A DNA stretch of 64,000 nucleotides, taken from NCBI RefSeq assembly GCF_026684035.1, contig NZ_CP113361.1:1426001-1490000 (forward strand). The letters are read 5' to 3'. The notes under the pieces were generated by a model. It did no database searches and was not told the DNA's origin. It was given only the letters and a program-made list of their open reading frames with translations. This DNA comes from Methanogenium organophilum (lineage in GTDB: Archaea > Halobacteriota > Methanomicrobia > Methanomicrobiales > Methanomicrobiaceae). Made by a program: the position numbers and the translations under genes. Positions 1 through 64,000 of the stretch are shown here, piece by piece. Position 1 is the stretch's first letter. Every line of letters starts with the position of its first letter.

Positions 1-539
1 ACGATCGGCCATTGTGCAGCATAATTGGGGGCGATATCAAGCAGGAGTACGTAGATGATTCCTCCAATGAGGACGGGGGTAACAAAGAGCTCCTCTGAGG
101 CAATAACCATCGGTGGCCGGCCGGTGAGAAGGTCCCGGAGAATACCACCCGTGCAGGCGGTGACAAATCCCATGATCACCGCAACTTCACCCGTGTGGCC
201 GAGCGCCAGTGTCTTGTTGATGGCAGCGACCGAGAAGAAGGCGACACCGATGGCATCCGCATAGATAAGCACCTTCCAGAGTTTTTTCCGGAAGAGCGGT
301 GCGAAGATGAATGCCACAAGGGATGCAAGAATGGCAAGCCAGACAACCGAGAAGTCTCCGACCCAGAAGACCGGGATATTGAGGATGATATCACGGACCG
401 TCCCTCCGCCGATAGCGGTCACTACACCGAGTACGAGAACAGTGAGGATGTTTGCATCCTGCCGGGTGCCCGCGATGACACCGGAGATGGCAAAGGCGGC
501 GACACCTACGACGATGATGATGACGGTTGGATCGATCAT
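1..539 (-). CDS. TRIC-type (UPF0126) cation channel family protein, partial
   Basis: The minus strand is open from an ATG at 539 to the window edge, giving about 179 residues; the C-terminus lies outside. The protein is strongly hydrophobic and shows the two-fold repeat of the UPF0126/TRIC family: a glycine-rich 'AIGGGTVRD' in the first half and 'CTGGILRDLLTGRPP' in the second, each after a pair of membrane segments. Members are about 200-210 residues, so little is missing. They are trimeric cation channels; some bacterial homologues have been linked to amino-acid transport. No Shine-Dalgarno sequence precedes the start. The family call is firm, the transported substrate unknown. Confidence 0.85.
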   Translation of the reverse strand, partial: MIDPTVIIIVVGVAAFAISGVIAGTRQDANILTVLVLGVVTAIGGGTVRDIILNIPVFWVGDFSVVWLAILASLVAFIFAPLFRKKLWKVLIYADAIGVAFFSVAAINKTLALGHTGEVAVIMGFVTACTGGILRDLLTGRPPMVIASEELFVTPVLIGGIIYVLLLDIAPNYAAQWPI

Positions 540-666
540 TTGGATACGAGAGATGGGATGTATGAGATATTAAGACGTGTGCGGACCGGCTGTCCGGATA
601 TTCCTCAAGGATGCCTGACCGGGTGGAAAAGAAACTTCAGGAGGTAAAGAAATCTCCTGTTATTCT

Positions 667-1560
667 TCAGAGATCATTATCGGGATAGAGTACCCAGACC
701 CCTCTCCCTTCTGTCAGCTTCAGATGGACGATGGCGGCAATGCCCGCGACAAGCCATGGGACAACGAAGAGAGTGTATCGTGTCAGCGGAGCTGCCTCAA
801 ATACCGGGAGGTAGATGAGAGGGCCTGCTATACTGTTGATAGACGCGTGGGCGAGCACTGCCGGCCAGAAGCTCCCGGCACGAAGTGTTAGCCATGCAAA
901 CACGCCGGATGTGCCGAGGGTGAAGAGGGGCATAAATACCAGACTGCCGATGAGTGGATAGCCGGGAAAGTTATACCCGCCGTAGATGATGGGAGCATGC
1001 CATATGCCCCAGAACAGTCCAAGGATCACGAGGCCTGCCACAACACCGTAGTGTGCAATCAGCCGGTTCTGTATCACACCTCGCCACCCGAGCTCCTCGC
1101 CAAAGGTGGCAATCGAGGTGATGGCGATCCCAACAACCGATGTGATGATGATCTGGGCAAGGAAGGCGGTAACTGAGATCTGCTGCCCGTCCCCGTTAGG
1201 GAGGGTGACTAACCCCGTTGCGCTGTCATAAAGCGTCTGTGTCATAACGCCTGTCGCAACAGCAGACCCGATCACAAGAATGGTGATCATAATCGGGACA
1301 AGAACGGCCGCCAGCAGGTAGCGTTTTTTGCCCACCGCAGTGAGGATTGGTCTTGCGCTTTGTCCTGTTCGGCGGAGGTACACAAATCCTGCGATGGCGG
1401 GGAAGAACATCAGGAAGGCGGCCATCAAAGTGAAATACGGACCGGTGATCCCGCCCATGAGAATGATGATCCCTTCCCATACGAATGAGATCAGGAGAAG
1501 CCCTCCCATCAGTATGAGAAGATTTCGGAGTTTATCATCCATTCCGGGCACCCCCAACAT
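667..1560 (-). CDS. CPBP (CAAX/Abi) family intramembrane metalloprotease
   Basis: A 297-residue polytopic membrane protein with the three conserved blocks of the CPBP family: motif 1 'EELGWRG' (paired Glu, then Arg), motif 2 'FWGIWHAPI' with its His, and motif 3 'LAHASINS' with a further His and Asn. These residues form the metal-binding active site of the Rce1-like glutamic/metalloproteases. The start overlaps the end of the upstream regulator by 26 bases, so the two are probably translationally coupled; an internal ATG at 1542 is an alternative start. The substrate is unknown. In bacteria such proteins process prenylated or bacteriocin-related peptides, but nothing nearby points to one. Confidence 0.85.
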   Translation of the reverse strand: MLGVPGMDDKLRNLLILMGGLLLISFVWEGIIILMGGITGPYFTLMAAFLMFFPAIAGFVYLRRTGQSARPILTAVGKKRYLLAAVLVPIMITILVIGSAVATGVMTQTLYDSATGLVTLPNGDGQQISVTAFLAQIIITSVVGIAITSIATFGEELGWRGVIQNRLIAHYGVVAGLVILGLFWGIWHAPIIYGGYNFPGYPLIGSLVFMPLFTLGTSGVFAWLTLRAGSFWPAVLAHASINSIAGPLIYLPVFEAAPLTRYTLFVVPWLVAGIAAIVHLKLTEGRGVWVLYPDNDL

Positions 1561-2044
1561 CGGTGAGGCGCTCCAGCATATCGGTGATTATTCCATCGAT
1601 TTCCTTCATATCGTCATACATCCCCTGCAGGATGGCAATTCTCTCCTCCAGTTCCTCCGGCATATCTTCCGTCTGATAGCGTTCAATAATTGTTGGAATT
1701 TCCTTCATCACCACCCGTGTCTGTGTATGGCGAAGCTGTTCCAGCTGGCGCATGAAGGTTGCAACGAGATCCTTTTGTGCATAGAGATAGATCTTTCGCG
1801 TCCCGGGCCGTGTCCGTTTCACTATGCGCTGCGTCCGTTCGAGCATCTGGCATTTGTTGCTGACAGAGGCGAGCGAATACCCCGCCTCCTCCGCGAGATC
1901 AGCCATTGCCATCTCCCCCGGCTCGATGAACAGGCGTGCCATAAGCCATGAGGAAAGAGCGTCATGTTCAGTTGCCCCCGCAATCCCTGTCTGGAACATC
2001 CGTATAAACTCATCCTCAAGTGCCATTATTGACGGTTGTTTCAT
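1535..2044 (-). CDS. GbsR/MarR-type winged-helix transcriptional regulator
   Basis: A 169-residue protein. Residues ~25-85 form a winged HTH: a helix with 'LFIEPGEMAMADLAEEAG', a recognition helix 'SLASVSNKCQMLE', and a basic wing 'IVKRTRPGTRKIYLYA'. The acidic helical C-terminus (~95-165) looks like a dimerisation coiled coil. Order and length fit GbsR-type regulators, a MarR subfamily. It lies directly upstream of, and overlaps, the CPBP protease gene, which it may control. A dyad at 2049-2080 brackets its own TATA-like box and could be an autoregulatory operator. The effector is unknown. Confidence 0.8.
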   Translation of the reverse strand: MKQPSIMALEDEFIRMFQTGIAGATEHDALSSWLMARLFIEPGEMAMADLAEEAGYSLASVSNKCQMLERTQRIVKRTRPGTRKIYLYAQKDLVATFMRQLEQLRHTQTRVVMKEIPTIIERYQTEDMPEELEERIAILQGMYDDMKEIDGIITDMLERLTDVGGARNG

Positions 2045-2048
2045 ATTT

Positions 2049-2080
2049 ACACCATATTTACTATTTATTAAAAATGGTGT
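2049..2080 (-). promoter_or_regulatory. TATA-like box flanked by a 7-bp dyad upstream of the GbsR-type gene
   Basis: The perfect arms ACACCAT (2049-2055) and ATGGTGT (2074-2080) are separated by 18 AT-rich bases. The spacer holds a TATA-like stretch (TTTAATAAATA on the minus strand) about 25 bases from the ATG at 2044, so the transcript would have almost no leader. Placement around the TATA box is what an autorepressor operator would look like; binding is inferred. Confidence 0.45.
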
Positions 2081-2089
2081 GATTTATCC

Positions 2090-2459
2090 GTATAATAGTT
2101 TCGCCCATCTTTGTTTGATGTCAGTGGTGGGCACAGTTTGCCTCTGATTTTCTGAACAGAAAAAAATAATCGGGTAATATCTCCTATCGGTGTATAGGAG
2201 GGGTGAATGGTTTTACCTCCCCGGGCATTTCATCATATGCATGCTGACAGATGTCATGCCGGAAAATCAATGACGCAAACAGGATCTCCATAACGGGACC
2301 CTGGGTACCAGTGTTTTATTGTCATTCCTGCCGTGATGATAGGGATTTTGCAGCAGATGTTCACCTTTGACATGCAGCCAACATCGTTCCGTGAGTGTAT
2401 GTGCGAACAATTTCGAAGTCAAAGGCAGGATTATATTCAAATCCTGCTTATTAGTGGAT
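2090..2459. other. Intergenic region between divergent genes
   Basis: No convincing gene is seen. The stretch holds a perfect 7-bp hairpin (CTCCTAT/ATAGGAG, loop of 6) at 2181-2200 and, at about 2431-2437, an AT-rich TATA-like box (TTATATT) roughly 25 bases before the SIMPL gene start. Short open frames here lack ribosome sites and protein-like composition. Confidence 0.4.
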
Positions 2460-3203
2460 ATGAAAGATATGGCAACGAAACTGAAATGGTTCGGTATCAC
2501 TCTGCTTGTGGTATGCTGCCTCGTACTCCCGGCGGCTGCTGCAGACAGCGTGGACGTCCCGACGATCACGGTCTCCGGCACCGGCTCGGTTACGACGACC
2601 CCTGATGAGGTCATCATCTCCGTCGGCGTCGAGACGACCCATACCGATCCGATCACGGCCCAGCAGGAAAATGCACAGAAGACCGGTGCTGTCATCGATG
2701 CCCTGAAGGGGCTTGGCATTGCATCAGAGGATATTAAGACCTCGGGGTATTACATGTATTCCCGCACGCCCGATGATGACAGCATCTTCTCCGGCAGCAA
2801 GGAAGTGTATGTGGTCACGAACACGGTGACCATCACGTATAATGATGTCAGCCGTGCGGGTGAGATCATCGATACGGCGGTGATGAGTGGCGCAAACAAT
2901 GTAAACTCCGTCCGGTTTACCATCAGTGACGAGAAGGCGCAGTCCCTGCGTGCAAAGGCACTCATAGCAGCGGTTGCACAGGCTAAAAGCGACGCTAACA
3001 CCCTCGCAGGCGCCCTTGGCGTGACCATCACCGGCGTGCAGGATGCTACCACCTACGGCAGTTCGACCCCGATGGTCTATGCAAACGATCTCGCGAGCGG
3101 AGCGATGATGGAGAAGGCCGTAGCATCCGTCCCGACACCCATCGAGGCGGGCACCCTCGATGTCACGGCCACCGTGAACATCGTGTATGCGATCCAGAAC
3201 TGA
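2460..3203 (+). CDS. Secreted SIMPL (DUF541) domain protein
   Basis: A 247-residue exported protein: basic start, hydrophobic core and 'LPAAAA' signal-peptide end, then a mature chain opening 'VPTITVSGTGSVTTTPDE', the hallmark first strand of SIMPL/DUF541 proteins (BP26, YggE). The rest alternates strands and helices with the family's 'AQSDANTLAGALGV'-like helix near the C-terminus. The frame opens further upstream (2367), but the signal peptide fixes the start at ATG 2460 or 2469; I chose 2460. A TATA-like box about 25 bases upstream suggests a leaderless transcript. Bacterial homologues form ring oligomers or affect stress resistance; the archaeal function is unknown. It stands alone. Confidence 0.85.
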   Translation: MKDMATKLKWFGITLLVVCCLVLPAAAADSVDVPTITVSGTGSVTTTPDEVIISVGVETTHTDPITAQQENAQKTGAVIDALKGLGIASEDIKTSGYYMYSRTPDDDSIFSGSKEVYVVTNTVTITYNDVSRAGEIIDTAVMSGANNVNSVRFTISDEKAQSLRAKALIAAVAQAKSDANTLAGALGVTITGVQDATTYGSSTPMVYANDLASGAMMEKAVASVPTPIEAGTLDVTATVNIVYAIQN

Positions 3204-3408
3204 TGGAACAAACCCCGGCATCCTCTCCCTCCTTCTTTTTCTGCGGCAGGGTGCCTTTGTAGTCGCGAAACCGGCCTGCATCCGGAACACTTTGTCAGCA
3301 ATATTAGCTTATTCCCATTTCTGAATTTTCCGAAGATAACAGCCCTGCGCTGTTTTTTCAGTTTCATCCTTCGATAGGAAGATATGTACAAAGAACAATT
3401 GATTCGCA

Positions 3409-4212
3409 ATGAATCCCAGACATCCCGGATATTTTTCACTGAAAGATTTTGATGTCTTCTGTCATCTGCCGGAGCCAAACGAATATGAAAAACGGTTTCT
3501 TGCAGAGCAGTCTGAGCAGTTCTTGGATGAAAAAATCAAACCACTATACACGGTTATGCGGGATGAACTGGGTTTTTCCACGTCCCGAATCGGATATGAT
3601 AACCGGGACTTCAGCTATGTACACCTTGCATTCTTTGACACACCACAAGAAGAGAAGGATACATTCCTGAACATCTTCATCGGCAAGCGAAATGTACAGA
3701 TTCTGACCAATACCGAATACCCGTCAAGCATCGGGGCGTTCTACCACAATCTGGAGGAGAATCCGGAAGAGTTCGATGCGCTTGTTGCTGCCCTTCCGGA
3801 GGACCGGCGTTTCTCATCCCGCCTGTATACGAAGATCCCCCTCGGGCCGGTCGGATGGGATGAATATTACTTCCAGCTGGTTGTGAAGTTCAGCCAGAGA
3901 CAAACGTCTGCTGCCTCTATTATGAAACGCATCGACGGGGTACGGACCGGGTTTGATAAGGCGATGCGCAAAGGGCTGACCACGATGGAAATCGATCCAC
4001 GGTACGGCGAGGAAGCGACCGCCTATTACAAATCGTTTTACCAGGGCAGGAATGCGAAGAAGACACCGGAGCCTGATGCCTTCATGACACTCCGGTTTGA
4101 GTATCTGATTCCTCTCTCTGATATGCTGAACCGCAGCAGGGATGAAATTGCCGCTGAGTGGCTCCGGTGTGCAGCGCAGCTCAGGCCGTTTATTACGTTT
4201 GGGAACCAGTAG
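3409..4212 (+). CDS. Conserved-looking hypothetical cytoplasmic protein
   Basis: A 267-residue soluble protein with normal composition and codon use, no signal peptide, no membrane segment and no cysteine motif. It contains helical stretches rich in Phe/Tyr and charged residues, for example around 'EYEKRFLAEQSEQFLDEK', and a mid-section alternating short strands with 'LPEDRRFSSRLYTKIPLG'. I do not recognise the family. It is flanked by intergenic regions of about 200 bases on both sides, so it is probably monocistronic. The ATG at 3409 is the first available start; no strong Shine-Dalgarno is visible. Confidence 0.6.
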   Translation: MNPRHPGYFSLKDFDVFCHLPEPNEYEKRFLAEQSEQFLDEKIKPLYTVMRDELGFSTSRIGYDNRDFSYVHLAFFDTPQEEKDTFLNIFIGKRNVQILTNTEYPSSIGAFYHNLEENPEEFDALVAALPEDRRFSSRLYTKIPLGPVGWDEYYFQLVVKFSQRQTSAASIMKRIDGVRTGFDKAMRKGLTTMEIDPRYGEEATAYYKSFYQGRNAKKTPEPDAFMTLRFEYLIPLSDMLNRSRDEIAAEWLRCAAQLRPFITFGNQ

Positions 4213-4392
4213 ATAGCTAATTCTGCAACCAATATTGCCATTTTTTCCATAGTTGTTTTCAAGGTCAACAATCATCGCTTGAAATGCCCAAACCAGAAAA
4301 TACATCCAGAAATAAGCGTCAATACGGTATTAATTCCAGTAACGCTGGATAATGGATACACTAATTCACTGATTGGCGAATAGTATATCACC

Positions 4393-5373
4393 ATGGATAC
4401 CGATGAAGGGGGAATGGCAGATCCGGTAGCGCTAGGATGTATTGTCTCCGCGGTTGTCATCATCGCAGTCCTCATCATCACTCACGCACTCGTCAGGACG
4501 GACGGAGGGAACTTCCTCAATATCATCCGTGCGGACTACTGGGTGCCGAGTCTCTCGCTCTTCCAGTTCCTCGTCTGGACGATTGTTATCTCCTTTTCGT
4601 ATGTCTGGATCTCAGCCATTCGCATTTTCGATGGTCTCATCTTTGCAACCGAGATCCCGGCAAATCTTTACCTGCTGCTCGGCATCAGCGTGGCCGTACC
4701 CCTGATTAGTGTCGGCTACACAAAATCGGCATACAAACCCGAGACCCCCGCAAAACCGCCGGAGAAGCTTCCGCCATTTGGGATGATGCTGAAGCACAAG
4801 GGAAAGATTGCCCTGAACCGGTTCCAGATGTTTCTCTGGACCATCATCAGCGTTTTCCTCTATCTCTCGGTCGTCGTGGGGACGGTGACCGGTGTTGATG
4901 CCGCCGCCCTCTCCCTTCCGGATATCGATCCGACGCTTCTCTACCTGATGGGCCTCTCCCAGACAGGCTACCTCGGCGGACGGCTGGTGGGCGAGGAGAA
5001 ACCGCCCGCGAAGAAGAAACCGGAGGCAAAAGCCGCACCCGTTCCTTCGGTGGCATCGGTGGCCCCTCCCGAGCCGGAAACCGCAGTGGAGGAGCAGCCG
5101 GGCCGTCCCCGGAGGAGGATGCCGGAGAGTGTCCGTCGCTTTCTCGTGGATGACCAGGGTCACTCGCGTGTCGAGCAGGAAAGGCTGGAGATTGCCATCG
5201 ACAAAGCAGAGATCAAGGGGTTCTCCCGTTTTTACCTCGTCGGCGACGACTTTTATTATCTCATCGACCGGGGACAAATACGCGGTGCGGGAAAGGGGTC
5301 ACAGGTCGATATCATGCGTCACATCAGCGATGCAAAAGATGAGATCGGTGAGGCGGAGGTGCTGCAGGTATAA
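4393..5373 (+). CDS. Four-TM membrane protein with charged C-terminal cytoplasmic domain
   Basis: A 326-residue protein. Hydrophobic segments lie at about residues 10-35, 58-80, 92-112 and 145-165, followed by a fifth weaker one near 185-200. A Pro/Ala/Lys-rich linker ('PPAKKKPEAKAAPVPS') then leads to an acidic-basic C-terminal domain of about 90 residues with a predicted alpha/beta pattern ('FLVDDQGHSRVEQERLE'). I do not recognise the family. It sits 11 bases upstream of the methyltransferase gene, so the two are probably co-transcribed. The linker plus soluble tail suggests a membrane-anchored scaffold or sensor; this is inference. Confidence 0.6.
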   Translation: MDTDEGGMADPVALGCIVSAVVIIAVLIITHALVRTDGGNFLNIIRADYWVPSLSLFQFLVWTIVISFSYVWISAIRIFDGLIFATEIPANLYLLLGISVAVPLISVGYTKSAYKPETPAKPPEKLPPFGMMLKHKGKIALNRFQMFLWTIISVFLYLSVVVGTVTGVDAAALSLPDIDPTLLYLMGLSQTGYLGGRLVGEEKPPAKKKPEAKAAPVPSVASVAPPEPETAVEEQPGRPRRRMPESVRRFLVDDQGHSRVEQERLEIAIDKAEIKGFSRFYLVGDDFYYLIDRGQIRGAGKGSQVDIMRHISDAKDEIGEAEVLQV

Positions 5374-5384
5374 CAGGCGAGAAT

Positions 5385-6269
5385 GTGGAGGCGTCCTCCC
5401 TATTTACGGGCATGACGGAAGAGGAGTTGGTATTGGGAGATGTAGGAGCGACATCGCTTATCACCCTGTACTGCCATGCCATCGAGACCCGATCTGAAAA
5501 TCCCATTCTCTCCGACCCGAAATCCGTTGAAATCACGTCGGTGCTCAGTCCCGTCCTGGCCCGTTCCAGGGATCCGCTGGGGCGACGGCTTGCTGAAGGT
5601 ATCCTTGATCCGCTGCTGGTGGTGCATATCGCTCTCCGGGCCAGGCGATACGACCGGTATGTACGCGATTTCCTGAACCGGTTCCCGGAGGGCGTGGTGG
5701 TGGATATCGGATGCGGACTGAATGCCCGGTTTCTGCGCACGGACAACGGGATGGTGCACTTCTATGATCTAGACCTGCCGGACGTCATCACCCTGAAGAA
5801 ACGGTTTTTTCAGGAAACGGAGCGATATCACATGATTGCATCCTCTGTTCTTGATGACGTCTGGATGTCTGTTGTATCCGTTCGTCCGGGTCCGTTTCTT
5901 TTTCTTGCAGAAGGGGTGTTCATGTATCTCGAAGAGGAGGCGGTACGGTCTATGGTGCTTCGCCTCCGGGAACGGTTTCCGGACTGCGAACTGATCTGTG
6001 AGGTCGTGAATGCGCTCTGGGTCACACGACCCCTGAACCGGCTGGTGACATATAAGATGCAGCGGCGCCTCCGTCTCGGGAAGGATGCGGTCTTTCGCTT
6101 TGGCATCCGGCGCAGCGATGAAATGGAGACATGGCACCCGGGGATTCGGTTTCTTGATGAGTGGTCGTATTATGATTCCGGTGAGAAGATACCCGGCTGG
6201 CTGAAGTTCTTTGGCCGGCTTCGGCTGTTTCGCTACACCCAGTGGACGGTGCACTATCTGCTGGAGTGA
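5385..6269 (+). CDS. LCMT/TcmP-like class I SAM-dependent methyltransferase
   Basis: 294 residues. The N-terminal half has the family's 'GATSLITLYCHAIETRSENPILSDP' type opening, then motif I 'VVDIGCGLNARF', the acidic end of strand 2 'YDLDLPDVI', and the 'FLAEGVFMYLEEEAV' block typical of the leucine carboxyl methyltransferase/Ppm1/TcmP superfamily, which methylates small molecules or carboxylates. The start is a GTG at 5385; an ATG at 5412 is the alternative. The gene follows the preceding membrane-protein gene by 11 bases. The substrate cannot be read from the sequence; TcmP relatives act on polyketides, others on unknown metabolites. Confidence 0.8.
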   Translation: MEASSLFTGMTEEELVLGDVGATSLITLYCHAIETRSENPILSDPKSVEITSVLSPVLARSRDPLGRRLAEGILDPLLVVHIALRARRYDRYVRDFLNRFPEGVVVDIGCGLNARFLRTDNGMVHFYDLDLPDVITLKKRFFQETERYHMIASSVLDDVWMSVVSVRPGPFLFLAEGVFMYLEEEAVRSMVLRLRERFPDCELICEVVNALWVTRPLNRLVTYKMQRRLRLGKDAVFRFGIRRSDEMETWHPGIRFLDEWSYYDSGEKIPGWLKFFGRLRLFRYTQWTVHYLLE

Positions 6270-6609
6270 GTGGAAGGGTTGTCCCTCGCAGTCACAGAAC
6301 GTGAATTTGGTGGGAGAGGTGCATGTCTGATAATCTGCCGTGGTTTCCGGCAGATGTGATGATGGCCGGGAGATACATACGGGTTGTTCTGCCGATTGTA
6401 TACAATATTTTTCATAGTCGACCCGTATCTGGTGACACCTTCATGTGGCCTACGCACGTAGTTTTTGCCGGCTGTGGAGAATCACATGATTTAGCTAATC
6501 TTTCTGCACAAAGAAAATGAGGTATGTAATTATCTGCGAAGGCAGGACCTATATGAGACGTGGTCAGTTAGGACATTATGAGAGTTATCTGTACGAGTCG
6601 GTCCGAGCC
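6270..6609. other. Intergenic region, convergent genes
   Basis: 340 bases between two convergent genes. A 65-codon plus-strand frame at 6323-6520 is preceded by GGAGAGGTG four bases from its ATG, but its composition is not protein-like and it resembles nothing known to me. Nothing else is supported here. Confidence 0.4.
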
Positions 6610-7962
6610 TTATTTCTCTGGCCCACTATATTCATACCATATAATGGAGTATTGAACCTCTTCTCGAACTGATTCGCCGGATATTGCACAATACCATCTA
6701 CCGGGAACGATTCCTGAGCGAGAAGTTAAAGAGATTCTCACCCTGGCATCCATTATTTCATCATCACTATCAGTGAAACGGAAAAGCGTGCCTCCAGGGC
6801 AGATTAGTGTGCATGAGAGCGATTCGTTTATGTCCTCCCATGAAAAATCCAGGCAAATCTGTGTTGTGCCGGTGGAAACATCCAGTACATACCATGAACA
6901 TTCTCCCTCCCGCATCCAACCACTTTGTTCTCCTCTTGTCGTCGAGATATCTGCGGGGCATGATGCAACCTGCAGATCTCCATGTGGCCGGGATAAAATG
7001 GGTTGGTACAGGATCGAGGAGAGTTCAGACTGGTCGTCTTCAACCCATACGATACCTTCATCCAGAATGGCTGGTTTCATAGAGGCGTGCCACTTTCCAA
7101 TCCGCGTTGTTTTCGTCTCCAGGAGGTCACTGCAGATAATCCGCCCGTCTTCAGACCAGGCGACGATGTTATCGCTGATGATTGCACCGGAACGACATGC
7201 GGGCTCGGCCGTGAGGATTGACACGCCCTCTTCGTTTGATGCGAGATGAATCAACCCCCCATCCTCCCATACAACCCTCCCTCCGTCAATGCGGGGGCAA
7301 ACCGCTGCTGACGTGGTGTCGAGGACAAACTGCCTCCCCGACACCAGGTCTCGCGAGACGATTGAATACACATCCGGGTCGTTTTTTTCAACCCAGATTA
7401 CCGTGTTTCCTTCAATGTCGGGGGAGAAACAATCGGTGTTTCCAGTGGAAATGCCATAGGACTTGCCATCTTTTGTATTATACATCCAGACTCTGCGTTC
7501 ACCTTCAAATCCCTCTTCCCAGACAATGCGGTATTCACTCACACGTGGATTGTGCTGGAGGCCGTTTGTGTGGAGCGCTGAAACCGTTCCTGCAGAAAAA
7601 TTGTAGAAGATAATATCTGTTGTGGATCCTCGTTCCTCCTCCCAGACTGCGAGATCGCCGTCGATATCCGGGGAGCGGGCATTGGTCGCACGGGAGCGGA
7701 TGAGTGTCTTTGTCTGTGCTGTGGTGTTATATGAATAAACTGCGCAGGGAACCCCCGGGTAATACCCGGGGTCAGGAAAAGGGGGTGGTGGGGTACTTTC
7801 GATCCATAGAATGCGTTCTCCCCCGGCCGCTGGAGCGGATATGATATCATATGGGTGTGCTATCTGGAACGGTCCGTCTTCTCCAAAGGATATTGCTGTT
7901 GTGATTCCTGGTATGATGGCAGAGGCAACTACAAGGATTGCAAAGATTCTTGCAGTCTTCAC
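6610..7962 (-). CDS. Secreted TolB-like beta-propeller protein with C-terminal PPC-like domain
   Basis: 450 residues with a signal peptide (basic start, hydrophobic core, 'ITTAIS'). From residue ~45 to ~320 there are six or more propeller repeats of the form 'DGDLAVWEE', 'EYRIVWEE', 'GNTVIWVE', 'GGRVVWED', 'DNIVAWSE', 'DEGIVWVE', the signature of TolB-like/WD40-type blades in archaeal surface proteins. The last ~110 residues form a separate beta domain with an 'LDVSTGTTQICLDFSW' strand pair resembling a pre-peptidase C-terminal (PPC) domain. There is no C-terminal anchor. It overlaps the upstream propeller gene by 4 bases (ATGA), so they form one operon. Binding partner unknown. Confidence 0.75.
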   Translation of the reverse strand: MKTARIFAILVVASAIIPGITTAISFGEDGPFQIAHPYDIISAPAAGGERILWIESTPPPPFPDPGYYPGVPCAVYSYNTTAQTKTLIRSRATNARSPDIDGDLAVWEEERGSTTDIIFYNFSAGTVSALHTNGLQHNPRVSEYRIVWEEGFEGERRVWMYNTKDGKSYGISTGNTDCFSPDIEGNTVIWVEKNDPDVYSIVSRDLVSGRQFVLDTTSAAVCPRIDGGRVVWEDGGLIHLASNEEGVSILTAEPACRSGAIISDNIVAWSEDGRIICSDLLETKTTRIGKWHASMKPAILDEGIVWVEDDQSELSSILYQPILSRPHGDLQVASCPADISTTRGEQSGWMREGECSWYVLDVSTGTTQICLDFSWEDINESLSCTLICPGGTLFRFTDSDDEIMDARVRISLTSRSGIVPGRWYCAISGESVREEVQYSIIWYEYSGPEK

Positions 7963-9971
7963 TTGCCCCCCCTCTTCTGGAATACCACCGCTGCTACGAT
8001 GCCGGCAGCCATCACCCCAAATCCGATCATCGAGGCAGGGAGTGCGCCCGCTTCGTTCTCTGCTGTTGTTTCACCGGTGAATGTGGTGAGCCAGAGACTG
8101 CTGACACCTCGTATTTCATCAATATTGGTGGAGATTAGATGATTGTTGTTGAGATCCATTTCAACGCCGGATAGCGCAAATGTTCCGATAATTGTATCAC
8201 TTTTTATGTCATACACCATGACCTGGCTGGAAGAGTCCGTATAACGTTCTGACCAGAAAATGCATCCACCGTCGGACTGCGGAGCTGAGCGGTGGGGCGT
8301 TTCCGGGAGAGAAAGAGTTGTTGTCTCCATACCGGGAAGTGCCGTCGCCACGATCTCTACCTTGTATGGTCCGGATGTTTCGGGATCTTTATAGTACAGC
8401 GGAGCTACCACCATTCCTCCGCCCACAGAGGGTTGTGCATATGATGCGCCGTCAGGAGGAGAGAGGGTGAACTGGCTGCGGTCGGTCAGCGAGTAGATGG
8501 TGATGGTATCGTTATATCCTCCACACTCGGTTCGCCATGCAACATACCCATCGCCGATTGCCGGTTCGATCTGGTGACCGGGTTGTTTGCAGAGAACCTG
8601 CTGTGTCCTGTTCGCGATGGAATAGAGAAAAATAGTCTTTTTCACATTATGTTTGTCATCGGATTTCAAGGGTGAGAAATCCAGCCCCGAAAACGCGATC
8701 AGGTCCCCGTCCATTGCGATCTGGTTTATAGTGCAATCATCAACAGGAAGATCCTCGATATATCCCGTCGAGATGGTATAGAGCCCAATACCTCTTGGTA
8801 CGGTTGGCTCACCAGTATGTAATTTCTCCCAGGCGATATGGTCTCCCGAGATGTCCATCGTAAAGGTGAGGTAACGGGCGCTTTCGACGATCGTGCGCGT
8901 GGTCCCGGTCGGGATGTGGTACAGGAAGATGTTCGTTTCTTCATCTTCTGTTTTCTCGGCCCAGGTGAAGTAATCGCCGTCAATGGCTGAACACCATATC
9001 ATCGCGTTGTCGGTTGTATAGATGAGTTCGTCAGTTGTGGCAATCGTTCCATAATCCGTGGTATCGGCGGGAAACAGCTCCGGTTCGGTCGGCTGGCTGG
9101 ACACCACCTCCGGTTCATCCCGGAGCGTCTCCACGGTGATCGCAGGAGTTGGCGGCAGGGTAAACCGGTTGTCACAGAGAATAAACGTAGTAGTGGCGGT
9201 GTGGATGCCGGAAGCAAGGGTGAGAACATATGTTTCGCTATCAAGCCTCCCTGTGTCAACATCGACATACCAGTAGTTTTGGGACCCACCCTTCACGACC
9301 TCGATGGTTCCTGACTCTGCCACTTCATCTCCCTCATGGGGATTGGCAGAGACCAGGTAGATGTCGTAGGACATCTCGCTGCCCGGTGGCATGTTGGTTG
9401 ACCCCGCGAACCGCAGGAGGTCTCCCGGGTGGCCGGTGGGTGTTTGATCAATCCTTATCCACGGTTCTTCCACGATAAACACCATCTTCATTGCTGCATC
9501 GTCGATCTCGGGGCGGTTCAGAGCTTCGGAGAGCGCCATTGCGGTGTCGGAATACATTGTCTCAGGATCATCGAGAGCAAAAAGGGGCATGTCCTGGTAG
9601 TTCACCATTGTATGATCGCCATCAGTAGCGGTATCAAGGGCAAATTTTCCGTCGGGGCCGGTATCCTCAATGATAAGGAAATACTGGCCGCTTGGAAGCC
9701 CGGACGTTGTTTCCGGTGGGAATAATTCTTCCGTAAATGTGCCGTCTGTTGTGGTGATGATCCGGCGTTCTTCATAGTTCTTGCCGATGATCCACACTGC
9801 GACCTCGCCCGGATTGTCCGTCTGGCCGGAGATTGAGAGGGGCAGCCCTTTTGGGAGAATTGGTGGGATTACTTGCGCTGTAAGTGCGGCAGCAGGAGTC
9901 ACGGCCACGCATAGGATCAGGATGGCAGCTGCGAAGCATATTATATTGAGGTGTTTTTTCTTCATTTTCAT
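7959..9971 (-). CDS. Membrane-anchored surface protein with N-terminal beta domains and TolB-like propeller
   Basis: About 670 residues: signal peptide ending 'VTPAAAL', then an N-terminal region resembling the archaeal surface domain DUF3821 ('GLPLSISGQTDNPGEVAVW') followed by a second Ig-like segment. A Pro/Thr-rich linker lies near residue 280. A propeller covers ~320-600 ('DGDYFTWAEK', 'GDHIAWEK', 'DGYVAWRTE', 'GGCIFWSE'), followed by a C-terminal hydrophobic helix and basic tail 'FQKRGGK' that would anchor it in the membrane with the body outside. The start could be GTG 9974, ATG 9971 or ATG 9965. It is first gene of a two-gene operon with the smaller propeller protein. Function unknown; probably protein or carbohydrate contact at the cell surface. 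Confidence 0.75.
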   Translation of the reverse strand: MKMKKKHLNIICFAAAILILCVAVTPAAALTAQVIPPILPKGLPLSISGQTDNPGEVAVWIIGKNYEERRIITTTDGTFTEELFPPETTSGLPSGQYFLIIEDTGPDGKFALDTATDGDHTMVNYQDMPLFALDDPETMYSDTAMALSEALNRPEIDDAAMKMVFIVEEPWIRIDQTPTGHPGDLLRFAGSTNMPPGSEMSYDIYLVSANPHEGDEVAESGTIEVVKGGSQNYWYVDVDTGRLDSETYVLTLASGIHTATTTFILCDNRFTLPPTPAITVETLRDEPEVVSSQPTEPELFPADTTDYGTIATTDELIYTTDNAMIWCSAIDGDYFTWAEKTEDEETNIFLYHIPTGTTRTIVESARYLTFTMDISGDHIAWEKLHTGEPTVPRGIGLYTISTGYIEDLPVDDCTINQIAMDGDLIAFSGLDFSPLKSDDKHNVKKTIFLYSIANRTQQVLCKQPGHQIEPAIGDGYVAWRTECGGYNDTITIYSLTDRSQFTLSPPDGASYAQPSVGGGMVVAPLYYKDPETSGPYKVEIVATALPGMETTTLSLPETPHRSAPQSDGGCIFWSERYTDSSSQVMVYDIKSDTIIGTFALSGVEMDLNNNHLISTNIDEIRGVSSLWLTTFTGETTAENEAGALPASMIGFGVMAAGIVAAVVFQKRGGK

Positions 9972-10138
9972 CACATTCCATCAACCTTCCGGCAATTTCA
10001 GCTTTTCAGGTCTTGTTGATAGGTATTTCTCATTGGGATATACCCTTTCTGTGAGAATCACCAACTCTCTGGTGGGTAAAATGGTGCCTGCTGTGATGAA
10101 TGTGGAATAGTTCAAAGAGAGATGATTGTCACATATTG

Positions 10139-10147
10139 TTTATATTG
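10139..10147 (+). promoter_or_regulatory. TATA-like box
   Basis: TTTATATTG lies in an AT-rich stretch. Transcription about 22-25 bases downstream would begin near 10168-10172, just before the GTG at 10175, which decides the start chosen for the next gene. Confidence 0.4.
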
Positions 10148-10174
10148 TTCACCGTTCATACCCTCTGTCGGGAG

Positions 10175-10948
10175 GTGTTGAGGATATCTGGTTATGTTCG
10201 GATCACGCTATTGATGCTGTTTTTTCTCGCCATTTTTCTCACCGCACCTGTGATGGCAGTCGGAATCTATTCGGTGGAGGCATGGGATGCTCTCCCTCCT
10301 GGGGGGAACGAGATTGAATCCCTTCCCATATCGTGGTGGGAGGTTCCTCCTTTGGCATTTTTCTGCGTAATGGTCTGCCTGATATGCCCCCTGCTTTACC
10401 AACCTGCAATACTTCTCTACGCAGTTGGTGTATGGTGCACCCTTGGATTTCGCCGGGCGACACGTCAGGATGTACTGGTCCAACCTCTCCGTGCGGAAGT
10501 ATACGACTATATTAAGATACACCCGGGAACCCCTTTCTCAGTTATTGGAAAAAAAATGGAAATTAACCGGGGGACTTTGCACTACCATCTATATATACTT
10601 CTCAGGGAGGGCCGGATCTCGGAGTGGAGGGAAGGTGGCCGTACAACGTATTTTGAAAACAATGGCAAATATTCGATGGATGAAATGCGAATTTTATCAC
10701 GTCTTCATTCGGGTACGGCGGGTGAAATTTGCAGGTTCCTTGCCCAGCGTCATGGCGCAACACGAACGGAAATTGCCCGATGGGTGGGTATTGCCCCTTC
10801 ATCTGTCTCATGGCACCTGTCGCGCCTGAACAGCAGTGGAATCGTTGTTTCAGAAAAAGGGGACAGAAAGACAACGTACTGCCTCACGTCCTGTGCTTTC
10901 ACTCTCCTTTGCACATGCTTGCCTGACATAAAGTCTCCGATTGAATAG
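10175..10948 (+). CDS. Membrane-anchored transcriptional regulator with two winged-helix domains
   Basis: The frame opens at 10100, but a TATA-like box inside it (10139-10147) argues for a start at GTG 10175 (257 residues) or ATG 10214. A signal-anchor ('LMLFFLAIFLTAPVMA') and a second membrane helix around the 'FCVMVCLICPLLY' stretch are followed by two tandem wHTH domains: one around 'KIHPGTPFSVIGKKMEINRG' and one around 'RHGATRTEIARWVGIAPSSV', both with ArsR-like recognition helices. Such membrane wHTH proteins are frequent in Methanomicrobiales. It is divergent from the propeller operon, which it may regulate in response to an envelope signal. Ligand unknown. Confidence 0.75.
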   Translation: MLRISGYVRITLLMLFFLAIFLTAPVMAVGIYSVEAWDALPPGGNEIESLPISWWEVPPLAFFCVMVCLICPLLYQPAILLYAVGVWCTLGFRRATRQDVLVQPLRAEVYDYIKIHPGTPFSVIGKKMEINRGTLHYHLYILLREGRISEWREGGRTTYFENNGKYSMDEMRILSRLHSGTAGEICRFLAQRHGATRTEIARWVGIAPSSVSWHLSRLNSSGIVVSEKGDRKTTYCLTSCAFTLLCTCLPDIKSPIE

Positions 10949-11097
10949 AGTGTCACGAAGATCACACTACGCATTCTATGTGGATTTCAGTATGAGGTCT
11001 GCATTGAATTACCGGCAGATCAGAAGAGGGTAAGGTAAGCACAATGTCTGCTCTCGCAGGATGTTCCGGCACAAAGACCAATGATCTAATTGCCAAA

Positions 11098-11130
11098 ATT
11101 ATAAATAGTCAACCTGCGTATGTTGACGCA
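11098..11130 (+). promoter_or_regulatory. TATA box and overlapping dyads upstream of the Tfx-like gene
   Basis: TTATAAATA at ~11099-11107 is followed directly by GTCAAC (11108-11113), 8 bases, then GTTGAC (11122-11127), a perfect dyad. A second dyad, TGCGT (11115-11119) and ACGCA (11126-11130), overlaps it and reaches the ATG at 11130. The TATA-to-ATG distance implies a leaderless or nearly leaderless transcript. The position fits an autoregulatory operator. Confidence 0.55.
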
Positions 11131-11576
11131 TGTCACTCTCTCTGTCTGACCGCCAGTTTGAATTCTGGAGACTGCGCCGTGAAGGTCTGGCAAACATTCA
11201 CATTGCAGAACAGTTCCGGATCTCCCGTCAGGCAGTCTCAAAGGCGCTGCTCAGTGTAGAGGAGAAGGTTGAAAAAACCCTGCTTGAGATGGCTCATGCA
11301 AACCAGATTGAAGTGGAGCGGTATAATGCGGAGAAGGGCATCCTCTTCGGGCGGTCTGTCCCGTTCAATGCGGGGGCGATTATATTTATCTTGGCAAAGC
11401 ACGGCGTGCAGGTCTGGTATGAACACGAAGGCGACTGCGGTTCCTGTACCCGCTACCGGGAGTGTATCGAACTGCTCTGGGATTTTGCGGACGAATTACA
11501 CGTTTCCCTCATGCAAACGGATGACCCCACACGCCTCGCGGATGAACTGTTTTCAAAACTCAGGGAGATGGTCTGA
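11130..11576 (+). CDS. Tfx-like HTH DNA-binding protein
   Basis: 148 residues. The N-terminal ~55 residues are a basic HTH of sigma-70 region 4/LuxR type ('LSDRQFEFWRLRREG', 'NIHIAEQFRISRQAVSKAL') like that of the archaeal regulator Tfx. The C-terminal ~90 residues are more acidic, with a 'GDCGSCTRYREC' cluster of three cysteines that could bind a metal. In Methanothermobacter Tfx binds the promoter of the molybdenum formylmethanofuran dehydrogenase operon; that role is not implied here. The gene begins an operon: its stop is two bases from the first of four GWCPN membrane-protein genes. A palindrome in its promoter suggests autoregulation. The Tfx assignment is moderate. Confidence 0.65.
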   Translation: MSLSLSDRQFEFWRLRREGLANIHIAEQFRISRQAVSKALLSVEEKVEKTLLEMAHANQIEVERYNAEKGILFGRSVPFNAGAIIFILAKHGVQVWYEHEGDCGSCTRYRECIELLWDFADELHVSLMQTDDPTRLADELFSKLREMV

Positions 11577-11578
11577 GA

Positions 11579-12178
11579 ATGTCCTGTGAAGATACGCAGC
11601 AGGAATGCATGGGATGGTGCCCGTGCGAGCGGCAGATGGCCGGGAAGATGCTGAAGAAATCGTTCATTGGAATCGGCGATGCCGCCGGTGGAGGAAACCG
11701 AAAGGTTCTCGCTGAATGGTGCTGGTGGAATCGTTATCACAACCAGCTTCTCGTTGCAGCGCTCCTCGCTTCGGCTGTTGCAATGATACTTGTTTCTCTA
11801 ATGGGAAGTCCTCCGGGTTCTGTCTGGACGGCACTTGCCATCGCAGCGGGTGCCACGATTGGCCTCTCGGTGAGTCATTCAAAGCGGTATGGAGAGATTG
11901 CCGCCGGCAAATGGCGGCGAGGGGAAGTGCCCGCGAAAAAGCGCCTCTTCTGGAGTATGGTGCTGCTCGCTCTCATCGTGATTTCTCTCATATGTCTGGG
12001 ATGGTTTATCCATGAGGGGATGTTTGACACCCTTGGGATGGTTGCCGTTGGCGCTGCTCTCATCTACTGGGCTTCGCTCGCGATCACGGTACACTGGGAA
12101 CGGCGGCACCGGACAGTCCTGATAAAGGAGTGGGGATCGTGGGATGCCGTGAATTTGGCTACGGCTGATGATGGATAA
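11579..12178 (+). CDS. GWCPN-motif (DUF1673-like) membrane protein, first of four
   Basis: 199 residues. N-terminal 'CMGWCPCE' motif, an aromatic 'AEWCWWNRYHNQ' segment, then four predicted membrane helices in two pairs (about 55-75, 80-100, 125-145, 150-172) with a basic cytoplasmic loop ('HSKRYGEIAAGKWRRG') and a basic 'HWERRHRTVLIKE' tail. The architecture matches the fourth gene of the cluster (13519-14115), which has 'NLSWWDRYRNR' at the same place. The 'GWCPN' start resembles the methanosarcinal family DUF1673, of unknown function. Start spacing of 2 bases from the Tfx-like gene implies co-transcription. Confidence 0.7.
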   Translation: MSCEDTQQECMGWCPCERQMAGKMLKKSFIGIGDAAGGGNRKVLAEWCWWNRYHNQLLVAALLASAVAMILVSLMGSPPGSVWTALAIAAGATIGLSVSHSKRYGEIAAGKWRRGEVPAKKRLFWSMVLLALIVISLICLGWFIHEGMFDTLGMVAVGAALIYWASLAITVHWERRHRTVLIKEWGSWDAVNLATADDG

Positions 12179-12206
12179 CCGATTGACAGAGGAGAAGGGG
12201 GAAGGT

Positions 12207-12680
12207 ATGACGAAATATACTGATATTGTGCGGAAACGTCTGGGGTGGTGTCCCAATGCGGATGCTGTCCGGAAATCCCGTTGCACCGGGGTGGAACAGG
12301 ATTGTGAGCATGCATGGAAGCGGGGCGGGCCTGATCCGGGGGCCGCCCCGGAATCGGATGCGCCTGCAGCGACACCTCCCGGATACCAGGAAAACATCCT
12401 CCTGATCCTCATCGCGGTGGCCTGGCTCTTTCCGGTCGTGTACCAGCAGGAATTCCTATTTCTCCTTATGGTCATTAGTGCCGTTGCCGTGTACTGCGAC
12501 GCCCAGAATATTCATGCCGGTGAAAAGTTCGAGAAAGAGACGCTTCTTGGCGATATCGTCGCCTGGCGGCCGCTAACGTGGGGAGCTGCAACATTTGTCG
12601 GCGGAATCATCATCATGGCCATCTATCTCTTCCACCGGAAAGAGATCTACACCGCGAACATGGGGAAGGCGTCTTCATGA
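12207..12680 (+). CDS. GWCPN-motif membrane protein, second of four
   Basis: 157 residues from the ATG at 12207, which has a purine-rich ribosome site (GAAGGGGGAAGGT) directly upstream; the longer frame from 12168 is less likely. 'KRLGWCPNADAV' opens the protein, followed by a hydrophilic Pro/Ala-rich stretch, two adjacent membrane helices ('NILLILIAVAWLFPVV', 'FLFLLMVISAVAVY') and a third near the C-terminus. It is shorter than its paralogues. The stop overlaps the next gene's ATG by 4 bases, so translation is probably coupled. Function unknown. Confidence 0.7.
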   Translation: MTKYTDIVRKRLGWCPNADAVRKSRCTGVEQDCEHAWKRGGPDPGAAPESDAPAATPPGYQENILLILIAVAWLFPVVYQQEFLFLLMVISAVAVYCDAQNIHAGEKFEKETLLGDIVAWRPLTWGAATFVGGIIIMAIYLFHRKEIYTANMGKASS

Positions 12681-13414
12681 ATATTCGATCATGGTTTGAG
12701 AAACGTGCCAGCTGGTGCCCGAACGCAGGCATACAGCTGAACCGGAGACACGTGAGCGTCATCGGGTCTCCATATCTCCCCGGCGCAGGGACCATTCCCG
12801 CATGTGGCGGCCGGGAGATGGTCGTTGACTACCACTACATCAGCCCGAGGTTCATACTGGCAGGGCTGCTCGCCTTTGCCGTCTTCTCCATCCTCTTCAT
12901 CATATGCTTCTTCATCCCCGAATGGCGCCCGGCTTTGTATCTCCTCACAGCTCTCTCGTTTATAACGTATGCTCTTGTGAATTTCTATCTCGATATGAAA
13001 CGGGCGGTAATAGAGTTCCTGCCACATTCAGTCGTCCTCCAGAGGCCCCTTTTTCGGCCTATCATCTTTGAAAAGGATGCCGTCAGGGTGGTCGAGATGA
13101 AAAAGACCCGTCTTCCCGTGCCCCGCCGGGTGATCGCGCTCTTCTATCTTCTAATGGTTTCTGCGGTGTTTTTCAGTATGACATGGGGTGAGGTGCTGCG
13201 ATTAATGAGTGGTCAGTCCGTCGGCGCCGACTTCGCCTTCCATCTGCTCATTGCAATCGGCTTTGTGGTATTCCTGGTGGAACTATGCTATCGCTCCTTT
13301 GCACGGATGCATTTTCCCTGCTTTCTCAGGGTGACACTGAAGACCGGCGAGTCACTTCACCTCTATGCAAAACACCCTGAAAGTCTTGCTGCGATGCTGG
13401 AGGCAGATACGTGA
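12677..13414 (+). CDS. GWCPN-motif membrane protein, third of four
   Basis: 245 residues from ATG 12677 (ATGA overlap with the preceding stop). The motif is degenerate: 'RASWCPNAG' replaces LGWCPNA. Two membrane helices near 60-100 are followed by a soluble segment with a PH-like strand pattern ('AVIEFLPHSVVLQRPLF', 'AVRVVEMKK'), then two more helices and a C-terminal beta-rich end ('CFLRVTLKTGESLHLYAK'). This resembles bacterial-PH/YdbT-like membrane proteins in layout, though I am not certain. It is the largest of the four and the only one with this soluble insert. Confidence 0.65.
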   Translation: MNIRSWFEKRASWCPNAGIQLNRRHVSVIGSPYLPGAGTIPACGGREMVVDYHYISPRFILAGLLAFAVFSILFIICFFIPEWRPALYLLTALSFITYALVNFYLDMKRAVIEFLPHSVVLQRPLFRPIIFEKDAVRVVEMKKTRLPVPRRVIALFYLLMVSAVFFSMTWGEVLRLMSGQSVGADFAFHLLIAIGFVVFLVELCYRSFARMHFPCFLRVTLKTGESLHLYAKHPESLAAMLEADT

Positions 13415-13518
13415 CCGATTTTTCGGATTATGCGAGGAAAGAAACGGGCTGGTCTCTTAATTATGCTTTCTTTGAAGAGGGAGATCGCTGAAACGTCCGC
13501 AAAAAAGGTGAAGAGAAT

Positions 13519-14115
13519 ATGAATTTTGTGAAGAAAATGAGAGTCTGGCTGGGCTGGTGCCCGAATGAATGCCCGGTGATGGTGAGTTCCGGGATAACAC
13601 CGGAGAGATACATGAACACTGTTCCATCCGGTCGTGGTGGACTGCGAAACACGAATCTCAGCTGGTGGGACCGGTACCGCAACCGGGTGATGATGATGGC
13701 TGTCAGTCTGACGACTGCGACCATTGCACTGTCTCTCCTGTTCGATGATGCATCGGGTAATACCTGGAAAGGGATTGTCCTCGGAGGGATCATCGGTATC
13801 GTGGCAGGTCTGGTGACATTATGGCATTCCTGGAAACGGTATGAGAGAATCGATGCCGGGGAATTCATTGCCGTTCATGAAACGAAAACCCAGAGAATGA
13901 TGCGCTATGGGGGAATCCTCATTCTTTCAGGCGCGGTTATTGCCTGGATGGTATTCCAGATGTTCAGGGGAGCCACCCACCTGATTCTTGCCGCAGAGGC
14001 GGGCCTTTGCGTCGTCATCTGGGTTGTGTACTTCACCGTATGTCTCTGGGAGAGGCGGCGTCACAAGGTGGTCATCGCAGAGAATCGGTCGATGTACACC
14101 ATTGATAAGGAATAA
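13519..14115 (+). CDS. GWCPN-motif (DUF1673-like) membrane protein, fourth of four
   Basis: 198 residues; 'WLGWCPNECPV' at residues ~10-20, then 'NLSWWDRYRNR', two helix pairs and a basic 'CLWERRRHKVVIAE' C-terminus, closely matching the first paralogue (11579-12178) in length and layout. The ATG at 13519 has a good ribosome site (AAAGGTGAAGAGAAT). A 104-base gap separates it from the third paralogue, so it may have its own promoter or be the operon's last cistron. Function unknown. Confidence 0.7.
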   Translation: MNFVKKMRVWLGWCPNECPVMVSSGITPERYMNTVPSGRGGLRNTNLSWWDRYRNRVMMMAVSLTTATIALSLLFDDASGNTWKGIVLGGIIGIVAGLVTLWHSWKRYERIDAGEFIAVHETKTQRMMRYGGILILSGAVIAWMVFQMFRGATHLILAAEAGLCVVIWVVYFTVCLWERRRHKVVIAENRSMYTIDKE

Positions 14116-14160
14116 GAATGGTGATTATGCCGGGCGAATGAAGCTCTGCAAACAATGTCT

Positions 14161-14562
14161 CTATGTCGGTACCAAAGATATCAAACTGATATCATATTTT
14201 GTTGCGTTGTCAAAACAGCCCTTTGCCTCGTCCTTTTTGCCCGTATTCGTCAGGATGACTCCCTTCAAAAACCAGGCTCCCGCGTATTCGGGATCCAGTT
14301 CCAGTGCTTTTTCGCAGCTTACCATCGCCTCATCGTATTGTTCGTAGAAATTGTTGTAATACATACCCCTGATAAACCACGCCTCGGCGTTCTCCGGGTC
14401 AGATTGTACCAGTGCATCATAATATTCAAGACTCCCATTCACCTCCTCCAGGAATTCATTTGATGGCATTCCATCCGGAGAAATGCGGTCATCGGCAAGA
14501 CAACCGGCCGCCATGACACAGCAGAGGAACATCAATACCATACATCCCCCCATTTTCAGCAT
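14161..14562 (-). CDS. TPR-repeat lipoprotein
   Basis: 133 residues. A lipobox 'VMAAGC' places the lipidated cysteine at about residue 21. The mature part has two clear tetratricopeptide repeats: 'ENAEAWFIRGMYYNNFYEQYDEAMVSCEKALELDP' region and the following 'YAGAWFLKGVILTNTGKKDEAKGCFDNA' region. TPR lipoproteins act as protein-interaction adaptors at the outer face of the membrane. Its start lies 34 bases from copy 1 of the hairpin element shared by four neighbouring surface genes, which probably carries its promoter. Confidence 0.75.
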   Translation of the reverse strand: MLKMGGCMVLMFLCCVMAAGCLADDRISPDGMPSNEFLEEVNGSLEYYDALVQSDPENAEAWFIRGMYYNNFYEQYDEAMVSCEKALELDPEYAGAWFLKGVILTNTGKKDEAKGCFDNATKYDISLISLVPT

Positions 14563-14595
14563 TCGATGTCCTCAACAATGACTCTTGTGTCTCCC

Positions 14596-14643
14596 GGTAT
14601 ACATTAGTACGTTCGACGAATATTCAGCGTTCTGCTGAATATT
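14596..14643 (-). repeat. Shared 48-bp hairpin/promoter element, copy 1
   Basis: Read on the minus strand: ATATTCAGCAGAA...GCTGAATATTC-type hairpin followed by a segment ending ACTAATGTATACC. It ends 34 bases before the ATG at 14562. The other copies are at 15589, 16711 and 18237. The ATGTATAC end may act as a TATA-like box. Confidence 0.7.
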
Positions 14644-14884
14644 CGGACGTTCGGATGGGGATAACATGTGGAGATAACAGGTGTCTGGGAGGCGCATGTG
14701 ATACCCCTCTTTGTCCTTGTGGTTCTGATGATGGTTTGGAAATCTTTCCGCGGGCTTTGTCATTAATGGATCTCTTCATCAAAAAGGCTGGCCGGGTTTT
14801 AAAACGATAATATCTCCCGGGTGAAGTTACATCGTAAAAATCCTGTACGGATTCTATGTCCTGGTTTCGAACTACAAAAAAGTA

Positions 14885-15553
14885 TCAAATATACGGAATC
14901 CAGATTCCGTCTTCATACCGTGTGATGACAACGCTCACATTGATTTCTCCGCGGATTTCGGGCGGTATGCTTTCGTGAACGGTCACTCGGAATGTTTCGC
15001 CGAGAATTGAATGGTTGAGTCCCTCTGAAACATCTGCCTTAAGATTAATAACAATGTCCGGTGCATCCGGGCTCAGCGGTGCGAGTTCATCCGGAAGGTA
15101 GATGACCGAAACATATTCCGGGAATCCGTCACAGTTTTTGCAGATGAGCGGGGAGAGGGATTCTTCGCTGATGTCCGTTACCGTCAGCTCCCCCGGATCA
15201 TACCTCCTGAAGAATGTTGCGTCTATATCGGTGAGATCTTCGCCAACCGATTGGAATGCCAGCATTTTACCATAAGGGGTTTCCACGATTACCGATTTCC
15301 AGCTGCCGAACTGCTGGTTTTGGAGTTCTTCTTCCGGAAAAACGAGTTCCCCGTCTCTCATAGGGATCGGAACGATAACATCGGTGACAAGTCCCCCCTG
15401 GTATTGGGAGAGGCCCTCCGTTGTGATGGTATAGGAATATTGGCCAGGATTCGAATTGATCCATGCGAGCCCGAAGAAGGTGCCGAATAGAAAAATTGCA
15501 ATGGTGCCTACTACCACGACAAGAAGGATTTTAGTGATATTAATGGATGCCAT
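14885..15553 (-). CDS. Membrane-anchored extracellular hypothetical protein
   Basis: 222 residues. An N-terminal membrane helix ('ILLVVVVGTIAIFLFGTFFG') is followed by a ~195-residue beta-rich extracellular domain containing one CxxC pair ('LICKNCDG') and several 'TVHESIPPEIRGEINVSVV'-like strands. No family is recognised. The start lies 36 bases from copy 2 of the shared hairpin element, the same spacing as for the TPR lipoprotein, so the two genes are probably co-regulated rather than co-transcribed (322-base gap). Confidence 0.6.
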   Translation of the reverse strand: MASINITKILLVVVVGTIAIFLFGTFFGLAWINSNPGQYSYTITTEGLSQYQGGLVTDVIVPIPMRDGELVFPEEELQNQQFGSWKSVIVETPYGKMLAFQSVGEDLTDIDATFFRRYDPGELTVTDISEESLSPLICKNCDGFPEYVSVIYLPDELAPLSPDAPDIVINLKADVSEGLNHSILGETFRVTVHESIPPEIRGEINVSVVITRYEDGIWIPYI

Positions 15554-15588
15554 CGATATATACCGCGTTAACAGGTCTCGTATCTTCT

Positions 15589-15635
15589 GGTATACATTAG
15601 TACGTTCGCCGAATATTCAGCATTCTGCTGAATAT
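15589..15635 (-). repeat. Shared 48-bp hairpin/promoter element, copy 2
   Basis: Contains the perfect 8-bp inverted repeat ATTCAGCA/TGCTGAAT around a 3-base loop, then the ACGTACTAATGTATACC segment, ending 36 bases before the ATG at 15553. It is the cleanest of the four copies. Confidence 0.7.
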
Positions 15636-16096
15636 GATGGGAGTTCCTCATGGGCTTTTAGAGAAGTCAGTCCGGACATAGGAATGGGATCAGATAATGG
15701 TTTATTCTTTTGATATTTCCTGAGAATACAATAGAGAGCTCGTCGCGGGTACAGACTGTTTCATCTCAGTACAATGTGTTTCCTATTCTGATGTACAGGT
15801 TTTAGAACAAAATTCCACAATCGAGTCCAGCTTAGAAATGAAAGAGAATAAGGCGGTAGCGCTGCAGATGGATATACTATTTTACGGCCTTTCTCCCTGT
15901 AATACGGCGAAATTGGTTCCTGGTGCAAATTTTTCTGTGTATTGCTCAATCCCACCTTTCATCCATTCATTCGGACGGAGGCTACATGTCAGTAATCTAT
16001 ATGAATATGTAGTTCCGGTCTTGTTCATTGTACGCGTTGCGGGTTTTTCCAGCTTGGTAAAATGACGGATGAATGATTCTGGGATGACATCACGCC
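15636..16096. other. Intergenic region, possible gene remnant
   Basis: About 460 bases without a supported gene. On the minus strand 15882-16091 an open frame reads on from upstream with a surface-protein-like composition ('TYSYRLLTCSLRPNEW', 'KGGIEQYTEKFAPGTNF') but has no start or ribosome site of its own; it may be a decayed lipoprotein domain. The rest shows nothing. Confidence 0.3.
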
Positions 16097-16558
16097 TTAT
16101 AAATCGATGGGTGTGGGAACGGGCACCGTGGGGGTTACCCCTCCTGGGGGTGTCGCTGTATACTGTGTATGTGGGGGCATGATAACTGGATCCCTTATAT
16201 ACAGCTTTGAAATTGATATCACTCTTTCCTCCTCTGGATACACATATGCCGTAACAACAGCCTCTTTTGTCTTTATCGTGACTGCCGGTAATCGTTTTGA
16301 CCATTCCTCCTCTTCGGAAGCCCTTTTCAGCATGGAGTATTCCACATCCAGTATCTCGTACTCTCCGGAGAGATATGGTTTCACGGTGGCGTTTTCGGAG
16401 GCGATACGAATAGTCTTCTCCTTCTCATCTTCCGATAGTTCTAATCTATCATCAGGTTTGGCCTCGTTTCCCACACAGCCGGACAGAAGAGAAAAAATGA
16501 ATAGAAAGATGAGGAGAAAAATGGCGACAGAATAGTATCCGGATCTATTGGGTTTCAT
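16097..16558 (-). CDS. Small lipoprotein
   Basis: 153 residues. The signal peptide ends in the lipobox 'LLSGC', with the cysteine near residue 28. The mature domain (~100 residues) has an alternating helix-strand pattern ('DEKEKTIRIASENATVKPYL', 'LPAVTIKTKEAVVTAYVYPEEE') reminiscent of PepSY-like or cystatin-like folds, which I cannot confirm, and ends in a Pro/Thr-rich tail ('PPGGVTPTVPVPTP'). The start is preceded by a ~150-base leader shared with the lipoprotein at 17038-18084, and by element copy 3. Confidence 0.65.
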   Translation of the reverse strand: MKPNRSGYYSVAIFLLIFLFIFSLLSGCVGNEAKPDDRLELSEDEKEKTIRIASENATVKPYLSGEYEILDVEYSMLKRASEEEEWSKRLPAVTIKTKEAVVTAYVYPEEERVISISKLYIRDPVIMPPHTQYTATPPGGVTPTVPVPTPIDL

Positions 16559-16860
16559 GAATGACTCCTTCTTTTTATCTGGAGGTTAACCATGACAACA
16601 GCCTCAAATAGTATCGAAGCAGATGTTGTTTTGCCTCCGGGCAGCGCGGGGTTCATCTGACTGTGTGAAATGAGGTGAACTCCCGACTACAATTAGCTCT
16701 CGTCTCTTCTGGTATACATTAGTTCTTTCCCTGGATATTCAGAATTCTGCTGAATATAATGGAAATCCTCATGGAGTTCAGGAATGGTCAATCCGGAGCA
16801 GGTGAGTAGAATCATCTGATGATAAACTCTTCTGACATCTCCCGGTAATATGGAAAAAGA
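16559..16860 (-). repeat. Long upstream repeat, copy A (matches 18085-18385)
   Basis: Roughly 300 bases that align almost throughout with 18085-18385. Both hold AACCATGACAACAGC, CTCAAATAGTATC, TTTTGCCTCCGG, GAAATGAGGTGAACTCCC and CTTCTGACATCTCCCGGTAATA in the same order, with the 48-bp hairpin element inside. Both directly precede a lipoprotein gene start on the minus strand. Confidence 0.7.
16711..16757 (-). repeat. Shared 48-bp hairpin/promoter element, copy 3
   Basis: Hairpin ATTCAGCAGAATTCTGAAT, then a diverged middle and the conserved ACTAATGTATACCAGAAG end, 153 bases from the ATG at 16558. The middle substitutions would change amino acids if it were coding, so it is not conserved as protein. 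Confidence 0.65.
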
Positions 16861-17037
16861 TGTTAATCCGGAGTCTGATGCCGGAGTACCGGGAACGGTG
16901 AATTCACCTGGAAAATCATACCGGGCTGGCAGCCCTCTCTGTGAATGTCCCGACAGCTCTGTTAATCTCACATCAGATTTGGCCGGAATACCTCCGATTA
17001 AACAAAAAATAGTCTGGGAATAAAACTCATTTAAAGT

Positions 17038-18084
17038 TTACTCATAGCTTTCATGCCTCACAAGAATTGCATACCCGCCCGAATGTGTTTCGATCACTGC
17101 TGTAGGACAATCATAAAATTCTCCGCCTTTGTATTGTTTGTCAAAGAGAACATCTCCCGCAGAGTCTTTCTTTACCAGCCGAATCTGGTTCTCATTTGCC
17201 GGTTCTGAATAACATGTGCCGGTTTTGCAGAATTGCGTAGACGGCAGATTGTAATCAACCGGACGTGTTGAGAGGATCCGGCCATTTTTGTCAATTATAT
17301 ATAAACTTCCAGATATGTCGGGCCTTCCGAGAATTTCGTAATTTCTGTCTTGATTTTCTTTTAAAGAAAAGACCGCGTCGATGTCCAAAATGGTCCTGTT
17401 TTTAACAGCGCCCGTATTTTCCAGTTCGAGAAGTAACGTATTCTCGGTATCTTCGTAACGATACGGTGATGCAACAACATAATTGCCTTCATCATTCATG
17501 ATTAAAAATGAGTCGCTTTTCGCAGTGCTGTTCTGCTGAAATATCGTATGCCATAATAACGTACCATTGGTTGCAACGGAGAATGCCTCAACCCTGTCCG
17601 CAGCGACATAGCCTTCCGGCGATAACAATGAAGCCCACCATCCGGGTTCCGTCACGTTCACAGAAATTTCATGTAATATTTCTCCGTTTTTATCCAGGAT
17701 CAGGCTTTTCCCCGAATAACATACTGCAAAGAGATTTCCTTCGGGACCTTTTGATAAAGATGTTATCCACATGTCATCTCCCGTACCATAATATCGTTTT
17801 TGGATGACGTTCCCTGCCGAATCTACCCATACAATCATCGGGACTGCTGAAGCGGTACGATTTTCACTGATTCCCCCTCCTCCGATAACATAATTTCCCG
17901 TATTCTCTTCAATTAGGGCATTTGCGGTTTTTAGAAATTTACAATCGATGCATGAAACCCAATTTTGTTCTCCGGATTCATCGATACTGTAGAGCCAGAC
18001 TTCCGTGTCATATTGAGGCGGGTGCCTACTGCATCCTGCACTCAGAATGATAATGAATAAAAAAAGGAATAGGATTTTTTTCAT
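17038..18084 (-). CDS. Lipoprotein with PQQ-like/beta-propeller repeats
   Basis: 348 residues with lipobox 'ILSAGC' (Cys ~18). The mature chain has repeats such as 'GNYVIGGGG', 'GNLFAVCYSG', 'GNYVVASPYR', 'NGRILSTRP' and 'GGYAILVRH', each following a 'WVDSAGNVIQKRYYG'-type strand pair. This pattern is seen in archaeal surface proteins that report 'delayed' properties, with about seven blades, consistent with a beta-propeller. Two cysteines in 'WVSCIDCKF' may form a disulfide. Its upstream region repeats that of the lipoprotein at 16097-16558. Function unknown. Confidence 0.65.
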   Translation of the reverse strand: MKKILFLFLFIIILSAGCSRHPPQYDTEVWLYSIDESGEQNWVSCIDCKFLKTANALIEENTGNYVIGGGGISENRTASAVPMIVWVDSAGNVIQKRYYGTGDDMWITSLSKGPEGNLFAVCYSGKSLILDKNGEILHEISVNVTEPGWWASLLSPEGYVAADRVEAFSVATNGTLLWHTIFQQNSTAKSDSFLIMNDEGNYVVASPYRYEDTENTLLLELENTGAVKNRTILDIDAVFSLKENQDRNYEILGRPDISGSLYIIDKNGRILSTRPVDYNLPSTQFCKTGTCYSEPANENQIRLVKKDSAGDVLFDKQYKGGEFYDCPTAVIETHSGGYAILVRHESYE

Positions 18085-18385
18085 ACGTTTTCCTCCGTTT
18101 TATCCAGAGGTAAACCATGACAACAGCTTCAAATAGTATCAAAGCCGATGGAATTTTGCCTCCGGGGAGCGGGGTTTTTATCTGAGTGCGTGAAATGAGG
18201 TGAACTCCCGGCTACAATTTTTCCTTTGTCTTTTCTGGTATACATTAGTACGTTCGCCGAATATTCGGTTATCTGCTGAATATTCAGGAAATCCCGGACC
18301 ATTCAGAGTACGTCAGTCAGGAGCAAAGAGAGGTATCAACTGATGGAACCTCTTCTGACATCTCCCGGTAATACGAAAAGAGCCG
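18085..18385 (-). repeat. Long upstream repeat, copy B (matches 16559-16860)
   Basis: Second copy of the ~300-base upstream module, at the same distance from its gene as copy A. It runs from the lipoprotein start (18084) to the end of the regulator pseudogene at 18388. Confidence 0.7.
18237..18284 (-). repeat. Shared 48-bp hairpin/promoter element, copy 4
   Basis: AATATTCAGCAGATAACCGAATATT followed by the conserved CGGCGAACGTACTAATGTATACC segment, 153 bases from the ATG at 18084, exactly the spacing of copy 3 from its gene. Confidence 0.65.
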
Positions 18386-18387
18386 GG

Positions 18388-19149
18388 TCATCCCCATTCA
18401 ATGGCCTGAATGTCGGTGGCGATGAGGTCGTTCTGGATATCATATTTGAGATCATCCGGGTGGCATAATCCGAACGAAAGGGTCGAATCTGTCACCGTCA
18501 ATCCCATGTGAAGGGGCACGGGCGCCACATACATCCTGAAGTGATCACATCCAGCAATGTCCCTTATTTTAATCAGGAACGGTTCCTTCCTGAGCTCTTC
18601 TGCGATCTCGGCATTCACCACTATCTCCACCGGCACCCTCTCCTTCACCTTTGCAACGAGGGTGTCGGCATGGAGATGACTCATGAAGGAGGAGACGACT
18701 GATATCCGTTCGGCGTTTTCAATGATCCCGGAAAACCGTTCAATGAAGGGGATAATATCCGTATTGCTGGTTTCGACGACGGTGGCATTGCAGAGGTCGC
18801 CGATGTCACGCAGGAAGGGGGCTGGAAGTGCTTCCAGATAGTGCTTGGACCAGAATGATGGGTTTTTACGGAAACAGGTACCCTGCTCTGATATGATCCT
18901 GAATCTGTGAGGAAATGAGCTTCCCCTGAGGTGTCAGCGAGTAGACGCCGTCATGGAAATGTAGGTAATGCACGTCTTCCGGAAACCGGATCTTCGGGAT
19001 GAGTGTCTGCGACGCAGCGTCTGTGACTCCACGAAGGTTTGCCAGTGTTTTTTCTCCTTCCCCAGTGAGTCCAAGATCTGCAGCAGCCGTGATCGAAAGA
19101 GCTTTTGGATACCGTTCTGGTACGTATTGAAAATCTCAAGTGTATCCAC
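18388..19149 (-). pseudogene. Frameshifted wHTH/FilR1-domain transcriptional regulator
   Basis: Three successive minus-strand frames together give one ~255-residue regulator. Frame 1, from GTG 19149: 'DTLEIFNTYQNGIQKLFRSR'. Frame 2, from about 19085 to 18880: 'GEGEKTLANLRGVTDA...' through 'VYSLTPQGKLISSQIQDH', the winged helix and 'LTPQGK' hinge. Frame 3, from about 18880 to 18388: 'FWSKHYLEALPAPFLRDIGD' and the 'ISVVSSFMSHLHADTL' block to the end, typical of the FilR1 (DUF1724) effector domain. Two single-base shifts, near 19065-19090 and 18870-18885, break it. FilR1-type proteins regulate methanogenesis or filament genes in methanogens. Sequencing error would have to occur twice. Confidence 0.75.
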
Positions 19150-19516
19150 GGTATCTATTTATATAATGAAAATTTTCACAGAATATAGAATCGAACAATT
19201 TTAATTTTCTATTCAATATCTGTTATTATTGCTTTATTCTGATAAATTATTCACAAAAGAGCTCAATTCACTTTCCACATATTGCGAATCATCCAGTCTC
19301 GTCAGGATATCTGTCTTTGTGAACCTGGTATTATTTTGAAGATCTCCCTTTCAAACACCCTGAGTCCCGGTTTCTGATTTTGTCGTCCGAAAATGGTTCA
19401 TCTCTCATGCATCGTAACAGAACTATCTGGATCTGCCCTTTGTTGCAATCAGGATTCCTTCTGCAGAATTGGCATTCTGAGGACAATATTGAAAAAAAGA
19501 TTAATTTCCGCAGGAT
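19150..19516. other. AT-rich intergenic region
   Basis: 367 bases with no gene. A minus-strand TATA-like stretch (TTATATAAATAG) at ~19158-19169 lies close to the start of the pseudogene, and a second (CTATATTC) near 19180. Nothing else is supported. Confidence 0.35.
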
Positions 19517-19714
19517 TCAGGTGTAATCTTCTGCATGTTTTTTGATCTTATGGTTGACATTGGGGCTGTTTTCCATGCGGTGCCAGTCATCTTTGCTCAT
19601 GCCCATAAAGAAATCGCATGAACGGCATTTGAGCCAGATCTCGTATTCATCAGGCTCTTCTGCGTGCAGTTCGTCTTTTCCGCATTTTGGGCATTGATAC
19701 ATAACTTCCTTCAT
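19517..19714 (-). CDS. Small zinc-ribbon protein
   Basis: 65 residues. Two CxxC pairs, 'YQCPKCGKDE' and 'LKCRSCDFF', 20 residues apart, form a four-cysteine zinc ribbon. The C-terminus is charged and helical ('NHKIKKHAEDYT'). The ATG at 19714 has a good ribosome site (AAAGGAGTTTAT). Such small zinc ribbons are common in methanogens and bind nucleic acid or protein; nothing more specific can be said. Confidence 0.7.
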   Translation of the reverse strand: MKEVMYQCPKCGKDELHAEEPDEYEIWLKCRSCDFFMGMSKDDWHRMENSPNVNHKIKKHAEDYT

Positions 19715-19830
19715 ATAAACTCCTTTGAAAGTACCTGATGAGGGATATGTGTGGGTGGTAATAAGCCTCGTGGTTTTGTTATCTGTTGAATCTGTCCTGT
19801 AATGTGTATTTTGGGGCGAATATACGGTTT

Positions 19831-20121
19831 TATTCCGCCATTGTTTTCTTTCTGCATGATGGATGACACATTATGCATCCTCAACGCAGCAATATCAGGT
19901 GCGGGACTACGATAAGAAACGGCGTCCTTCATTGGCCGCCTTGCGCATTGCAGAGGCGAGCTGTATGGCGCCGGGGAAGGGAACGCCCTGTTCTTCTGTG
20001 GCCCGTCTCCCTCTGGATGGATGCGATGCAGAAAAGGAAAGAGACGTTTTCCAGATGGTAAAATTTTCCGGAAGTGCACTACCACCATTTTTTTGATGAT
20101 GCCGATGCAATTGAGAGTAAT
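19831..20121 (-). pseudogene. Decayed remnant of an Mrp/ApbC-family ATPase
   Basis: Minus-strand pieces match the C-terminal third of the intact Mrp protein at 23650-24531. 'CIGIIKKM' corresponds to 'VIGIIENM', 'RATEEQGVPFPGAIQLASAM' to 'QAAEEMGVPFLGAVPLDPEM', 'RKAANEGRRFL' to 'RKAADEGRPFL', and 'RSPAPDIAALRM...SSIMQK' to 'RSPGMARDNPTW...DAVMEK'. The pieces lie in two frames, the CPHC metal site is lost, and the N-terminal P-loop half is absent. DNA similarity is obvious over CGTCCTTCATTGGCCGCC. It lies just upstream of the HTH-FHA gene. Confidence 0.7.
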
Positions 20122-20126
20122 ACTTG

Positions 20127-20149
20127 CGTGAACCCGTTTCGGGTGCACG
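20127..20149 (+). promoter_or_regulatory. Near-perfect dyad in the HTH-FHA gene promoter
   Basis: CGTGAACCCG, loop TTT, CGGGTGCACG: 9 of 10 base pairs, located between a weak TATA-like stretch (AGTAATACTT, ~20116-20125) and the ATG at 20165. It could be an operator for the HTH of the encoded protein or a hairpin in the leader. Confidence 0.45.
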
Positions 20150-20164
20150 AATGCATGAGATGGT

Positions 20165-20938
20165 ATGATGACCCGAACTGTTGTACTCTCGGAAGACCCG
20201 GAATTTCTCGCAGAACTCTCCGAGTACCTTGAGGTCCTTTCGAGTCCGACACGCCTGAAGATACTCCGGGCTATTGAGCACCGTCCAATGGAGATCCGTG
20301 AAATAGCTGCAGTGATTGACACCAGCTATGAAAATACGAAGAAGCACCTGAACAAACTTGCGGCGGCCGGGATCATAAAAAAGGAGGCGGGCCTCGGACG
20401 TGAGACCGCGAGAGGGGTTCACCCGGTCTGGAAGTTTTCCCTGCAGCCCGGGGGGCTTGAATCGGTCATCACGAGTCTTGGAGTATTCTCCTCCGGGGCG
20501 GTGCCGGCCGGGTTTGGAGACGTGGCCTCCCGCGTCCGGACCGTTAAATCGATGCTGACCGGGGGCGAGGCCCCGCCCATGCTGCTTCTGGCACAGGGAG
20601 AAGAGGACGGCAGGGTATTCCCCCTGAATTCCGACAGTATCTCAATCGGCCGGGAAGACCCGGTGAATGAGGGTATGTATAGTCCGGCAACAGACATCGT
20701 CCTTCCCGCGTCGTACGCCGCTGTCTCCCGTGTTTCCCGGCCCCATGCACGCCTGACCCGTACGGGGGACCAGTGGCTGCTGGAAGACTGCGAAAGTACC
20801 GGGCAGACGCATGTGAACGGCGTTCCCCTGGGGAGAGGAGAGAGAAAACCGCTCGTTGAGGGCGACATCATCGATCTCGCAAACGGGGTAGGAAGCGCCC
20901 GGTTTGTCATGATTGGCCCTGCCGCTGACGAGGGGTGA
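20165..20938 (+). CDS. ArsR-type HTH fused to an FHA phosphothreonine-binding domain
   Basis: 257 residues. Residues ~12-80 form an ArsR-like winged HTH ('LSSPTRLKILRAIEHRPMEI', recognition helix 'SYENTKKHLNKLAAAG'). Residues ~138-250 form an FHA domain with its key residues visible: 'SIGRED' (Gly-Arg, 160-164), 'SRPHA' (Ser191, His194) and 'STGQTHVNG' (Thr, Asn218). FHA domains bind phosphothreonine peptides. Six bases after its stop begins a transmembrane Ser/Thr kinase, so this protein is likely the kinase's target or reader: phosphorylation-dependent DNA binding. Start at 20165 or 20168. Confidence 0.85.
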   Translation: MMTRTVVLSEDPEFLAELSEYLEVLSSPTRLKILRAIEHRPMEIREIAAVIDTSYENTKKHLNKLAAAGIIKKEAGLGRETARGVHPVWKFSLQPGGLESVITSLGVFSSGAVPAGFGDVASRVRTVKSMLTGGEAPPMLLLAQGEEDGRVFPLNSDSISIGREDPVNEGMYSPATDIVLPASYAAVSRVSRPHARLTRTGDQWLLEDCESTGQTHVNGVPLGRGERKPLVEGDIIDLANGVGSARFVMIGPAADEG

Positions 20939-20944
20939 GGAACA

Positions 20945-22342
20945 GTGAATAAAACCTTCGGGGCGCCAGCCCTCCGGAAACCGGCCATCCGTGTTCTCTG
21001 CATCGCTCTTATCCTGCTTTTACTGGTAGCCTCCCCTGTTATGGCAAAGACCGATGATGAAAAGCTTGAGAAGATCTGGCCCGGGCAGGGTGTCGGTCCG
21101 GCAAGGGCCGACACGCCGGTGCCGACCACCGAGCCAACCGTCGAACCGACTGTGGAACAGACCCCCGACGACACTGCAGTGGCAACCCCTGAAACGACCT
21201 CCCCGTCTCCATCCGCCCCGACACCTACGGCAACATCTGCCGGAGGCGTTGCGGACGAGACCGTCGAACCGGCAGATACCGTGGACGCAGAGGGGACCTC
21301 CGCAACCAACGGGGACGGAGGAAACAGTCCGCTCCTTCTTCTCATCCCAGCGGTGCTCATCATTGCAGCCGGTGTCATAATCGCCGCCCGCCGACGTGAA
21401 CCGCCACGTGACAGCCTGATTGAACCACCGACAGCGGGCGGAGAGGATACTCCTGCCTCGGTCAGGACCATAGTACAGGGGACCGGCAGCATTCCCGCAT
21501 CCCCTGTACAACCCGCTTATTCCGGGTTTCCTGAACCGCTCGCCTCGAAATACCGGAATGCCGAATATCTTGGTCAGGGAGGAATTGCCCGTGTATACCG
21601 GGCGGAACGGATTTCAGACGGCAGGGTGGTTGCGGTAAAGATCCCTATTGTTCCCGACGAGCAGACCGGCACTCATTTCATGCGGGAGATCCGGTTCTGG
21701 GAGCGTTTGCACCACCCGAATATCCTTGCAATTTATGCGGCAAATATCCTTCCCGTCCCCTATGTGGAGATGGAGTATACACCTCATTCCCTGAAGGACT
21801 GCCAGCTCCCCCTCTCACCGGAAGGGGCCGTTCGCGTGGTCCGGGGAATCGCCGCCGGCCTCTCATTTGCTCATGAAACAGGAGTCATTCACCGGGACAT
21901 CAAACCGGAAAATATCCTCTGTGCAGGGGATCGGACGCCGAAGATTACCGACTGGGGGCTGGGGTCGGTGACCGACGGTGGTCACCGGACACAGGTCGGT
22001 GGTTTCTCCCCGGGGTATGCAGCCCCGGAACAGCTGCGGCCGTCGGTCTATGGAAACGAGGACGTCCGCACCGACCTGTACCAGCTGGGCGTGCTCTTCT
22101 TCGAACTGATGACAGGCACACCTCCCTTTGTGGGTGCAGGGTTCGGCGAGGTGACGCTTGCCGTCCTCAACGATTCTGCACCCCTTCCTTCTGAGTCCGG
22201 GGCCCCGACTGATGTCTATGATGCTGTCATCCTCAGGTGTCTGGAAAAGGAAAAGGAGAAGCGGTTCTTCTCGGTAGAAGATTTCTGTGACGCCCTGCTG
22301 GAGGCCGCGGGGGATACTCCTCCTCATCCCGAAGATGGATAA
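20945..22342 (+). CDS. Transmembrane Hanks-type Ser/Thr protein kinase
   Basis: 465 residues from GTG 20945 (ribosome site GAGGGGTGAGG). A signal peptide or helix (15-33), an extracellular Thr/Pro/Glu-rich stalk (40-127), a membrane helix (129-147) and a cytoplasmic kinase domain (~203-455) are present. Kinase motifs: Gly loop 'GQGGIARVY' (210-218), Lys232 in 'VAVK', 'HRDIKPEN' (316-323), 'DWG' in place of DFG (336-338), 'APE' (360-362), and 'TDLYQLGVLFFELMTG'. All catalytic residues are present, so it should be active. The stalk suggests sensing outside the cell. It is co-transcribed with the HTH-FHA protein, and perhaps the secreted protein downstream. Confidence 0.9.
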   Translation: MNKTFGAPALRKPAIRVLCIALILLLLVASPVMAKTDDEKLEKIWPGQGVGPARADTPVPTTEPTVEPTVEQTPDDTAVATPETTSPSPSAPTPTATSAGGVADETVEPADTVDAEGTSATNGDGGNSPLLLLIPAVLIIAAGVIIAARRREPPRDSLIEPPTAGGEDTPASVRTIVQGTGSIPASPVQPAYSGFPEPLASKYRNAEYLGQGGIARVYRAERISDGRVVAVKIPIVPDEQTGTHFMREIRFWERLHHPNILAIYAANILPVPYVEMEYTPHSLKDCQLPLSPEGAVRVVRGIAAGLSFAHETGVIHRDIKPENILCAGDRTPKITDWGLGSVTDGGHRTQVGGFSPGYAAPEQLRPSVYGNEDVRTDLYQLGVLFFELMTGTPPFVGAGFGEVTLAVLNDSAPLPSESGAPTDVYDAVILRCLEKEKEKRFFSVEDFCDALLEAAGDTPPHPEDG

Positions 22343-22455
22343 GGAGAACTCCGTGGTTCTATACTGGGAACCGGCGTATTTTCTGAATATATATGTGAAC
22401 CATACCAACAGGAATGCAGGGTGACGGAGATATCGTTCCCGGGAGAATATCAGTA

Positions 22456-23322
22456 ATGAAACGAACAATTGTAGTCATCGGATGCGTTCTTTGCCTTTGC
22501 CTGTGTGCAGTAGCAGTGACGCCTGCGATGGCAAAGAATGTGATCAGTCCTCAGACAGACAAGCTCGCTGACCACAAGCTGGACACGGGGGTATCCGGCA
22601 AGGGAGCGCTCAAAAATGCTGACGAACAGCTGATGAACAGCACCAGCGCAGCGACGAATGCGTTCAGGATGCAGCAGTTCAATGACAGTGTCGCATGGGG
22701 GAAGGCCCTGATTGCTGCGGTACATTCTTCGGGATGCAACACCTCAAAGGCAGAAGCAGTTCTTGCGCAGTTGACCGGACAGGAAGAAGCACTCAGGGGG
22801 GCGCTTGAATCCGGTAACCAGGGACAGATGTCTTCTGTGATGGCCAAAAATGATGCACTGACAAAACAGCTCAGGATGTCCCTGAATAACTGCATCCGGA
22901 CAGACTGCACCGGAAATGAAACCTGCACAGAAAACGAAACCTGTACTGAAAACAGGACCCTGGAGATGAATCAGCTCCGTGAGAACTGCTCCGCCATTGA
23001 TGGGGAATATCTTGAACTGCGGTATAACGAACGCCTGAAATATGGCGGGGAGATCATTGATATTTTCAATGAATCAGGGTATGACACAGCACCTGCAGAA
23101 GAACAACTCGGGATCATCGGGGGGAATAACCAGACGTTCATGAACGCCACAGAAAATGGGGGCCGCCCGGCTGTTAATGCCGTCCTGAACGAGAATAAAA
23201 AGGCCTGGAACACTGGTAAACGTTCTCTTTGGGAGCAGATCCATGCCTTCTTCTTCGGTGGATCGGCATCTGAGGACGCATCTGTACCGTCTGATGATTC
23301 CGAAACCGGTGAAGAAGCCTGA
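22456..23322 (+). CDS. Secreted helical protein of unknown function
   Basis: 288 residues from ATG 22456; the frame opens at 22414 but the signal peptide ('IGCVLCLCLCAVAVTPAMA') begins at 22456. The mature protein is almost entirely helical and charged, with many Asn-X-Ser/Thr sites. A cysteine-rich repeat in its middle, 'CTGNETCTENETCTENRT', looks like tandem NETCTE units. It has no C-terminal anchor. I recognise no family. It lies 113 bases after the kinase gene in the same direction and may be a kinase-linked or stress-related exported protein. Confidence 0.65.
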   Translation: MKRTIVVIGCVLCLCLCAVAVTPAMAKNVISPQTDKLADHKLDTGVSGKGALKNADEQLMNSTSAATNAFRMQQFNDSVAWGKALIAAVHSSGCNTSKAEAVLAQLTGQEEALRGALESGNQGQMSSVMAKNDALTKQLRMSLNNCIRTDCTGNETCTENETCTENRTLEMNQLRENCSAIDGEYLELRYNERLKYGGEIIDIFNESGYDTAPAEEQLGIIGGNNQTFMNATENGGRPAVNAVLNENKKAWNTGKRSLWEQIHAFFFGGSASEDASVPSDDSETGEEA

Positions 23323-23649
23323 ACTTCCAAAACACACCGTATCACAAATCCGGATACTATTCAATCCGCATCGGACGGGGCAATTATGCCCTTCATAGAA
23401 TCACTATATCCCTTTTTCAATAATGTTTCCTCCTGCATGCGCTGTGAGGGCATCGCCGCTTTTTGTAGCAGTCTCCCTGTTTTCATAGTGCCTGACACCT
23501 CTACCGGAGTCTGGCATCCGAATGGAAGTTTTCGAATGCCGATACGATATGGCCGTTGGGATTTTCCGTTGGTAAAAAAGGGGGCAGGTTGATCTGTGAG
23601 GTATGGTCCGCCTGAATAGCAGGGATGAATATTTGGAACCCATTCGCGT
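23323..23649. other. Intergenic region, convergent genes
   Basis: 327 bases between convergent genes. A 68-codon plus-strand frame (23386-23592) has no ribosome site and an unconvincing composition. Nothing else is seen. Confidence 0.35.
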
Positions 23650-24531
23650 TCACATAGGGTTGAGAGGCATCTTTTCCTTGCGGGCGTCTATCTCTCCTCC
23701 TTCTTCAACAATTCTGACGAGTTTCTCCATAACGGCATCGACCTGTTTCCATGTCGGGTTGTCCCGTGCCATACCGGGGCTGCGGATGAGAAATGGTCGT
23801 CCTTCATCGGCCGCCTTGCGCATCTCCGGATCGAGGGGGACGGCGCCGAGGAAGGGCACACCCATCTCTTCAGCGGCCTGTTTGCCGCCCCCTTTTCCGA
23901 AGATGTCAATTTCTTTTCCGCAGTGGGGACAGACCATGCCGCTCATGTTTTCGATGATGCCAATCACCGGCAGCCCGATCGTCTGCACGAACCTCACCGC
24001 CTTTTTTATATCGAGGATGGCCATGTCCTGAGGTGTGGTGACAATCACCGCTCCTGCGATATTCGGGGCGAACTGTGCGATCGTCAGGGCCTCGTCGCCG
24101 GTCCCCGGCGGAAGGTCGACCACCAGATAATCAAGCTCTCCCCAGTGGACACCTTCGAGAAACTGCCGGATGGCCCCGGTCTTCATCGGGCCACGCCAGA
24201 TGACGGGTGAACTGGTCTCCGGGAGAAGAAAGGCCATCGAGACCACTGCCAGATTGCCGGTGACTGACACCGGTTCCATCAATTTCGTGTCATACGAATC
24301 CATCCGGCTCCCTTCAATCCCCAGGATCTTGGGGATGTCCGGGCCGTGTATATCGAGGTCCAGAAGTCCGGTTCGAAAGCCATGGTTTGCGAATGCAAAC
24401 GCGAGGTTAGCAGCGACCGTTGTCTTCCCGACTCCCCCTTTTCCGGAGAGTATCAAAACGACGTGTCGAACGGATATGTTGGCCCTTTCCGGCATATTCG
24501 GTGGCGGATGTGCCTGTCTCTCTTCTGCCAT
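23650..24531 (-). CDS. Mrp/NBP35 family P-loop Fe-S cluster carrier ATPase
   Basis: 293 residues. Deviant Walker A 'GKGGVGKTTVAANLA' (~30-44), Mrp signature 'GLLDLDIHGPDIPK', Walker B-like 'YLVVDLPPGTGDE', and the C-terminal metal-binding 'CPHCGKEID' pair that bridges an Fe-S cluster between two subunits. In methanogens these proteins assemble and deliver [4Fe-4S] clusters to apoproteins. No scaffold or sulfur-mobilising genes are adjacent. A decayed second copy of the C-terminal third lies at 19831-20121. Confidence 0.92.
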   Translation of the reverse strand: MAEERQAHPPPNMPERANISVRHVVLILSGKGGVGKTTVAANLAFAFANHGFRTGLLDLDIHGPDIPKILGIEGSRMDSYDTKLMEPVSVTGNLAVVSMAFLLPETSSPVIWRGPMKTGAIRQFLEGVHWGELDYLVVDLPPGTGDEALTIAQFAPNIAGAVIVTTPQDMAILDIKKAVRFVQTIGLPVIGIIENMSGMVCPHCGKEIDIFGKGGGKQAAEEMGVPFLGAVPLDPEMRKAADEGRPFLIRSPGMARDNPTWKQVDAVMEKLVRIVEEGGEIDARKEKMPLNPM

Positions 24532-24704
24532 AATCCCCCTTACTCAGGGGAAAAGTGGATAAAGGTTTGTGCAGTGTGTAGCAGACGGGGAACATGATCC
24601 ACATTTTCCCAATATCATTTGAACGCCGGATTCATGAATGTCCAGGTGCCATTCCAATGGAGTTCCTGCACTACATCCGGTTGGGCCCTGTGGATTTAGC
24701 CTCT

Positions 24705-25763
24705 CTATACCTGTTTCAGTGCACCACGTTGCATCGCAAGAAATCCCTTGAGGTCGTCCAGCGTCTTCGGGATGCATTCATGGACGACCACAGCCGGGGA
24801 GGTAAGTTCCAGCATCGTCCGTGCCTCCGGAAGAGAGAGCGGCCGGTGCTGGTCGGTGAGGATGGCATGCTGGAATGCAATGGCCTCCTGGTCATGGCGC
24901 TGCATGGTGGTAAACCCGTTTGGGAGCCCCCGGCGGAGCCGTTCCTGCCGGAGGGAGTGCGAGCCGCTCCAGTGGAGGTGAACTACATCGATCTGGCTGA
25001 GAACCTCTGCCGGCAGGGATTTGATACAGCAGCAGACCGCGACGATGCAGTCTGTTTCTGCATCAGAAGTGGTGATGAGGTTCATAAGGTGGCCGGTATC
25101 GAGGACAAACCCATAGTTCGAGAACTCCAGCATGCCCATGAAGGCGAGAATAGCGTCCGGGTCTGTGTAGGTGAGACCCGGATACCAGAGGTTCTCAAAC
25201 TGCAGGCGGACGGGAGGTTCATTGCCGGGGAAGGCGGAGACCAGGTCGTTGAGGAATGCTGCGGCCCGTTCCAGCACCTCCTGGTCGTTCATCGCATACG
25301 TCCGGGTGAACATCTCTGCGGTGTGGTAATAGCCAAGGTGGTAGACCGCGTATTCTGCCTGAAGCAGGGCCGCCCGTTCGAGCTGGAGACACAGGGCGGC
25401 AATGAAATCGTGGTGCGTGCTGCAGGCAAAGAACGGCGGTTCAAACCGGACGTCCCCTTCGCTCCCGGTGATTTTTCCATTCCCCGTTCGTTCCGGACCC
25501 ACGCCTTTTTCCCTGTTTCTCCGTTCCTCCTGCTCCTGTCCCATCATCTCCAGCCAGCCGGAATGGAACGGAAGGTGGACGCTCCGCACCAGGTCAGGGG
25601 GGATATCTGAGGGATCTACATCCTCATAGCCGGTATAGAGTTCCACCCCATCCAGCTCCTCTCTCCGGCAAAATGCGGCCACATCTGCCCATGCCCCTCC
25701 GAAGAGGCTGCGGCCCCACGGGTAGACGGGGAGGCTGATGAGTTCTTTCCAACGTGGCTCCAT
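24705..25763 (-). CDS. Sugar-phosphate isomerase/epimerase-like TIM-barrel protein
   Basis: 352 residues, an AP-endonuclease-2/xylose-isomerase-like TIM barrel: 'DGVELYTGYED' (strand 2), 'SVHLPFHSGW' (His pair), 'YAVYHLGYYHTAE', 'LQFENLWYPG' (metal-binding Glu), 'FVLDTGHLMN' (Asp, His), 'DVVHLHWSG' (His) and 'AVVVHECIP' (Glu). These are the usual metal-site positions, so it is likely a functional metalloenzyme. The substrate is unknown; methanogen relatives are annotated only as isomerase-like. An insertion of about 30 charged residues ('QEQEERRNREKG') lies after the second His. It stands alone, and its start lies in the gap shared with the dodecin gene. Confidence 0.8.
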   Translation of the reverse strand: MEPRWKELISLPVYPWGRSLFGGAWADVAAFCRREELDGVELYTGYEDVDPSDIPPDLVRSVHLPFHSGWLEMMGQEQEERRNREKGVGPERTGNGKITGSEGDVRFEPPFFACSTHHDFIAALCLQLERAALLQAEYAVYHLGYYHTAEMFTRTYAMNDQEVLERAAAFLNDLVSAFPGNEPPVRLQFENLWYPGLTYTDPDAILAFMGMLEFSNYGFVLDTGHLMNLITTSDAETDCIVAVCCCIKSLPAEVLSQIDVVHLHWSGSHSLRQERLRRGLPNGFTTMQRHDQEAIAFQHAILTDQHRPLSLPEARTMLELTSPAVVVHECIPKTLDDLKGFLAMQRGALKQV

Positions 25764-26087
25764 GGGGTCTTTCCTCTGTCAGGAAGATAGGCCGTTCGAT
25801 GTGAAAAAGAGCGTGGAATGTAGGTATGGTGTTGGGGTGGGTTGTGGGAACGTCTGATGCCGGTATCCGTGTCATCGATTGCGACGGTTGAATGGGACAG
25901 GCAGGCAATCCGCCACCAGAAGTATTGATCACTCATCCGTACAAGGCCATGCCCCCCGTGGGGGAGAGGGGCTCTGCCGGTGCTTCCCTCGTACGTAGCC
26001 TCTGTCGTACCCCGTTATCCGGGTGTACGATTTCCGCAACTTTCATGTGGGAGGGATACCCTAAGGGAGTGCTTGGAGGAAGGTAAC
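25764..26087. other. Divergent promoter region
   Basis: 324 bases between the divergent TIM-barrel and dodecin genes. It contains a CCCCC/GGGGG hairpin at ~25952-25965. No gene is supported; the frame that continues upstream of the dodecin start is non-coding in character. Confidence 0.35.
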
Positions 26088-26315
26088 ATGTATGAAGCAG
26101 ATGTGCCCCATGTGGCAAAGGTCCTTGAGCTCATTGGCAGTTCCCCGAACGGATGGGAGGATGCCGTTGGCAATGCTGTGAGGGAGGCGGCAAAATCCGT
26201 CCACGACATAAAAGGGGTCTACCTGAAGGAATGTACAGCAAAGGTGGACGGGGACAAAATTGTTGAGTATCGCGCTGTGGTTAAGGTCTCGTTCGTCGTT
26301 GAGCGGGAGAGCTGA
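26088..26315 (+). CDS. Dodecin family flavin-binding protein
   Basis: 75 residues from ATG 26088, chosen over the upstream-opening frame because of the ribosome site GGAGGAAGGT four bases before it and because dodecins are 65-75 residues long. Strand 'HVAKVLELIGSSPNGWEDA', helix 'AVREAAKSVHDIKGVYLKE' and strands 'IVEYRAVVKVSFVVE' reproduce the dodecin beta-alpha-beta-beta fold. Dodecins form hollow dodecamers that store or buffer riboflavin/FMN, or CoA in some. The aromatic Trp at ~23 fits the flavin-stacking position of archaeal dodecins. F420 biosynthesis also starts from a flavin precursor, but no link is shown here. Confidence 0.88.
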   Translation: MYEADVPHVAKVLELIGSSPNGWEDAVGNAVREAAKSVHDIKGVYLKECTAKVDGDKIVEYRAVVKVSFVVERES

Positions 26316-26455
26316 CCCGTCTCGTCGTTTTTGGTAAGGGAGAGCTGCCGGATGACAGCCACTCTCTTTCCCCAAACGGGTTTTGGATGAACGATTCCGC
26401 CCGGCAAAGGCTCCTGGGAGTGGCGGTACAGGGGATGACAGTCGATAAAATCAGC

Positions 26456-27142
26456 CTAAAGAATATCCACCTGATATTTTTCCTCGATCTCTGTTATTCT
26501 CTGTTCTCTTTGCCTGATGTTTTTCCATAAAATTTCTCCGATTGATTCCCGTTCCTCATCAGAAAGGGGTTTTGAGAGATCGATCCCGGCATTTTCCGCA
26601 TCTCTCATAACACTCTGAGCATATGTTGCCTCAGCTTCCCATGAATCCAGCATCAATTGAGCATACTCATCGCCATACGGGGGGACTGGAGTGCCATAGA
26701 AGAATCCGGATTCTGCAGCAGAAGAGTCGTTTTCATTTACGGCCATATTCGTCGATAAGTTTGTCCCGGTGTAGCCAAAATCTCCAATCCTGATTACTGT
26801 TTTGCCGAGCAGTTTGTCGGCGCTCACCCGGACCGCGTAAAAGATCTCGCCATCTTTCTGGACATAAAATTGGTAATAGAGAGGATTCCCGTTGGAATCA
26901 GGCAGGATTGATGGTTCCGGAGACACCACTGAACCGTTGAATCTGTTGTCTGTTTCCTCGCTTACGCTGTTGAGAGTGTATAGTTCAAGGACTGCCACTG
27001 CTGCCTGATCCCATCCACGCTCTAAAGGGACAGTTGTATTGACAGGTCGCTTCTGTTCATCAGGCGCTATACAACCGCATATGATTGCACATGTCACGAT
27101 GAGTGCTACAGATGCAAGCGAAGGAATTGTGCGTTCGTTCAT
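26456..27142 (-). CDS. Lipoprotein of unknown function
   Basis: 228 residues; signal peptide with lipobox 'IICGC' (Cys ~24). The mature part opens with a Thr/Pro linker, then a mixed alpha/beta domain ('WDQAAVAVLELYTLNSV', 'NPLYYQFYVQKDGEIFYAVRVSADKL' region) resembling the PepSY-like or propeptide-like domains of archaeal lipoproteins. A long charged C-terminal helix ('SDEERESIGEILWKNIRQRE') ends it. No neighbour informs its role. Confidence 0.65.
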   Translation of the reverse strand: MNERTIPSLASVALIVTCAIICGCIAPDEQKRPVNTTVPLERGWDQAAVAVLELYTLNSVSEETDNRFNGSVVSPEPSILPDSNGNPLYYQFYVQKDGEIFYAVRVSADKLLGKTVIRIGDFGYTGTNLSTNMAVNENDSSAAESGFFYGTPVPPYGDEYAQLMLDSWEAEATYAQSVMRDAENAGIDLSKPLSDEERESIGEILWKNIRQREQRITEIEEKYQVDIL

Positions 27143-27469
27143 AGTGATGGTTTTTATAGAGAGATCTACTCCTGCGTAAATAACATTTGTCTCTCTTAAA
27201 GCGATTGGCTGTAGCTGGGTTCACGAAAGATACGTATGCCGCCTGAAATATCATATCTACACTCCTTTAGTCGCTGAATAGACATCCTTTCTGGCATACC
27301 GAAGGGTGAGTTTGACTGTTTTCAGTGCCCGTCTGACCGACCTTCCGGTTCTACAGATTTGGCGATGTGAAACACTCAATCCTTGATTACTAATACCGTG
27401 CGCTGTTGCAAAAGAATTTCAAAAAAAGGAGAAATATGATTGATTTTGAATTCAAACCTGAATCCCGGA
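27143..27469. other. Intergenic region between a lipoprotein gene and tRNA-Asn
   Basis: 327 bases, all downstream of the tRNA and upstream of the lipoprotein. A T-rich stretch just after the tRNA 3' end (27421-27430 read on the minus strand) may terminate it. A TATA-like box for the lipoprotein (TTTATAGAG-like, ~27147-27155) is weak. No gene. Confidence 0.35.
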
Positions 27470-27542
27470 CGCCCCCAACAGGACTCGAACCTGTGACATT
27501 CTGGTTAACAGCCAGACACTCTACCAACTGAGTTATGGAGGC
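27470..27542 (-). tRNA. tRNA-Asn (anticodon GTT)
   Basis: 73 bases fold as a complete cloverleaf on the minus strand: acceptor GCCTCCA pairs with TGGGGGC (one G-T pair), D arm with TTGGTAG, anticodon loop CTGTTAA with GTT, T arm with GGTTCGAGTCC, discriminator G. The 3' CCA is not encoded (TCC follows). No intron. A TATA-like stretch (TAATATTAAT) lies about 40 bases upstream on the minus strand, at ~27580-27592. Confidence 0.95.
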
Positions 27543-27589
27543 ATGCACAACCTGTGTGCCATACAAGGTCGCATTGGCGCGTATTAATA

Positions 27590-27889
27590 TTATTGATTTG
27601 TGGTGTTCTCTTTGCGCATCGTTTCGAGCAGACTGATGATCCGGTCGATCTCAGAATCAAGCGATTCCATCCGTTCTTTTGCTGCTTCTGTCACCATTGC
27701 GCCGGAAGGGGATGCCTGGATATACCCCTGCCCCTCCAGCACCTTCAGAGAGTAGCGCACCCGGTGTGCAGGAAGCCCGGTGAGCTCTGCGAGTTTCATG
27801 ATCCCGATTGGCTGGTGCTCCGCTACAATGCGCACCACCCTCAGGTGCCGTCCCACCAGTTCCACTTCGGAACGAATCTTCTCAAGCAT
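27590..27889 (-). CDS. Small winged-helix DNA-binding protein
   Basis: 99 residues from ATG 27889 (the longer frame to 28096 reads through the neighbouring gene in another phase). N-terminal helix, then a wHTH: 'IGIMKLAELTGLPAHRVRYS' recognition region and 'LEGQGYIQASPSGAMVTE' wing. A C-terminal coiled-coil segment ('MESLDSEIDRIISLLETM') probably dimerises it. Its start overlaps the stop of the membrane-protein gene by 8 bases, so the pair is translationally coupled and may act together. Targets unknown. Confidence 0.75.
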   Translation of the reverse strand: MLEKIRSEVELVGRHLRVVRIVAEHQPIGIMKLAELTGLPAHRVRYSLKVLEGQGYIQASPSGAMVTEAAKERMESLDSEIDRIISLLETMRKENTTNQ

Positions 27890-28181
27890 CACTCTCGCCC
27901 TTTGAGAAATCAGCAGTTTCGCTGGTATCGGAGTGTCGGGGTTTTTCAGTTGTATCGTCCTGGGCCAGCAGCCATTCTTTATCCTTCCGGTAGGCAGTCC
28001 TGAAATAGAGTGCCAGTACAATAGCCCCAACGCCACAAATGCCTGCAATCTGATAACTGTAAATGGGAATGACTCCGAATGCCGCAAGGATAGCAAGTGC
28101 CGCGAGAAGAAATATTCCGTTCAGAACCATGGTGAGTTTTGCAAACTTCATCTTGAAGATCTGCTTTGATGACTCGTCCAT
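27882..28181 (-). CDS. Small two-TM membrane protein
   Basis: 99 residues with two hydrophobic helices ('LTMVLNGIFLLAALAILAAF', 'IAGICGVGAIVLALYF') and an acidic, Ser/Thr-rich C-terminal tail. No family recognised. It is first cistron of a pair with the wHTH protein and divergent from the M24 peptidase gene, 60 bases away. A small membrane partner plus DNA-binding protein suggests a sensory pair; this is inference only. Confidence 0.65.
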   Translation of the reverse strand: MDESSKQIFKMKFAKLTMVLNGIFLLAALAILAAFGVIPIYSYQIAGICGVGAIVLALYFRTAYRKDKEWLLAQDDTTEKPRHSDTSETADFSKGESDA

Positions 28182-28241
28182 TATCCATACATCAACCCGT
28201 CAGGATAAAAGTACTTGTGCTTTGGTCGGTAATATTCAGGC

Positions 28242-29372
28242 ATGAAACGGCTTGATGAGGCAATGGAGAAGGCAGGAGCGGCAGCCTATGTCATCTATGC
28301 CTCCTCCCGTGACCCCGATATGCGGTACCTGACGCAGTTTGTCACCTCAGATCCTCTCTTCTATATCAAAAAACGCGGAAAAGATGGGATTCTTATCGTA
28401 CCGCAGATGGAGATCTCCCGTGCACAGGACGAGGCGTCGTGCGATGCCCTCACAAGAGGAGACGCCGGATTCTTTACCTATCTCGAAGAGGAGGTCAGCC
28501 CCCGTCGTGCCGCCGCCCGTATGGTGTATGAATATGTGGAGGGAGACATCATCGTGCCGGGATCCTTTCCCCTCGGAGTGGCCGAAGATATTCGATCGTT
28601 CTGCGGGGTAACTGTTGATGCAGACACGGTGGAGGCGATGCGTGCAGTAAAGAGTCCGCGTGAGCGCGATGCCATCCGTGCGACCCAGGAAAAGACCAAT
28701 GAAGTAATGGCACTCGCTGAGGAGATCATCCGCACCTCCACAGAGCGGGAGGGAGAACTCTGGTATGCGGGCGCCCCCCTCACCTCTGACGCCCTCCGCC
28801 GGGAGATGCACTGCTGGCTTCTGCGTCACGGGTGCACGGCACATCATACCATCATCTCCTGCGGGAAGGAAACCTCACAGCCACACAACATTGGGTCAGG
28901 TACTCTCCTTATTGATGAACCCATCGTGATCGATGTTTTCCCGCAGGACGAGAGGACCGGATACTTTGCCGATATGACCCGGACTTTTGTAAAAGGGGAA
29001 CCATCTGCAGAAATACAGGAGATATATGACACCGTACGTGATGGGCAGACGCTCGCTGAAGAGATGTTACGGCCGGGCATTACCGGTGCAGAGGTGCACA
29101 ATGCCGTCCTGGACCTCTTCAATGAGCGGGGTTATGCCACCGGTGATGAAGGATTTATCCACAGCCTTGGTCATGGTGTTGGTCTGCAGATCCATGAAGG
29201 GCCATCCCTCTCCCCGCGGGCGGACACACCGCTTGTGGCGGGGAATGTGGTCACCGTTGAACCAGGTCTCTACTACCGAAAAACGGGCGGCGTGCGCTTG
29301 GAGGACATTGGTGCTATAACCAAAGATGGTTTCGTCTGCTACACGAAATATGAGAGAAGACTGATCGTATGA
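28242..29372 (+). CDS. Xaa-Pro aminopeptidase-like M24 family metallopeptidase
   Basis: 376 residues. The N-terminal creatinase-like domain (~1-130, 'SSRDPDMRYLTQF') is followed by the pita-bread M24 domain: 'VIDVFPQDERTGYFADMTRTF' supplies the two metal-binding Asp, 'HSLGHGVGLQIHEGP' the His, and 'VVTVEPGLYY' and 'GVRLEDIG' the two Glu. All five metal ligands are present. It overlaps the methionine aminopeptidase gene by 4 bases (ATGA), so two M24 enzymes are made from one mRNA. Probably degrades proline-containing peptides. Confidence 0.88.
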   Translation: MKRLDEAMEKAGAAAYVIYASSRDPDMRYLTQFVTSDPLFYIKKRGKDGILIVPQMEISRAQDEASCDALTRGDAGFFTYLEEEVSPRRAAARMVYEYVEGDIIVPGSFPLGVAEDIRSFCGVTVDADTVEAMRAVKSPRERDAIRATQEKTNEVMALAEEIIRTSTEREGELWYAGAPLTSDALRREMHCWLLRHGCTAHHTIISCGKETSQPHNIGSGTLLIDEPIVIDVFPQDERTGYFADMTRTFVKGEPSAEIQEIYDTVRDGQTLAEEMLRPGITGAEVHNAVLDLFNERGYATGDEGFIHSLGHGVGLQIHEGPSLSPRADTPLVAGNVVTVEPGLYYRKTGGVRLEDIGAITKDGFVCYTKYERRLIV

Positions 29373-30244
29373 ACGATGATATATATTCTGCATATATGGA
29401 AGCGGGGGCGCTTGCAAAGCGTTTCCGTGAGGAAGCAGCAGGGATGGTTGTTCCCGGCGCATCTGTCCTGGAACTGGTAGACACCATTGAACAGGCGATA
29501 CTCGACGAAGGGGCAGGAATTGCCTTTCCGCTCAATATCTCCATAAACGAGGATGCAGCCCACGATACTGCCGGACCGGGAGATGAACGCCTCTTTTGCG
29601 AGGGTGATGTGGTAAAAGTGGACCTTGGGGTTCATATCGACGGATATGTCGCAGACACCGCACAGACCATTGATCTGGGAGATCATGCTCTCCTCGTTGA
29701 AGCCTCGCGGGAAGCCCTCAACGCGGCCATTGCGCTGGTTTGCCCCGGTGTTACCACGGGGGAACTGGGCACAGCCATCCAGCATGAAATCGAGTCCCGT
29801 GGTTTCCGCCCGGTGGCAAATCTCACCGGGCATGGCCTCTCGCAGTATTCTCTCCACGGTGAACCGATGATCCCCAACGTCGCCATGACGGGGGGCGCGG
29901 TCATCGAAGAGGGGATGGTATTTGCGGTTGAACCGTTTGCGTCCACCGGGACGGGAATGGTCTCTGACGGCACCAGAACCCTGATATATAGTCAGATCGC
30001 AAACCGGGGGGTACGGCTGGCGTCTGCAAAACGGGTCCTGAACCAGATCCGTGACCGGCGCTCCCTGCCGTTCTCCAAACGATGGCTGACCGGAGATAAG
30101 ATCGATCTCGCTCTTTCCACGCTGAAGAAGAACGGTGTGGTGCGGGGTTATCCAGTCCTTCATGACATTCCGGGATCGTATGTATCCCAGGCAGAACATA
30201 CTCTCATCGTCACCGAAGATGGCTGTGTGGCAACGACCCTCTAG
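29369..30244 (+). CDS. map: Methionine aminopeptidase, archaeal type II
   Basis: 291 residues. 'FPLNISINEDAAHDTA' has the first active-site His, 'DVVKVDLGVHIDGYVADTA' the two metal-binding Asp, 'NLTGHGLSQYSLHG' the metal His, and 'GMVFAVEPFAST' and the 'AEHTLIV' end the two Glu. The ~60-residue insertion between them ('RDRRSLPFSKRWLTGDK') is the extra helical subdomain of type II enzymes. Removes N-terminal Met from nascent proteins. Coupled to the upstream M24 peptidase. Confidence 0.93.
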   Translation: MNDDIYSAYMEAGALAKRFREEAAGMVVPGASVLELVDTIEQAILDEGAGIAFPLNISINEDAAHDTAGPGDERLFCEGDVVKVDLGVHIDGYVADTAQTIDLGDHALLVEASREALNAAIALVCPGVTTGELGTAIQHEIESRGFRPVANLTGHGLSQYSLHGEPMIPNVAMTGGAVIEEGMVFAVEPFASTGTGMVSDGTRTLIYSQIANRGVRLASAKRVLNQIRDRRSLPFSKRWLTGDKIDLALSTLKKNGVVRGYPVLHDIPGSYVSQAEHTLIVTEDGCVATTL

Positions 30245-30286
30245 CCAACCTTTTTTGTTCTCTGCGTAGTACAACTCCTGTTACGC

Positions 30287-31564
30287 ATGTCTGATGATGC
30301 TGATTCAATGGTTCTTGACCTCATGGAGATACTTCTGACGGCCTCCGTCGCCAATGATATCTCCGAGATCACGAAGAGTGATCTGCCGCAAAAATTCCGG
30401 AAAATTACAGGAATGTCCGGAGCAGCGTCAGATTTTAAACGGCCGCTGGTGATCAGCGAAGGTATGCTTGAGCGCGAGATGGGGGTGCAGAAAGCCTACG
30501 AACTGCTGCGCGCAAACCCCTTCGTCGATTATGACGAATTCGGCCAGCGTCTCTCCATCACCGCACTTGCACCTGCGATGCAGTGGTTTGTAAAGAAAGG
30601 GGGGGACAGATGGATTGAACGGAATCCTGCGCTTGCACTGTATGCAGAAAAAAATGGTATCGGAAAATTTTCCTACCAGAATGCACTGAAGAAGGTTGGA
30701 CGGTTTGAAGATTCGGTTGAGTTTGTTGAGGCAAAGATTGCCCCGATCGTCGCCGAGTCAGAAGAGATGCGCAATGCCCGTGATCTGATCATCATCTACG
30801 CGCCCGATGAGATCGAGTTTAGTATGGATAATCTGGTCTGTACAGAGGGGCAGAAGGACGCGATCAAAAAGATCGATGTTGCGCTTAAAAACCGGGATTT
30901 TCTGCGTGATCACCGGATCTATGAGTTTGGGAAACTACTCTTTGTGGGACCCCCGGGAACCGGAAAGACCTCCGTTGCACTTGCACTCTCTCGAGAACTG
31001 CATATGCCCCTTCTGGAAGTCCGTCTTGCAATGATCACCTCCCAGTACCTGGGTGAAACATCCAAGAATATTGACCGTATATTTGAACTTGCACGCCGTC
31101 TCTCCCCCTGTATCCTCTTCATCGATGAATTTGATTTCGTGGCAAAGTCCCGCCTCACCGATGACAACGCCGCAATGAAGCGTGCGGTAAATATGCTCCT
31201 GAAAAATATCGATATGGTCAGTTTCGTCAAAAACGGGGTGCTTCTCATTGGTGCAACCAATCACCCTGCCCTGTTAGATGAAGCAGCCTGGCGGCGTTTT
31301 GACGATGTCGTCGAGTTCCCCATGCCTAGCCAGACCATGAGAAGAGACATCCTGCAGGCGGTAACGTCCCTGATTGAGTGCGAATGTGACTTTGATACGG
31401 TAGCACAGGAGACGGAAGGGTTCTCCGGTGCAGACCTGCGGATGATGATCAAAGAAGCAATCATTGCGGCCCTCATGGAGAATCGGCACAAGGTGACTGC
31501 AGAGGATATTGAGATAGGGATGCAGAATCTAAAGAATCGGCATGTTATCCGGAGTAGTATCTGA
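30287..31564 (+). CDS. AAA family ATPase
   Basis: 425 residues. The N-terminal ~180 residues are helical and not recognised. The AAA module spans ~190-425: Walker A 'GPPGTGKTS', Walker B 'CILFIDEFDF', sensor 1 'LLIGATNHP', an Arg-finger candidate 'WRRFDD', and the C-terminal helical lid with 'GFSGADLRMMIKEA', the SRH/sensor-2 region typical of FtsH/Cdc48-like AAA proteins. It has one AAA domain, no protease domain and no PAN-type coiled coil, so it is probably a remodelling chaperone of unknown client. It follows map by 42 bases. Confidence 0.85.
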   Translation: MSDDADSMVLDLMEILLTASVANDISEITKSDLPQKFRKITGMSGAASDFKRPLVISEGMLEREMGVQKAYELLRANPFVDYDEFGQRLSITALAPAMQWFVKKGGDRWIERNPALALYAEKNGIGKFSYQNALKKVGRFEDSVEFVEAKIAPIVAESEEMRNARDLIIIYAPDEIEFSMDNLVCTEGQKDAIKKIDVALKNRDFLRDHRIYEFGKLLFVGPPGTGKTSVALALSRELHMPLLEVRLAMITSQYLGETSKNIDRIFELARRLSPCILFIDEFDFVAKSRLTDDNAAMKRAVNMLLKNIDMVSFVKNGVLLIGATNHPALLDEAAWRRFDDVVEFPMPSQTMRRDILQAVTSLIECECDFDTVAQETEGFSGADLRMMIKEAIIAALMENRHKVTAEDIEIGMQNLKNRHVIRSSI

Positions 31565-31582
31565 TATCAGGTGCCCTTTCAA

Positions 31583-32308
31583 ATGACCATAAAAATCACA
31601 CTTCTCGGAACAGGTGACACCACCGGCACCCCTCTCGTCGGATGCACCTGTCCGGTCTGCGCAGAAGGTGCTGCATCCGGGAGGGAACGTCTCCGCACCT
31701 CTCTTCTGGTTGAGCATGAGGGTTTTACCCTTCTCATTGACACATCGCCTGACCTCAGGCAGCAGCTGCTTCGGGCAGGTTCGCCGCACATTGATGCGGT
31801 CCTCTGGACACATGGGCACTATGATCACTTTGCCGGGTACAACGACTTTTACCGCGTACAAAAATATCCTCCCGGTTATGGTGCGCCGGAGGTGGTGGCA
31901 TACATGCAAAAACAGTTTCATTTCATTCATTTTGCCGCCCACCCGCAGGAACCCTACGTCCCGTTCACGCTGGGCGGGCTGAAGATCACCCTCGGGGAAG
32001 TGAACCATCCTCCCGCACCAACCTATGGCCTCCTGATTGAAGACGGGAATACCCGTATCGGGTATACGGCAGATACGAATCGGGACATCCCGCAGCGAAC
32101 AAAAGATCTGCTCTCCGGGTGTGACTTATTCTTTGCAGACGCCCTCTTCCCAACAGGTGTCCGCCACCCGAAGCACATGAATTATTCAGATGCGGTAACA
32201 CTGGCGGGAGAGCTGCATGCAAGGGATTTCCGTCTTGTCCATCTCTCCCATAAGATTGGCTGGGATGCCCAGCATATCGGGTATGACGGGGATATATTTG
32301 TAATCTGA
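31583..32308 (+). CDS. PhnP-like metallo-beta-lactamase-fold phosphodiesterase
   Basis: 241 residues from ATG 31583, preferred over GTG 31571 because CAGGTG (31568-31573) is then its ribosome site. 'GTGDTTGTPLVGCTCPVC' carries the extra Cys pair of the PhnP/tRNase Z-like subgroup. The metal site is 'THGHYDHFAG' (HxHxDH), 'VNHPPAPTYG' (His), 'GYTADTNRD' (Asp) and 'LVHLSHKIGW' (His). PhnP cleaves cyclic phosphodiesters such as ribose 1,2-cyclic phosphate; the archaeal substrate is unknown. It starts 18 bases after the AAA gene, so may belong to the same operon. Confidence 0.85.
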   Translation: MTIKITLLGTGDTTGTPLVGCTCPVCAEGAASGRERLRTSLLVEHEGFTLLIDTSPDLRQQLLRAGSPHIDAVLWTHGHYDHFAGYNDFYRVQKYPPGYGAPEVVAYMQKQFHFIHFAAHPQEPYVPFTLGGLKITLGEVNHPPAPTYGLLIEDGNTRIGYTADTNRDIPQRTKDLLSGCDLFFADALFPTGVRHPKHMNYSDAVTLAGELHARDFRLVHLSHKIGWDAQHIGYDGDIFVI

Positions 32309-32409
32309 ATCGCTATTATTTGCCGGTTCTCTAGGGAGTATTCCTGGTTTTCCTGACAGGGGCAACCCATATATATTTACCCGTTCGTTTACAGAACCAT
32401 AAGGTACTT

Positions 32410-32679
32410 ATGGAGATCAAAATTCTTGAGCTCAATCCCGACAGCGTAAAGATCCTCTTTGTCGGCGAGAGTCATACCTACATGAATGCTCTGACGCAGG
32501 AGATCCTCACCGACCCTCGTGTGGACGTGGCATCGTATAACCCACAGCTTCATTTCACCGATCCGGAGTTGTATGTCTCAACGAAAGATGGGGTAGATCC
32601 CATTGCAGTTATTATCGATGCAGCACGCCGCATCAGCGCAGACTGCGCAGAATTACTGGATGCAATTGCAAAATCCTAG
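32410..32679 (+). CDS. rpoL: DNA-directed RNA polymerase subunit L
   Basis: 89 residues matching archaeal Rpo11/RpoL: 'EIKILELNPDSVKILFVGE' N-terminal strands, 'SHTYMNALTQEILTDPRVD' helix and 'ASYNPQLHFTDPELYVST' strand pair, then a C-terminal helix that pairs with subunit D in the alpha-like heterodimer on which the polymerase assembles. The gene is convergent with aIF2 beta. A T-run (32690-32700) and a GCCGG/CCGGC hairpin follow. Confidence 0.92.
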   Translation: MEIKILELNPDSVKILFVGESHTYMNALTQEILTDPRVDVASYNPQLHFTDPELYVSTKDGVDPIAVIIDAARRISADCAELLDAIAKS

Positions 32680-32685
32680 ATAAAA

Positions 32686-32726
32686 TAACACTTTTTTTCC
32701 ATGCCGGCTGAATAAACCCCCGGCAG
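32686..32726 (+). terminator. Probable terminator between rpoL and aIF2 beta
   Basis: CACTTTTTTTCC directly after the rpoL stop, then the short hairpin GCCGG...CCGGC at ~32703-32723. Archaeal termination is mainly T-run driven, so the T-run is the main signal. Confidence 0.4.
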
Positions 32727-32817
32727 ATCCTGCGGGTATTCTTATACTGATTATTCCTTATCACAGGAAGTGTGTACAGCGCACAGTAGCCGAAAAAAAG
32801 AAGCCGAATGGGATATA

Positions 32818-33429
32818 TTACATCCGTTCGGTGAATACGATGGATCCAGCCACACGGGTGATCCGGATCTGCACTTTCTGGCCGGGTTTTCCGCCGCTTA
32901 CGTACATAGTGTATTTCCCTATTCTGACCACACCGTCGCCACGCTTTGAGATTGACTGAATTTCCACGGTCATCTCTTTTCCCTCTTCCAGCTGGTTTGC
33001 TGCTGATTCAGCACGTGCACGGCGTTTTCTGACTGGCCTGTGACTTCCGCAGGCGTCACAACGCAGGAGCGTAATGCGGCCATCCTTTACGAGACGGGTA
33101 TCGGGTTTGCCACATTCGGAACAGATGACATAGTCTTCTGTGTACTTGGTCACAAGACCTTTTATCAGGTCGAATTCAAATTTGCCGTTGAAGACCGCCC
33201 GGTTTCCGTCTATCTTGCCGGATGTTCCCAGTTCGCCCAGGAGGAACTTCATCAGGTGGTCCGGTTCACGGCGAAGAATTGATGCAATCTCTCCAAAGTT
33301 CTCGAGGACAGTTGTTTTCCCCTCGATAAACACCTTTGCCGGAGGTACCGTAAACCGTCCCTCATCACCGGAAGTCTCGGTGATATTTTCATAGGCACGG
33401 TCGAGCAGCGCTTCATATGGGTCGGTCAT
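32818..33429 (-). CDS. eif2b: Translation initiation factor aIF2 subunit beta with C-terminal TRAM domain
   Basis: 203 residues. aIF2 beta core: '[12 protein letters not shown]' start, '[17 protein letters not shown]' helix and C4 zinc ribbon '[12 protein letters not shown]...LLRCDACGS'. The usual protein stops near residue 140; here a TRAM domain follows (~152-203: '[20 protein letters not shown]', '[17 protein letters not shown]'), an RNA-binding fold also present as free-standing proteins in methanogens. The fusion may add RNA contact to the aIF2 ternary complex that brings initiator tRNA to the ribosome. Confidence 0.9.
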
Positions 33430-33606
33430 GCAGGTACCTTTAGTATTGTATGGTCTTAATAGTGTTTTTTACACACTCTTGGTTTCCTCCCTGATTGAGC
33501 CGGGGTATTGCACCCATAAATCCGGACCGAAATTTCCCCTGCACATCCCTGTTTGTATTACCATATGCACACCATTATTAGCGCAGGTGTCCAACCATTT
33601 TGCATC

Positions 33607-35676
33607 ATGGTATCTGCCGGAGACCTTGCCTATCTTGAAGAACAATTGAAGCGGCCAATAACTCCGCTTGAATATGCCTGTTTTGAAAATCTCTGGAGTG
33701 AACACTGCAGTTATCGTTCAACAAAGGCATTCCTGAAGACCCTGCCGACCACCGGTGAGAATGTCCTTTTGGGACCTGGAGATGATGCAGCTATTGTAAA
33801 GTTTTCAGATGATATCGCGCTTGCCATTGGAATGGAATCTCACAACCATCCCAGTTATGTGGACCCCTATGACGGGGCGGCGACCGGAGTGGGTGGCATT
33901 GTACGGGACATTATATCCATGGGTGCCAAACCGATTGCTCTCATGGACCCTCTCTACTTTGGGCCAATAACAGAAGAAAAAAACCGGTACCTGCTTGAGC
34001 ATGTGGTGCAGGGCATTGGTGACTACGGCAACTGTATCGGTGTTCCGGTTGTGCGGGGAGAAGTTCGATTTGATGAGAGGTATTCCGGCAACCCTCTCGT
34101 CAATGTTGTCTCTGTGGGAATTGTTGACCCGGAGAAATATCTCACTGCCCGGGTCAAGAAACCGGGTAATCGGCTGGTACTCTATGGTGCATCCACCGGA
34201 AGGGATGGTCTTGGCGGAGCGTCCTTTGCCTCCCGTGACCTTTCCGAGGATGCGGAGGCAGAAGACCGGCCCTGTGTTCAGGTTGGTGACCCATATACAG
34301 AAAAACTGCTCATCGATGCTACTCTTGAGATGGCAGCCACCGGAAAAGTGGTTGCATGCCGTGATCTGGGTGCAGCAGGTCTTGCGGGTGCATCGTCCGA
34401 GATGTCCTCCAGCTATGGTGCCCGCATTGAGGCGGATCGTGTTCACCTGCGGGAAACCGGCATGAATGAGGTAGAGATCATGCTTGCCGAGTCGCAGGAA
34501 CGGATGCTTATGGAGGTGGCAGAAGAGGATATCCCGGCACTTGCGGCGATCCTTGAGAAGTACAGCCTCCAGTGGCGTGATATCGGTGAGGTGCTTGAAG
34601 AAAAACGCTATCTCGTCACCTTTGAGGGAAATGTGGTCTGTGATCTGCCGATTGATCTGTTGGTGGAAGGGGCGCCCGGTGAGGAATGGGCGTCCCAACC
34701 CTATTCTAAGGAACGTCCGTATGAGGCTCCGGAAGAGGATATCAAAGACCTCTGTCTTGCGGTTCTCTCCCATCCGGATGTGGCCCGCAAAGACTGGATC
34801 TCACGGCAGTATGATCACGATGTGCAACTGCGCACGGTATCTGTTGCAGGCGGTGCAGGACTTCTGCGGCTGGGCGACAGTGCTCTTTCCCTCTCCTGCG
34901 GCTGTTCTCCAAGACAGATTGAGCTCAGGCCGTATGAAGGAGCAGCAAACACTGTATTTGAAAATGCAGCCAATCTGGCCTGTGTCGGCAGTATGCCACT
35001 GTGTATTGTGAACTGCCTGAACTTCGCAAGCCCCGTTCATCCGGAGATATACTGGCAACTGGGTGAGGCTGTCCGAGGTATGGGGGACATGGCGACCGCT
35101 GTCGGTGCTCCGGTAGTTGGTGGAAATGTCTCACTCTATAATGAGAGTGATGAGTTTGGGACACAGATTCTTCCCACTCCTTCCATCGGGATGGCGGGGA
35201 AGGGTCCGGTGCTTCATTACACATTGCCGGGAGAAGGCGCAACGCTTGCTATTGCGGGCTCATCTGTCCCCGCTCTCGGAGGGTCCGTGCTTGATGTTAT
35301 AACCGGCTGTGGTGGGCCTGCTCCGAATCTTGCTGATCCATCCATCCTTGAAAAGATCCGTACGTTTGTGAGAAACGGTGGGTTTGCAATAGATATATCC
35401 ACAGGCGGGCTCATTGCCGCCATTGCTGAGTGTGCGCCTAAGGCCTCTGTTACCCTTGCAGGTATGGCAATACCTGCCCTCTTTGATGAATCACCGGGCC
35501 GGTTCCTGATTGCCTATACCGATGAAACTGTTGCAGAGGGACTTGATGCAGTAGAAATCGGCACCGTCGGAGGCGATGAACTTCTTATATCTGTAGAAGG
35601 AAATATTATTAGGTTAACTCCTCAGGAGACCGAAGCAGCGCTGGGTGCCCTGACATCAGTGATGTATACCGAGTAA
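33607..35676 (+). CDS. purL: Phosphoribosylformylglycinamidine synthase subunit PurL
   Basis: 689 residues from ATG 33607 (the frame opens earlier, but homology begins with 'LAYLEEQLKRPITPLEYACF'). Motifs: 'ENLWSEHCSYRSTKAFL' with the catalytic His, ATP site 'GPGDDAAIVKF', 'SHNHPSYVDPYDGAATGVGG', and the second half of the internal duplication ('GAPVVGGNVSLYNES'). It makes FGAM in purine synthesis, using ammonia from PurQ with PurS; neither is in this window. Divergent from aIF2 beta. Confidence 0.95.
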   Translation: MVSAGDLAYLEEQLKRPITPLEYACFENLWSEHCSYRSTKAFLKTLPTTGENVLLGPGDDAAIVKFSDDIALAIGMESHNHPSYVDPYDGAATGVGGIVRDIISMGAKPIALMDPLYFGPITEEKNRYLLEHVVQGIGDYGNCIGVPVVRGEVRFDERYSGNPLVNVVSVGIVDPEKYLTARVKKPGNRLVLYGASTGRDGLGGASFASRDLSEDAEAEDRPCVQVGDPYTEKLLIDATLEMAATGKVVACRDLGAAGLAGASSEMSSSYGARIEADRVHLRETGMNEVEIMLAESQERMLMEVAEEDIPALAAILEKYSLQWRDIGEVLEEKRYLVTFEGNVVCDLPIDLLVEGAPGEEWASQPYSKERPYEAPEEDIKDLCLAVLSHPDVARKDWISRQYDHDVQLRTVSVAGGAGLLRLGDSALSLSCGCSPRQIELRPYEGAANTVFENAANLACVGSMPLCIVNCLNFASPVHPEIYWQLGEAVRGMGDMATAVGAPVVGGNVSLYNESDEFGTQILPTPSIGMAGKGPVLHYTLPGEGATLAIAGSSVPALGGSVLDVITGCGGPAPNLADPSILEKIRTFVRNGGFAIDISTGGLIAAIAECAPKASVTLAGMAIPALFDESPGRFLIAYTDETVAEGLDAVEIGTVGGDELLISVEGNIIRLTPQETEAALGALTSVMYTE

Positions 35677-35731
35677 GAGGGGCACAATACCATAACTATA
35701 TTTACAAAAAAATACGGGGGGTAATCAAACA

Positions 35732-37039
35732 ATGATGACAATTCTTCTCGCAGATGACGAACCCAGCCTTCTTGAACTGGGTAAAGTGTTTCTTGAGCGA
35801 AGCGGCGATATGAGGGTGGTCACCGCTCTCGGTGCGGAGGAAGCGATGGAGATCCTTCGCGCCACAAAAATTGACGGAATTATTTCAGACTATCAAATGC
35901 CGGGGATGGACGGCATCGCATTCCTGCAGAAGGTACGTATCCGGTATCCTGAGATGCCCTTTATGATGTACACCGGAAAAGGGCAGGAGGACGTTGTGAT
36001 CTCAGCACTGAGAAACGGATGCGATTATTATCTGCCAAAAGGTGATGATCCAAAGGCAGAATTTGCTGAACTCGCCCTACAGGTCCGGCGTATGGTGAAG
36101 AACAAAAACCTTGAGAGGGATCTCAATGAGAGTGAGGAACGTTATCGCCTTATCATTGAGAATTTTACCGGCATTATTCTTCAGCGCCGTGCGGATAATC
36201 GCATCATCTATGCAAATGGTGCAGTGGAGAGAATTACCGGGTATCCGGCTGAGATGCTCATGTCGGGGGATTTCGGCTGGGACACTATTGTTCATCCTGA
36301 TGACCTGCCGATTCTTTCTCAGGCAGTAGATGATGCACGGGCAGACCCGGCGGTCGTCAGTATGAGTGAATACCGGATCATCACGAAAGAGGGGGATGTG
36401 CGCTGGGTGCAGGAGTCATGCAATTATGTCCGTAAAAAGAGTGGCAAGATTGCCTCGGTGCATGGGACATTGTATGATATCACCGACCGGAAACTCATAG
36501 AAGAGCAGCTCATTGCCCAGCGTGACCTGGGCCTCTCCCTTGCAGCGGCCCGTTCTCTTGATGAAGCAGTATCTCTGTGTCTGGATACTGCATCACGCGT
36601 GGCTGAGATGGGATTTGGTGCTCTCTATCTGGAGGATGCCCAGGCCGAAAATTTCACTCTTTCCTGTGCCACCGGTTTCTCTGATACATTCCTGAAATCG
36701 ATGCAGGAGATCAGCAAAGATATCCCTCTTGCACGTAGGGTTGTAGATGGGGAGTATATCTATGCCCGCTATTCGGATCTCCCGGAAATGCTTGGGTATG
36801 AGCCAGGTAAAGAGCGAATACAGGTAATTCTTGTGATCCCGATTATCTACAACAACGCATCCATCGGGTTCATCCTGCTGGGATCAAATTATACTGAAAT
36901 AATTCCGGATTCAAGTCTGATGTCTTTAGAGGTCATAGCGTACCAGGTGGGAAATGTAATTGCCCGCATCTGGGTGGAGGAAATGCTTGCACAGGCAGAG
37001 GCAGGGTCTGGATTTTTCCGGCCAGCAATCCCTGAGTAA
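35732..37039 (+). CDS. Response regulator with PAS and GAF domains
   Basis: 435 residues; ribosome site GGGGGGT before ATGATG. Receiver domain (1-120): 'LLADDEPSLLEL' acidic pair, phospho-acceptor Asp in 'IISDYQMPGMDG', Thr in 'FMMYTGKG' and Lys in 'YYLPKGDD'. A PAS domain (~133-255) with PAC ('YDITDRKLIEEQL') and a GAF domain (~275-415) follow. No histidine kinase, GGDEF or DNA-binding output is present, so it probably passes a signal by protein contact. Such receiver-PAS-GAF proteins are common in Methanomicrobiales. No sensor kinase is adjacent. Confidence 0.88.
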   Translation: MMTILLADDEPSLLELGKVFLERSGDMRVVTALGAEEAMEILRATKIDGIISDYQMPGMDGIAFLQKVRIRYPEMPFMMYTGKGQEDVVISALRNGCDYYLPKGDDPKAEFAELALQVRRMVKNKNLERDLNESEERYRLIIENFTGIILQRRADNRIIYANGAVERITGYPAEMLMSGDFGWDTIVHPDDLPILSQAVDDARADPAVVSMSEYRIITKEGDVRWVQESCNYVRKKSGKIASVHGTLYDITDRKLIEEQLIAQRDLGLSLAAARSLDEAVSLCLDTASRVAEMGFGALYLEDAQAENFTLSCATGFSDTFLKSMQEISKDIPLARRVVDGEYIYARYSDLPEMLGYEPGKERIQVILVIPIIYNNASIGFILLGSNYTEIIPDSSLMSLEVIAYQVGNVIARIWVEEMLAQAEAGSGFFRPAIPE

Positions 37040-37166
37040 CCGGAACCGAAGACAGAACTGGTAAAAATGGCTCTGTTCTCTGATCTTTTTTAAAATATAT
37101 TTGGAACGACTATTTCAGGGAATGTCTCTGATTAATTGTCGTGAACTGGTTGTTCAGAGAAAAAAA

Positions 37167-38165
37167 TTAGTCCGTGAGATCGCGGAACTGAGGCATCAGT
37201 CCGCGGACTTCACGTCCGACTGATTCAATCATATGTTCTTCACCCTGTCGTTTCAGTGCATTATAGACCGGGCGGTTAACCTGATTTTCGAGCATCCATT
37301 CGCGGGTGAATTCACCGTTCTGTATTTCGGTGAGAATCTCATCCATTGCCGCATATGCCTCAGGGCCAATAACTCGCGGGCCACGGGTGAGGTCACCAAA
37401 TTCAGCAGTGTTTGAGATGGAGTCACGCATCTTCGAAAATCCTCCCTCATAGATGAGGTCAATGATAAGCTTGCACTCGTGCAGTACTTCGAGGTATGCC
37501 ATCTCTGGTGCATATCCGGCATCTACAAGGGTTTCAAATCCTGCCTGGATAAGCGAAGTCATACCACCGCAGAGCACCGCCTGTTCACCGAAGAGATCGG
37601 TCTCTGTCTCTTCCTGGAATGAAGTCTCAAGTACGACAGCCCGTGTGGCCCCTATCCCTTTTGCGTATGCGAGGGCAATCTGTCGGGCTTTGCCGGTTGC
37701 GTCCTGGTGAACAGCAATCAGTGCCGGAACACCGCCGCCTTCGGTATAGACCCTCCGAACCATGTGGCCGGGACCTTTTGGTGCAACCATGATAACATCA
37801 ACTGTTGGTGGTGGGACAATCTGTCCATAATGAATGTTGAAACCGTGAGAGAACATCACGCAGTTCCCTTCGCTAAGGTTTGGCATGATCTGTGCACGGT
37901 ACACGCCTGCCTGAAGTTCATCCGGAAGGAGAATCATCACGACATCTGCCATGCCGGATGCGGTCGCAACATCGAAGACTTCAAAACCGTCTTTGGATGC
38001 ATTCTCCCAGCTTTTTCCGGGGCGCAGGCCTATGATGACATCTAGTCCTGAATCGCGCAGGTTGAGTGCCTGGCCCCGTCCCTGGGACCCATAGCCGATG
38101 ACGGCGATCCGGGAATTCGCCAGATCTCCGAGGTTTGCATCGGATTCGTAGTATTTCTGTATCAT
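37167..38165 (-). CDS. ilvC: Ketol-acid reductoisomerase, class I
   Basis: 332 residues, normal for the short class I form. Rossmann '[21 protein letters not shown]' region, NADP-specific '[11 protein letters not shown]' loop, '[12 protein letters not shown]', metal-binding '[12 protein letters not shown]' (Asp, Glu) and '[16 protein letters not shown]' (Glu). Converts acetolactate to dihydroxyisovalerate in valine/isoleucine/leucine synthesis. The remaining ilv genes are not in this window. Divergent from mptA. Confidence 0.95.
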
Positions 38166-38292
38166 TTCTTTGTCCCCAATTGTTATCGGTTTCCTTCATA
38201 ACTATTATAGCATAGGATAAAAAACCTAACATCAGGAATATGATATCTACGGATTTCATCCGTGAAATCTGTTTTTTCCATTAGAGGTTACT

Positions 38293-39234
38293 ATGGAACT
38301 GCCTGATACACAATCAACCCAACCGGAAGTCAGAATAAATCTTACCCGTGTCGGCGTAAAAAATGTAAAGAAACTTGTCGAAGTAGCTCGTCCCGGGAAA
38401 CGCCCGGTGATTTTCATATCCACATTTGATGTGTATGTGGATCTCCCCAGCAGCCTGAAGGGTGCCAATCTCTCTCGAAATTTTGAAGTGATTGATGAGG
38501 TGCTTCAACAGGCCATTGAGGGACAGGTAAGTGGTATTGAAGAAGTATGCAATGCTGTTGCCCGGAAACTTCTTGACCATCATGAATATGCTGACCGGAC
38601 AGAAGTAATGATGAAGAGTCTGTACATGGTGAAACGTGAAACTCCTGTCTCCCAGACTGAGTGCCACGAGGTCGTTGAGGTGCATGCCAGTGCAGTAGCT
38701 GACAGAAACAACGGTACTCCAATTGTCCGGAGAATGATCGGTGCGGAAGTGACTGGTATTACTGCCTGTCCCTGTGCTCAGAATATCATGAAAGAGCTTG
38801 CGTCTGCAAAACTGCGCAATCTTGAGATTAGTGAAGAAAAAATTCAGGAATTTCTGGCCGAAATCCCCATGGCCACCCATAACCAGCGTGGCAGAGGGTT
38901 CCTCCTGATTGAGACTGATGACGACCAGCGGGTTGAACTTGAGACGATCATCACGATCCTGAAAGATTCCATGAGCGCCCGGATCTATGAACTTCTGAAA
39001 CGTGGTGATGAGAGTCATGTGGTCTTTTCTGCACACAGCAACGCCCGGTTTGTGGAAGATTGCGTCCGTGAAATGGCCAAACATGTGGTCAACAAATTCT
39101 CGTATCTGCCCGGTGATTCTGTAATCACTATTAAGCAGACAAATGAAGAGAGTATCCACCAGCATGATGCCTATGCGGAGCGCAAGGCAACCATTGCAGA
39201 GTTAAAATCCGAAATTGGAGCAAATAATCTTTAA
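38293..39234 (+). CDS. mptA: GTP cyclohydrolase MptA (archaeal FolE2-type)
   Basis: 313 residues. 'QPEVRINLTRVGVKNVKKLV' start, metal-site residues in 'HEVVEVHASAVAD', 'GITACPCAQNI' (the conserved Cys) and 'MATHNQRGRG' (His), 'ESVHVVFSAHSNAR'-like segment and the C-terminal 'QTNEESIHQHDAYAERKATI' block. MptA is Fe(II)-dependent and makes 7,8-dihydroneopterin 2',3'-cyclic phosphate, the first step of tetrahydromethanopterin synthesis, a C1 carrier of methanogenesis. It stands alone, upstream of frhA and separated from it by a long regulatory region. Confidence 0.93.
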   Translation: MELPDTQSTQPEVRINLTRVGVKNVKKLVEVARPGKRPVIFISTFDVYVDLPSSLKGANLSRNFEVIDEVLQQAIEGQVSGIEEVCNAVARKLLDHHEYADRTEVMMKSLYMVKRETPVSQTECHEVVEVHASAVADRNNGTPIVRRMIGAEVTGITACPCAQNIMKELASAKLRNLEISEEKIQEFLAEIPMATHNQRGRGFLLIETDDDQRVELETIITILKDSMSARIYELLKRGDESHVVFSAHSNARFVEDCVREMAKHVVNKFSYLPGDSVITIKQTNEESIHQHDAYAERKATIAELKSEIGANNL

Positions 39235-39300
39235 TTTTTTTAATTTGTGCATAAAAAAACCATTTTTCAAAAAATTCCCTCTTAATTGAGGAATGAATAT
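39235..39300 (+). terminator. T-rich stretch after mptA
   Basis: TTTAATTTTTTTAATTT immediately after the stop, with further T-runs, fits an archaeal T-run terminator separating mptA from frhADGB. Confidence 0.4.
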
Positions 39301-39360
39301 TGCGGGTATGGTGATTTTATCAACATAACCTTTTTGACATAAATGGTGCAGGAAACGAAA

Positions 39361-39497
39361 CCTATTTTAAATTACTAATTGACATATCTGATACGTACTT
39401 CTTAGTGGGTACGTGTGTTGCAACACACGCTAGCGTATCTCATGACACGTGTGTGTTTGATAGCCAGAAGAACAGAATTTTAATTTAGGCGATAAAT
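39361..39497 (+). promoter_or_regulatory. frh operon promoter and palindromic leader region
   Basis: A TATA-like box TTTTAAATTA (39365-39374) would start transcription near 39398, leaving a leader of about 100 bases. The leader contains the perfect 18-bp palindrome CGTGTGTTGCAACACACG (39412-39429) and ACACGTGT (39445-39452), with further ACGTAC/GTACGT sequence just upstream (39393-39413). This could be an operator or an mRNA hairpin; no ribosome site beyond weak GGCGATAA is seen before the ATG at 39498. Confidence 0.55.
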
Positions 39498-40868
39498 ATG
39501 TCGAAAGTTGTAGAGATTTCCCCAACCACAAGACATGAGGGTCACACAAAGCTTACCATGCAGGTGGACGACAACGGTGTCGTTACCCGCGGTGACTGGC
39601 TCAGTCTTACACCTGTACGGGGTATTGAGAAACTCGCCGTCGGAAAGACCATGCACCAGGCACCAAAGATTGCCTCACGTGTCTGTGGTATCTGTCCGAT
39701 TGCGCATACCCTCGCAGGTACTGAAGCAATGGAAGCCTCAATTGGCTGTATCATTCCCGATGATGCATACCTCCTGAGAGTCATTCTTCAGTGCGCAAAC
39801 CGTCTGCACAGCCATGCACTGCACAACATCCTGTCATTGCCTGACATGTACATCCCGGGAACGGACACCCATATCAACCCGTTCACTCCCGAGGAACCTG
39901 TCCGCGGCGTTGCACAGAGAATTCAGAAACTCCGTGAAGTCGGTCAGACTGTCGGTGAGATCGTCGGTGGAGAACCTATTCACCCGTCCAACCCACGTGT
40001 CGGTGGTATGTACAAGAACATCTCCCCACGTGCAAAGACAAAGATCTATGATCTTGCAAAAGAGGCACTGCCCCTTGCACGTGACCACATGGAGTTCATG
40101 ATCACCGTCTTCAAGGACTGGGATGCACGCCCCATGGCATCTGTTGCCGGCGGTAAAGAAGTTGAGAAGACCGAGAAGTTCGGTTTCCACGACCAGGGCT
40201 ACATGGCAGCAGATCCACTCTATGGATCGTCATCACTCGACCTTGACCCACAGTGGTACCCCGAGCGCTGGACCGAAGTCCGCCCATGGGACTGGTACCA
40301 GGGTGAACTCGAAGTATCCCTCGAAGACCCGGACTACCCGATTGGCGGTACCACCCCGGTCGGCACCAAGGTATGGCCTGCAATGGAAGCATGCACCGGT
40401 GTACCCCTCTATGACGGAGCACCTGTTGAAGTTGGACCCCGTGCACGTCTTGCAATGTACAGAAACTATGACCGCAAGGGCGCAATGGGTCTGCAGATTG
40501 CACGACAGATGGAGTACATGGACTGCCTGTACAGCATGATCGAGGCTGTTGAAGCACTCGACACCAATGGAAAGGTCGTTGCTGACGAGATCCCACAGGG
40601 TGACGGTTCACTTGGCTGGGCAGCAAACGAAGCACCGCGTGGCTGTGACGTCCACCTTGCAAAGGTTTTGGATGGCAAAGTACAGTGGTATTCACTCCTT
40701 GTCCCGACCACCTGGAACTTCCCGACTGTCAGCCGGGCACTTGAGGGTGCACCGTGGCAGCTCACTGAAGTCATCATGCGTGCCTACGACCCATGTGTGT
40801 CCTGTGCAACCCACATGATGGTGGTCGACGACTCGAAGAAGGTAGTGGCCCAGAAACTGTTCCAGTGA
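39498..40868 (+). CDS. frhA: Coenzyme F420-reducing [NiFe] hydrogenase, alpha subunit
   Basis: 456 residues. N-terminal 'RVCGICPIAHT' (Cys63, Cys66) and C-terminal 'DPCVSCATHMM' (Cys433, Cys436, His439) bind the Ni-Fe centre. The ~15 residues after His439 are the peptide normally removed after nickel insertion by FrhD, encoded next. FrhA, FrhG and FrhB form the large cytosolic complex that transfers electrons from H2 to F420. Codon use is visibly more biased (GCA, CTC, CCC) than in neighbouring genes, as expected for a highly expressed enzyme. Confidence 0.96.
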   Translation: MSKVVEISPTTRHEGHTKLTMQVDDNGVVTRGDWLSLTPVRGIEKLAVGKTMHQAPKIASRVCGICPIAHTLAGTEAMEASIGCIIPDDAYLLRVILQCANRLHSHALHNILSLPDMYIPGTDTHINPFTPEEPVRGVAQRIQKLREVGQTVGEIVGGEPIHPSNPRVGGMYKNISPRAKTKIYDLAKEALPLARDHMEFMITVFKDWDARPMASVAGGKEVEKTEKFGFHDQGYMAADPLYGSSSLDLDPQWYPERWTEVRPWDWYQGELEVSLEDPDYPIGGTTPVGTKVWPAMEACTGVPLYDGAPVEVGPRARLAMYRNYDRKGAMGLQIARQMEYMDCLYSMIEAVEALDTNGKVVADEIPQGDGSLGWAANEAPRGCDVHLAKVLDGKVQWYSLLVPTTWNFPTVSRALEGAPWQLTEVIMRAYDPCVSCATHMMVVDDSKKVVAQKLFQ

Positions 40869-40877
40869 GATAGTCAG

Positions 40878-41441
40878 ATGCTTGACTGGTACGCAAGACA
40901 GATGATTGTGGGTGTGGGAAATCCGCTCTATACCGATGACGGATTCGGACCTGCAGTCATCTCGGAACTCAAGAAGCTGTCCCTTCCGGACGACCTGAAA
41001 ATACTGGATGTGGGCCTTGCCGGGCCGCATTTCCTCTTCACCCTTATAGCAGAGGCGGAGCAGCCGGTCGAGAAGATGGTCATCGTTGACATCCTCGATT
41101 TCGGCGGCAGCCCCGGTCAGGTGGCGAAGGTTTCCCCGGATATCCTTGTCGGTGAAAAGACGGGCCGCTATATGGACCCGCATTCATGGGGAGGGTTCAA
41201 GGAACCGCTGACTGAGCTCGGAAAACGGACCGAAGTGATAATCATTGGGTGCCAGCCCGAGAGCATCGAGATATCCGATATTGATAATGAATCAGAGGAT
41301 GTCGACTTCTGGCTCACTGAACATGTTAAATTGGCCATTCCGAAGGCAGTGCAGATGGCACTTGCTGAAGTAGGAGTGGAATATGGGACTACTATCACGT
41401 CTGAAGGAAATCTTCACGGGGAACAAGCCGGAAGAACCTGA
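40878..41441 (+). CDS. frhD: F420-hydrogenase maturation protease
   Basis: 187 residues. HybD/HycI-type endopeptidase: 'IVGVGNPLYTDDGFGPAV' with the nickel-sensing Asp, 'KMVIVDILDFGG' with the second acidic residue, and 'VIIIGCQPESIE'. It trims the C-terminus of FrhA once nickel is in place. The ATG follows frhA by 9 bases. Its 3' end overlaps the frhG start by 59 bases in another frame, so the last ~19 codons encode two proteins at once. Codon use is less biased than in frhA. Confidence 0.93.
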   Translation: MLDWYARQMIVGVGNPLYTDDGFGPAVISELKKLSLPDDLKILDVGLAGPHFLFTLIAEAEQPVEKMVIVDILDFGGSPGQVAKVSPDILVGEKTGRYMDPHSWGGFKEPLTELGKRTEVIIIGCQPESIEISDIDNESEDVDFWLTEHVKLAIPKAVQMALAEVGVEYGTTITSEGNLHGEQAGRT

Positions 41442-42387
41442 GGCAGCATCTGAACCGGTTACCGTTCCGGAACCGTCTGCAGCTCCAAAATCTGCTGCAG
41501 CACCTGAACCGGTGACTGTTCCGGAGGCCCGGCCCGAAGCAAAACCAGCTGTGAAACCCGGCGACGTGAAGGTTGAAAAAAAGCCTGAAACACAAGAAAT
41601 GGAGGAAAAGCCTGTGGCTGAAAAAATTACGATTGGACACGTACACATGTCCGGATGTACCGGATGTCTCGTGTCTCTCGCAGACAACTACGAAGGTCTG
41701 TTTACGCTGCTTGACAACTATGCAGACCTCAACTACTGTCTGACTCTCGCCGATGTGCGCGACATCCCAAAGATGGACGTCGCACTGGTCGAGGGATCAG
41801 TCTGTATCAACGACCACCACTCTGTGGAGGATATCAAGAAAGCACGTGAGAATGCAACCATTGTCGTTGCACTCGGCAGCTGTGCGGCATATGGTAACAT
41901 CACCCGGTTCGCCCGCGGTGGACAGTGGAACCAGCCCCAGCATGAGGCATACGTGCCCATCGGTGACCTGATCAACGTCGACCTGCACCTTCCCGGATGT
42001 CCGCCATCCAAGGAAGCAATCAGGAATGTCGCTGTAATGGCATACCTGCTCCTCAGAGGAACTGACGAACAGAAGGAACTTGCAGCAGCATACCTCAAGC
42101 CCCTCATGGACCTTGCCCAGCGTGGCAATGAGGCATGTGGATGTGACCTGATCTACGATGTCATCAACCAGGGCATCTGTATGGGATGCGGTACCTGTGC
42201 CGCCGCCTGTCCGGTCCGTGCAATCACCATTGAAGGCGGAAAGCCAAATGTTGACCGTGATCTCTGTATCAAATGTGGAGCATGCTACGCACAGTGTCCG
42301 CGCAGCTTCTTCAACTTTGATGTGATGAACCAGTTTGAGGCTATCAGCGAAGCAATTGATGCTGCTATGGGCAAGGGAGATGAGTAA
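41383..42387 (+). CDS. frhG: Coenzyme F420 hydrogenase, gamma subunit, with N-terminal extension
   Basis: 334 residues. The conserved body starts near residue 80 ('KITIGHVHMSGCTGC') with the small-subunit cluster cysteines ('SGCTGC', 'LGSCAAYGN', 'LPGCPPSKE'). It ends with two 4Fe-4S motifs, 'CMGCGTCAAACP' and 'CIKCGACYAQCP'. Residues 1-14 ('MGLLSRLKEIFTGN') could be an amphipathic helix, and 15-78 are a Pro/Ala/Glu linker with the element EPVTVPE occurring twice. The ATG at 41383 has GGAGTGG before it. It relays electrons from FrhA to FrhB. The extension is unusual against the ~250-residue family norm. Confidence 0.95.
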   Translation: MGLLSRLKEIFTGNKPEEPEAASEPVTVPEPSAAPKSAAAPEPVTVPEARPEAKPAVKPGDVKVEKKPETQEMEEKPVAEKITIGHVHMSGCTGCLVSLADNYEGLFTLLDNYADLNYCLTLADVRDIPKMDVALVEGSVCINDHHSVEDIKKARENATIVVALGSCAAYGNITRFARGGQWNQPQHEAYVPIGDLINVDLHLPGCPPSKEAIRNVAVMAYLLLRGTDEQKELAAAYLKPLMDLAQRGNEACGCDLIYDVINQGICMGCGTCAAACPVRAITIEGGKPNVDRDLCIKCGACYAQCPRSFFNFDVMNQFEAISEAIDAAMGKGDE

Positions 42388-42388
42388 A

Positions 42389-43252
42389 ATGGTTCTCGGA
42401 AACTACAAGAACTGTGTATCCGCACGTGCAGCTGACCCGGCAATTCTCTCCGCATCCCAGGACGGCGGAATTGTCACCCAGCTCTTTGCATTTGCACTTG
42501 AAGAGGGCATCATCGACGGTGCCATTGTTGCAGGACAGGGCGATGAGCCATACAAGCCCGAGCCTGTTGTTGCAACCACCGTTGCAGAACTGATGGAAGC
42601 ACGCGGTACCCGCTACACCATCTGCCCCAACGTATCCATGATCAAGGAGGCAACCCGGTCCTACGGTCTCGACAAGGTCGGTATCGTCGGCACCCCGTGC
42701 CAGATCCAGGCTGTCAGGAAGGCACAGCTCTACCCGATGGGTATGCGTGCAGTCCCTGACAAGATTGCGCTTGCAATCGGTATCTTCTGCATGGAGAACT
42801 TCCCCTACCAGGGTCTCGAGACCATGGTCGAAGATCTCTGCAACGTGAAGATGGAGAGCGCTGTCAAGATGGACATCGGCAAGGGTAAGTTCTCGGTCTA
42901 CACCGAGCGTGGTGCAGTCTCACAGATCCCGCTCAAGCTCACTCACAAGTTTGAACAAGGCGGTTGTCATGTCTGTCTGGACTACGTCGCAAACCTCGCT
43001 GACGTTTCAACCGGCTCAGTCGGAAGCCCCGACGGCTGGTCAACAGTATTCACCCGCACAAAGGCCGGTGAGAGCATCTGGGGTAAGGCCATCGAAGCAG
43101 GATACTTCGAGACCAAGCCCATTGAGGATGTCAAGCCCGGTCTGGACCTTGTTACCAAACTCGCAACCGACAAGATCACAAAGAACCAGAAGACTCTTGA
43201 CGAGCGTGCAAGCTTTGGCGTAGGCAAAGGTCTGCGCAACCCATATATCTAA
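42389..43252 (+). CDS. frhB: Coenzyme F420 hydrogenase, beta subunit
   Basis: 287 residues from ATG 42389, one base after the frhG stop; the frame that opens at 42335 lies inside frhG. FrhB/FdhB family: 'GIVTQLFAFALEEGIIDGAIV', 'YTICPNVSMIKEA', 'VGIVGTPCQIQAVRKAQ' (Cys), 'IGIFCMENFPY' (Cys) and 'FEQGGCHVCLDYV' (Cys pair). It holds one [4Fe-4S] cluster, FAD and the F420 site, and reduces F420 to F420H2, the donor for two methanogenesis steps. Last gene of the operon; a T-run follows. Confidence 0.95.
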   Translation: MVLGNYKNCVSARAADPAILSASQDGGIVTQLFAFALEEGIIDGAIVAGQGDEPYKPEPVVATTVAELMEARGTRYTICPNVSMIKEATRSYGLDKVGIVGTPCQIQAVRKAQLYPMGMRAVPDKIALAIGIFCMENFPYQGLETMVEDLCNVKMESAVKMDIGKGKFSVYTERGAVSQIPLKLTHKFEQGGCHVCLDYVANLADVSTGSVGSPDGWSTVFTRTKAGESIWGKAIEAGYFETKPIEDVKPGLDLVTKLATDKITKNQKTLDERASFGVGKGLRNPYI

Positions 43253-43254
43253 AC

Positions 43255-43281
43255 CAATTTTTTTGAGTTTTGTTTATTTCG
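43255..43281 (+). terminator. T-rich terminator after frhB
   Basis: CAATTTTTTTGAGTTTTGTTTATTTCG starts three bases after the frhB stop; repeated T-runs are the usual archaeal termination signal. Confidence 0.5.
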
Positions 43282-43425
43282 TCTCCTTTGAAGACATTTC
43301 ATTGAGTCACTCATATATTAGTCAAATTTACCGTGTATGTCTGCTTACGGATATTTTACTGAATTCAAAAGAATTTCTGGCAGAATAAGTCTGGAGAGGT
43401 GAATTTGGGGTTTTTTGGGGATGAT

Positions 43426-43866
43426 TCAGGAAGTCTGGACAATATTTCCACGAATTCCGCTTTGAATTTCTCCACCGAAAAACCCGCCAATTATTGACGG
43501 GATAATGTAGATGAGCCCGATAAACGCTGCATACAGCGATCCGTTTGTCCCCGAAAAGGCTTCCGGATTCGCGAGTGATGCGTATGCAAGTATCAGGACT
43601 GCCGAAATAATCCCTGTGATAATTCCGATGGAGAGTCCTTCTCTTCCATACCGCCAGGCTCGTTTCCACGATGTGTTCCGGTATTCACATTTCGGTACAC
43701 CAGAACTTCCAACAATTGCCCCAAGGGTGGCGGTCAGCATTGGAAAGATCCACGAGAATGACTGTCCGTCATAGATTGCCAATACAACCATACAGATGTT
43801 GAGAACGCATGCCAGAAGAATTCCAAGCATCTCTTTTGCATTCATAGTACGTGTCTCACTGGTCAA
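43426..43866 (-). CDS. Four-TM small membrane protein
   Basis: 146 residues (125-139 if a later ATG is used, e.g. 43845). Hydrophobic helices at ~12-32, 36-55, 80-102 and 115-135, with glycine-rich 'FIGLIYIIPSIIGGFFGGEI' at the end. No conserved catalytic motif and no recognised family; some similarity in style to glycine-zipper DUF5518-like archaeal proteins, unconfirmed. It is convergent with frhB and not part of that operon. Confidence 0.6.
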   Translation of the reverse strand: MTSETRTMNAKEMLGILLACVLNICMVVLAIYDGQSFSWIFPMLTATLGAIVGSSGVPKCEYRNTSWKRAWRYGREGLSIGIITGIISAVLILAYASLANPEAFSGTNGSLYAAFIGLIYIIPSIIGGFFGGEIQSGIRGNIVQTS

Positions 43867-43904
43867 TCCTTCTCTTTATATTTTGTGATTAAAAATCTTT
43901 CTTT

Positions 43905-44096
43905 ATGTTGCGCAAAATGTGGGGAAACTATTTATGCAAATTATTGATTGTTTTAATTCTTTTCTCTTGGAATTGGGCATATACACTTCTGACACTGCAT
44001 GTAATTTCACCTCTATTGTTATTTGGAGGAAGCAGAACCCGTGTAAACGGGAGAAAAGATATTATCATTTTGGCGATTATATTTTATATGGGTTAA
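43905..44096 (+). CDS. Possible small two-helix membrane peptide
   Basis: 63 codons with two hydrophobic stretches ('LLIVLILFSWNWAYTLL', 'IIILAIIFYMG'), ending 3 bases before the zinc-ribbon gene. No ribosome site is visible and the region is AT-rich, in which hydrophobic frames arise by chance, so this is weak. Confidence 0.2.
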   Translation: MLRKMWGNYLCKLLIVLILFSWNWAYTLLTLHVISPLLLFGGSRTRVNGRKDIIILAIIFYMG

Positions 44097-44099
44097 TAT

Positions 44100-45119
44100 A
44101 TGTTCTGTCCGAACTGTGGCGCAAATATTCCAGAACGTTCAGGTGTGTGTCCGGAGTGTGGTACTGAAATTTATGTAGCACAAAGCCTCGATGATGATGA
44201 GCATGATCCGTTCATTGTGGCAGAGGATGTACGTGACGTTCATACCCCATTTGGGCCGGTCCAGCCGGTGCCTGAGGATGAAGAAATAATACCCCGTTCT
44301 GCAATCATTGAGGCCGAAGAAGAATTGTCGGAAGAAACGCCAGATGCCGTATTGGGCGCGTCTGTTGGTGGTGCTGATGAATATATCCGGCCGGATGAGG
44401 ATATCCTGTCTGGAGGGCCTGATGCAGGTCAGGCTCGGACAGATGATGTGCTCTTCGCTCCTGCTGCAGATGGTCAGGACGTTGGTACCGGGGAAGAAGA
44501 TGGATCCCTTATCCGCGAATCCCTCCCTGATGATATTCCTTCACCGGGCCCGTCATGTAATGGTCAACAGGAATATACTGAATCATTTGATAGTGCAAAA
44601 ACAAAATCCCGTGTTGTAAAACCATGTTCACATGCCGATCTGCCCTATCCCTCTCGCAGACGCCCTATGATCTCCGGACTGGCAGTGATGATTCTTGTGG
44701 TGCTCGGTATTGCCATCCTGATATATGGTCCTCCCGGACAGAGTCCTCCGGACTCGGGTGTGGTGGTTCCGACACCACTGCCAACTGCTGTTCCGGATAC
44801 AACCCCGGTCCCTGTTACCGAAACAGCTCCTCCCTGGACGCCCTCTGAAAATCTGATTCTTTCGGTATCTGCCTATGGCGGGGGATATAAAGTGGAGATA
44901 GACAATGGTCTCAAAGCGAATGAGGTGGAAACAATTCTCCTGACAGTTGAGGACAACGGCGGCCTTCACACGATGGAATGGGTCTATCCTTCCCGACATG
45001 AATCATTCTTTATGGCGAGAGAGGCCTACAACGGCACAGCATCTGCAATCGAACATGTGACAGCCACAGCGACCTTTACGGACGGAAAAAAAGAGGTTGT
45101 CTTCTCTGGTGATCTCTGA
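44100..45119 (+). CDS. Zinc-ribbon protein with single TM helix and extracellular domain
   Basis: 339 residues. N-terminal zinc ribbon 'MFCPNCGANIPERSGVCPECGTE' (two CxxC, shown here in part), a very acidic, low-complexity linker (~30-180), a basic patch 'YPSRRRP', a membrane helix ('SGLAVMILVVLGIAILIYG', ~200-220), a Pro/Thr stalk ('TPLPTAVPDTTPVPVTE') and a ~90-residue C-terminal beta domain. The ribbon is cytoplasmic and the C-terminus outside, with cleavable-anchor-like spacing. Such ribbon-TM-surface proteins are frequent in methanogens and functionally uncharacterised. Confidence 0.75.
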   Translation: MFCPNCGANIPERSGVCPECGTEIYVAQSLDDDEHDPFIVAEDVRDVHTPFGPVQPVPEDEEIIPRSAIIEAEEELSEETPDAVLGASVGGADEYIRPDEDILSGGPDAGQARTDDVLFAPAADGQDVGTGEEDGSLIRESLPDDIPSPGPSCNGQQEYTESFDSAKTKSRVVKPCSHADLPYPSRRRPMISGLAVMILVVLGIAILIYGPPGQSPPDSGVVVPTPLPTAVPDTTPVPVTETAPPWTPSENLILSVSAYGGGYKVEIDNGLKANEVETILLTVEDNGGLHTMEWVYPSRHESFFMAREAYNGTASAIEHVTATATFTDGKKEVVFSGDL

Positions 45120-45138
45120 AGAGATCCCGGAAATCTGA

Positions 45139-45621
45139 TTATTTCCAGACTTCGACCGGATCTATCTGAGCATTGATAACCATATCAAAGGCAATTTTTT
45201 CCACCCATCCTGCACGCCGGAACATGTCCATGAAGCAGATACCCACAATTTTTGCATCATACCCGGCAATGGTCTCCTGCACCATCTCAGCTGTTACCGG
45301 CTCATTTGGCATGGCAAGACCGCCCATTACGACAATAACCTTTGGGTCAAAGGTTTCCGGAGCGTGGGATGTGACCTGCATGCCCACATGCGGGACCGGT
45401 TTGAGGACTTTTGCTGAAGATTCGTCCAGCCGGGGCACAAAGATATATTCAAACGGCAGGTCACGGGTTGCATAAGTGAGCAGTTCAATAAATGGGGTGC
45501 ATGTTCCGGGGCATCCGTAGAACGCCACCTGATCGGTGTCCATAATGCCGGATTCAGTCATGAATTTCTTGAACGGGCGCAGTATTCCTGCAAGGCTTGA
45601 TCCTGATTCCTGTAACTCCAT
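45139..45621 (-). CDS. DUF2124 family protein (methanogen-associated)
   Basis: 160 residues from ATG 45621; the frame extends to a TTG at 45684, but 'MELQESGSSLAGILRPF' is the likely natural start. A Rossmann-like alpha/beta pattern: 'QVAFYGCPGTCTPFIELL' with a CPGxC pair, 'FEYIFVPRLDE', 'VIVVMGGLAMP' and 'KIVGICFMDMFRRAGW'. I recall this as DUF2124, found in methanogens and of unknown function; the Cys pair and glycine turn would suit a ligand site. Alone, divergent from the archaellin gene. Confidence 0.75.
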   Translation of the reverse strand: MELQESGSSLAGILRPFKKFMTESGIMDTDQVAFYGCPGTCTPFIELLTYATRDLPFEYIFVPRLDESSAKVLKPVPHVGMQVTSHAPETFDPKVIVVMGGLAMPNEPVTAEMVQETIAGYDAKIVGICFMDMFRRAGWVEKIAFDMVINAQIDPVEVWK

Positions 45622-45729
45622 GCTTTCTTTCTTGTGTGCGAATGAGAAAAACCTTGCTTCTAAATCAGTAGAGACGTGAAACAATATGCTATAAACATAG
45701 ACTACACATCATCTGGTAGGGGAGACGGG

Positions 45730-46344
45730 GTGAGTAGAGGTAACAGGGTCCGGTTGCTAAAAGTTCTGAATGACGATATCGGGCTTACCGGACTTGAGGG
45801 CGCCATAATCCTCATTGCGTTTGTGATTGTAGCCTCGGTCTTTTCCTTCACGATTCTGGGTAGCGGTTTTTTTGCAACTGAAACAGCACAGGATGTTGTG
45901 TATACCAGTGTGGATCAGTCTGCATCATCACTGATGATCATTGGTGATGTCTATGGATACCGGTCTTCCGGAGAGGATGCCGTTGAAATGCTGCGTTTCA
46001 CGGTTAGCCCTTCTGCAGGAGGGGGGAAGGCCGTCAATCTCAGCGGAAGCACAGTAACCTATGTCACATCTGAACATATCCTTCCCCTCCTGCAAAATTC
46101 CCCTCTTGTATCAACCATGCCCCCCCTTCCCGGGAGATGGACGATATCTGACATCACCTCTTCCGGGGATTCATCTGTCATTCAGTTTAATGAACAGGCA
46201 ACAATTATGGTTCATTTGCCGGAATCGCATCTGGCATATCAGGGAGAGCTAATTACCGTCACTCTGATTCCTCCCACCGGTACAGCAGTCACTCTCAGTC
46301 GAACGGTCCCAGGTAAAATTAGTGATATTACGATTCTTATGTAA
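45730..46344 (+). CDS. Archaellin (FlaB) family protein
   Basis: 204 residues from GTG 45730 (ribosome site GGGGAGACGG); the frame opens at GTG 45676. The N-terminus has the class III (archaellin/type IV pilin) signal: charged leader ending 'DDIGLTG', the prepilin peptidase site, then the very conserved hydrophobic 'LEGAIILIAFVIVASVFSF' and 'LGSGFFATETAQDV'. The rest is a beta-rich surface domain with few NxS/T sites. Archaellins polymerise into the motility filament. No other archaellum genes (arlCDEFGHIJ) are nearby, so it is an unlinked filament subunit. Confidence 0.85.
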   Translation: MSRGNRVRLLKVLNDDIGLTGLEGAIILIAFVIVASVFSFTILGSGFFATETAQDVVYTSVDQSASSLMIIGDVYGYRSSGEDAVEMLRFTVSPSAGGGKAVNLSGSTVTYVTSEHILPLLQNSPLVSTMPPLPGRWTISDITSSGDSSVIQFNEQATIMVHLPESHLAYQGELITVTLIPPTGTAVTLSRTVPGKISDITILM

Positions 46345-46378
46345 GCGTTAGTTTTCTGGACTGTTCAATGCAGTTTTG

Positions 46379-46576
46379 TCATTCCCATTGTTTTCCGAAG
46401 ACTGGTTCTTCATCAAACGGAGTGATGCGTTTTGCATCTGCGGAATAGGTGACTTCAGCTGAATTACGGATTGCCTCTTCAAAATGTTCCGTGGCACTCC
46501 AGATGGCTTCACGCCTGGATTCGGCCCCCCGAACCCGCATTTTGACAGTCAGTGTGACCATCCATCCATCTTTCAT
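46379..46576 (-). CDS. Small conserved-looking hypothetical protein
   Basis: 65 residues from ATG 46576 (ribosome site AAAAAGGAGCATAC). The composition is mixed alpha/beta: 'MVTLTVKMRVRGAESRREAIWSA' strand-helix, then 'HFEEAIRNSAEVTYSADAKR'. This reads like a small alpha-beta fold with an exposed strand (dodecin-like or YcgL-like size), but I recognise no family. Convergent with the archaellin gene. Confidence 0.55.
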   Translation of the reverse strand: MKDGWMVTLTVKMRVRGAESRREAIWSATEHFEEAIRNSAEVTYSADAKRITPFDEEPVFGKQWE

Positions 46577-46966
46577 GTATGCTCCTTTTTGTAGTATGCG
46601 ATCATCTGTCCGGGTATTAAATATATGGTGGACGTGAGAGATTCTGCTCAGATTGGAGCGATAAACGTGATTCAATTTGAAAAATATCATAGATATTTTG
46701 TATTATGTCATATTTGGCATGAATTACCCCGTTTTTGTGATGGCCCTTCGAATAAATATGAGATATTGTGGAATGCGGCAGTAAATGAGCATAAGGGAGA
46801 AAAATAATACCTGATATTCTCCAACCCGGAGACACTTAGATTAAATAATACGAATTACGTTACTATTTTTGAACAGAGAATAACGTCTGGAAATTTTCGC
46901 CGGATTCAGGGATTATTTTTCCAGGTTACGGTTTGTTTATATGAGGGAATGAGGTATAAATGAGCA
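46577..46966. other. AT-rich intergenic region
   Basis: 390 bases between divergent genes. A 60-codon frame at 46625-46807 lacks a ribosome site. Nothing else is supported apart from AT-rich stretches suited to promoters of both neighbours. Confidence 0.35.
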
Positions 46967-48001
46967 ATGAATTTTGAAAAAAAGAGGAGAGACTGGTTTG
47001 TCGTTGGCATATCGGTTATTCTGATTCTTTTGATCACGGTAATGTTTCGTGCCCTGCTCAATCCCCTCATCATCTCAGGAGCACTGGCAACGGTTCTGAT
47101 ACCCTTCCATAATAGTATAAAAAAACATCTTCCACCGGCTTTTTCGTCCTTTCTTATCACAACCGGTGTGGTCATCTTTATTGTTGTGATGTTAATGGTC
47201 TCCTTGAGTGCTGTATTTGCAAACGGAGAATATATACAGGAGGTTGTTAACAGTATCTTTGCCTTGCTTTCCATAGACGGAGGAGTATTGGGCCTGGATG
47301 TGAATCCGGTGGTCTTTGACCTTCAGTCCATAATCAATGGTATTATCACCGCAGTGCAGGGCTCTATAGGTGAGATTCTGGGCGCAACCGCCTATTACTC
47401 AATTATTTTTATGATTCTTTTCCTTTTTCTATACCTCTTTATTTTATACGGGGAACGTATGTTTCATGAAATCTGGTCCCTTGTGCCCACAGAATCAAAA
47501 CCAAAAATATCCATTCTCAATGCGCTAATCTCGGATTCACTATATTCTCTGATTATTGTCCATGTTGGAATTGCGCTGATTGTCTTTTTTGCTGCACTGC
47601 CGTTCTTTATGATCCTTGGATACGGGCATGTGTTGTTCTGGTCGGTCATATGTGGAATATTTGCATTAATCCCTGTCTTTGGGCCAGTAGTAATCATTGC
47701 TTTTCTTGCAGTCTATGCGCTCTCGCTTGGGGATTATTTCGGGCTTGCGTTGATCCTGGTTATAGGATGGCCACTCCTGTGTGCGATTCCGGACTGGTAT
47801 TTGCGCCCTGTATTGATGGGAAAACGTTCAAAACTCAATGCTGTATTGATATTTATTGCCCTGTTTGGTGGTATCGCTGTCATGGGAGTGATGGGTTTTC
47901 TCTATGGCCCTTTGGCACTTGCAATTCTGACAGGTGTGTACCGGATCTGTGTTGAGGAGTTCGGGGGAAAAAGCAGTATCCTTCAGGATACTTCTCCCTG
48001 A
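46967..48001 (+). CDS. AI-2E family (UPF0118/PerM-like) transporter
   Basis: 344 residues with seven to eight hydrophobic segments. Family pattern: an N-terminal helix pair, a soluble mid region, then 'GYGHVLFWSVICGIFALIPVFGPVVI' (the conserved glycine/proline block), 'LVIGWPLLCAIPDWYLRPVLMGKR' and 'ALFGGIAVMGVMGFLYGPLALAI'. These proteins export small molecules or ions (AI-2 in E. coli, Na+(Li+)/H+ exchange in some). The substrate here is unknown; standing alone. Confidence 0.88.
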   Translation: MNFEKKRRDWFVVGISVILILLITVMFRALLNPLIISGALATVLIPFHNSIKKHLPPAFSSFLITTGVVIFIVVMLMVSLSAVFANGEYIQEVVNSIFALLSIDGGVLGLDVNPVVFDLQSIINGIITAVQGSIGEILGATAYYSIIFMILFLFLYLFILYGERMFHEIWSLVPTESKPKISILNALISDSLYSLIIVHVGIALIVFFAALPFFMILGYGHVLFWSVICGIFALIPVFGPVVIIAFLAVYALSLGDYFGLALILVIGWPLLCAIPDWYLRPVLMGKRSKLNAVLIFIALFGGIAVMGVMGFLYGPLALAILTGVYRICVEEFGGKSSILQDTSP

Positions 48002-48614
48002 TCTTTTTTGTACCTATTTATGATTTGCATGTGAGAGCTATTTCCGGATATGTACCTCCCATTTTCGATTAATTATGCTGGGAATTCTCTCCTTTTTCTT
48101 CCTGAAATAGGAGTTATGCTGGAAAAGAAGCGAATATACTCTGGGAAATTGCTAAAACAGTCCGGAAAGCAGAATGTACACGTTAAAAGTTTTTTCAAAA
48201 AAACGGGTATGACATCCGGGGAGCGAAACATGCTGTTCCCCTGCTGTCCCCGGATAAATGCCTCTAAAATGGAATATACCGGTGATCGGGAGAAATAATG
48301 CTGCCGTCCGGATATTTTCTTTATGGTTCACAGCAGCCGTGTGAATACCATTGCATTGTTCGGTCCAGGGAGACAGTGAAAGGGAGGTCTTTTTGTACTA
48401 CAGAACGTGATGGCACCCCCACCCAGGTGGTTAAGAGAAATATCTTTGAGCGTGGTATCAGGATTACAGCATGATATGGCCTGGTATTGTCCTACAAAAT
48501 ACCTGCAGTCATTGATGTCAGGATTGGGGGATTGTGGCTAAAAAAGAATATTTAGTCTTCCTGATATCTGGACCGTCTTATTCAACCGCTCATTTTCGGT
48601 AAAAATTTTTGCGG
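48002..48614. other. 613-base intergenic region with a stable hairpin
   Basis: No convincing gene. An 82-codon frame at 48050-48298 has no ribosome site. It spans a perfect hairpin: ATCCGGGG (48214-48221) with CCCCGGAT (48248-48255) and further AGC/GCT pairing inside. The stretch could encode a small RNA, but no promoter is clear. Confidence 0.35.
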
Positions 48615-49007
48615 CTAATCGTGCCAGTGTGATTCGCCTGTGGCGGTGATATCTTTTTTCCAGATCGGCACATATCGTTTGATCTCTTCGATGATGAACC
48701 GGCACCCATCAAATCCTTCTTCGCGGTGGGCGGCACCGGCAATGATGACAAGAATAGTCTCCCCTTTCTCTAATAGGCCGTCGCGGTGAATGATATCAAC
48801 CGATATGAGTCCGAATTTATCCATTGCTTCTGCTGCAAGTGCTCTGAGATCAGCGATTGCTGTCTCACGGTCTGCCTCAAACTCGATTGCTTCAATACCG
48901 TCGTCACGCACGGTGCCAACAAAGACCACTTGGGCACCCATGTCTATATCACGTGACTGCTGTATGAGTGACCCGATATCAATATCTTCTTTCTGTATGG
49001 AAATCAT
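48615..49007 (-). CDS. moaE: Molybdopterin synthase catalytic subunit
   Basis: 130 residues. MoaE signature: 'AQVVFVGTVRDDG' loop, 'IEFEADRETAIADLRALA', 'ISVDIIHRDGLLEKGE', 'AAHREEGFDGCRFIIEEIKR' and the catalytic Lys in 'VPIWKKDIT'. It transfers sulfur from MoaD to precursor Z in molybdopterin synthesis, needed for formylmethanofuran and formate dehydrogenases. The moaD gene ends five bases upstream. Confidence 0.93.
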   Translation of the reverse strand: MISIQKEDIDIGSLIQQSRDIDMGAQVVFVGTVRDDGIEAIEFEADRETAIADLRALAAEAMDKFGLISVDIIHRDGLLEKGETILVIIAGAAHREEGFDGCRFIIEEIKRYVPIWKKDITATGESHWHD

Positions 49008-49012
49008 GGATT

Positions 49013-49288
49013 TTATCCTCCTGATACTGGTGGGTAGATTACCAGTACATCGCCGGCTGTCAGGGTAGTCTCTTCTGTCTCCCTTGCAGAAAGCCGCTTC
49101 CCGTTCAGCATAACGGTAATATGCGGGTGCAGCGTGCCGTCAGGGACAAAGAGTAACTCTGTGCACCCCTCATCTTCACAAAGGCTGTACAGGACATTTT
49201 TTGGTTTGGCATCACCGGTTGTTTCAATCGTTCGCGCTTCTCCGAATATCTCGCGGAACCGGGCAAAACTGCGTATTGTAATCTTCAT
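49013..49288 (-). CDS. moaD: MoaD/ThiS family sulfur carrier
   Basis: 91 residues from ATG 49288, which has GAGGAGAATGAT before it; the frame opening at 49438 is too long. Ubiquitin-like pattern: 'KITIRSFARFREIFGEA', 'NGKRLSARETEETTLTAGD', 'VLVIYPPVSGG' with the C-terminal Gly-Gly that is thiocarboxylated. Directly upstream of moaE in the same operon, so molybdopterin synthase small subunit is the likely role. Confidence 0.88.
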   Translation of the reverse strand: MKITIRSFARFREIFGEARTIETTGDAKPKNVLYSLCEDEGCTELLFVPDGTLHPHITVMLNGKRLSARETEETTLTAGDVLVIYPPVSGG

Positions 49289-49403
49289 ATCATTCTCCTC
49301 AATAACAGTTTGCCCGTTAGTGGTTTCTCTGTTATTTGCATTCAGTTCTGTTCTCTGATACATCTCTGAGTTAATTTTTGTGGTATACCTTGGGAACCTG
49401 TTT

Positions 49404-49751
49404 TTAAATAAAACAGTCTTCACTGCTGCGGTAGGCATTCAGCATCTCACGCCGGGCACTCCTGCCAAGATGTTTAGTGATCTGATCCAGAAATGAGGCG
49501 AAGTAAACCGGAGAAAGGCAGCAGAGACTTTCTTCACCACTGAGAATGAGTCCAGTGAGATATTTCAGCTCATCTGGGGTCAGGCGGGAGATTCGCTCCC
49601 TGAAATCATCCGCATCTGTGGCGTAATGGTTTGCTAAGGGCGGCAGAACAGAGCGATAAGGAGCACCGGATTCCGAACAGAAGAGCTCAACACATTCCGG
49701 TGCACATTTTTTCAGGATCTCCTGATCTTTTTCTGAGAGTTTGCGTGCCAT
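49404..49751 (-). CDS. Hypothetical helical protein
   Basis: 115 residues, almost entirely helical and soluble, with two cysteines in 'KKCAPECVELFCSE' and one pair in 'EESLCCLSPV'. I do not recognise it. It lies between the GNAT gene (22 bases upstream) and moaD (115 bases downstream) on the same strand, so it may be co-transcribed with the molybdopterin synthase genes. Confidence 0.6.
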   Translation of the reverse strand: MARKLSEKDQEILKKCAPECVELFCSESGAPYRSVLPPLANHYATDADDFRERISRLTPDELKYLTGLILSGEESLCCLSPVYFASFLDQITKHLGRSARREMLNAYRSSEDCFI

Positions 49752-49772
49752 ATTTAGATACCTTTTGCGGGA

Positions 49773-50309
49773 TTATTCAGTGACATCCACAATCTGTGTG
49801 AACGGCTCTGGGTAATGGACAACACCGTGCACATCGCGCAGAACATTTGTTTCCAGGCCGAGGACCATGAAGTATCCTTCCGGCACATCCCATGGTGGTT
49901 CTATTTCATGCTCTTTTGCTGATTCGAAACGGAACCTGCGGTAATATCCTGGTTCGCCCAGGACAACGATTATCTTTGCTCCTTTCTGATGTGAACGATG
50001 AATGCCCTCTTCGATGAGTGCGGTACCAATCCCTCTTTTCTGGAACGCTCTAAGGACAGCCACCGGGGCAAGGGCAAGGGCGGGAGTCTCATCGCAGTCT
50101 GCCGTACGAATGACCACCGGTGAGAAGAGTACATAGCCGACGATATCCCCGTCTTCAACACAAACAAGTGACAGTGCAGGATCATAGGCATCGGAATTAC
50201 GTATCGCAGCTACTAGTTCCGCCTCATCTTTCCGGCTGAATGCGTCGGTGAGAACCTTAGCAATACCTGCAGCATCTTCGGGTTTTTCTGTTCTGATCGT
50301 CCATGCCAT
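49773..50309 (-). CDS. GNAT family N-acetyltransferase
   Basis: 178 residues. 'WTIRTEKPEDAAGIAKVLTD' strand-helix start, the acetyl-CoA motif A 'LALAPVAVLRAFQKRGIGTALIEEG' with the RxxGxG/A-type loop, motif B 'AKIIVVLGEPGYYRRFRF', and C-terminal 'FMVLGLE'. The layout is that of the YhbS-like subfamily. Acetyl acceptor unknown. Followed by the helical protein and moaDE. Confidence 0.85.
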   Translation of the reverse strand: MAWTIRTEKPEDAAGIAKVLTDAFSRKDEAELVAAIRNSDAYDPALSLVCVEDGDIVGYVLFSPVVIRTADCDETPALALAPVAVLRAFQKRGIGTALIEEGIHRSHQKGAKIIVVLGEPGYYRRFRFESAKEHEIEPPWDVPEGYFMVLGLETNVLRDVHGVVHYPEPFTQIVDVTE

Positions 50310-50466
50310 GATATTGACATGTATGGCGCTGACCGCTAAATAATATTCAGGTTATCTCTTTGACAGATGATAGGTGGACGGTTGCTCCTGTTATGACGTG
50401 CATCGAAGCTCTGATTGAATAATGGCTGATATCTGGTTAGCCTGAATATGATCAAAAAAGAAATAA

Positions 50467-51024
50467 TTATTTCTGTGTCATAAGACCGGTAATCACGACC
50501 ACGACACCCCATGCAATCAGAAAGATTCCAAGAACATAGATAAAGGCCAACACTGTCAGGGGGTACAGCAGCACATAGAATGCAAGAATGATGGCGATGA
50601 TCCCGGCAATTACGAGAAGTATTTTGTACCAGGTACTGTCTTTCCCGGTAAAGGCCTGGAAAAGATTCGTAATTCCGGTTAGCATTGCCCAGAAGGCAAC
50701 CAGATAGGTAATCGTAAACCATGCACTGAGTATATTCGTGAAGACCATCAGACCAACGATGATAGCAAGTATGCCCAGAATGATAAGTGCAACAGAACGT
50801 CCTGTGCCGCCCTCATGAGGCTGGAATGCCTGTGCGATGGTCATGATGCCCCAGACTACTACAAATGCCCCGATGAAGTAGCCTAAAAAGAGGGTAACAT
50901 ATGCCGGCATGGCGACACAGAAGATCCCAAATATTACTGCAATGATTCCGAGGAGAACGAATGTCCACCACGATGGAGTGAACCCAATCGTTTCTGCACC
51001 TTCATTCTCAATGATTTCAGTCAC
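50467..51024 (-). CDS. HdeD/DUF308 family membrane protein
   Basis: 185 residues with six membrane helices in three repeated pairs, each pair containing a 'LLGIIAVIFGIF', 'LIILGILAIIVGLMVF' or 'LLVIAGIIAIILAFYVLL' element, the duplicated DUF308 repeat of the HdeD acid-resistance family. Cytoplasmic termini. E. coli HdeD is linked to acid stress at high density; the archaeal role is unknown. It stands alone. Confidence 0.85.
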   Translation of the reverse strand: MTEIIENEGAETIGFTPSWWTFVLLGIIAVIFGIFCVAMPAYVTLFLGYFIGAFVVVWGIMTIAQAFQPHEGGTGRSVALIILGILAIIVGLMVFTNILSAWFTITYLVAFWAMLTGITNLFQAFTGKDSTWYKILLVIAGIIAIILAFYVLLYPLTVLAFIYVLGIFLIAWGVVVVITGLMTQK

Positions 51025-51103
51025 TATTTTTCACCAACGCAATGATATGCAGATGCGGTATTTAAAATGACCGAATTACTGGATAGAAAAAGAGGAATGA
51101 TTA

Positions 51104-54100
51104 TTATGGCTTCCTGATCCTGGTTGCCAGGGCGGTAAGAAGCAGTCCGAATCCTCCCAGTAAAACACCAAAGCCGGGTGTGGCGGTCGGGGTGGGTTGT
51201 GTGGTTTCCGAACCTGGTGTCACGGATGGTTCCGGAGTATTAACTGGTGCCTGTGTCGGAATCGGGATATCTGACGGCTGTTTGGTGGATTCCGGTGATA
51301 TCTCCTTGGTTGCACTGGCAAAGAGGGCGAACAGACTGAAATGGGTAATCTGTGCGGTCACCGTCCGCTCAGCGGCATTGATGGTAACCGGGATCTCCTC
51401 CCATTTGTTCCCCGCTTTGTCGAAGTACCAGAGGGAGGGCGTCTTCCCGGAAAGCGCGTTCCACTCTTCCTCGGTAAAGCTGAAGGTCATGGTGATGGCA
51501 GGGGAGAACTGTGCACCGGATGGGGTGCACTCGTATGCCTTTCCTGTGAAGCTGAAGGTGGTACCCGGTGACTTCCCCGAGAGATCTGCCTGAGGCGTGA
51601 TTGTCACTTCACTAAGTGGATTATCCGAGCTGTCCAGGGCGTAGGTATTTATCCCGATGTTAAGCGAGGCAATTCCGTCCTTTGCGATGACCGTGGTGGT
51701 CCTGAGGGTTTTGCCTTCCTGTGATGTCAGGAGGGTTCCGGTATTCCGGCTCGTAATGGATGCAGGAACTGCATCGTCATCTCCACTGTCATCCGAATAC
51801 GGTGCGGTGACGCTGATGTATTCCGGTCGGATTTTTGTGTCATAATCATTTCCGTCACTCACTGTCAGGTTTACGGAGTAATGGCCTACTGTTCCGTAGG
51901 TATGGCTCACGTTCTGTGTGGTTGCATCGATGATGCCGTCATTCTCGAAGTCCCATGCCCATGTGGTGGCGCCTACGGAGAGATCCGTGAACCGGACCGT
52001 GAGGGGGGCAGTGCCGTAGGATGGTGTTGCGGTGAAGTTTGCCTGCAGCGTAGTGTCTGGTGTCTCCACGACGAGGATGGTGGTCATGGCATACATATTG
52101 TCGCCCTTGTTCTCCACCATCCTGCTCTGCATCGCCGCCTCGTTGTCTCCGTCCGTGAGTGCGTCCGTGACGTCGTATACAGAGAATCCAACCTGCGGGT
52201 CTCTCAGGTAGTCTGTCCAGAATCCTTCGTATTCCTGTCCGTTGAATATGAATGCGCTCTTGTTTTCATCTCCCGCACCGCCGAGGATGGTCACTGCGGT
52301 TGCCTTCTCTACTCCGTCCTTCACAACACCGGTGAACGGTGCGAATACGGTCGCCTCGGTATCGTTCACTGAGTATGTCGTGTATGAGTAAATCATATCG
52401 AACTCTTCGTTCAGCCATATCGCCCTTGGTGCGGTTTCCGGGTCTTCATAGACGACGACAAGGTATGCGCCGTATATGCCGTAGTCGTTGTCCGCCTCTG
52501 GTGTGATGGTCATGACGTTGCCCGTGGTGTCGAAGGCAGCGGTCACATCATAGACATACATACCGTACGGGAAGCTGTACGATCCGAATCCCTTGATATC
52601 CTGGTAGTTCTCCGCCGGCTGTACGACGTCTCCGTTGAAGGACATGGTGAACGTCGGGTCAGTGCCCATCTTGTTGTATGTCCATGCCTGGTAGAGACGT
52701 GCGTTCACGACGGTCGCCCCTTCCGGCACGGGGAGGTCTTCGGCGGACCAGTTGTATGTCTGTTCCGTCCATAATTTGTTGTTATATGCGGTGTTTCCGG
52801 CAGACCAGGTCACGTTGTAGTGTCCGTCATAGGATGCCACGGTATCCTGGTCATCTCCGTCGGTCCATCGCTTGCCCTTGTATCCGTTGTTGTATACGGT
52901 GAGTGTCTTCGTGAGTGCGTTGTTTGTCTCATCCGACTCCTCTACCGCTACGGCAGTGTCCGCGGTCGCGGTTACCGTGACCGAATCTCCACCGGTGCGG
53001 ATACTGGGGTCCGCAACGGTCACGGTGGTTGATGCGTGAGCCGCGAGGCCGCTTACCTCTTCGGTGTACTGGGTTCCTGCGACATCAATGATGACGGTGA
53101 ATGCTCCCGCATCCGTCGTTCCGTTGTTCTTCACGGTTGCTGATACAGTGTTCGGCTCGTTTGCAAAGAGGTCATTGCCCGCAGCGCTGTTCGGGGTGAT
53201 GGCCGTTACGTTCAGGTCGACATCCGCGGACTGCGCCATGAGGATGGTGGTCATGGCATACATATTGTCGCCCTTGTTCTCCACCATCCTGCTCTGCATC
53301 GCCGCCTCGTTGTCTCCGTCCGTGAGTGCGTCCGTGACGTCGTATACAGAGAATCCAACCTGTGGGTCTCTCAGGTAGTCTGTCCAGAATCCTTCGTATT
53401 CCTGTCCGTTGAATATGAATGCGCTCTTGTTTTCATCTCCCGCACCGCCGAGGATGGTCACTGCGGTTGCCTTCTCGACTTCGTCTGTCACAACACCGGT
53501 GAACGGTGCGAATACGGTCGCCTCGGTATCGTTCACTGAGTATGTCGTGTATGAGTAAATCATATCGAACTCTTCGTTCAGCCATATTGCCCTTGGTGCG
53601 GTTTCCGGGTCTTCATAGACGACGACAAGGTATGCGCCGTATATGCCGTAGTCGTTGTCCGCCTCTGGTGTGATGGTCATGACGTTGCCCGCGGTGTCGA
53701 AGGCAGCGGTCACATCATAGACATACATACCGTACGGGAAGCTGTACGATCCGAATCCCTTGATATCCTGGTAGTTCTCCGCCGGCTGTACGACGTCTCC
53801 GTTGAAGGACATGGTGAACGTCGGGTCAGTGCCCATCTTGTTGTATGTCCATGCCTGGTAGAGACGTGCGTTCACGACGGTCGCCCCTTCCGGCACGGGG
53901 AGGTCTTCGGCGGACCAGTTGTATGTCTGTTCCGTCCATAATTTGTTGTTATATGCGGTGTTTCCGGCAGACCAGGTCACGTTGTAGTGTCCGTCATAGG
54001 ATGCCACGGTATCCTGGTCATCTCCGTCGGTCCATCGCTTGCCCTTGTATCCGTTGTTGTATACGGTGAGTGTCGTGGTGAGACTGTTATACGGCTCAGA

Positions 54101-54496
54101 GGTCTCCTCAACTTGCCCGTCTGTGTCGGCCGTGACGGTGACAATGACGCTGTCGCCGCCGGTACGGAGGGTGGCGTCTGTTATCATGACGGCAGTGGAG
54201 GTGTCCGCTGCAAGACTGTCGACGTCAGCGGTGTATTCTGTTCCTGCGACATCAAAGCGAACGGTGAATGCGCCTATATCCGTTATCCCTTCGTTCTTTA
54301 CCGTTGCCGTGATGGTGTTCGGCTCGTTTGCGAAGAGATCGCCGCCTGCCCCGCTGTTGGGGGAGATATCCGTTACGTTCAGATCCATGGCTGGTGAAAT
54401 TGCACCCACCGGCACAATCGACACCATAAGCAGGAGTGCGAGGAGAAGAATTGTTCTGTCACGCTTTTCAGGGCTAAATGTTTGTTTTTTTTTCAT
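51104..54496 (-). CDS. Large PGF-CTERM surface protein: two CARDB-DUF3344 units plus PKD
   Basis: 1130 residues. Signal peptide (~1-35), then CARDB ('DLNVTDISPNSGAGG') and DUF3344 ('NNGYKGKRWTDGDDQDTVAS'), the same pair again ('DLNVTAITPNSAAGN'), a PKD domain ('FTATPSYGTAPLTVRFTDLS', 'WDFENDGIID'), and a PGF-pre-PGF-like beta domain ending 'ITHFSLFALFA'. A Pro/Thr stalk and a C-terminal 'ATPGFGVLLGGFGLLLTALA' with basic tail follow: a PGF-CTERM signal for archaeosortase cleavage and lipid attachment. The repeat period is 389 codons. Its DUF3344 halves are nearly identical in DNA; the CARDB halves have diverged. Probably a cell-surface or adhesive protein. Confidence 0.88.
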   Translation of the reverse strand: MKKKQTFSPEKRDRTILLLALLLMVSIVPVGAISPAMDLNVTDISPNSGAGGDLFANEPNTITATVKNEGITDIGAFTVRFDVAGTEYTADVDSLAADTSTAVMITDATLRTGGDSVIVTVTADTDGQVEETSEPYNSLTTTLTVYNNGYKGKRWTDGDDQDTVASYDGHYNVTWSAGNTAYNNKLWTEQTYNWSAEDLPVPEGATVVNARLYQAWTYNKMGTDPTFTMSFNGDVVQPAENYQDIKGFGSYSFPYGMYVYDVTAAFDTAGNVMTITPEADNDYGIYGAYLVVVYEDPETAPRAIWLNEEFDMIYSYTTYSVNDTEATVFAPFTGVVTDEVEKATAVTILGGAGDENKSAFIFNGQEYEGFWTDYLRDPQVGFSVYDVTDALTDGDNEAAMQSRMVENKGDNMYAMTTILMAQSADVDLNVTAITPNSAAGNDLFANEPNTVSATVKNNGTTDAGAFTVIIDVAGTQYTEEVSGLAAHASTTVTVADPSIRTGGDSVTVTATADTAVAVEESDETNNALTKTLTVYNNGYKGKRWTDGDDQDTVASYDGHYNVTWSAGNTAYNNKLWTEQTYNWSAEDLPVPEGATVVNARLYQAWTYNKMGTDPTFTMSFNGDVVQPAENYQDIKGFGSYSFPYGMYVYDVTAAFDTTGNVMTITPEADNDYGIYGAYLVVVYEDPETAPRAIWLNEEFDMIYSYTTYSVNDTEATVFAPFTGVVKDGVEKATAVTILGGAGDENKSAFIFNGQEYEGFWTDYLRDPQVGFSVYDVTDALTDGDNEAAMQSRMVENKGDNMYAMTTILVVETPDTTLQANFTATPSYGTAPLTVRFTDLSVGATTWAWDFENDGIIDATTQNVSHTYGTVGHYSVNLTVSDGNDYDTKIRPEYISVTAPYSDDSGDDDAVPASITSRNTGTLLTSQEGKTLRTTTVIAKDGIASLNIGINTYALDSSDNPLSEVTITPQADLSGKSPGTTFSFTGKAYECTPSGAQFSPAITMTFSFTEEEWNALSGKTPSLWYFDKAGNKWEEIPVTINAAERTVTAQITHFSLFALFASATKEISPESTKQPSDIPIPTQAPVNTPEPSVTPGSETTQPTPTATPGFGVLLGGFGLLLTALATRIRKP
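52073..52907 (-). repeat. DUF3344 repeat unit, C-terminal copy
   Basis: 835 bases that match 53240-54074 with an offset of 1167 bases. I count about seven mismatches, most of them in one cluster where TDE in one protein copy is KDG in the other, plus one Ala/Thr change. Confidence 0.85.
53240..54074 (-). repeat. DUF3344 repeat unit, N-terminal copy
   Basis: Partner of 52073-52907. The flanking CARDB-coding segments, also in the 1167-base period, show clear divergence at the same time, so the identity is confined to DUF3344. Confidence 0.85.
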
Positions 54497-55013
54497 ACCT
54501 TCACCACTTTGGTTACCTCAAAAGGGACACAAATGGAAGTTCGATGCAGGATACGCTCATCCCATTCCTCAGGTTTCATCCTGTATATGTGCCACCATGT
54601 ATTCACACATTTATGTTGAATATTCATACTATTTAACATAAGTATTCTCATTTATAATGGACTGTATTATTTTCGGGAACCTAATTCCAGAGTTAGGTGC
54701 CGTGCCGGGATGATGGTCTGTACAACGGTTATCAGGATCATTTTGGGCAGGACTTGGAATTCTATCCTGAAATATAATACGTTCGGTATGATTTGTCGAT
54801 ATTTTATCCTTCTTTTTTCGATTTTTGTAAAAAATTTTGCTTAAAGGCGTTTTTCCGATTTTTGGTGTTGCAGGGTGTTTTTATGGGATTCGTTCTTATT
54901 CCCGGGAGAACGGATTGATGGTGGTTATCGGCGAATGTTACTCACTAACATAGCATTTCGTATTAAAATGCGGAACTATTTTATTAAAATGGAAAGGTAC
55001 TCTTAACTACTAC
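54497..55013. other. Divergent promoter region with AT-rich dyad
   Basis: 517 bases between the surface protein and the uptake operon. No gene. Near the right end TAAAAT (54964-54969) and ATTTTA (54978-54983), separated by 8 bases, form a dyad overlapping the TATA-like TTATTAAAAT (54981-54990), about 25-30 bases before the ATG at 55014. GTTACTCACTAAC, a GTTA/TAAC inverted repeat, lies slightly upstream (~54937-54949). Confidence 0.45.
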
Positions 55014-55580
55014 ATGATATCCAGGTTCATCATATCAGTCATAGTATCTTTAGTACTCATCAGCTGTGCCTTCGTCCCCGCTTCTGCAGGGAATGGTGTA
55101 TCAGGGCTTTCCTTTAGTCTCGAGGAGGTGGCTGGTGCGGAGAATGAATACCTGCTCTCCTGCGATGGTGCAGATGGCGGGCCTGTAGGCATCTCAATAT
55201 CCTTTCCGGGCCCTGCTAACATTGTCAGCACCACACTCTCAGAAAGCCGGTATCAGATGAATGGAAATACGCTTTTCTATGCCCTTGTCGATGAGGATGC
55301 CTGTTCCTTCCGTATCATTTGTGCGGATCTTCAGCCGGGAACACTTTCGCTCTCGTGGGAAGAGTTCGCAGATGGCGTCTCAGGTGAGACAGTTATAACG
55401 GTTTCAGATGCGGGAGAGGTATCTGTTTCAGCTTCTGGAAATTCTGGTGTAGAGGATGATGCGAATCAGCCGTCAGCAACGGTGACGCAGAGCCCCTTTG
55501 TGGGGATTGCATTCACGGTCATCGTGGCATTTGCCGTTGTGGATGTGTATTCCCGCAGGAGAGAGGAGGGGTCACAATGA
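55014..55580 (+). CDS. Secreted membrane-anchored protein, first gene of uptake operon 1
   Basis: 188 residues: signal peptide ending 'FVPASAG', a ~110-residue beta-rich domain ('VSGLSFSLEEV', 'PVGISISFPG', 'TLFYALVDED', 'GTLSLSWEEF'), a Ser/Asp stalk and a C-terminal membrane helix with basic tail ('VFVVDVYSRRRE'-like end). The domain layout (strands flanking short acidic loops) is reminiscent of archaeal cohesin-type domains, but I cannot confirm this. The stop overlaps the binding-protein start by 4 bases (ATGA). It may hold or dock the binding protein at the membrane. A TATA box ~25 bases upstream suggests a leaderless mRNA. Confidence 0.7.
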   Translation: MISRFIISVIVSLVLISCAFVPASAGNGVSGLSFSLEEVAGAENEYLLSCDGADGGPVGISISFPGPANIVSTTLSESRYQMNGNTLFYALVDEDACSFRIICADLQPGTLSLSWEEFADGVSGETVITVSDAGEVSVSASGNSGVEDDANQPSATVTQSPFVGIAFTVIVAFAVVDVYSRRREEGSQ

Positions 55581-56842
55581 GATTAATCGGAGGGAACTAT
55601 TTCCTGGCGATGTTTCTGAATATAGCAGTCCTGTCCATTGCTATCGCTATGGTCACTGTGCCCGTTGCCGCAGCAGACACGGGAGCTCTCCCGCTTGATG
55701 TGAACGGCGATGGCACCATCGGCAGTGATGAGATGGCTTCAGCGATTCTTGATTATCTTGAGCGGCAACATGCAGGCACCAGTATGGATGAAGGTCTCTA
55801 TGCGGACCTCACCGATGGTGCCTATGTCTATACCTACTGGAATAAGACCGCAAAGACCGTTCATGACTTCTCCGGTCAGACTGTCACCCTGACGCGACCT
55901 ATTCACCGGGCTGTCGTGATGAACGGGGAGACCGCCGAGACGCTGCGTTCCCTTGGCTTTGATAGCACGAAGGTGGTGGGTGTCGGGAAGTACATCCTGG
56001 AAGACCCGGTCTTCTTCCCGGAATATGCAGGGATGCCGAATGTCGGCAGTATCTGGTCGCCGGACTACGAAAAAATAATCTCGCTCTCCCCGGATACCGT
56101 CATTATATATGCGGATTTCATGGACAGCAAAGGGGATGAAATCCAGGAGACTATCCAGTCCATGGACCCATCTATACACGTACTCCGCTATGATCTCTTC
56201 AACCCTGAGACCTATGCCGAAGAGGTCGGCCTTCTCGCCGCAGCGGTCGACCGGGAGGATGAAGGAAGTGATTTCGTCGCCTTCTATACACAGCAGATGA
56301 ATACGGTCACCGGCAGGGTGGCGACCATCCCGGAGGATGAGCGGGTGACGGTGTACTTCGAAAACGCAGATGATTACAAGAGCTGTGCAGAAGGGTCCGG
56401 TTACCATGACAAGATTATCATGGCTGGTGGCCACAATATCTTCGGAAACGCAACACCGTCATATCCTGAGGTGAATCCCGAATCCGTGCTCTTTGCCGAC
56501 CCAGAGGTCGTCCTGAAACTCCAGGGAACAGGAGTTCTGGACTTCGGAGGGTATGCGGATGATGACACCACACGAACGGCGGAGGTCTATGAGGGCCTCC
56601 TCGCCAGACCGGGATGGAATTCCATGGCGGCGGTCAAAGACGGCCGTGTTTACATCATTGACAGCGACATCTTCGGCGGACCGAAACACTTCATCGGCAT
56701 TCTCTACCTTGCCACATGGTTCTACCCGGATATGTTTGCCGATGTGAATCCTGAGGACGTTCACCAGGAGTATCTCACCACCTATCAGCACAGTGATTAC
56801 GATCTCTCGTCACACGGTGTATTCGTGTATCCGGTGGCATAG
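55577..56842 (+). CDS. ABC importer solute-binding protein (iron/cobalamin type) with N-terminal EF-hand module
   Basis: 421 residues: signal peptide (1-33), then an EF-hand/dockerin-like loop 'DVNGDGTIGSDE' (41-52) followed by 'MASAILDYLE' and 'LTDGAYVYTYWNK', a linker, then a class III periplasmic-binding fold: 'HRAVVMNGETAETLRSLGF' first lobe, 'VGVGKYI', 'NVGSIWSPDYEKIISLSPD', and second lobe 'VTVYFENADDYKS', 'MAGGHNIFGNA', 'DGRVYIIDSDIFGG'. This is the FepB/BtuF-type fold; ligand (ferri-siderophore, haem, cobalamin or other chelate) unclear. No lipobox or anchor, so the EF-hand module may attach it to another envelope protein. Confidence 0.88.
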   Translation: MRLIGGNYFLAMFLNIAVLSIAIAMVTVPVAAADTGALPLDVNGDGTIGSDEMASAILDYLERQHAGTSMDEGLYADLTDGAYVYTYWNKTAKTVHDFSGQTVTLTRPIHRAVVMNGETAETLRSLGFDSTKVVGVGKYILEDPVFFPEYAGMPNVGSIWSPDYEKIISLSPDTVIIYADFMDSKGDEIQETIQSMDPSIHVLRYDLFNPETYAEEVGLLAAAVDREDEGSDFVAFYTQQMNTVTGRVATIPEDERVTVYFENADDYKSCAEGSGYHDKIIMAGGHNIFGNATPSYPEVNPESVLFADPEVVLKLQGTGVLDFGGYADDDTTRTAEVYEGLLARPGWNSMAAVKDGRVYIIDSDIFGGPKHFIGILYLATWFYPDMFADVNPEDVHQEYLTTYQHSDYDLSSHGVFVYPVA

Positions 56843-56856
56843 TCAGGGACGGATGA

Positions 56857-57951
56857 ATGACGGTAACCATCGAAGATTTCGCCCGTGAATCGTCCCGCAT
56901 AAAATCCAAACGCATCTTCTTTTTTTTGGGGATGGGTGGGATTCTCCTCGTGCTCACACTCGTGGGGATCACGCTCGGGTCGGGGGAACTGACGATCGCC
57001 GATTCCTATCGTGCCCTCTGGGACGGGCTTTCCGCGAGGCTTGCCTACCTCATCTCGGGGGCGGTGTCCACTGCCACGCCCGATACTGCAGAGATCGTTG
57101 TCTGGGATATCCGTCTCCACCGGGTTCTCTTTGCGCTTGTAGCCGGATTCGGGCTTGCGATCGCGGGTACTATCATGCAGGGAATCCTGCGCAATCCTTT
57201 GGCGAGTCCATTCACTTTGGGGATATCCTCTGCGGCGTCGTGCGGTGCATCGGTTGCGATCATTCTCCTTGCCGGCGTGACCATCGTGAGCGCGAATCTG
57301 CTCGTGGTGGTGATGGCGTTCCTCTTCGCGATCGCCGCATCGTTTCTCATCTATGGCATGGCACGGAAGAAAGGGCTCTCCTCCTCTTCATTAATTCTCG
57401 CCGGCATTGCCATCATGTATCTCTTCTCCGCGATCACGTCACTCATCCAGTATTTCGGGTCGTCGGATCAGGCGGCTGCGGTGGTGTACTGGATGTTTGG
57501 CTCCCTCTCCGCGACCACCTGGCCGAAACTCCTCATTGTCACGGCAGTCATCGCGGTACTGGTCCCCTACATCGTCATACGCGCCTGGGACCTGAATGCG
57601 CTTGCCGAGGGTGATGAGATTGCAAAGAGTGTCGGCGTCCCGGTCGAGCGGACGATGACGGTCTTCATGATGATAGCCTCCATTATTACGGCGGTCATCA
57701 TTGCATTCACCGGCACCATCGGGTTCATCGGGCTCGTCGCCCCGCATATCACCCGCATGACAATCGGGAGTGATCACCGGTGGCTGGTACCGGCATCCGG
57801 TCTTGTGGGGGCGGCGATTCTCCTCGGTGCCGACAATCTCTGCCGTACGCTGATCTATCCTGCGGTGATTCCGGTGGGGATCATGACGGCGTTTCTGGGC
57901 GTGCCGTTCTTCCTGTATCTCTTCATGAAACGGGGTGATACCGGATGGTAG
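56857..57951 (+). CDS. FecCD/BtuC-type ABC transporter permease
   Basis: 364 residues, about ten membrane helices. 'GDELTIADSYRALWDG'-like N-terminus, then 'WDIRLHRVLFALVAGFGLAIAGTIMQG' and 'LGISSAASCGASVAII' of the family, cytoplasmic coupling loop 'LGANLAEGDEIAKSVGVPVERT'-like ('LNALAEGDEIAKSVGV'), and the C-terminal 'FTGTIGFIGLVAPHITRM' block. Forms the transmembrane pore with the ATPase encoded next. Fourteen bases separate it from the binding-protein gene, 7 bases overlap the ATPase gene. Confidence 0.92.
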   Translation: MTVTIEDFARESSRIKSKRIFFFLGMGGILLVLTLVGITLGSGELTIADSYRALWDGLSARLAYLISGAVSTATPDTAEIVVWDIRLHRVLFALVAGFGLAIAGTIMQGILRNPLASPFTLGISSAASCGASVAIILLAGVTIVSANLLVVVMAFLFAIAASFLIYGMARKKGLSSSSLILAGIAIMYLFSAITSLIQYFGSSDQAAAVVYWMFGSLSATTWPKLLIVTAVIAVLVPYIVIRAWDLNALAEGDEIAKSVGVPVERTMTVFMMIASIITAVIIAFTGTIGFIGLVAPHITRMTIGSDHRWLVPASGLVGAAILLGADNLCRTLIYPAVIPVGIMTAFLGVPFFLYLFMKRGDTGW

Positions 57952-58733
57952 CGATAACGGTTAAGGGTCTCTCGTATACCTACCGGAAGAAGCCGGTCTT
58001 CTCCGGGGTCTCCTTTGAAGCGAAAGAAGGTGAGGTGTTGGGGGTGGTCGGACCGAACGGGTCGGGGAAGACGACGATAATCAAGTGCATCGATGGTATC
58101 CTGCAGCCGAAGGGTGAGGTCCGGGTATTCGGCGAGGATGTCGCATCCATGGACCGGATGTCCATCGCACGAAAAATTGCCTACGTACCTCAGTCCTTTC
58201 CCGAGGGGCTCTCATCGGTCGTCTATGAGACGATCATGATGGGCAGGCGGCCGTATCTGAACTGGAAGACCGGCCTTGAGGATGAAGAGAAGGTCTATCA
58301 TGCAATGAAGATGCTCGGTGTAGAGGATTTTGCCTTCCGGAAGGTGAAGGAGCTCTCCGGGGGAGAACGGCAGCGGGTGATGATCGCCCGGGCCATTGTC
58401 CAGGAAACGCCGGTCATCCTGATGGATGAACCGACCAGCAGTCTGGATGTTCGTCACCAGATGGAGGTGATGGAGGTGGCGCGGGGTCTCGCGGAAAACC
58501 GTAACATCGCGGTCGTCATGTCACTGCATGACCTCAACCTCGCCGCCCGGTATTGCGACCGCATAGTGGTTCTCAACGAGGGGAATTTGTGTGGATACGG
58601 GGCACCGCGGGAGGTGCTCACAGAAGACGTTATCAGGCAGGTCTATGGCATCGAGGCACGAATCAGCAGCGATGTCGAATGCCCCTATATCATCCCGTTG
58701 CATCCGGTTGCTGGTCTGCAAAAGGGTGAATGA
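57945..58733 (+). CDS. FecE/BtuD-type ABC transporter ATP-binding protein
   Basis: 262 residues. Walker A 'GPNGSGKTTII', Q-loop 'PQSFPEG', signature 'LSGGERQRV', Walker B 'VILMDEPTSSLD', H-loop 'MSLHDLN'. Powers uptake through the FecCD-type permease. ATG at 57945 overlaps the permease stop. The C-terminal ~30 residues vary among such ATPases and show no extra domain. Confidence 0.94.
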   Translation: MVAITVKGLSYTYRKKPVFSGVSFEAKEGEVLGVVGPNGSGKTTIIKCIDGILQPKGEVRVFGEDVASMDRMSIARKIAYVPQSFPEGLSSVVYETIMMGRRPYLNWKTGLEDEEKVYHAMKMLGVEDFAFRKVKELSGGERQRVMIARAIVQETPVILMDEPTSSLDVRHQMEVMEVARGLAENRNIAVVMSLHDLNLAARYCDRIVVLNEGNLCGYGAPREVLTEDVIRQVYGIEARISSDVECPYIIPLHPVAGLQKGE

Positions 58734-58734
58734 G

Positions 58735-58995
58735 ATGGGGGCGGCCCTTGTGGGAGGGATCGGGACGTTTCTGGCCTTCGCTGACACCTCACCTATATTC
58801 CTGAAAAGAAAGGGGCGAGAGACGGCTGGGTATCGTCCATCCCTTCCGGTGAGTATCTTCCCTGACGATGTTCTTTTATTCGCGTCGTCCCCATATGGAC
58901 ACTTGTACCTTTTCTTTCTCGACAGAATCTGTTTTATACTCGGGTATGGGGTGGATCGTATCGGCACCAGTCTCCATTATTATGTAATCCAGTAA
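58735..58995 (+). CDS. Possible short hydrophobic protein after uptake operon 1
   Basis: 86 codons starting one base after the ATPase stop, preceded by AAAAGGGTGAATGAG, which could serve as a ribosome site. Contains a Gly-rich start ('GAALVGGIGTFLAFAD') and a hydrophobic C-terminal part ('LYLFFLDRICFILGYG'). Codon use is not convincing and I recognise nothing, so it may be spurious. Confidence 0.25.
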   Translation: MGAALVGGIGTFLAFADTSPIFLKRKGRETAGYRPSLPVSIFPDDVLLFASSPYGHLYLFFLDRICFILGYGVDRIGTSLHYYVIQ

Positions 58996-59092
58996 ATTTC
59001 AGTTATGTTATAATTTATTCATTCACTTTTCAGATTAAATGAAATAATTTATTATTGTTATCTTACATGATCATACTAAATTGGTTATTGTT
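58996..59092 (+). promoter_or_regulatory. AT-rich promoter of uptake operon 2 with dyad
   Basis: TAAAT (59036-59040) and ATTTA (59047-59051), separated by 6 bases, form a dyad at a TATA-like ATTTATTATTG (59046-59057), ~40 bases before the ATG at 59093. A similar, longer dyad precedes operon 1. Confidence 0.35.
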
Positions 59093-60241
59093 ATGATTGT
59101 GCATAGATTGTCAACCAGAAATGCGGTTTCTGCGGTTATGGTTCTCATACTGATGCTGGTGGTCATGCCGGCGGCAGCAGAGGACATCACTATCACCCGT
59201 TCGATACCCATGTCCTCCTATCTGGGGGAGGACTTCACGGTAACACTTTCGATAGAGGGGCTCGATGCCGGTGGTATCATCGAAACGCTTCCGGACGGGC
59301 TTCTGTTTGTCTCGACTGAACATCCTGCTGAACAGACGGATGTTTCCGGACAGCATGTGGTCTTTTCCGTTGTGGATGAAGAAGAAATCGTCTACACGGT
59401 GAAACCATCCCGTCTGGGGAGCCAGACGATTGACGGAATCTGGGCCGATGTCGCAGCACTGACGAATGGAACGATTGCCGGCAGCACGGTGTCAGTGTTC
59501 AGTCGTAGCGGCGGGAGCTCTTCGGATGACGATGTGGATATTGGCAGTGCCACCGTGACCGCTACACCAACGGAGAATGTGACCTCAACCCTGTCAGCCT
59601 CAGGTGATGTATGTGAAAGAACATTTACGGTCGAAGGTACGGCTGTTCGGTCGCTGACCCTGACCGGTCCGTCCTCTCTGGATGAATCTTCATTCTATGT
59701 CAGGACCATTGACTGCCCCGACGGCGTCCCGGCAGTTGAATACACTGCCTTCCAATACCTGGAGATGGATCTTACCGGCTGTTCCGACGATGATATCAGT
59801 GGGGCAATGGTCCGGTTCACGGTGGATCGCTCATGGATTGAGGAACAATCCATCTCGGAGGCGAGTATCGTTCTCATGCGCTATCACGACGGGTGGACTA
59901 CTCTCCAGACGAAACGGGTCCGTTCCGGTGACACCGATACGGTACTGATGTACGAGGCGTCCGTGCCGGGTTTCTCGGTATTTGCGATCAGCGGACGTGC
60001 ACTTACGGTGTCCACATCGGATACTACCGGAGATGGCGTGAAGGCATCGGCCACGGTTTCTGTGCCCGCTGATGCCGATGCTTCCGTTCCGCAGACCGAA
60101 GCCGCCGGTGAGACCGGAGAGACGGAATCCGCAGGTACTGCCCTTTTCGGCGGTATTGTTTTGATTTTCATCATAGTCTGTCTGCTGGGTGGGTATTGGT
60201 ACCTGAAAAAGAATGAAACCGGGAATGAGGTGGATAAATGA
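59093..60241 (+). CDS. PGF-pre-PGF domain surface protein, first gene of uptake operon 2
   Basis: 382 residues from ATG 59093 (a TTG at 59081 is in frame). Signal peptide ending 'VVMPAAAED', an N-terminal beta domain resembling a DUF11/CARDB-type repeat ('YLGEDFTVTLSIEGLDAG', 'TLPDGLLFVSTEHP'), a Ser/Asp linker, then a PGF-pre-PGF domain: 'YLEMDLTGCSDDDISGAMV', 'FTVDRSWIEEQSISEASIVL', 'GFSVFAISG'. A Thr/Ala stalk and C-terminal membrane helix ('GGIVLIFIIVCLLGGYWYL') end it. It overlaps the binding-protein gene by 4 bases (ATGA) and parallels the first gene of operon 1, suggesting a shared role beside the importer. Confidence 0.8.
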   Translation: MIVHRLSTRNAVSAVMVLILMLVVMPAAAEDITITRSIPMSSYLGEDFTVTLSIEGLDAGGIIETLPDGLLFVSTEHPAEQTDVSGQHVVFSVVDEEEIVYTVKPSRLGSQTIDGIWADVAALTNGTIAGSTVSVFSRSGGSSSDDDVDIGSATVTATPTENVTSTLSASGDVCERTFTVEGTAVRSLTLTGPSSLDESSFYVRTIDCPDGVPAVEYTAFQYLEMDLTGCSDDDISGAMVRFTVDRSWIEEQSISEASIVLMRYHDGWTTLQTKRVRSGDTDTVLMYEASVPGFSVFAISGRALTVSTSDTTGDGVKASATVSVPADADASVPQTEAAGETGETESAGTALFGGIVLIFIIVCLLGGYWYLKKNETGNEVDK

Positions 60242-61968
60242 ATATGATTCGAAGATTTCTGACCATTTCCATGGTCATCTGCGCACTCTGTCTGATGACC
60301 GTCGTTGCTCCGGCTGCAGCAGATGTGACAGAAATGACCCATGACGAGCTTGCGGGAGCGATTGTACCGTACATGGAGGCGACCTATCTGGGCGAAGACG
60401 TTATACACCTCGCACCGATTGAGATGCAGACGGCTGCATGCACCTACCTCGGCCTGCCCGGACCCGAATGGAATTCCGAGGTGCTGAGATTTGCGACATC
60501 GAATGTGGTGAAGGAAACAAACTTCTATGGTGACTACTATGTCGGCATCTTCTCCCATCTCTCGAATATGCCCCTGATGCGCATGGACGAGACCGGACAT
60601 CTCGTCGGGCTGACCGCCGACCATTACGAAGTCTCAGCCGACAACAGGCAGTGGACGTTCTATATCAAAGATGACCTCTACTGGAGTGACGGCAAGCAGG
60701 TGACGCCTGAGGATGTGGCATTCTCGTTCGAGTATCTCGGAGAGCACTGTGCCGATGCGGGATGGATCAAGGAGACCCTTGTCTCGACAAGCGTATCGGA
60801 TGAGGATAATTCAGTCACATTCACCTTTGATAGCCCCTATACGCGGATCAATCTGGAGTTTGCGACCTACAACATCATCCCGAAACATATCTGGGAGAAC
60901 ATTCCGGATCCAAATGCCTATACTGAGAGTGGGCCCTTCGTCGGCAACGGTCCCTTCTATCTGGAGGGCATTGACCTGAATGCGGCGAAACTGACATTCC
61001 AAAAGAACAACCACTGGCAGGGCAAAGAACCGTCATTCGGCACGGTGGAGGTGCACTGGTTCGCAAATGACGATGCGGCCGCCCTGGCACTTGAATCGGG
61101 AGAAGTCGATACCTACTACCGGTATGCAAAATCCTATCCGTATGCCAGTGTCGAGCGCCTGCTCGATACGGGCGAGTTCAGCACCCTTGAGGAGACGAGT
61201 ATCGGTCTGACGTTCCTTGCACCGAACCTGAAACGTGCGCCCATGAATGATCTCCAGTTCCGGGAGGCGATGGCGGACGCGATCAATTATCAGGAACTTG
61301 TCACCGTCGATACGCTCGGCTACGGCACCATCCCCAACCGCGGCTTTGTGCCGCCAGGTATGGACTACTACATCGATACCCCACAGCTCAGCTATGATCC
61401 GGAGAGTGCACGGCAGATCCTGAACGATTCGGGGTACCTTGATGAGAATAATAACGGCATCGTCGAATACAACGGCGAGGATATTGACCTCGACCTGCTG
61501 GTGCGCACCGGCTTCGAACGCGACGGCCAGCTGATAGAAGAGTACCTCGAGGCTGTCGGCATCGGCGCGACGGTTCATCAGGTCGACGCAACGACCTGGT
61601 TTGACCTTAAGGACAACTATGAGTACGACTTGACGGTAACGAGCACCACACCGTGGGGCATGCTGATGCACGCGGGATGGGGCACCGGGTACTTTGATTC
61701 CCGGAGGACCGGAAAGGGCGTACTGCATAACCTTGACGATCCGGAGTATCTCACATTATGCGACAACATTCTCGCAACGACGAACCAGGCGCAGCTGAAG
61801 ACCTACGGAGAAGAGATACAGGGATATTTCAATGATGATCTCCCGGCAATTGCCCTGTACTGGAAGAATGATGTGATTCCGTACAACCGTGCCTATACCG
61901 GATGGTATTACGAACCGCTCTTTGGCATCTACGATATCGAGACGTTCCTCAATGTCAGGCCAGTATAA
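60238..61968 (+). CDS. ABC importer solute-binding protein, Opp/Nik (family 5) type
   Basis: 576 residues: signal peptide (1-28), N-terminal helical module 'THDELAGAIVPYMEATYLG' (34-52) that matches the EF-hand module of the operon-1 binding protein but lacks its calcium loop. The family-5 solute-binding fold follows: 'GHLVGLTADHYEVSADNRQWT', 'LYWSDGKQVTPEDVAFSFEY', 'GNGPFYLEGID', 'LQFREAMADAINYQEL' and C-terminal 'FGIYDIETFLNVRPV'. Family members carry peptides, nickel or metallophore complexes; in methanogens nickel is likely but unproven. No lipobox. Coupled to the surface-protein gene before it and the methyltransferase gene after it. Confidence 0.88.
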   Translation: MNMIRRFLTISMVICALCLMTVVAPAAADVTEMTHDELAGAIVPYMEATYLGEDVIHLAPIEMQTAACTYLGLPGPEWNSEVLRFATSNVVKETNFYGDYYVGIFSHLSNMPLMRMDETGHLVGLTADHYEVSADNRQWTFYIKDDLYWSDGKQVTPEDVAFSFEYLGEHCADAGWIKETLVSTSVSDEDNSVTFTFDSPYTRINLEFATYNIIPKHIWENIPDPNAYTESGPFVGNGPFYLEGIDLNAAKLTFQKNNHWQGKEPSFGTVEVHWFANDDAAALALESGEVDTYYRYAKSYPYASVERLLDTGEFSTLEETSIGLTFLAPNLKRAPMNDLQFREAMADAINYQELVTVDTLGYGTIPNRGFVPPGMDYYIDTPQLSYDPESARQILNDSGYLDENNNGIVEYNGEDIDLDLLVRTGFERDGQLIEEYLEAVGIGATVHQVDATTWFDLKDNYEYDLTVTSTTPWGMLMHAGWGTGYFDSRRTGKGVLHNLDDPEYLTLCDNILATTNQAQLKTYGEEIQGYFNDDLPAIALYWKNDVIPYNRAYTGWYYEPLFGIYDIETFLNVRPV

Positions 61969-62767
61969 GGTGGATGAGCTCCTGGAAGGGTGGAGAGAAG
62001 GTCTCATCACCTCCACCTACTACCGTACTCTCCGGACGGACGGTACGAGTCACGATGATTTCTGGCGTGGGTTCGGGGATTATGATGCATGGAGTGCCCT
62101 GACCGGATATCCCGGCCGGATGGGAAACCGAATCTGTGAGTGCATCCCTTCCGGGGCGTCAGTTCTTGATATCGGGGCGGGGACAGGGGCACTCTCGCTT
62201 CCGCTCGCCCGACGTGGCTGTAGGGTGACTGCTCTCGATCCGTCCTCCTATCATCTGGACATGCTGCGCCGGAAGGCAACCGCAGACGGGTGTACCGGCA
62301 TCCGGTACATCGAAGATGTATGGGGTCCGTCCGCTGCCGCCACTGCGGGTCCGGTCGACTACGCGATTGCCGCATACTCGATGATCGATCCCGACCTCAG
62401 GGGTTTTCTCCAGGCAATGATCGACTGTACCGGTGTGGGGATATTTCTCGCGTACCGGGCGCGAGCCTCCGACCCCCTTGACTGTTTCGTAAGAGGGGAC
62501 GGCCCCCGGCCGGGCTCCCATTATATCACCAGCCTGCTGGATGTCATGGGATATGGCTACCGGGTTGAGTTTTTTGTGCGGGAGTTCTCCCTCCCCCTCG
62601 ATACGCTTCTCAGGAAATATCATGACGGGGAACGAACCCCGGATGAGATCCTGACCTTCCTGGATATGGAAGGAAGGGTCGTCCGGACACAGGACTCCGT
62701 AGCGGTGCGCTGCAGCGTCACCGATGCACTGATATCCGTTGCGACGAACGGCCGGACGGAGATGTGA
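61952..62767 (+). CDS. Class I SAM-dependent methyltransferase inside the importer operon
   Basis: 271 residues from ATG 61952, overlapping the binding-protein stop by 17 bases; GTG 61970 is an alternative. N-terminal helical region 'YKVDELLEGWREG' with 'HDDFWRGFGDYDAW', then the Rossmann motif I 'VLDIGAGTGALSLPLARRG', the acidic strand 2 'VTALDPSSYHLDMLRRKA', and motif IV-like 'DYAIAAYSMIDPD'. All SAM-binding residues are present. The permease GTG overlaps its stop, so it is translated in line with the transporter. Possible roles: modifying the imported chelate, its organic ligand, or a metallophore; not decidable from sequence. Confidence 0.85.
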   Translation: MSGQYKVDELLEGWREGLITSTYYRTLRTDGTSHDDFWRGFGDYDAWSALTGYPGRMGNRICECIPSGASVLDIGAGTGALSLPLARRGCRVTALDPSSYHLDMLRRKATADGCTGIRYIEDVWGPSAAATAGPVDYAIAAYSMIDPDLRGFLQAMIDCTGVGIFLAYRARASDPLDCFVRGDGPRPGSHYITSLLDVMGYGYRVEFFVREFSLPLDTLLRKYHDGERTPDEILTFLDMEGRVVRTQDSVAVRCSVTDALISVATNGRTEM

Positions 62768-63723
62768 ACGGAATGGGGTTTATTGGTGCCCGCTGCATCC
62801 GATATGCCGTCTCGTTGTTCTTTATCGTTATTCTTAACTTCCTTCTGCCGAGAGCGATGCCCGGTGATCCGGTGATGAATCTCATCGGAGAAGATACCAT
62901 GGTGACAGAGGCGACACTGGCGGCACTCAGGGCGAAACTGGGACTCGATCTCCCCATCGGTGCGCAGTTCTGGTCATATATCTCCTCTCTCTGCCACGGT
63001 GATCTGGGATATTCCTACCACCTCAATGGGCAGGTACTGGACCTCCTTCTGCCACGGATGGGCTGGACCCTCCTCTTTACCGGCATCGCGGTCGTTGCAG
63101 GTGCAGCGATAGGACTGGGTATCGGTGCCTTTGCGGGCTGGCGTCCGGAGCGAACAGGGTCACGAGTGACCTCGGTTCTCTCGCTTGCCATATCCTGCAC
63201 GCCGCCGTACTTCCTCGCCCTGCTCTTTCTCTCCCTCTTCTCCTTCCGGCTGGGGCTCTTTCCGTTCAAAGGACTCTATGACGAGCCCACCATCGGAAGC
63301 ATTGCCTGGCACCTCTTTTTGCCGGTGCTCGTCCTCACGCTCTTTGCGGCATCCCGCAACATCCTGATCATGCGGGGCAGTGTCCTTCAGGAAGGTGGGA
63401 GCCTGTACGCCCTGTACGCCCGTGCAAAGGGTTGTTCTGACCGTTTTGTCCTCTTCGGGCATGTCCTGAAGAATGCCTCCCTTCCGCTCATCACCCAGGT
63501 CGCACTCGACTTCGGCTTCATCTTCTCGGGCGCGCTGTTCGTGGAAATCGTCTTCTCCCTCAATGGTATGGGAACCCTTATTTACGATGCCGTGATGGGC
63601 CGTGACTACCCGCTCCTCCAGGGCGCCCTCCTCATTATTGCAATCACTGTCATTGCCGCGAATCTCGCTGCAGACCTCATCTGCGCGCGTATCGATCCGC
63701 GGCTCAGGGAGGCGGGACGATGA
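62764..63723 (+). CDS. DppB/NikB-type ABC transporter permease
   Basis: 319 residues, six helices. Family block at the start ('VILNFLLPRAMPGDPVMNLI'), 'LGLDLPIGAQFWSYISSLCHG', then the cytoplasmic coupling motif 'YALYARAKGCSDRFVLFGHV' region with Ala/Gly, and C-terminal 'EIVFSLNGMGTLIYDAVMGRDYPLLQG'. Start is GTG 62764 (or ATG 62773). Overlaps the next permease gene by 4 bases (ATGA). Confidence 0.92.
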   Translation: MNGMGFIGARCIRYAVSLFFIVILNFLLPRAMPGDPVMNLIGEDTMVTEATLAALRAKLGLDLPIGAQFWSYISSLCHGDLGYSYHLNGQVLDLLLPRMGWTLLFTGIAVVAGAAIGLGIGAFAGWRPERTGSRVTSVLSLAISCTPPYFLALLFLSLFSFRLGLFPFKGLYDEPTIGSIAWHLFLPVLVLTLFAASRNILIMRGSVLQEGGSLYALYARAKGCSDRFVLFGHVLKNASLPLITQVALDFGFIFSGALFVEIVFSLNGMGTLIYDAVMGRDYPLLQGALLIIAITVIAANLAADLICARIDPRLREAGR

Positions 63724-64000
63724 CCGGGGTAAACCGATGGGCGGTACTGCTCCTCGTCTGCTTCATCGTCATGGCGCTGATCCCCGGGGTTCTTGCCCCC
63801 TATGGACCGAAGGAGCGTTCCTATCCGTACCAGGACCCGTCTCCCGAACACCTCCTCGGAACAGATGACATCGGGACAGATATCCTGACCGAGGTGATCT
63901 ACAGCGCCCGCATCTCACTTTTTGTCGGCTTTGCCGCAGCGGCGCTTGCAACAGGAATTGGTCTTTGTATCGGGATCACGGCCGGGTACCTCAGGGGCGG
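63720..64000 (+). CDS. DppC/NikC-type ABC transporter permease, partial
   Basis: About 93 residues to the window edge. 'ALIPGVLAPYGPKER', 'PSPEHLLGTDDIGTDILTEV' and 'SARISLFVGFAAAALATGIG' are the classical N-terminal landmarks of the second permease in Opp/Dpp/Nik transporters (~280 residues). The rest and the expected two ATPase genes lie beyond the window. Confidence 0.92.
   Translation, partial: MTGVNRWAVLLLVCFIVMALIPGVLAPYGPKERSYPYQDPSPEHLLGTDDIGTDILTEVIYSARISLFVGFAAAALATGIGLCIGITAGYLRG

Follow-up and report, generated by a model that had tools for sequence, protein, structure and literature searches.

The genome of Methanogenium organophilum encodes a class I S-adenosylmethionine (SAM)-dependent methyltransferase (MT) within a peptide/nickel (Opp/Nik)-type ABC importer operon, in the 64,000-nucleotide stretch analysed here (the window; contig NZ_CP113361.1, positions 1,426,001 to 1,490,000). 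Because other methanogens and Dehalococcoides-like bacteria show the same pairing, the MT probably acts on whatever the importer brings in. No description of an MT within a nickel/Opp importer operon was found in the open literature searched, subscription journals being outside its scope; the parts are of known kinds, and their combination and recurrence appear new relative to that literature.

The operon lies on the forward strand, and its first gene is probably that of a secreted or anchored PGF-pre-PGF-domain protein (59081-60241; TIGR04213, 76.2 bits against a cut-off of 28), with a possible true start at ATG 59093 and a 4-nt overlap with the gene of an SBP_bac_5-family substrate-binding protein (SBP; 60238-61968; PF00496, E = 2.5e-59). 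The MT gene (61952-62767) is followed by genes for a NikB/OppB-type permease (62764-63723, starting at GTG 62764 or ATG 62773; PF00528, E = 2.1e-34) and a NikC/OppC-type permease (63720-64000), the latter extending past the window end and being followed there by two ATPase genes (NikD and NikE; L034:2520-4141). The operon therefore contains the full set expected of an Opp/Nik (peptide/nickel) ABC importer, namely an SBP_bac_5 protein, two BPD_transp permeases and two ABC ATPases. The best NCBIfam model for the NikB-type permease was the Opp2B nickel permease, at 237.7 bits, under its cut-off of 350. A PGF-pre-PGF homologue is also present 5' of the SBP gene in G062 and before importers lacking the MT in G040, G033, and G069, and importers of this kind may commonly have this protein as a partner at the cell surface. 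MT-less archaeal importers with a preceding homologue were observed at L229, L231, and L233.

The first-pass annotation had reported that the MT gene overlaps both of its neighbors. The 17-nt overlap with the SBP gene was confirmed, the SBP stop codon lying at 61966-61968 and the MT start codon at ATG 61952, and this start is supported by recurrence of the ATG and the overlap in G062 (23 nt), G090 (17 nt), and G127 (17 nt). Overlaps of 4, 17 or 23 nt were found at 14 of 16 SBP-MT junctions, the remaining two having gaps of 4 and 19 nt. The reported 4-nt overlap with the permease gene holds if NikB starts at GTG 62764 and is lost if it starts at the in-frame ATG 62773; no MT/permease overlap was obvious from the junction sequences of relatives. 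From this gene layout, it is fair to infer that the MT would be obligatorily co-expressed with the importer.

The MT reading frame runs from ATG 61952 to TGA 62765-62767 and encodes 271 amino acids, with the motif I sequence DIGAGTGA and a match to Pfam Methyltransf_25 (PF13649) of 41.7 bits against a cut-off of 27. Assignment to the class I SAM-dependent methyltransferases is supported by the Rossmann MT fold of the model, the intact SAM motif, and orthologs in the equivalent slot of other operons. The predicted structure (pLDDT 91.6) retrieved small-molecule MT folds with Z scores of 16-19, including ChlM, UbiG, NodS, and histamine MT with nearly tied Z scores; because the model resembles many small-molecule MTs about equally, it does not allow the acceptor to be named. 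No secretion signal was recognizable by eye, so the protein should act in the cytosol. The earlier description of the protein as an ordinary class I MT, and not a nicotianamine synthase-like one, was borne out by the absence of PF03059 from its Pfam hits, and a PF03059 (nicotianamine synthase) search of the M. organophilum genome gave no match. A role in histidine methylation of MCR was considered and ruled out, because most Methanomicrobiales lack the gene and bacteria that have no MCR carry it.

A survey of gene neighborhoods, proposed at the outset as the observation that could overturn the link, revealed that the MT-importer pairing is conserved across genera, families and domains. Among 150 Methanomicrobiales genomes (the window's own included in all counts), a clear MT ortholog was present in seven, with 37-54% identity and scattered over several families. 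Of the six besides the window's, five are located between the SBP and NikB genes (G062, G090, G127, G012, and G036), in the order SBP-MT-NikB-NikC(-NikD-NikE) as far as the contigs extend, and the sixth is on a contig that starts within the MT and continues with NikBCDE (G144). A pseudogene reading for G012 and G036, based on an in-frame TAA, was rejected since the alignment extends beyond the true stop. Searching the same 150 genomes with NikB returned 13 importers with at least 48% NikB identity, seven of them with the MT in the slot. The remaining six belong to one Methanocorpusculum-like genus and encode an MT in the opposite direction immediately 5' of the SBP gene, as read directly in G054, G042, and G078 and taken from coordinates for G082, G030, and G065. 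Among more distant importers (NikB identity 31-39%), G120 and G013 have the order SBP-MT-NikB, their MT being of a third type, and the six others that were read have no MT.

Within and beyond this order, every close MT relative found sits in an Opp/Nik importer operon, the set comprising 7 Methanomicrobiales (including the window), 7 members of a second methanogen family, 1 further archaeon, and 6 Chloroflexota. The second methanogen family has SBP-MT-NikB in all seven genomes found, and mcrA was present once in each of three members checked for it. Three Dehalococcoides-like genomes and one Dehalococcoidia metagenome-assembled genome (MAG) have the order MT-SBP, followed by NikBCDE in all three of these loci that were read further, and SBP-MT-NikBC is present in G154 and two Chloroflexota contigs. 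The link had been raised for methanogens; it does recur there, but is not limited to them, being found in Dehalococcoidia as well. An importer gene lay within about 1.5 kb of 21 of the 30 best phylum-level MT matches, versus 5 of 23 weaker order-level matches. Only one of 297 Desulfobacterota genomes gave an MT match, and a weak one, indicating that the MT is not a general bacterial feature.

Several further arrangements were observed in these groups. A Chloroflexota MAG and a one-contig archaeal genome (L046 and L156/L160) share an SBP-MT-NikB operon with MTs 73% and NikBs 87% identical, reflecting either recent transfer or a misbinned contig. At L045:2-4691, NikB-NikC are preceded by two SBP genes and two MT genes in alternation (SBP, MT, SBP, MT), the first MT being UbiE-like. 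Distant Chloroflexota MT relatives were seen by eye near CoxG-like and XdhC-like genes (L169, L170, L174, L178, L179, L183, and L187).

Comparison of the MT with its partner proteins suggested that they change together. The NikB tree separated 21 importers with an adjacent MT from 6 without at a 100/99 branch, a split to be read with caution given the long branches in distant groups, and none of 500 shuffles gave an equally clean one. Distances between MTs correlated with those between NikBs (r = 0.84) and SBPs (r = 0.80), with none of 2000 permutations as high, shared ancestry alone raising these values and accounting for part of them. The Methanocorpusculum-like genomes are informative in this respect: their NikB is nested inside the window's clade (47-50% identity), and their divergently encoded MT is only 24-25% identical to the window's MT and falls outside its clade. 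The SBP pocket motif, assigned to the pocket through alignment with NikA residues 398-416, is TPWGMLMHAGWGTGYFDSRRTG in the window's protein; in the Methanocorpusculum-like genomes MHAGWGTGYFDSRRTG becomes MDSGWATGYFASNTVG, and the longer motif TPWGMxMHAxWGTGYFDSRRTG becomes TAKGMMMDSGWATGYFASNTVG. This joint change of MT and SBP pocket suggests that the MT may act on the ligand of the SBP.

The nature of that ligand was approached through the importer proteins and their neighbors. Of the proposed Nik/Opp-type importer, the Opp/Nik architecture was borne out, and nickel is a candidate metal for the window's copy. The SBP scored 112.6 against a nickel_nikA cut-off of 393 and the permease 180.6 against a nickel_nikB cut-off of 447, both missing the equivalog level. 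In a low-identity alignment, the NikA Ni-chelate residues R137, W398, Y402, and H416 are not conserved in the SBP, which may thus carry something else; in the same alignment, the equivalent of NikA W100 is conserved in the main SBP clade. The predicted SBP fold is closest to NikZ/NikA/DppA-type proteins (Z scores of 33 to 29, effectively tied), the NikZ match (Z 33.0) being nearly level with dipeptide-, glutathione-, and sugar-binding relatives. Metal-related genes adjoin the operon in relatives: NikR lies directly 3' of SBP-MT-NikBCDE in G154 (PF08753, 8e-33), the only relative with an adjacent NikR; CbiM/CbiQ lie directly 5' of the SBP-MT-NikB operon in L046; and CooC-like ATPases are encoded after NikDE in G013 and between SBP and NikB in the MT-less G033. 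The presence of NikR, CbiMQO, and CooC-like neighbors favors nickel, with cobalt possible, these clues coming from relatives of which some have SBPs just 20-26% identical. The NikR gene of M. organophilum itself is located away from the operon, at G000:C1:1547215. A weak NikR-like palindrome, TTATTA-N16-TCATAC (59049-59076, forward strand), with two mismatches to the E. coli-type operator, lies just 5' of the operon and is not significant, 2.39 such sites being expected by chance in the window; a NikR operator search over the upstream regions found no conserved site.

Other features were noted nearby and in relatives. An identical NikR-pattern match occurs at 52382 and 53549, within the two nearly identical long repeats in the N-terminal part of a 1130-residue surface protein (51104-54496, reverse strand). 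Just upstream of the Opp/Nik operon, a FecBCD/BtuCDF-type metal-chelate importer operon (55014-58733, forward strand) encodes a small secreted protein, Peripla_BP_2, FecCD, and an ATPase. Weaker MT relatives adjoin FecBCD-type importers at L133, L136, L139, L144, L145, L147, L052, L053, and L055, with CooC-like ATPases at some FecBCD-type loci (L133 and L137). At L228:14437-19479, about 9 kb from an SBP-MT-NikBC operon, an operon encodes FecE, an MT, two FecSBPs, and a CooC-like protein, so that this genome has two importer types, each paired with an MT.

Our preferred reading, offered tentatively, is that the MT is a dedicated cytosolic partner of the importer, methylating an imported, probably nickel, chelator to free or trap the metal. 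In this scheme, a metal chelate, with nickel as the most likely metal, would enter through the Opp/Nik-type importer; in the cytosol, the MT would transfer a methyl group from SAM to the small ligand brought in, either the chelator itself or one of its groups; and methylation would weaken or alter metal binding, so that the metal is freed or trapped intracellularly. We infer in particular three points, namely the importer's ligand as the acceptor, nickel as the metal, and release or trapping, not synthesis, as the purpose of methylation. A broader and more doubtful proposal is that methanogens and organohalide-respiring Dehalococcoidia process an imported (nickel) chelate by an operon-encoded MT, with different MTs for different ligands.

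The first alternative, an unlikely one in our judgment, is that the MT makes a metallophore from a common metabolite, the chelator being exported and its metal complex retrieved by the importer, as in the staphylopine cnt system. The cnt operons link Opp/Nik-type importers to metallophore production, the SBP matches the CntA model (78.8 bits, far under the cut-off of 800), and covariation of the MT with the SBP pocket is likewise expected if the MT produces the ligand. However, no exporter or partner biosynthetic enzyme was recognized beside the operon when the ORFs around the loci read were inspected by eye, and the M. organophilum genome lacks a nicotianamine synthase, which makes an enzyme acting on what is imported more likely than one producing a metallophore for export. 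The first-pass annotation had allowed methylation before export or after import, or release of the metal; as neither an exporter nor a further biosynthetic gene was seen next to the operon in these loci, methylation before export is the less likely and methylation after import is favored.

Also rather unlikely, the importer could carry a metal-free organic nutrient or signal, with the MT beginning its use or detoxification. Peptides, sugars and other organic compounds are among the ligands of SBP_bac_5 proteins, the model fits these about as well as nickel binders, and the NikA ligand residues are missing from the SBP, whereas the NikR, CbiMQO, and CooC-like genes adjoining the operon in relatives, and the MT relatives adjoining FecBCD-type importers, argue against it. 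We give little credence to a passenger role, in which the MT has a housekeeping substrate and travels with an operon that is transferred as a whole: its distribution is patchy, with the overlapping form in 7 of 150 Methanomicrobiales, and the operon moves, given that an archaeon and a Chloroflexota bin carry nearly identical copies of it (NikB 87%), but distant MTs have replaced the MT beside related importers, which a passenger would not need, and the MT and SBP pocket covary. Least probable is a role in corrinoid or cobalt handling like that of CpaM methyltransferases, which take their name from neighboring corrinoid proteins. In its favor, CpaM is the top NCBIfam match of the window's MT and matches all 16 members of the MT alignment, and the CbiMQO next to L046 could be a cobalt importer; against it, the CpaM match covers the SAM-binding third only, at 44.8 bits against a cut-off of 180, and no corrinoid protein gene was recognized in the operons.

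How methanogens take up nickel to meet their large requirement is largely unknown. If the preferred reading of a cytosolic MT acting on an imported chelator is true, an importer that comes with its own ligand-modifying enzyme would provide a genetic handle on nickel uptake, and on the nature of any natural nickel chelate involved, both in methanogens and in Dehalococcoides.

Compared with known systems, the operon resembles E. coli NikABCDE in gene content (an SBP_bac_5 protein, a pair of permeases and a pair of ATPases), in the short overlaps between its genes and, in one relative (G154), in an adjacent NikR. It differs in having an MT gene between the nikA- and nikB-like genes, and an SBP that lacks NikA R137, W398, Y402, and H416 and reaches a score of 112.6 where the NikA cut-off is 393. 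The staphylopine/pseudopaline Cnt systems similarly tie an Opp/Nik-type importer (S. aureus) to the gene of a SAM-using enzyme; however, CntL is a member of the nicotianamine synthase family whose partners are CntM and an exporter, whereas the enzyme here is an ordinary class I MT. Cnt systems include exporters (PMC5719457); no Cnt-type exporter or opine dehydrogenase genes were recognized beside the importer by reading the ORFs around the loci. CpaM (NF043040) is the best-scoring named MT family for the window's MT, in the SAM-binding region, yet the 44.8 bits fall far short of the required 180, and the neighbors here are importer genes, not those of corrinoid proteins. Modification of chelators after import is known from the acetylation of ferrichrome and the esterase cleavage of enterobactin. 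By analogy, the present system would be alike if its cytosolic enzyme alters an imported chelator, with SAM-dependent methylation taking the place of acetylation or hydrolysis.
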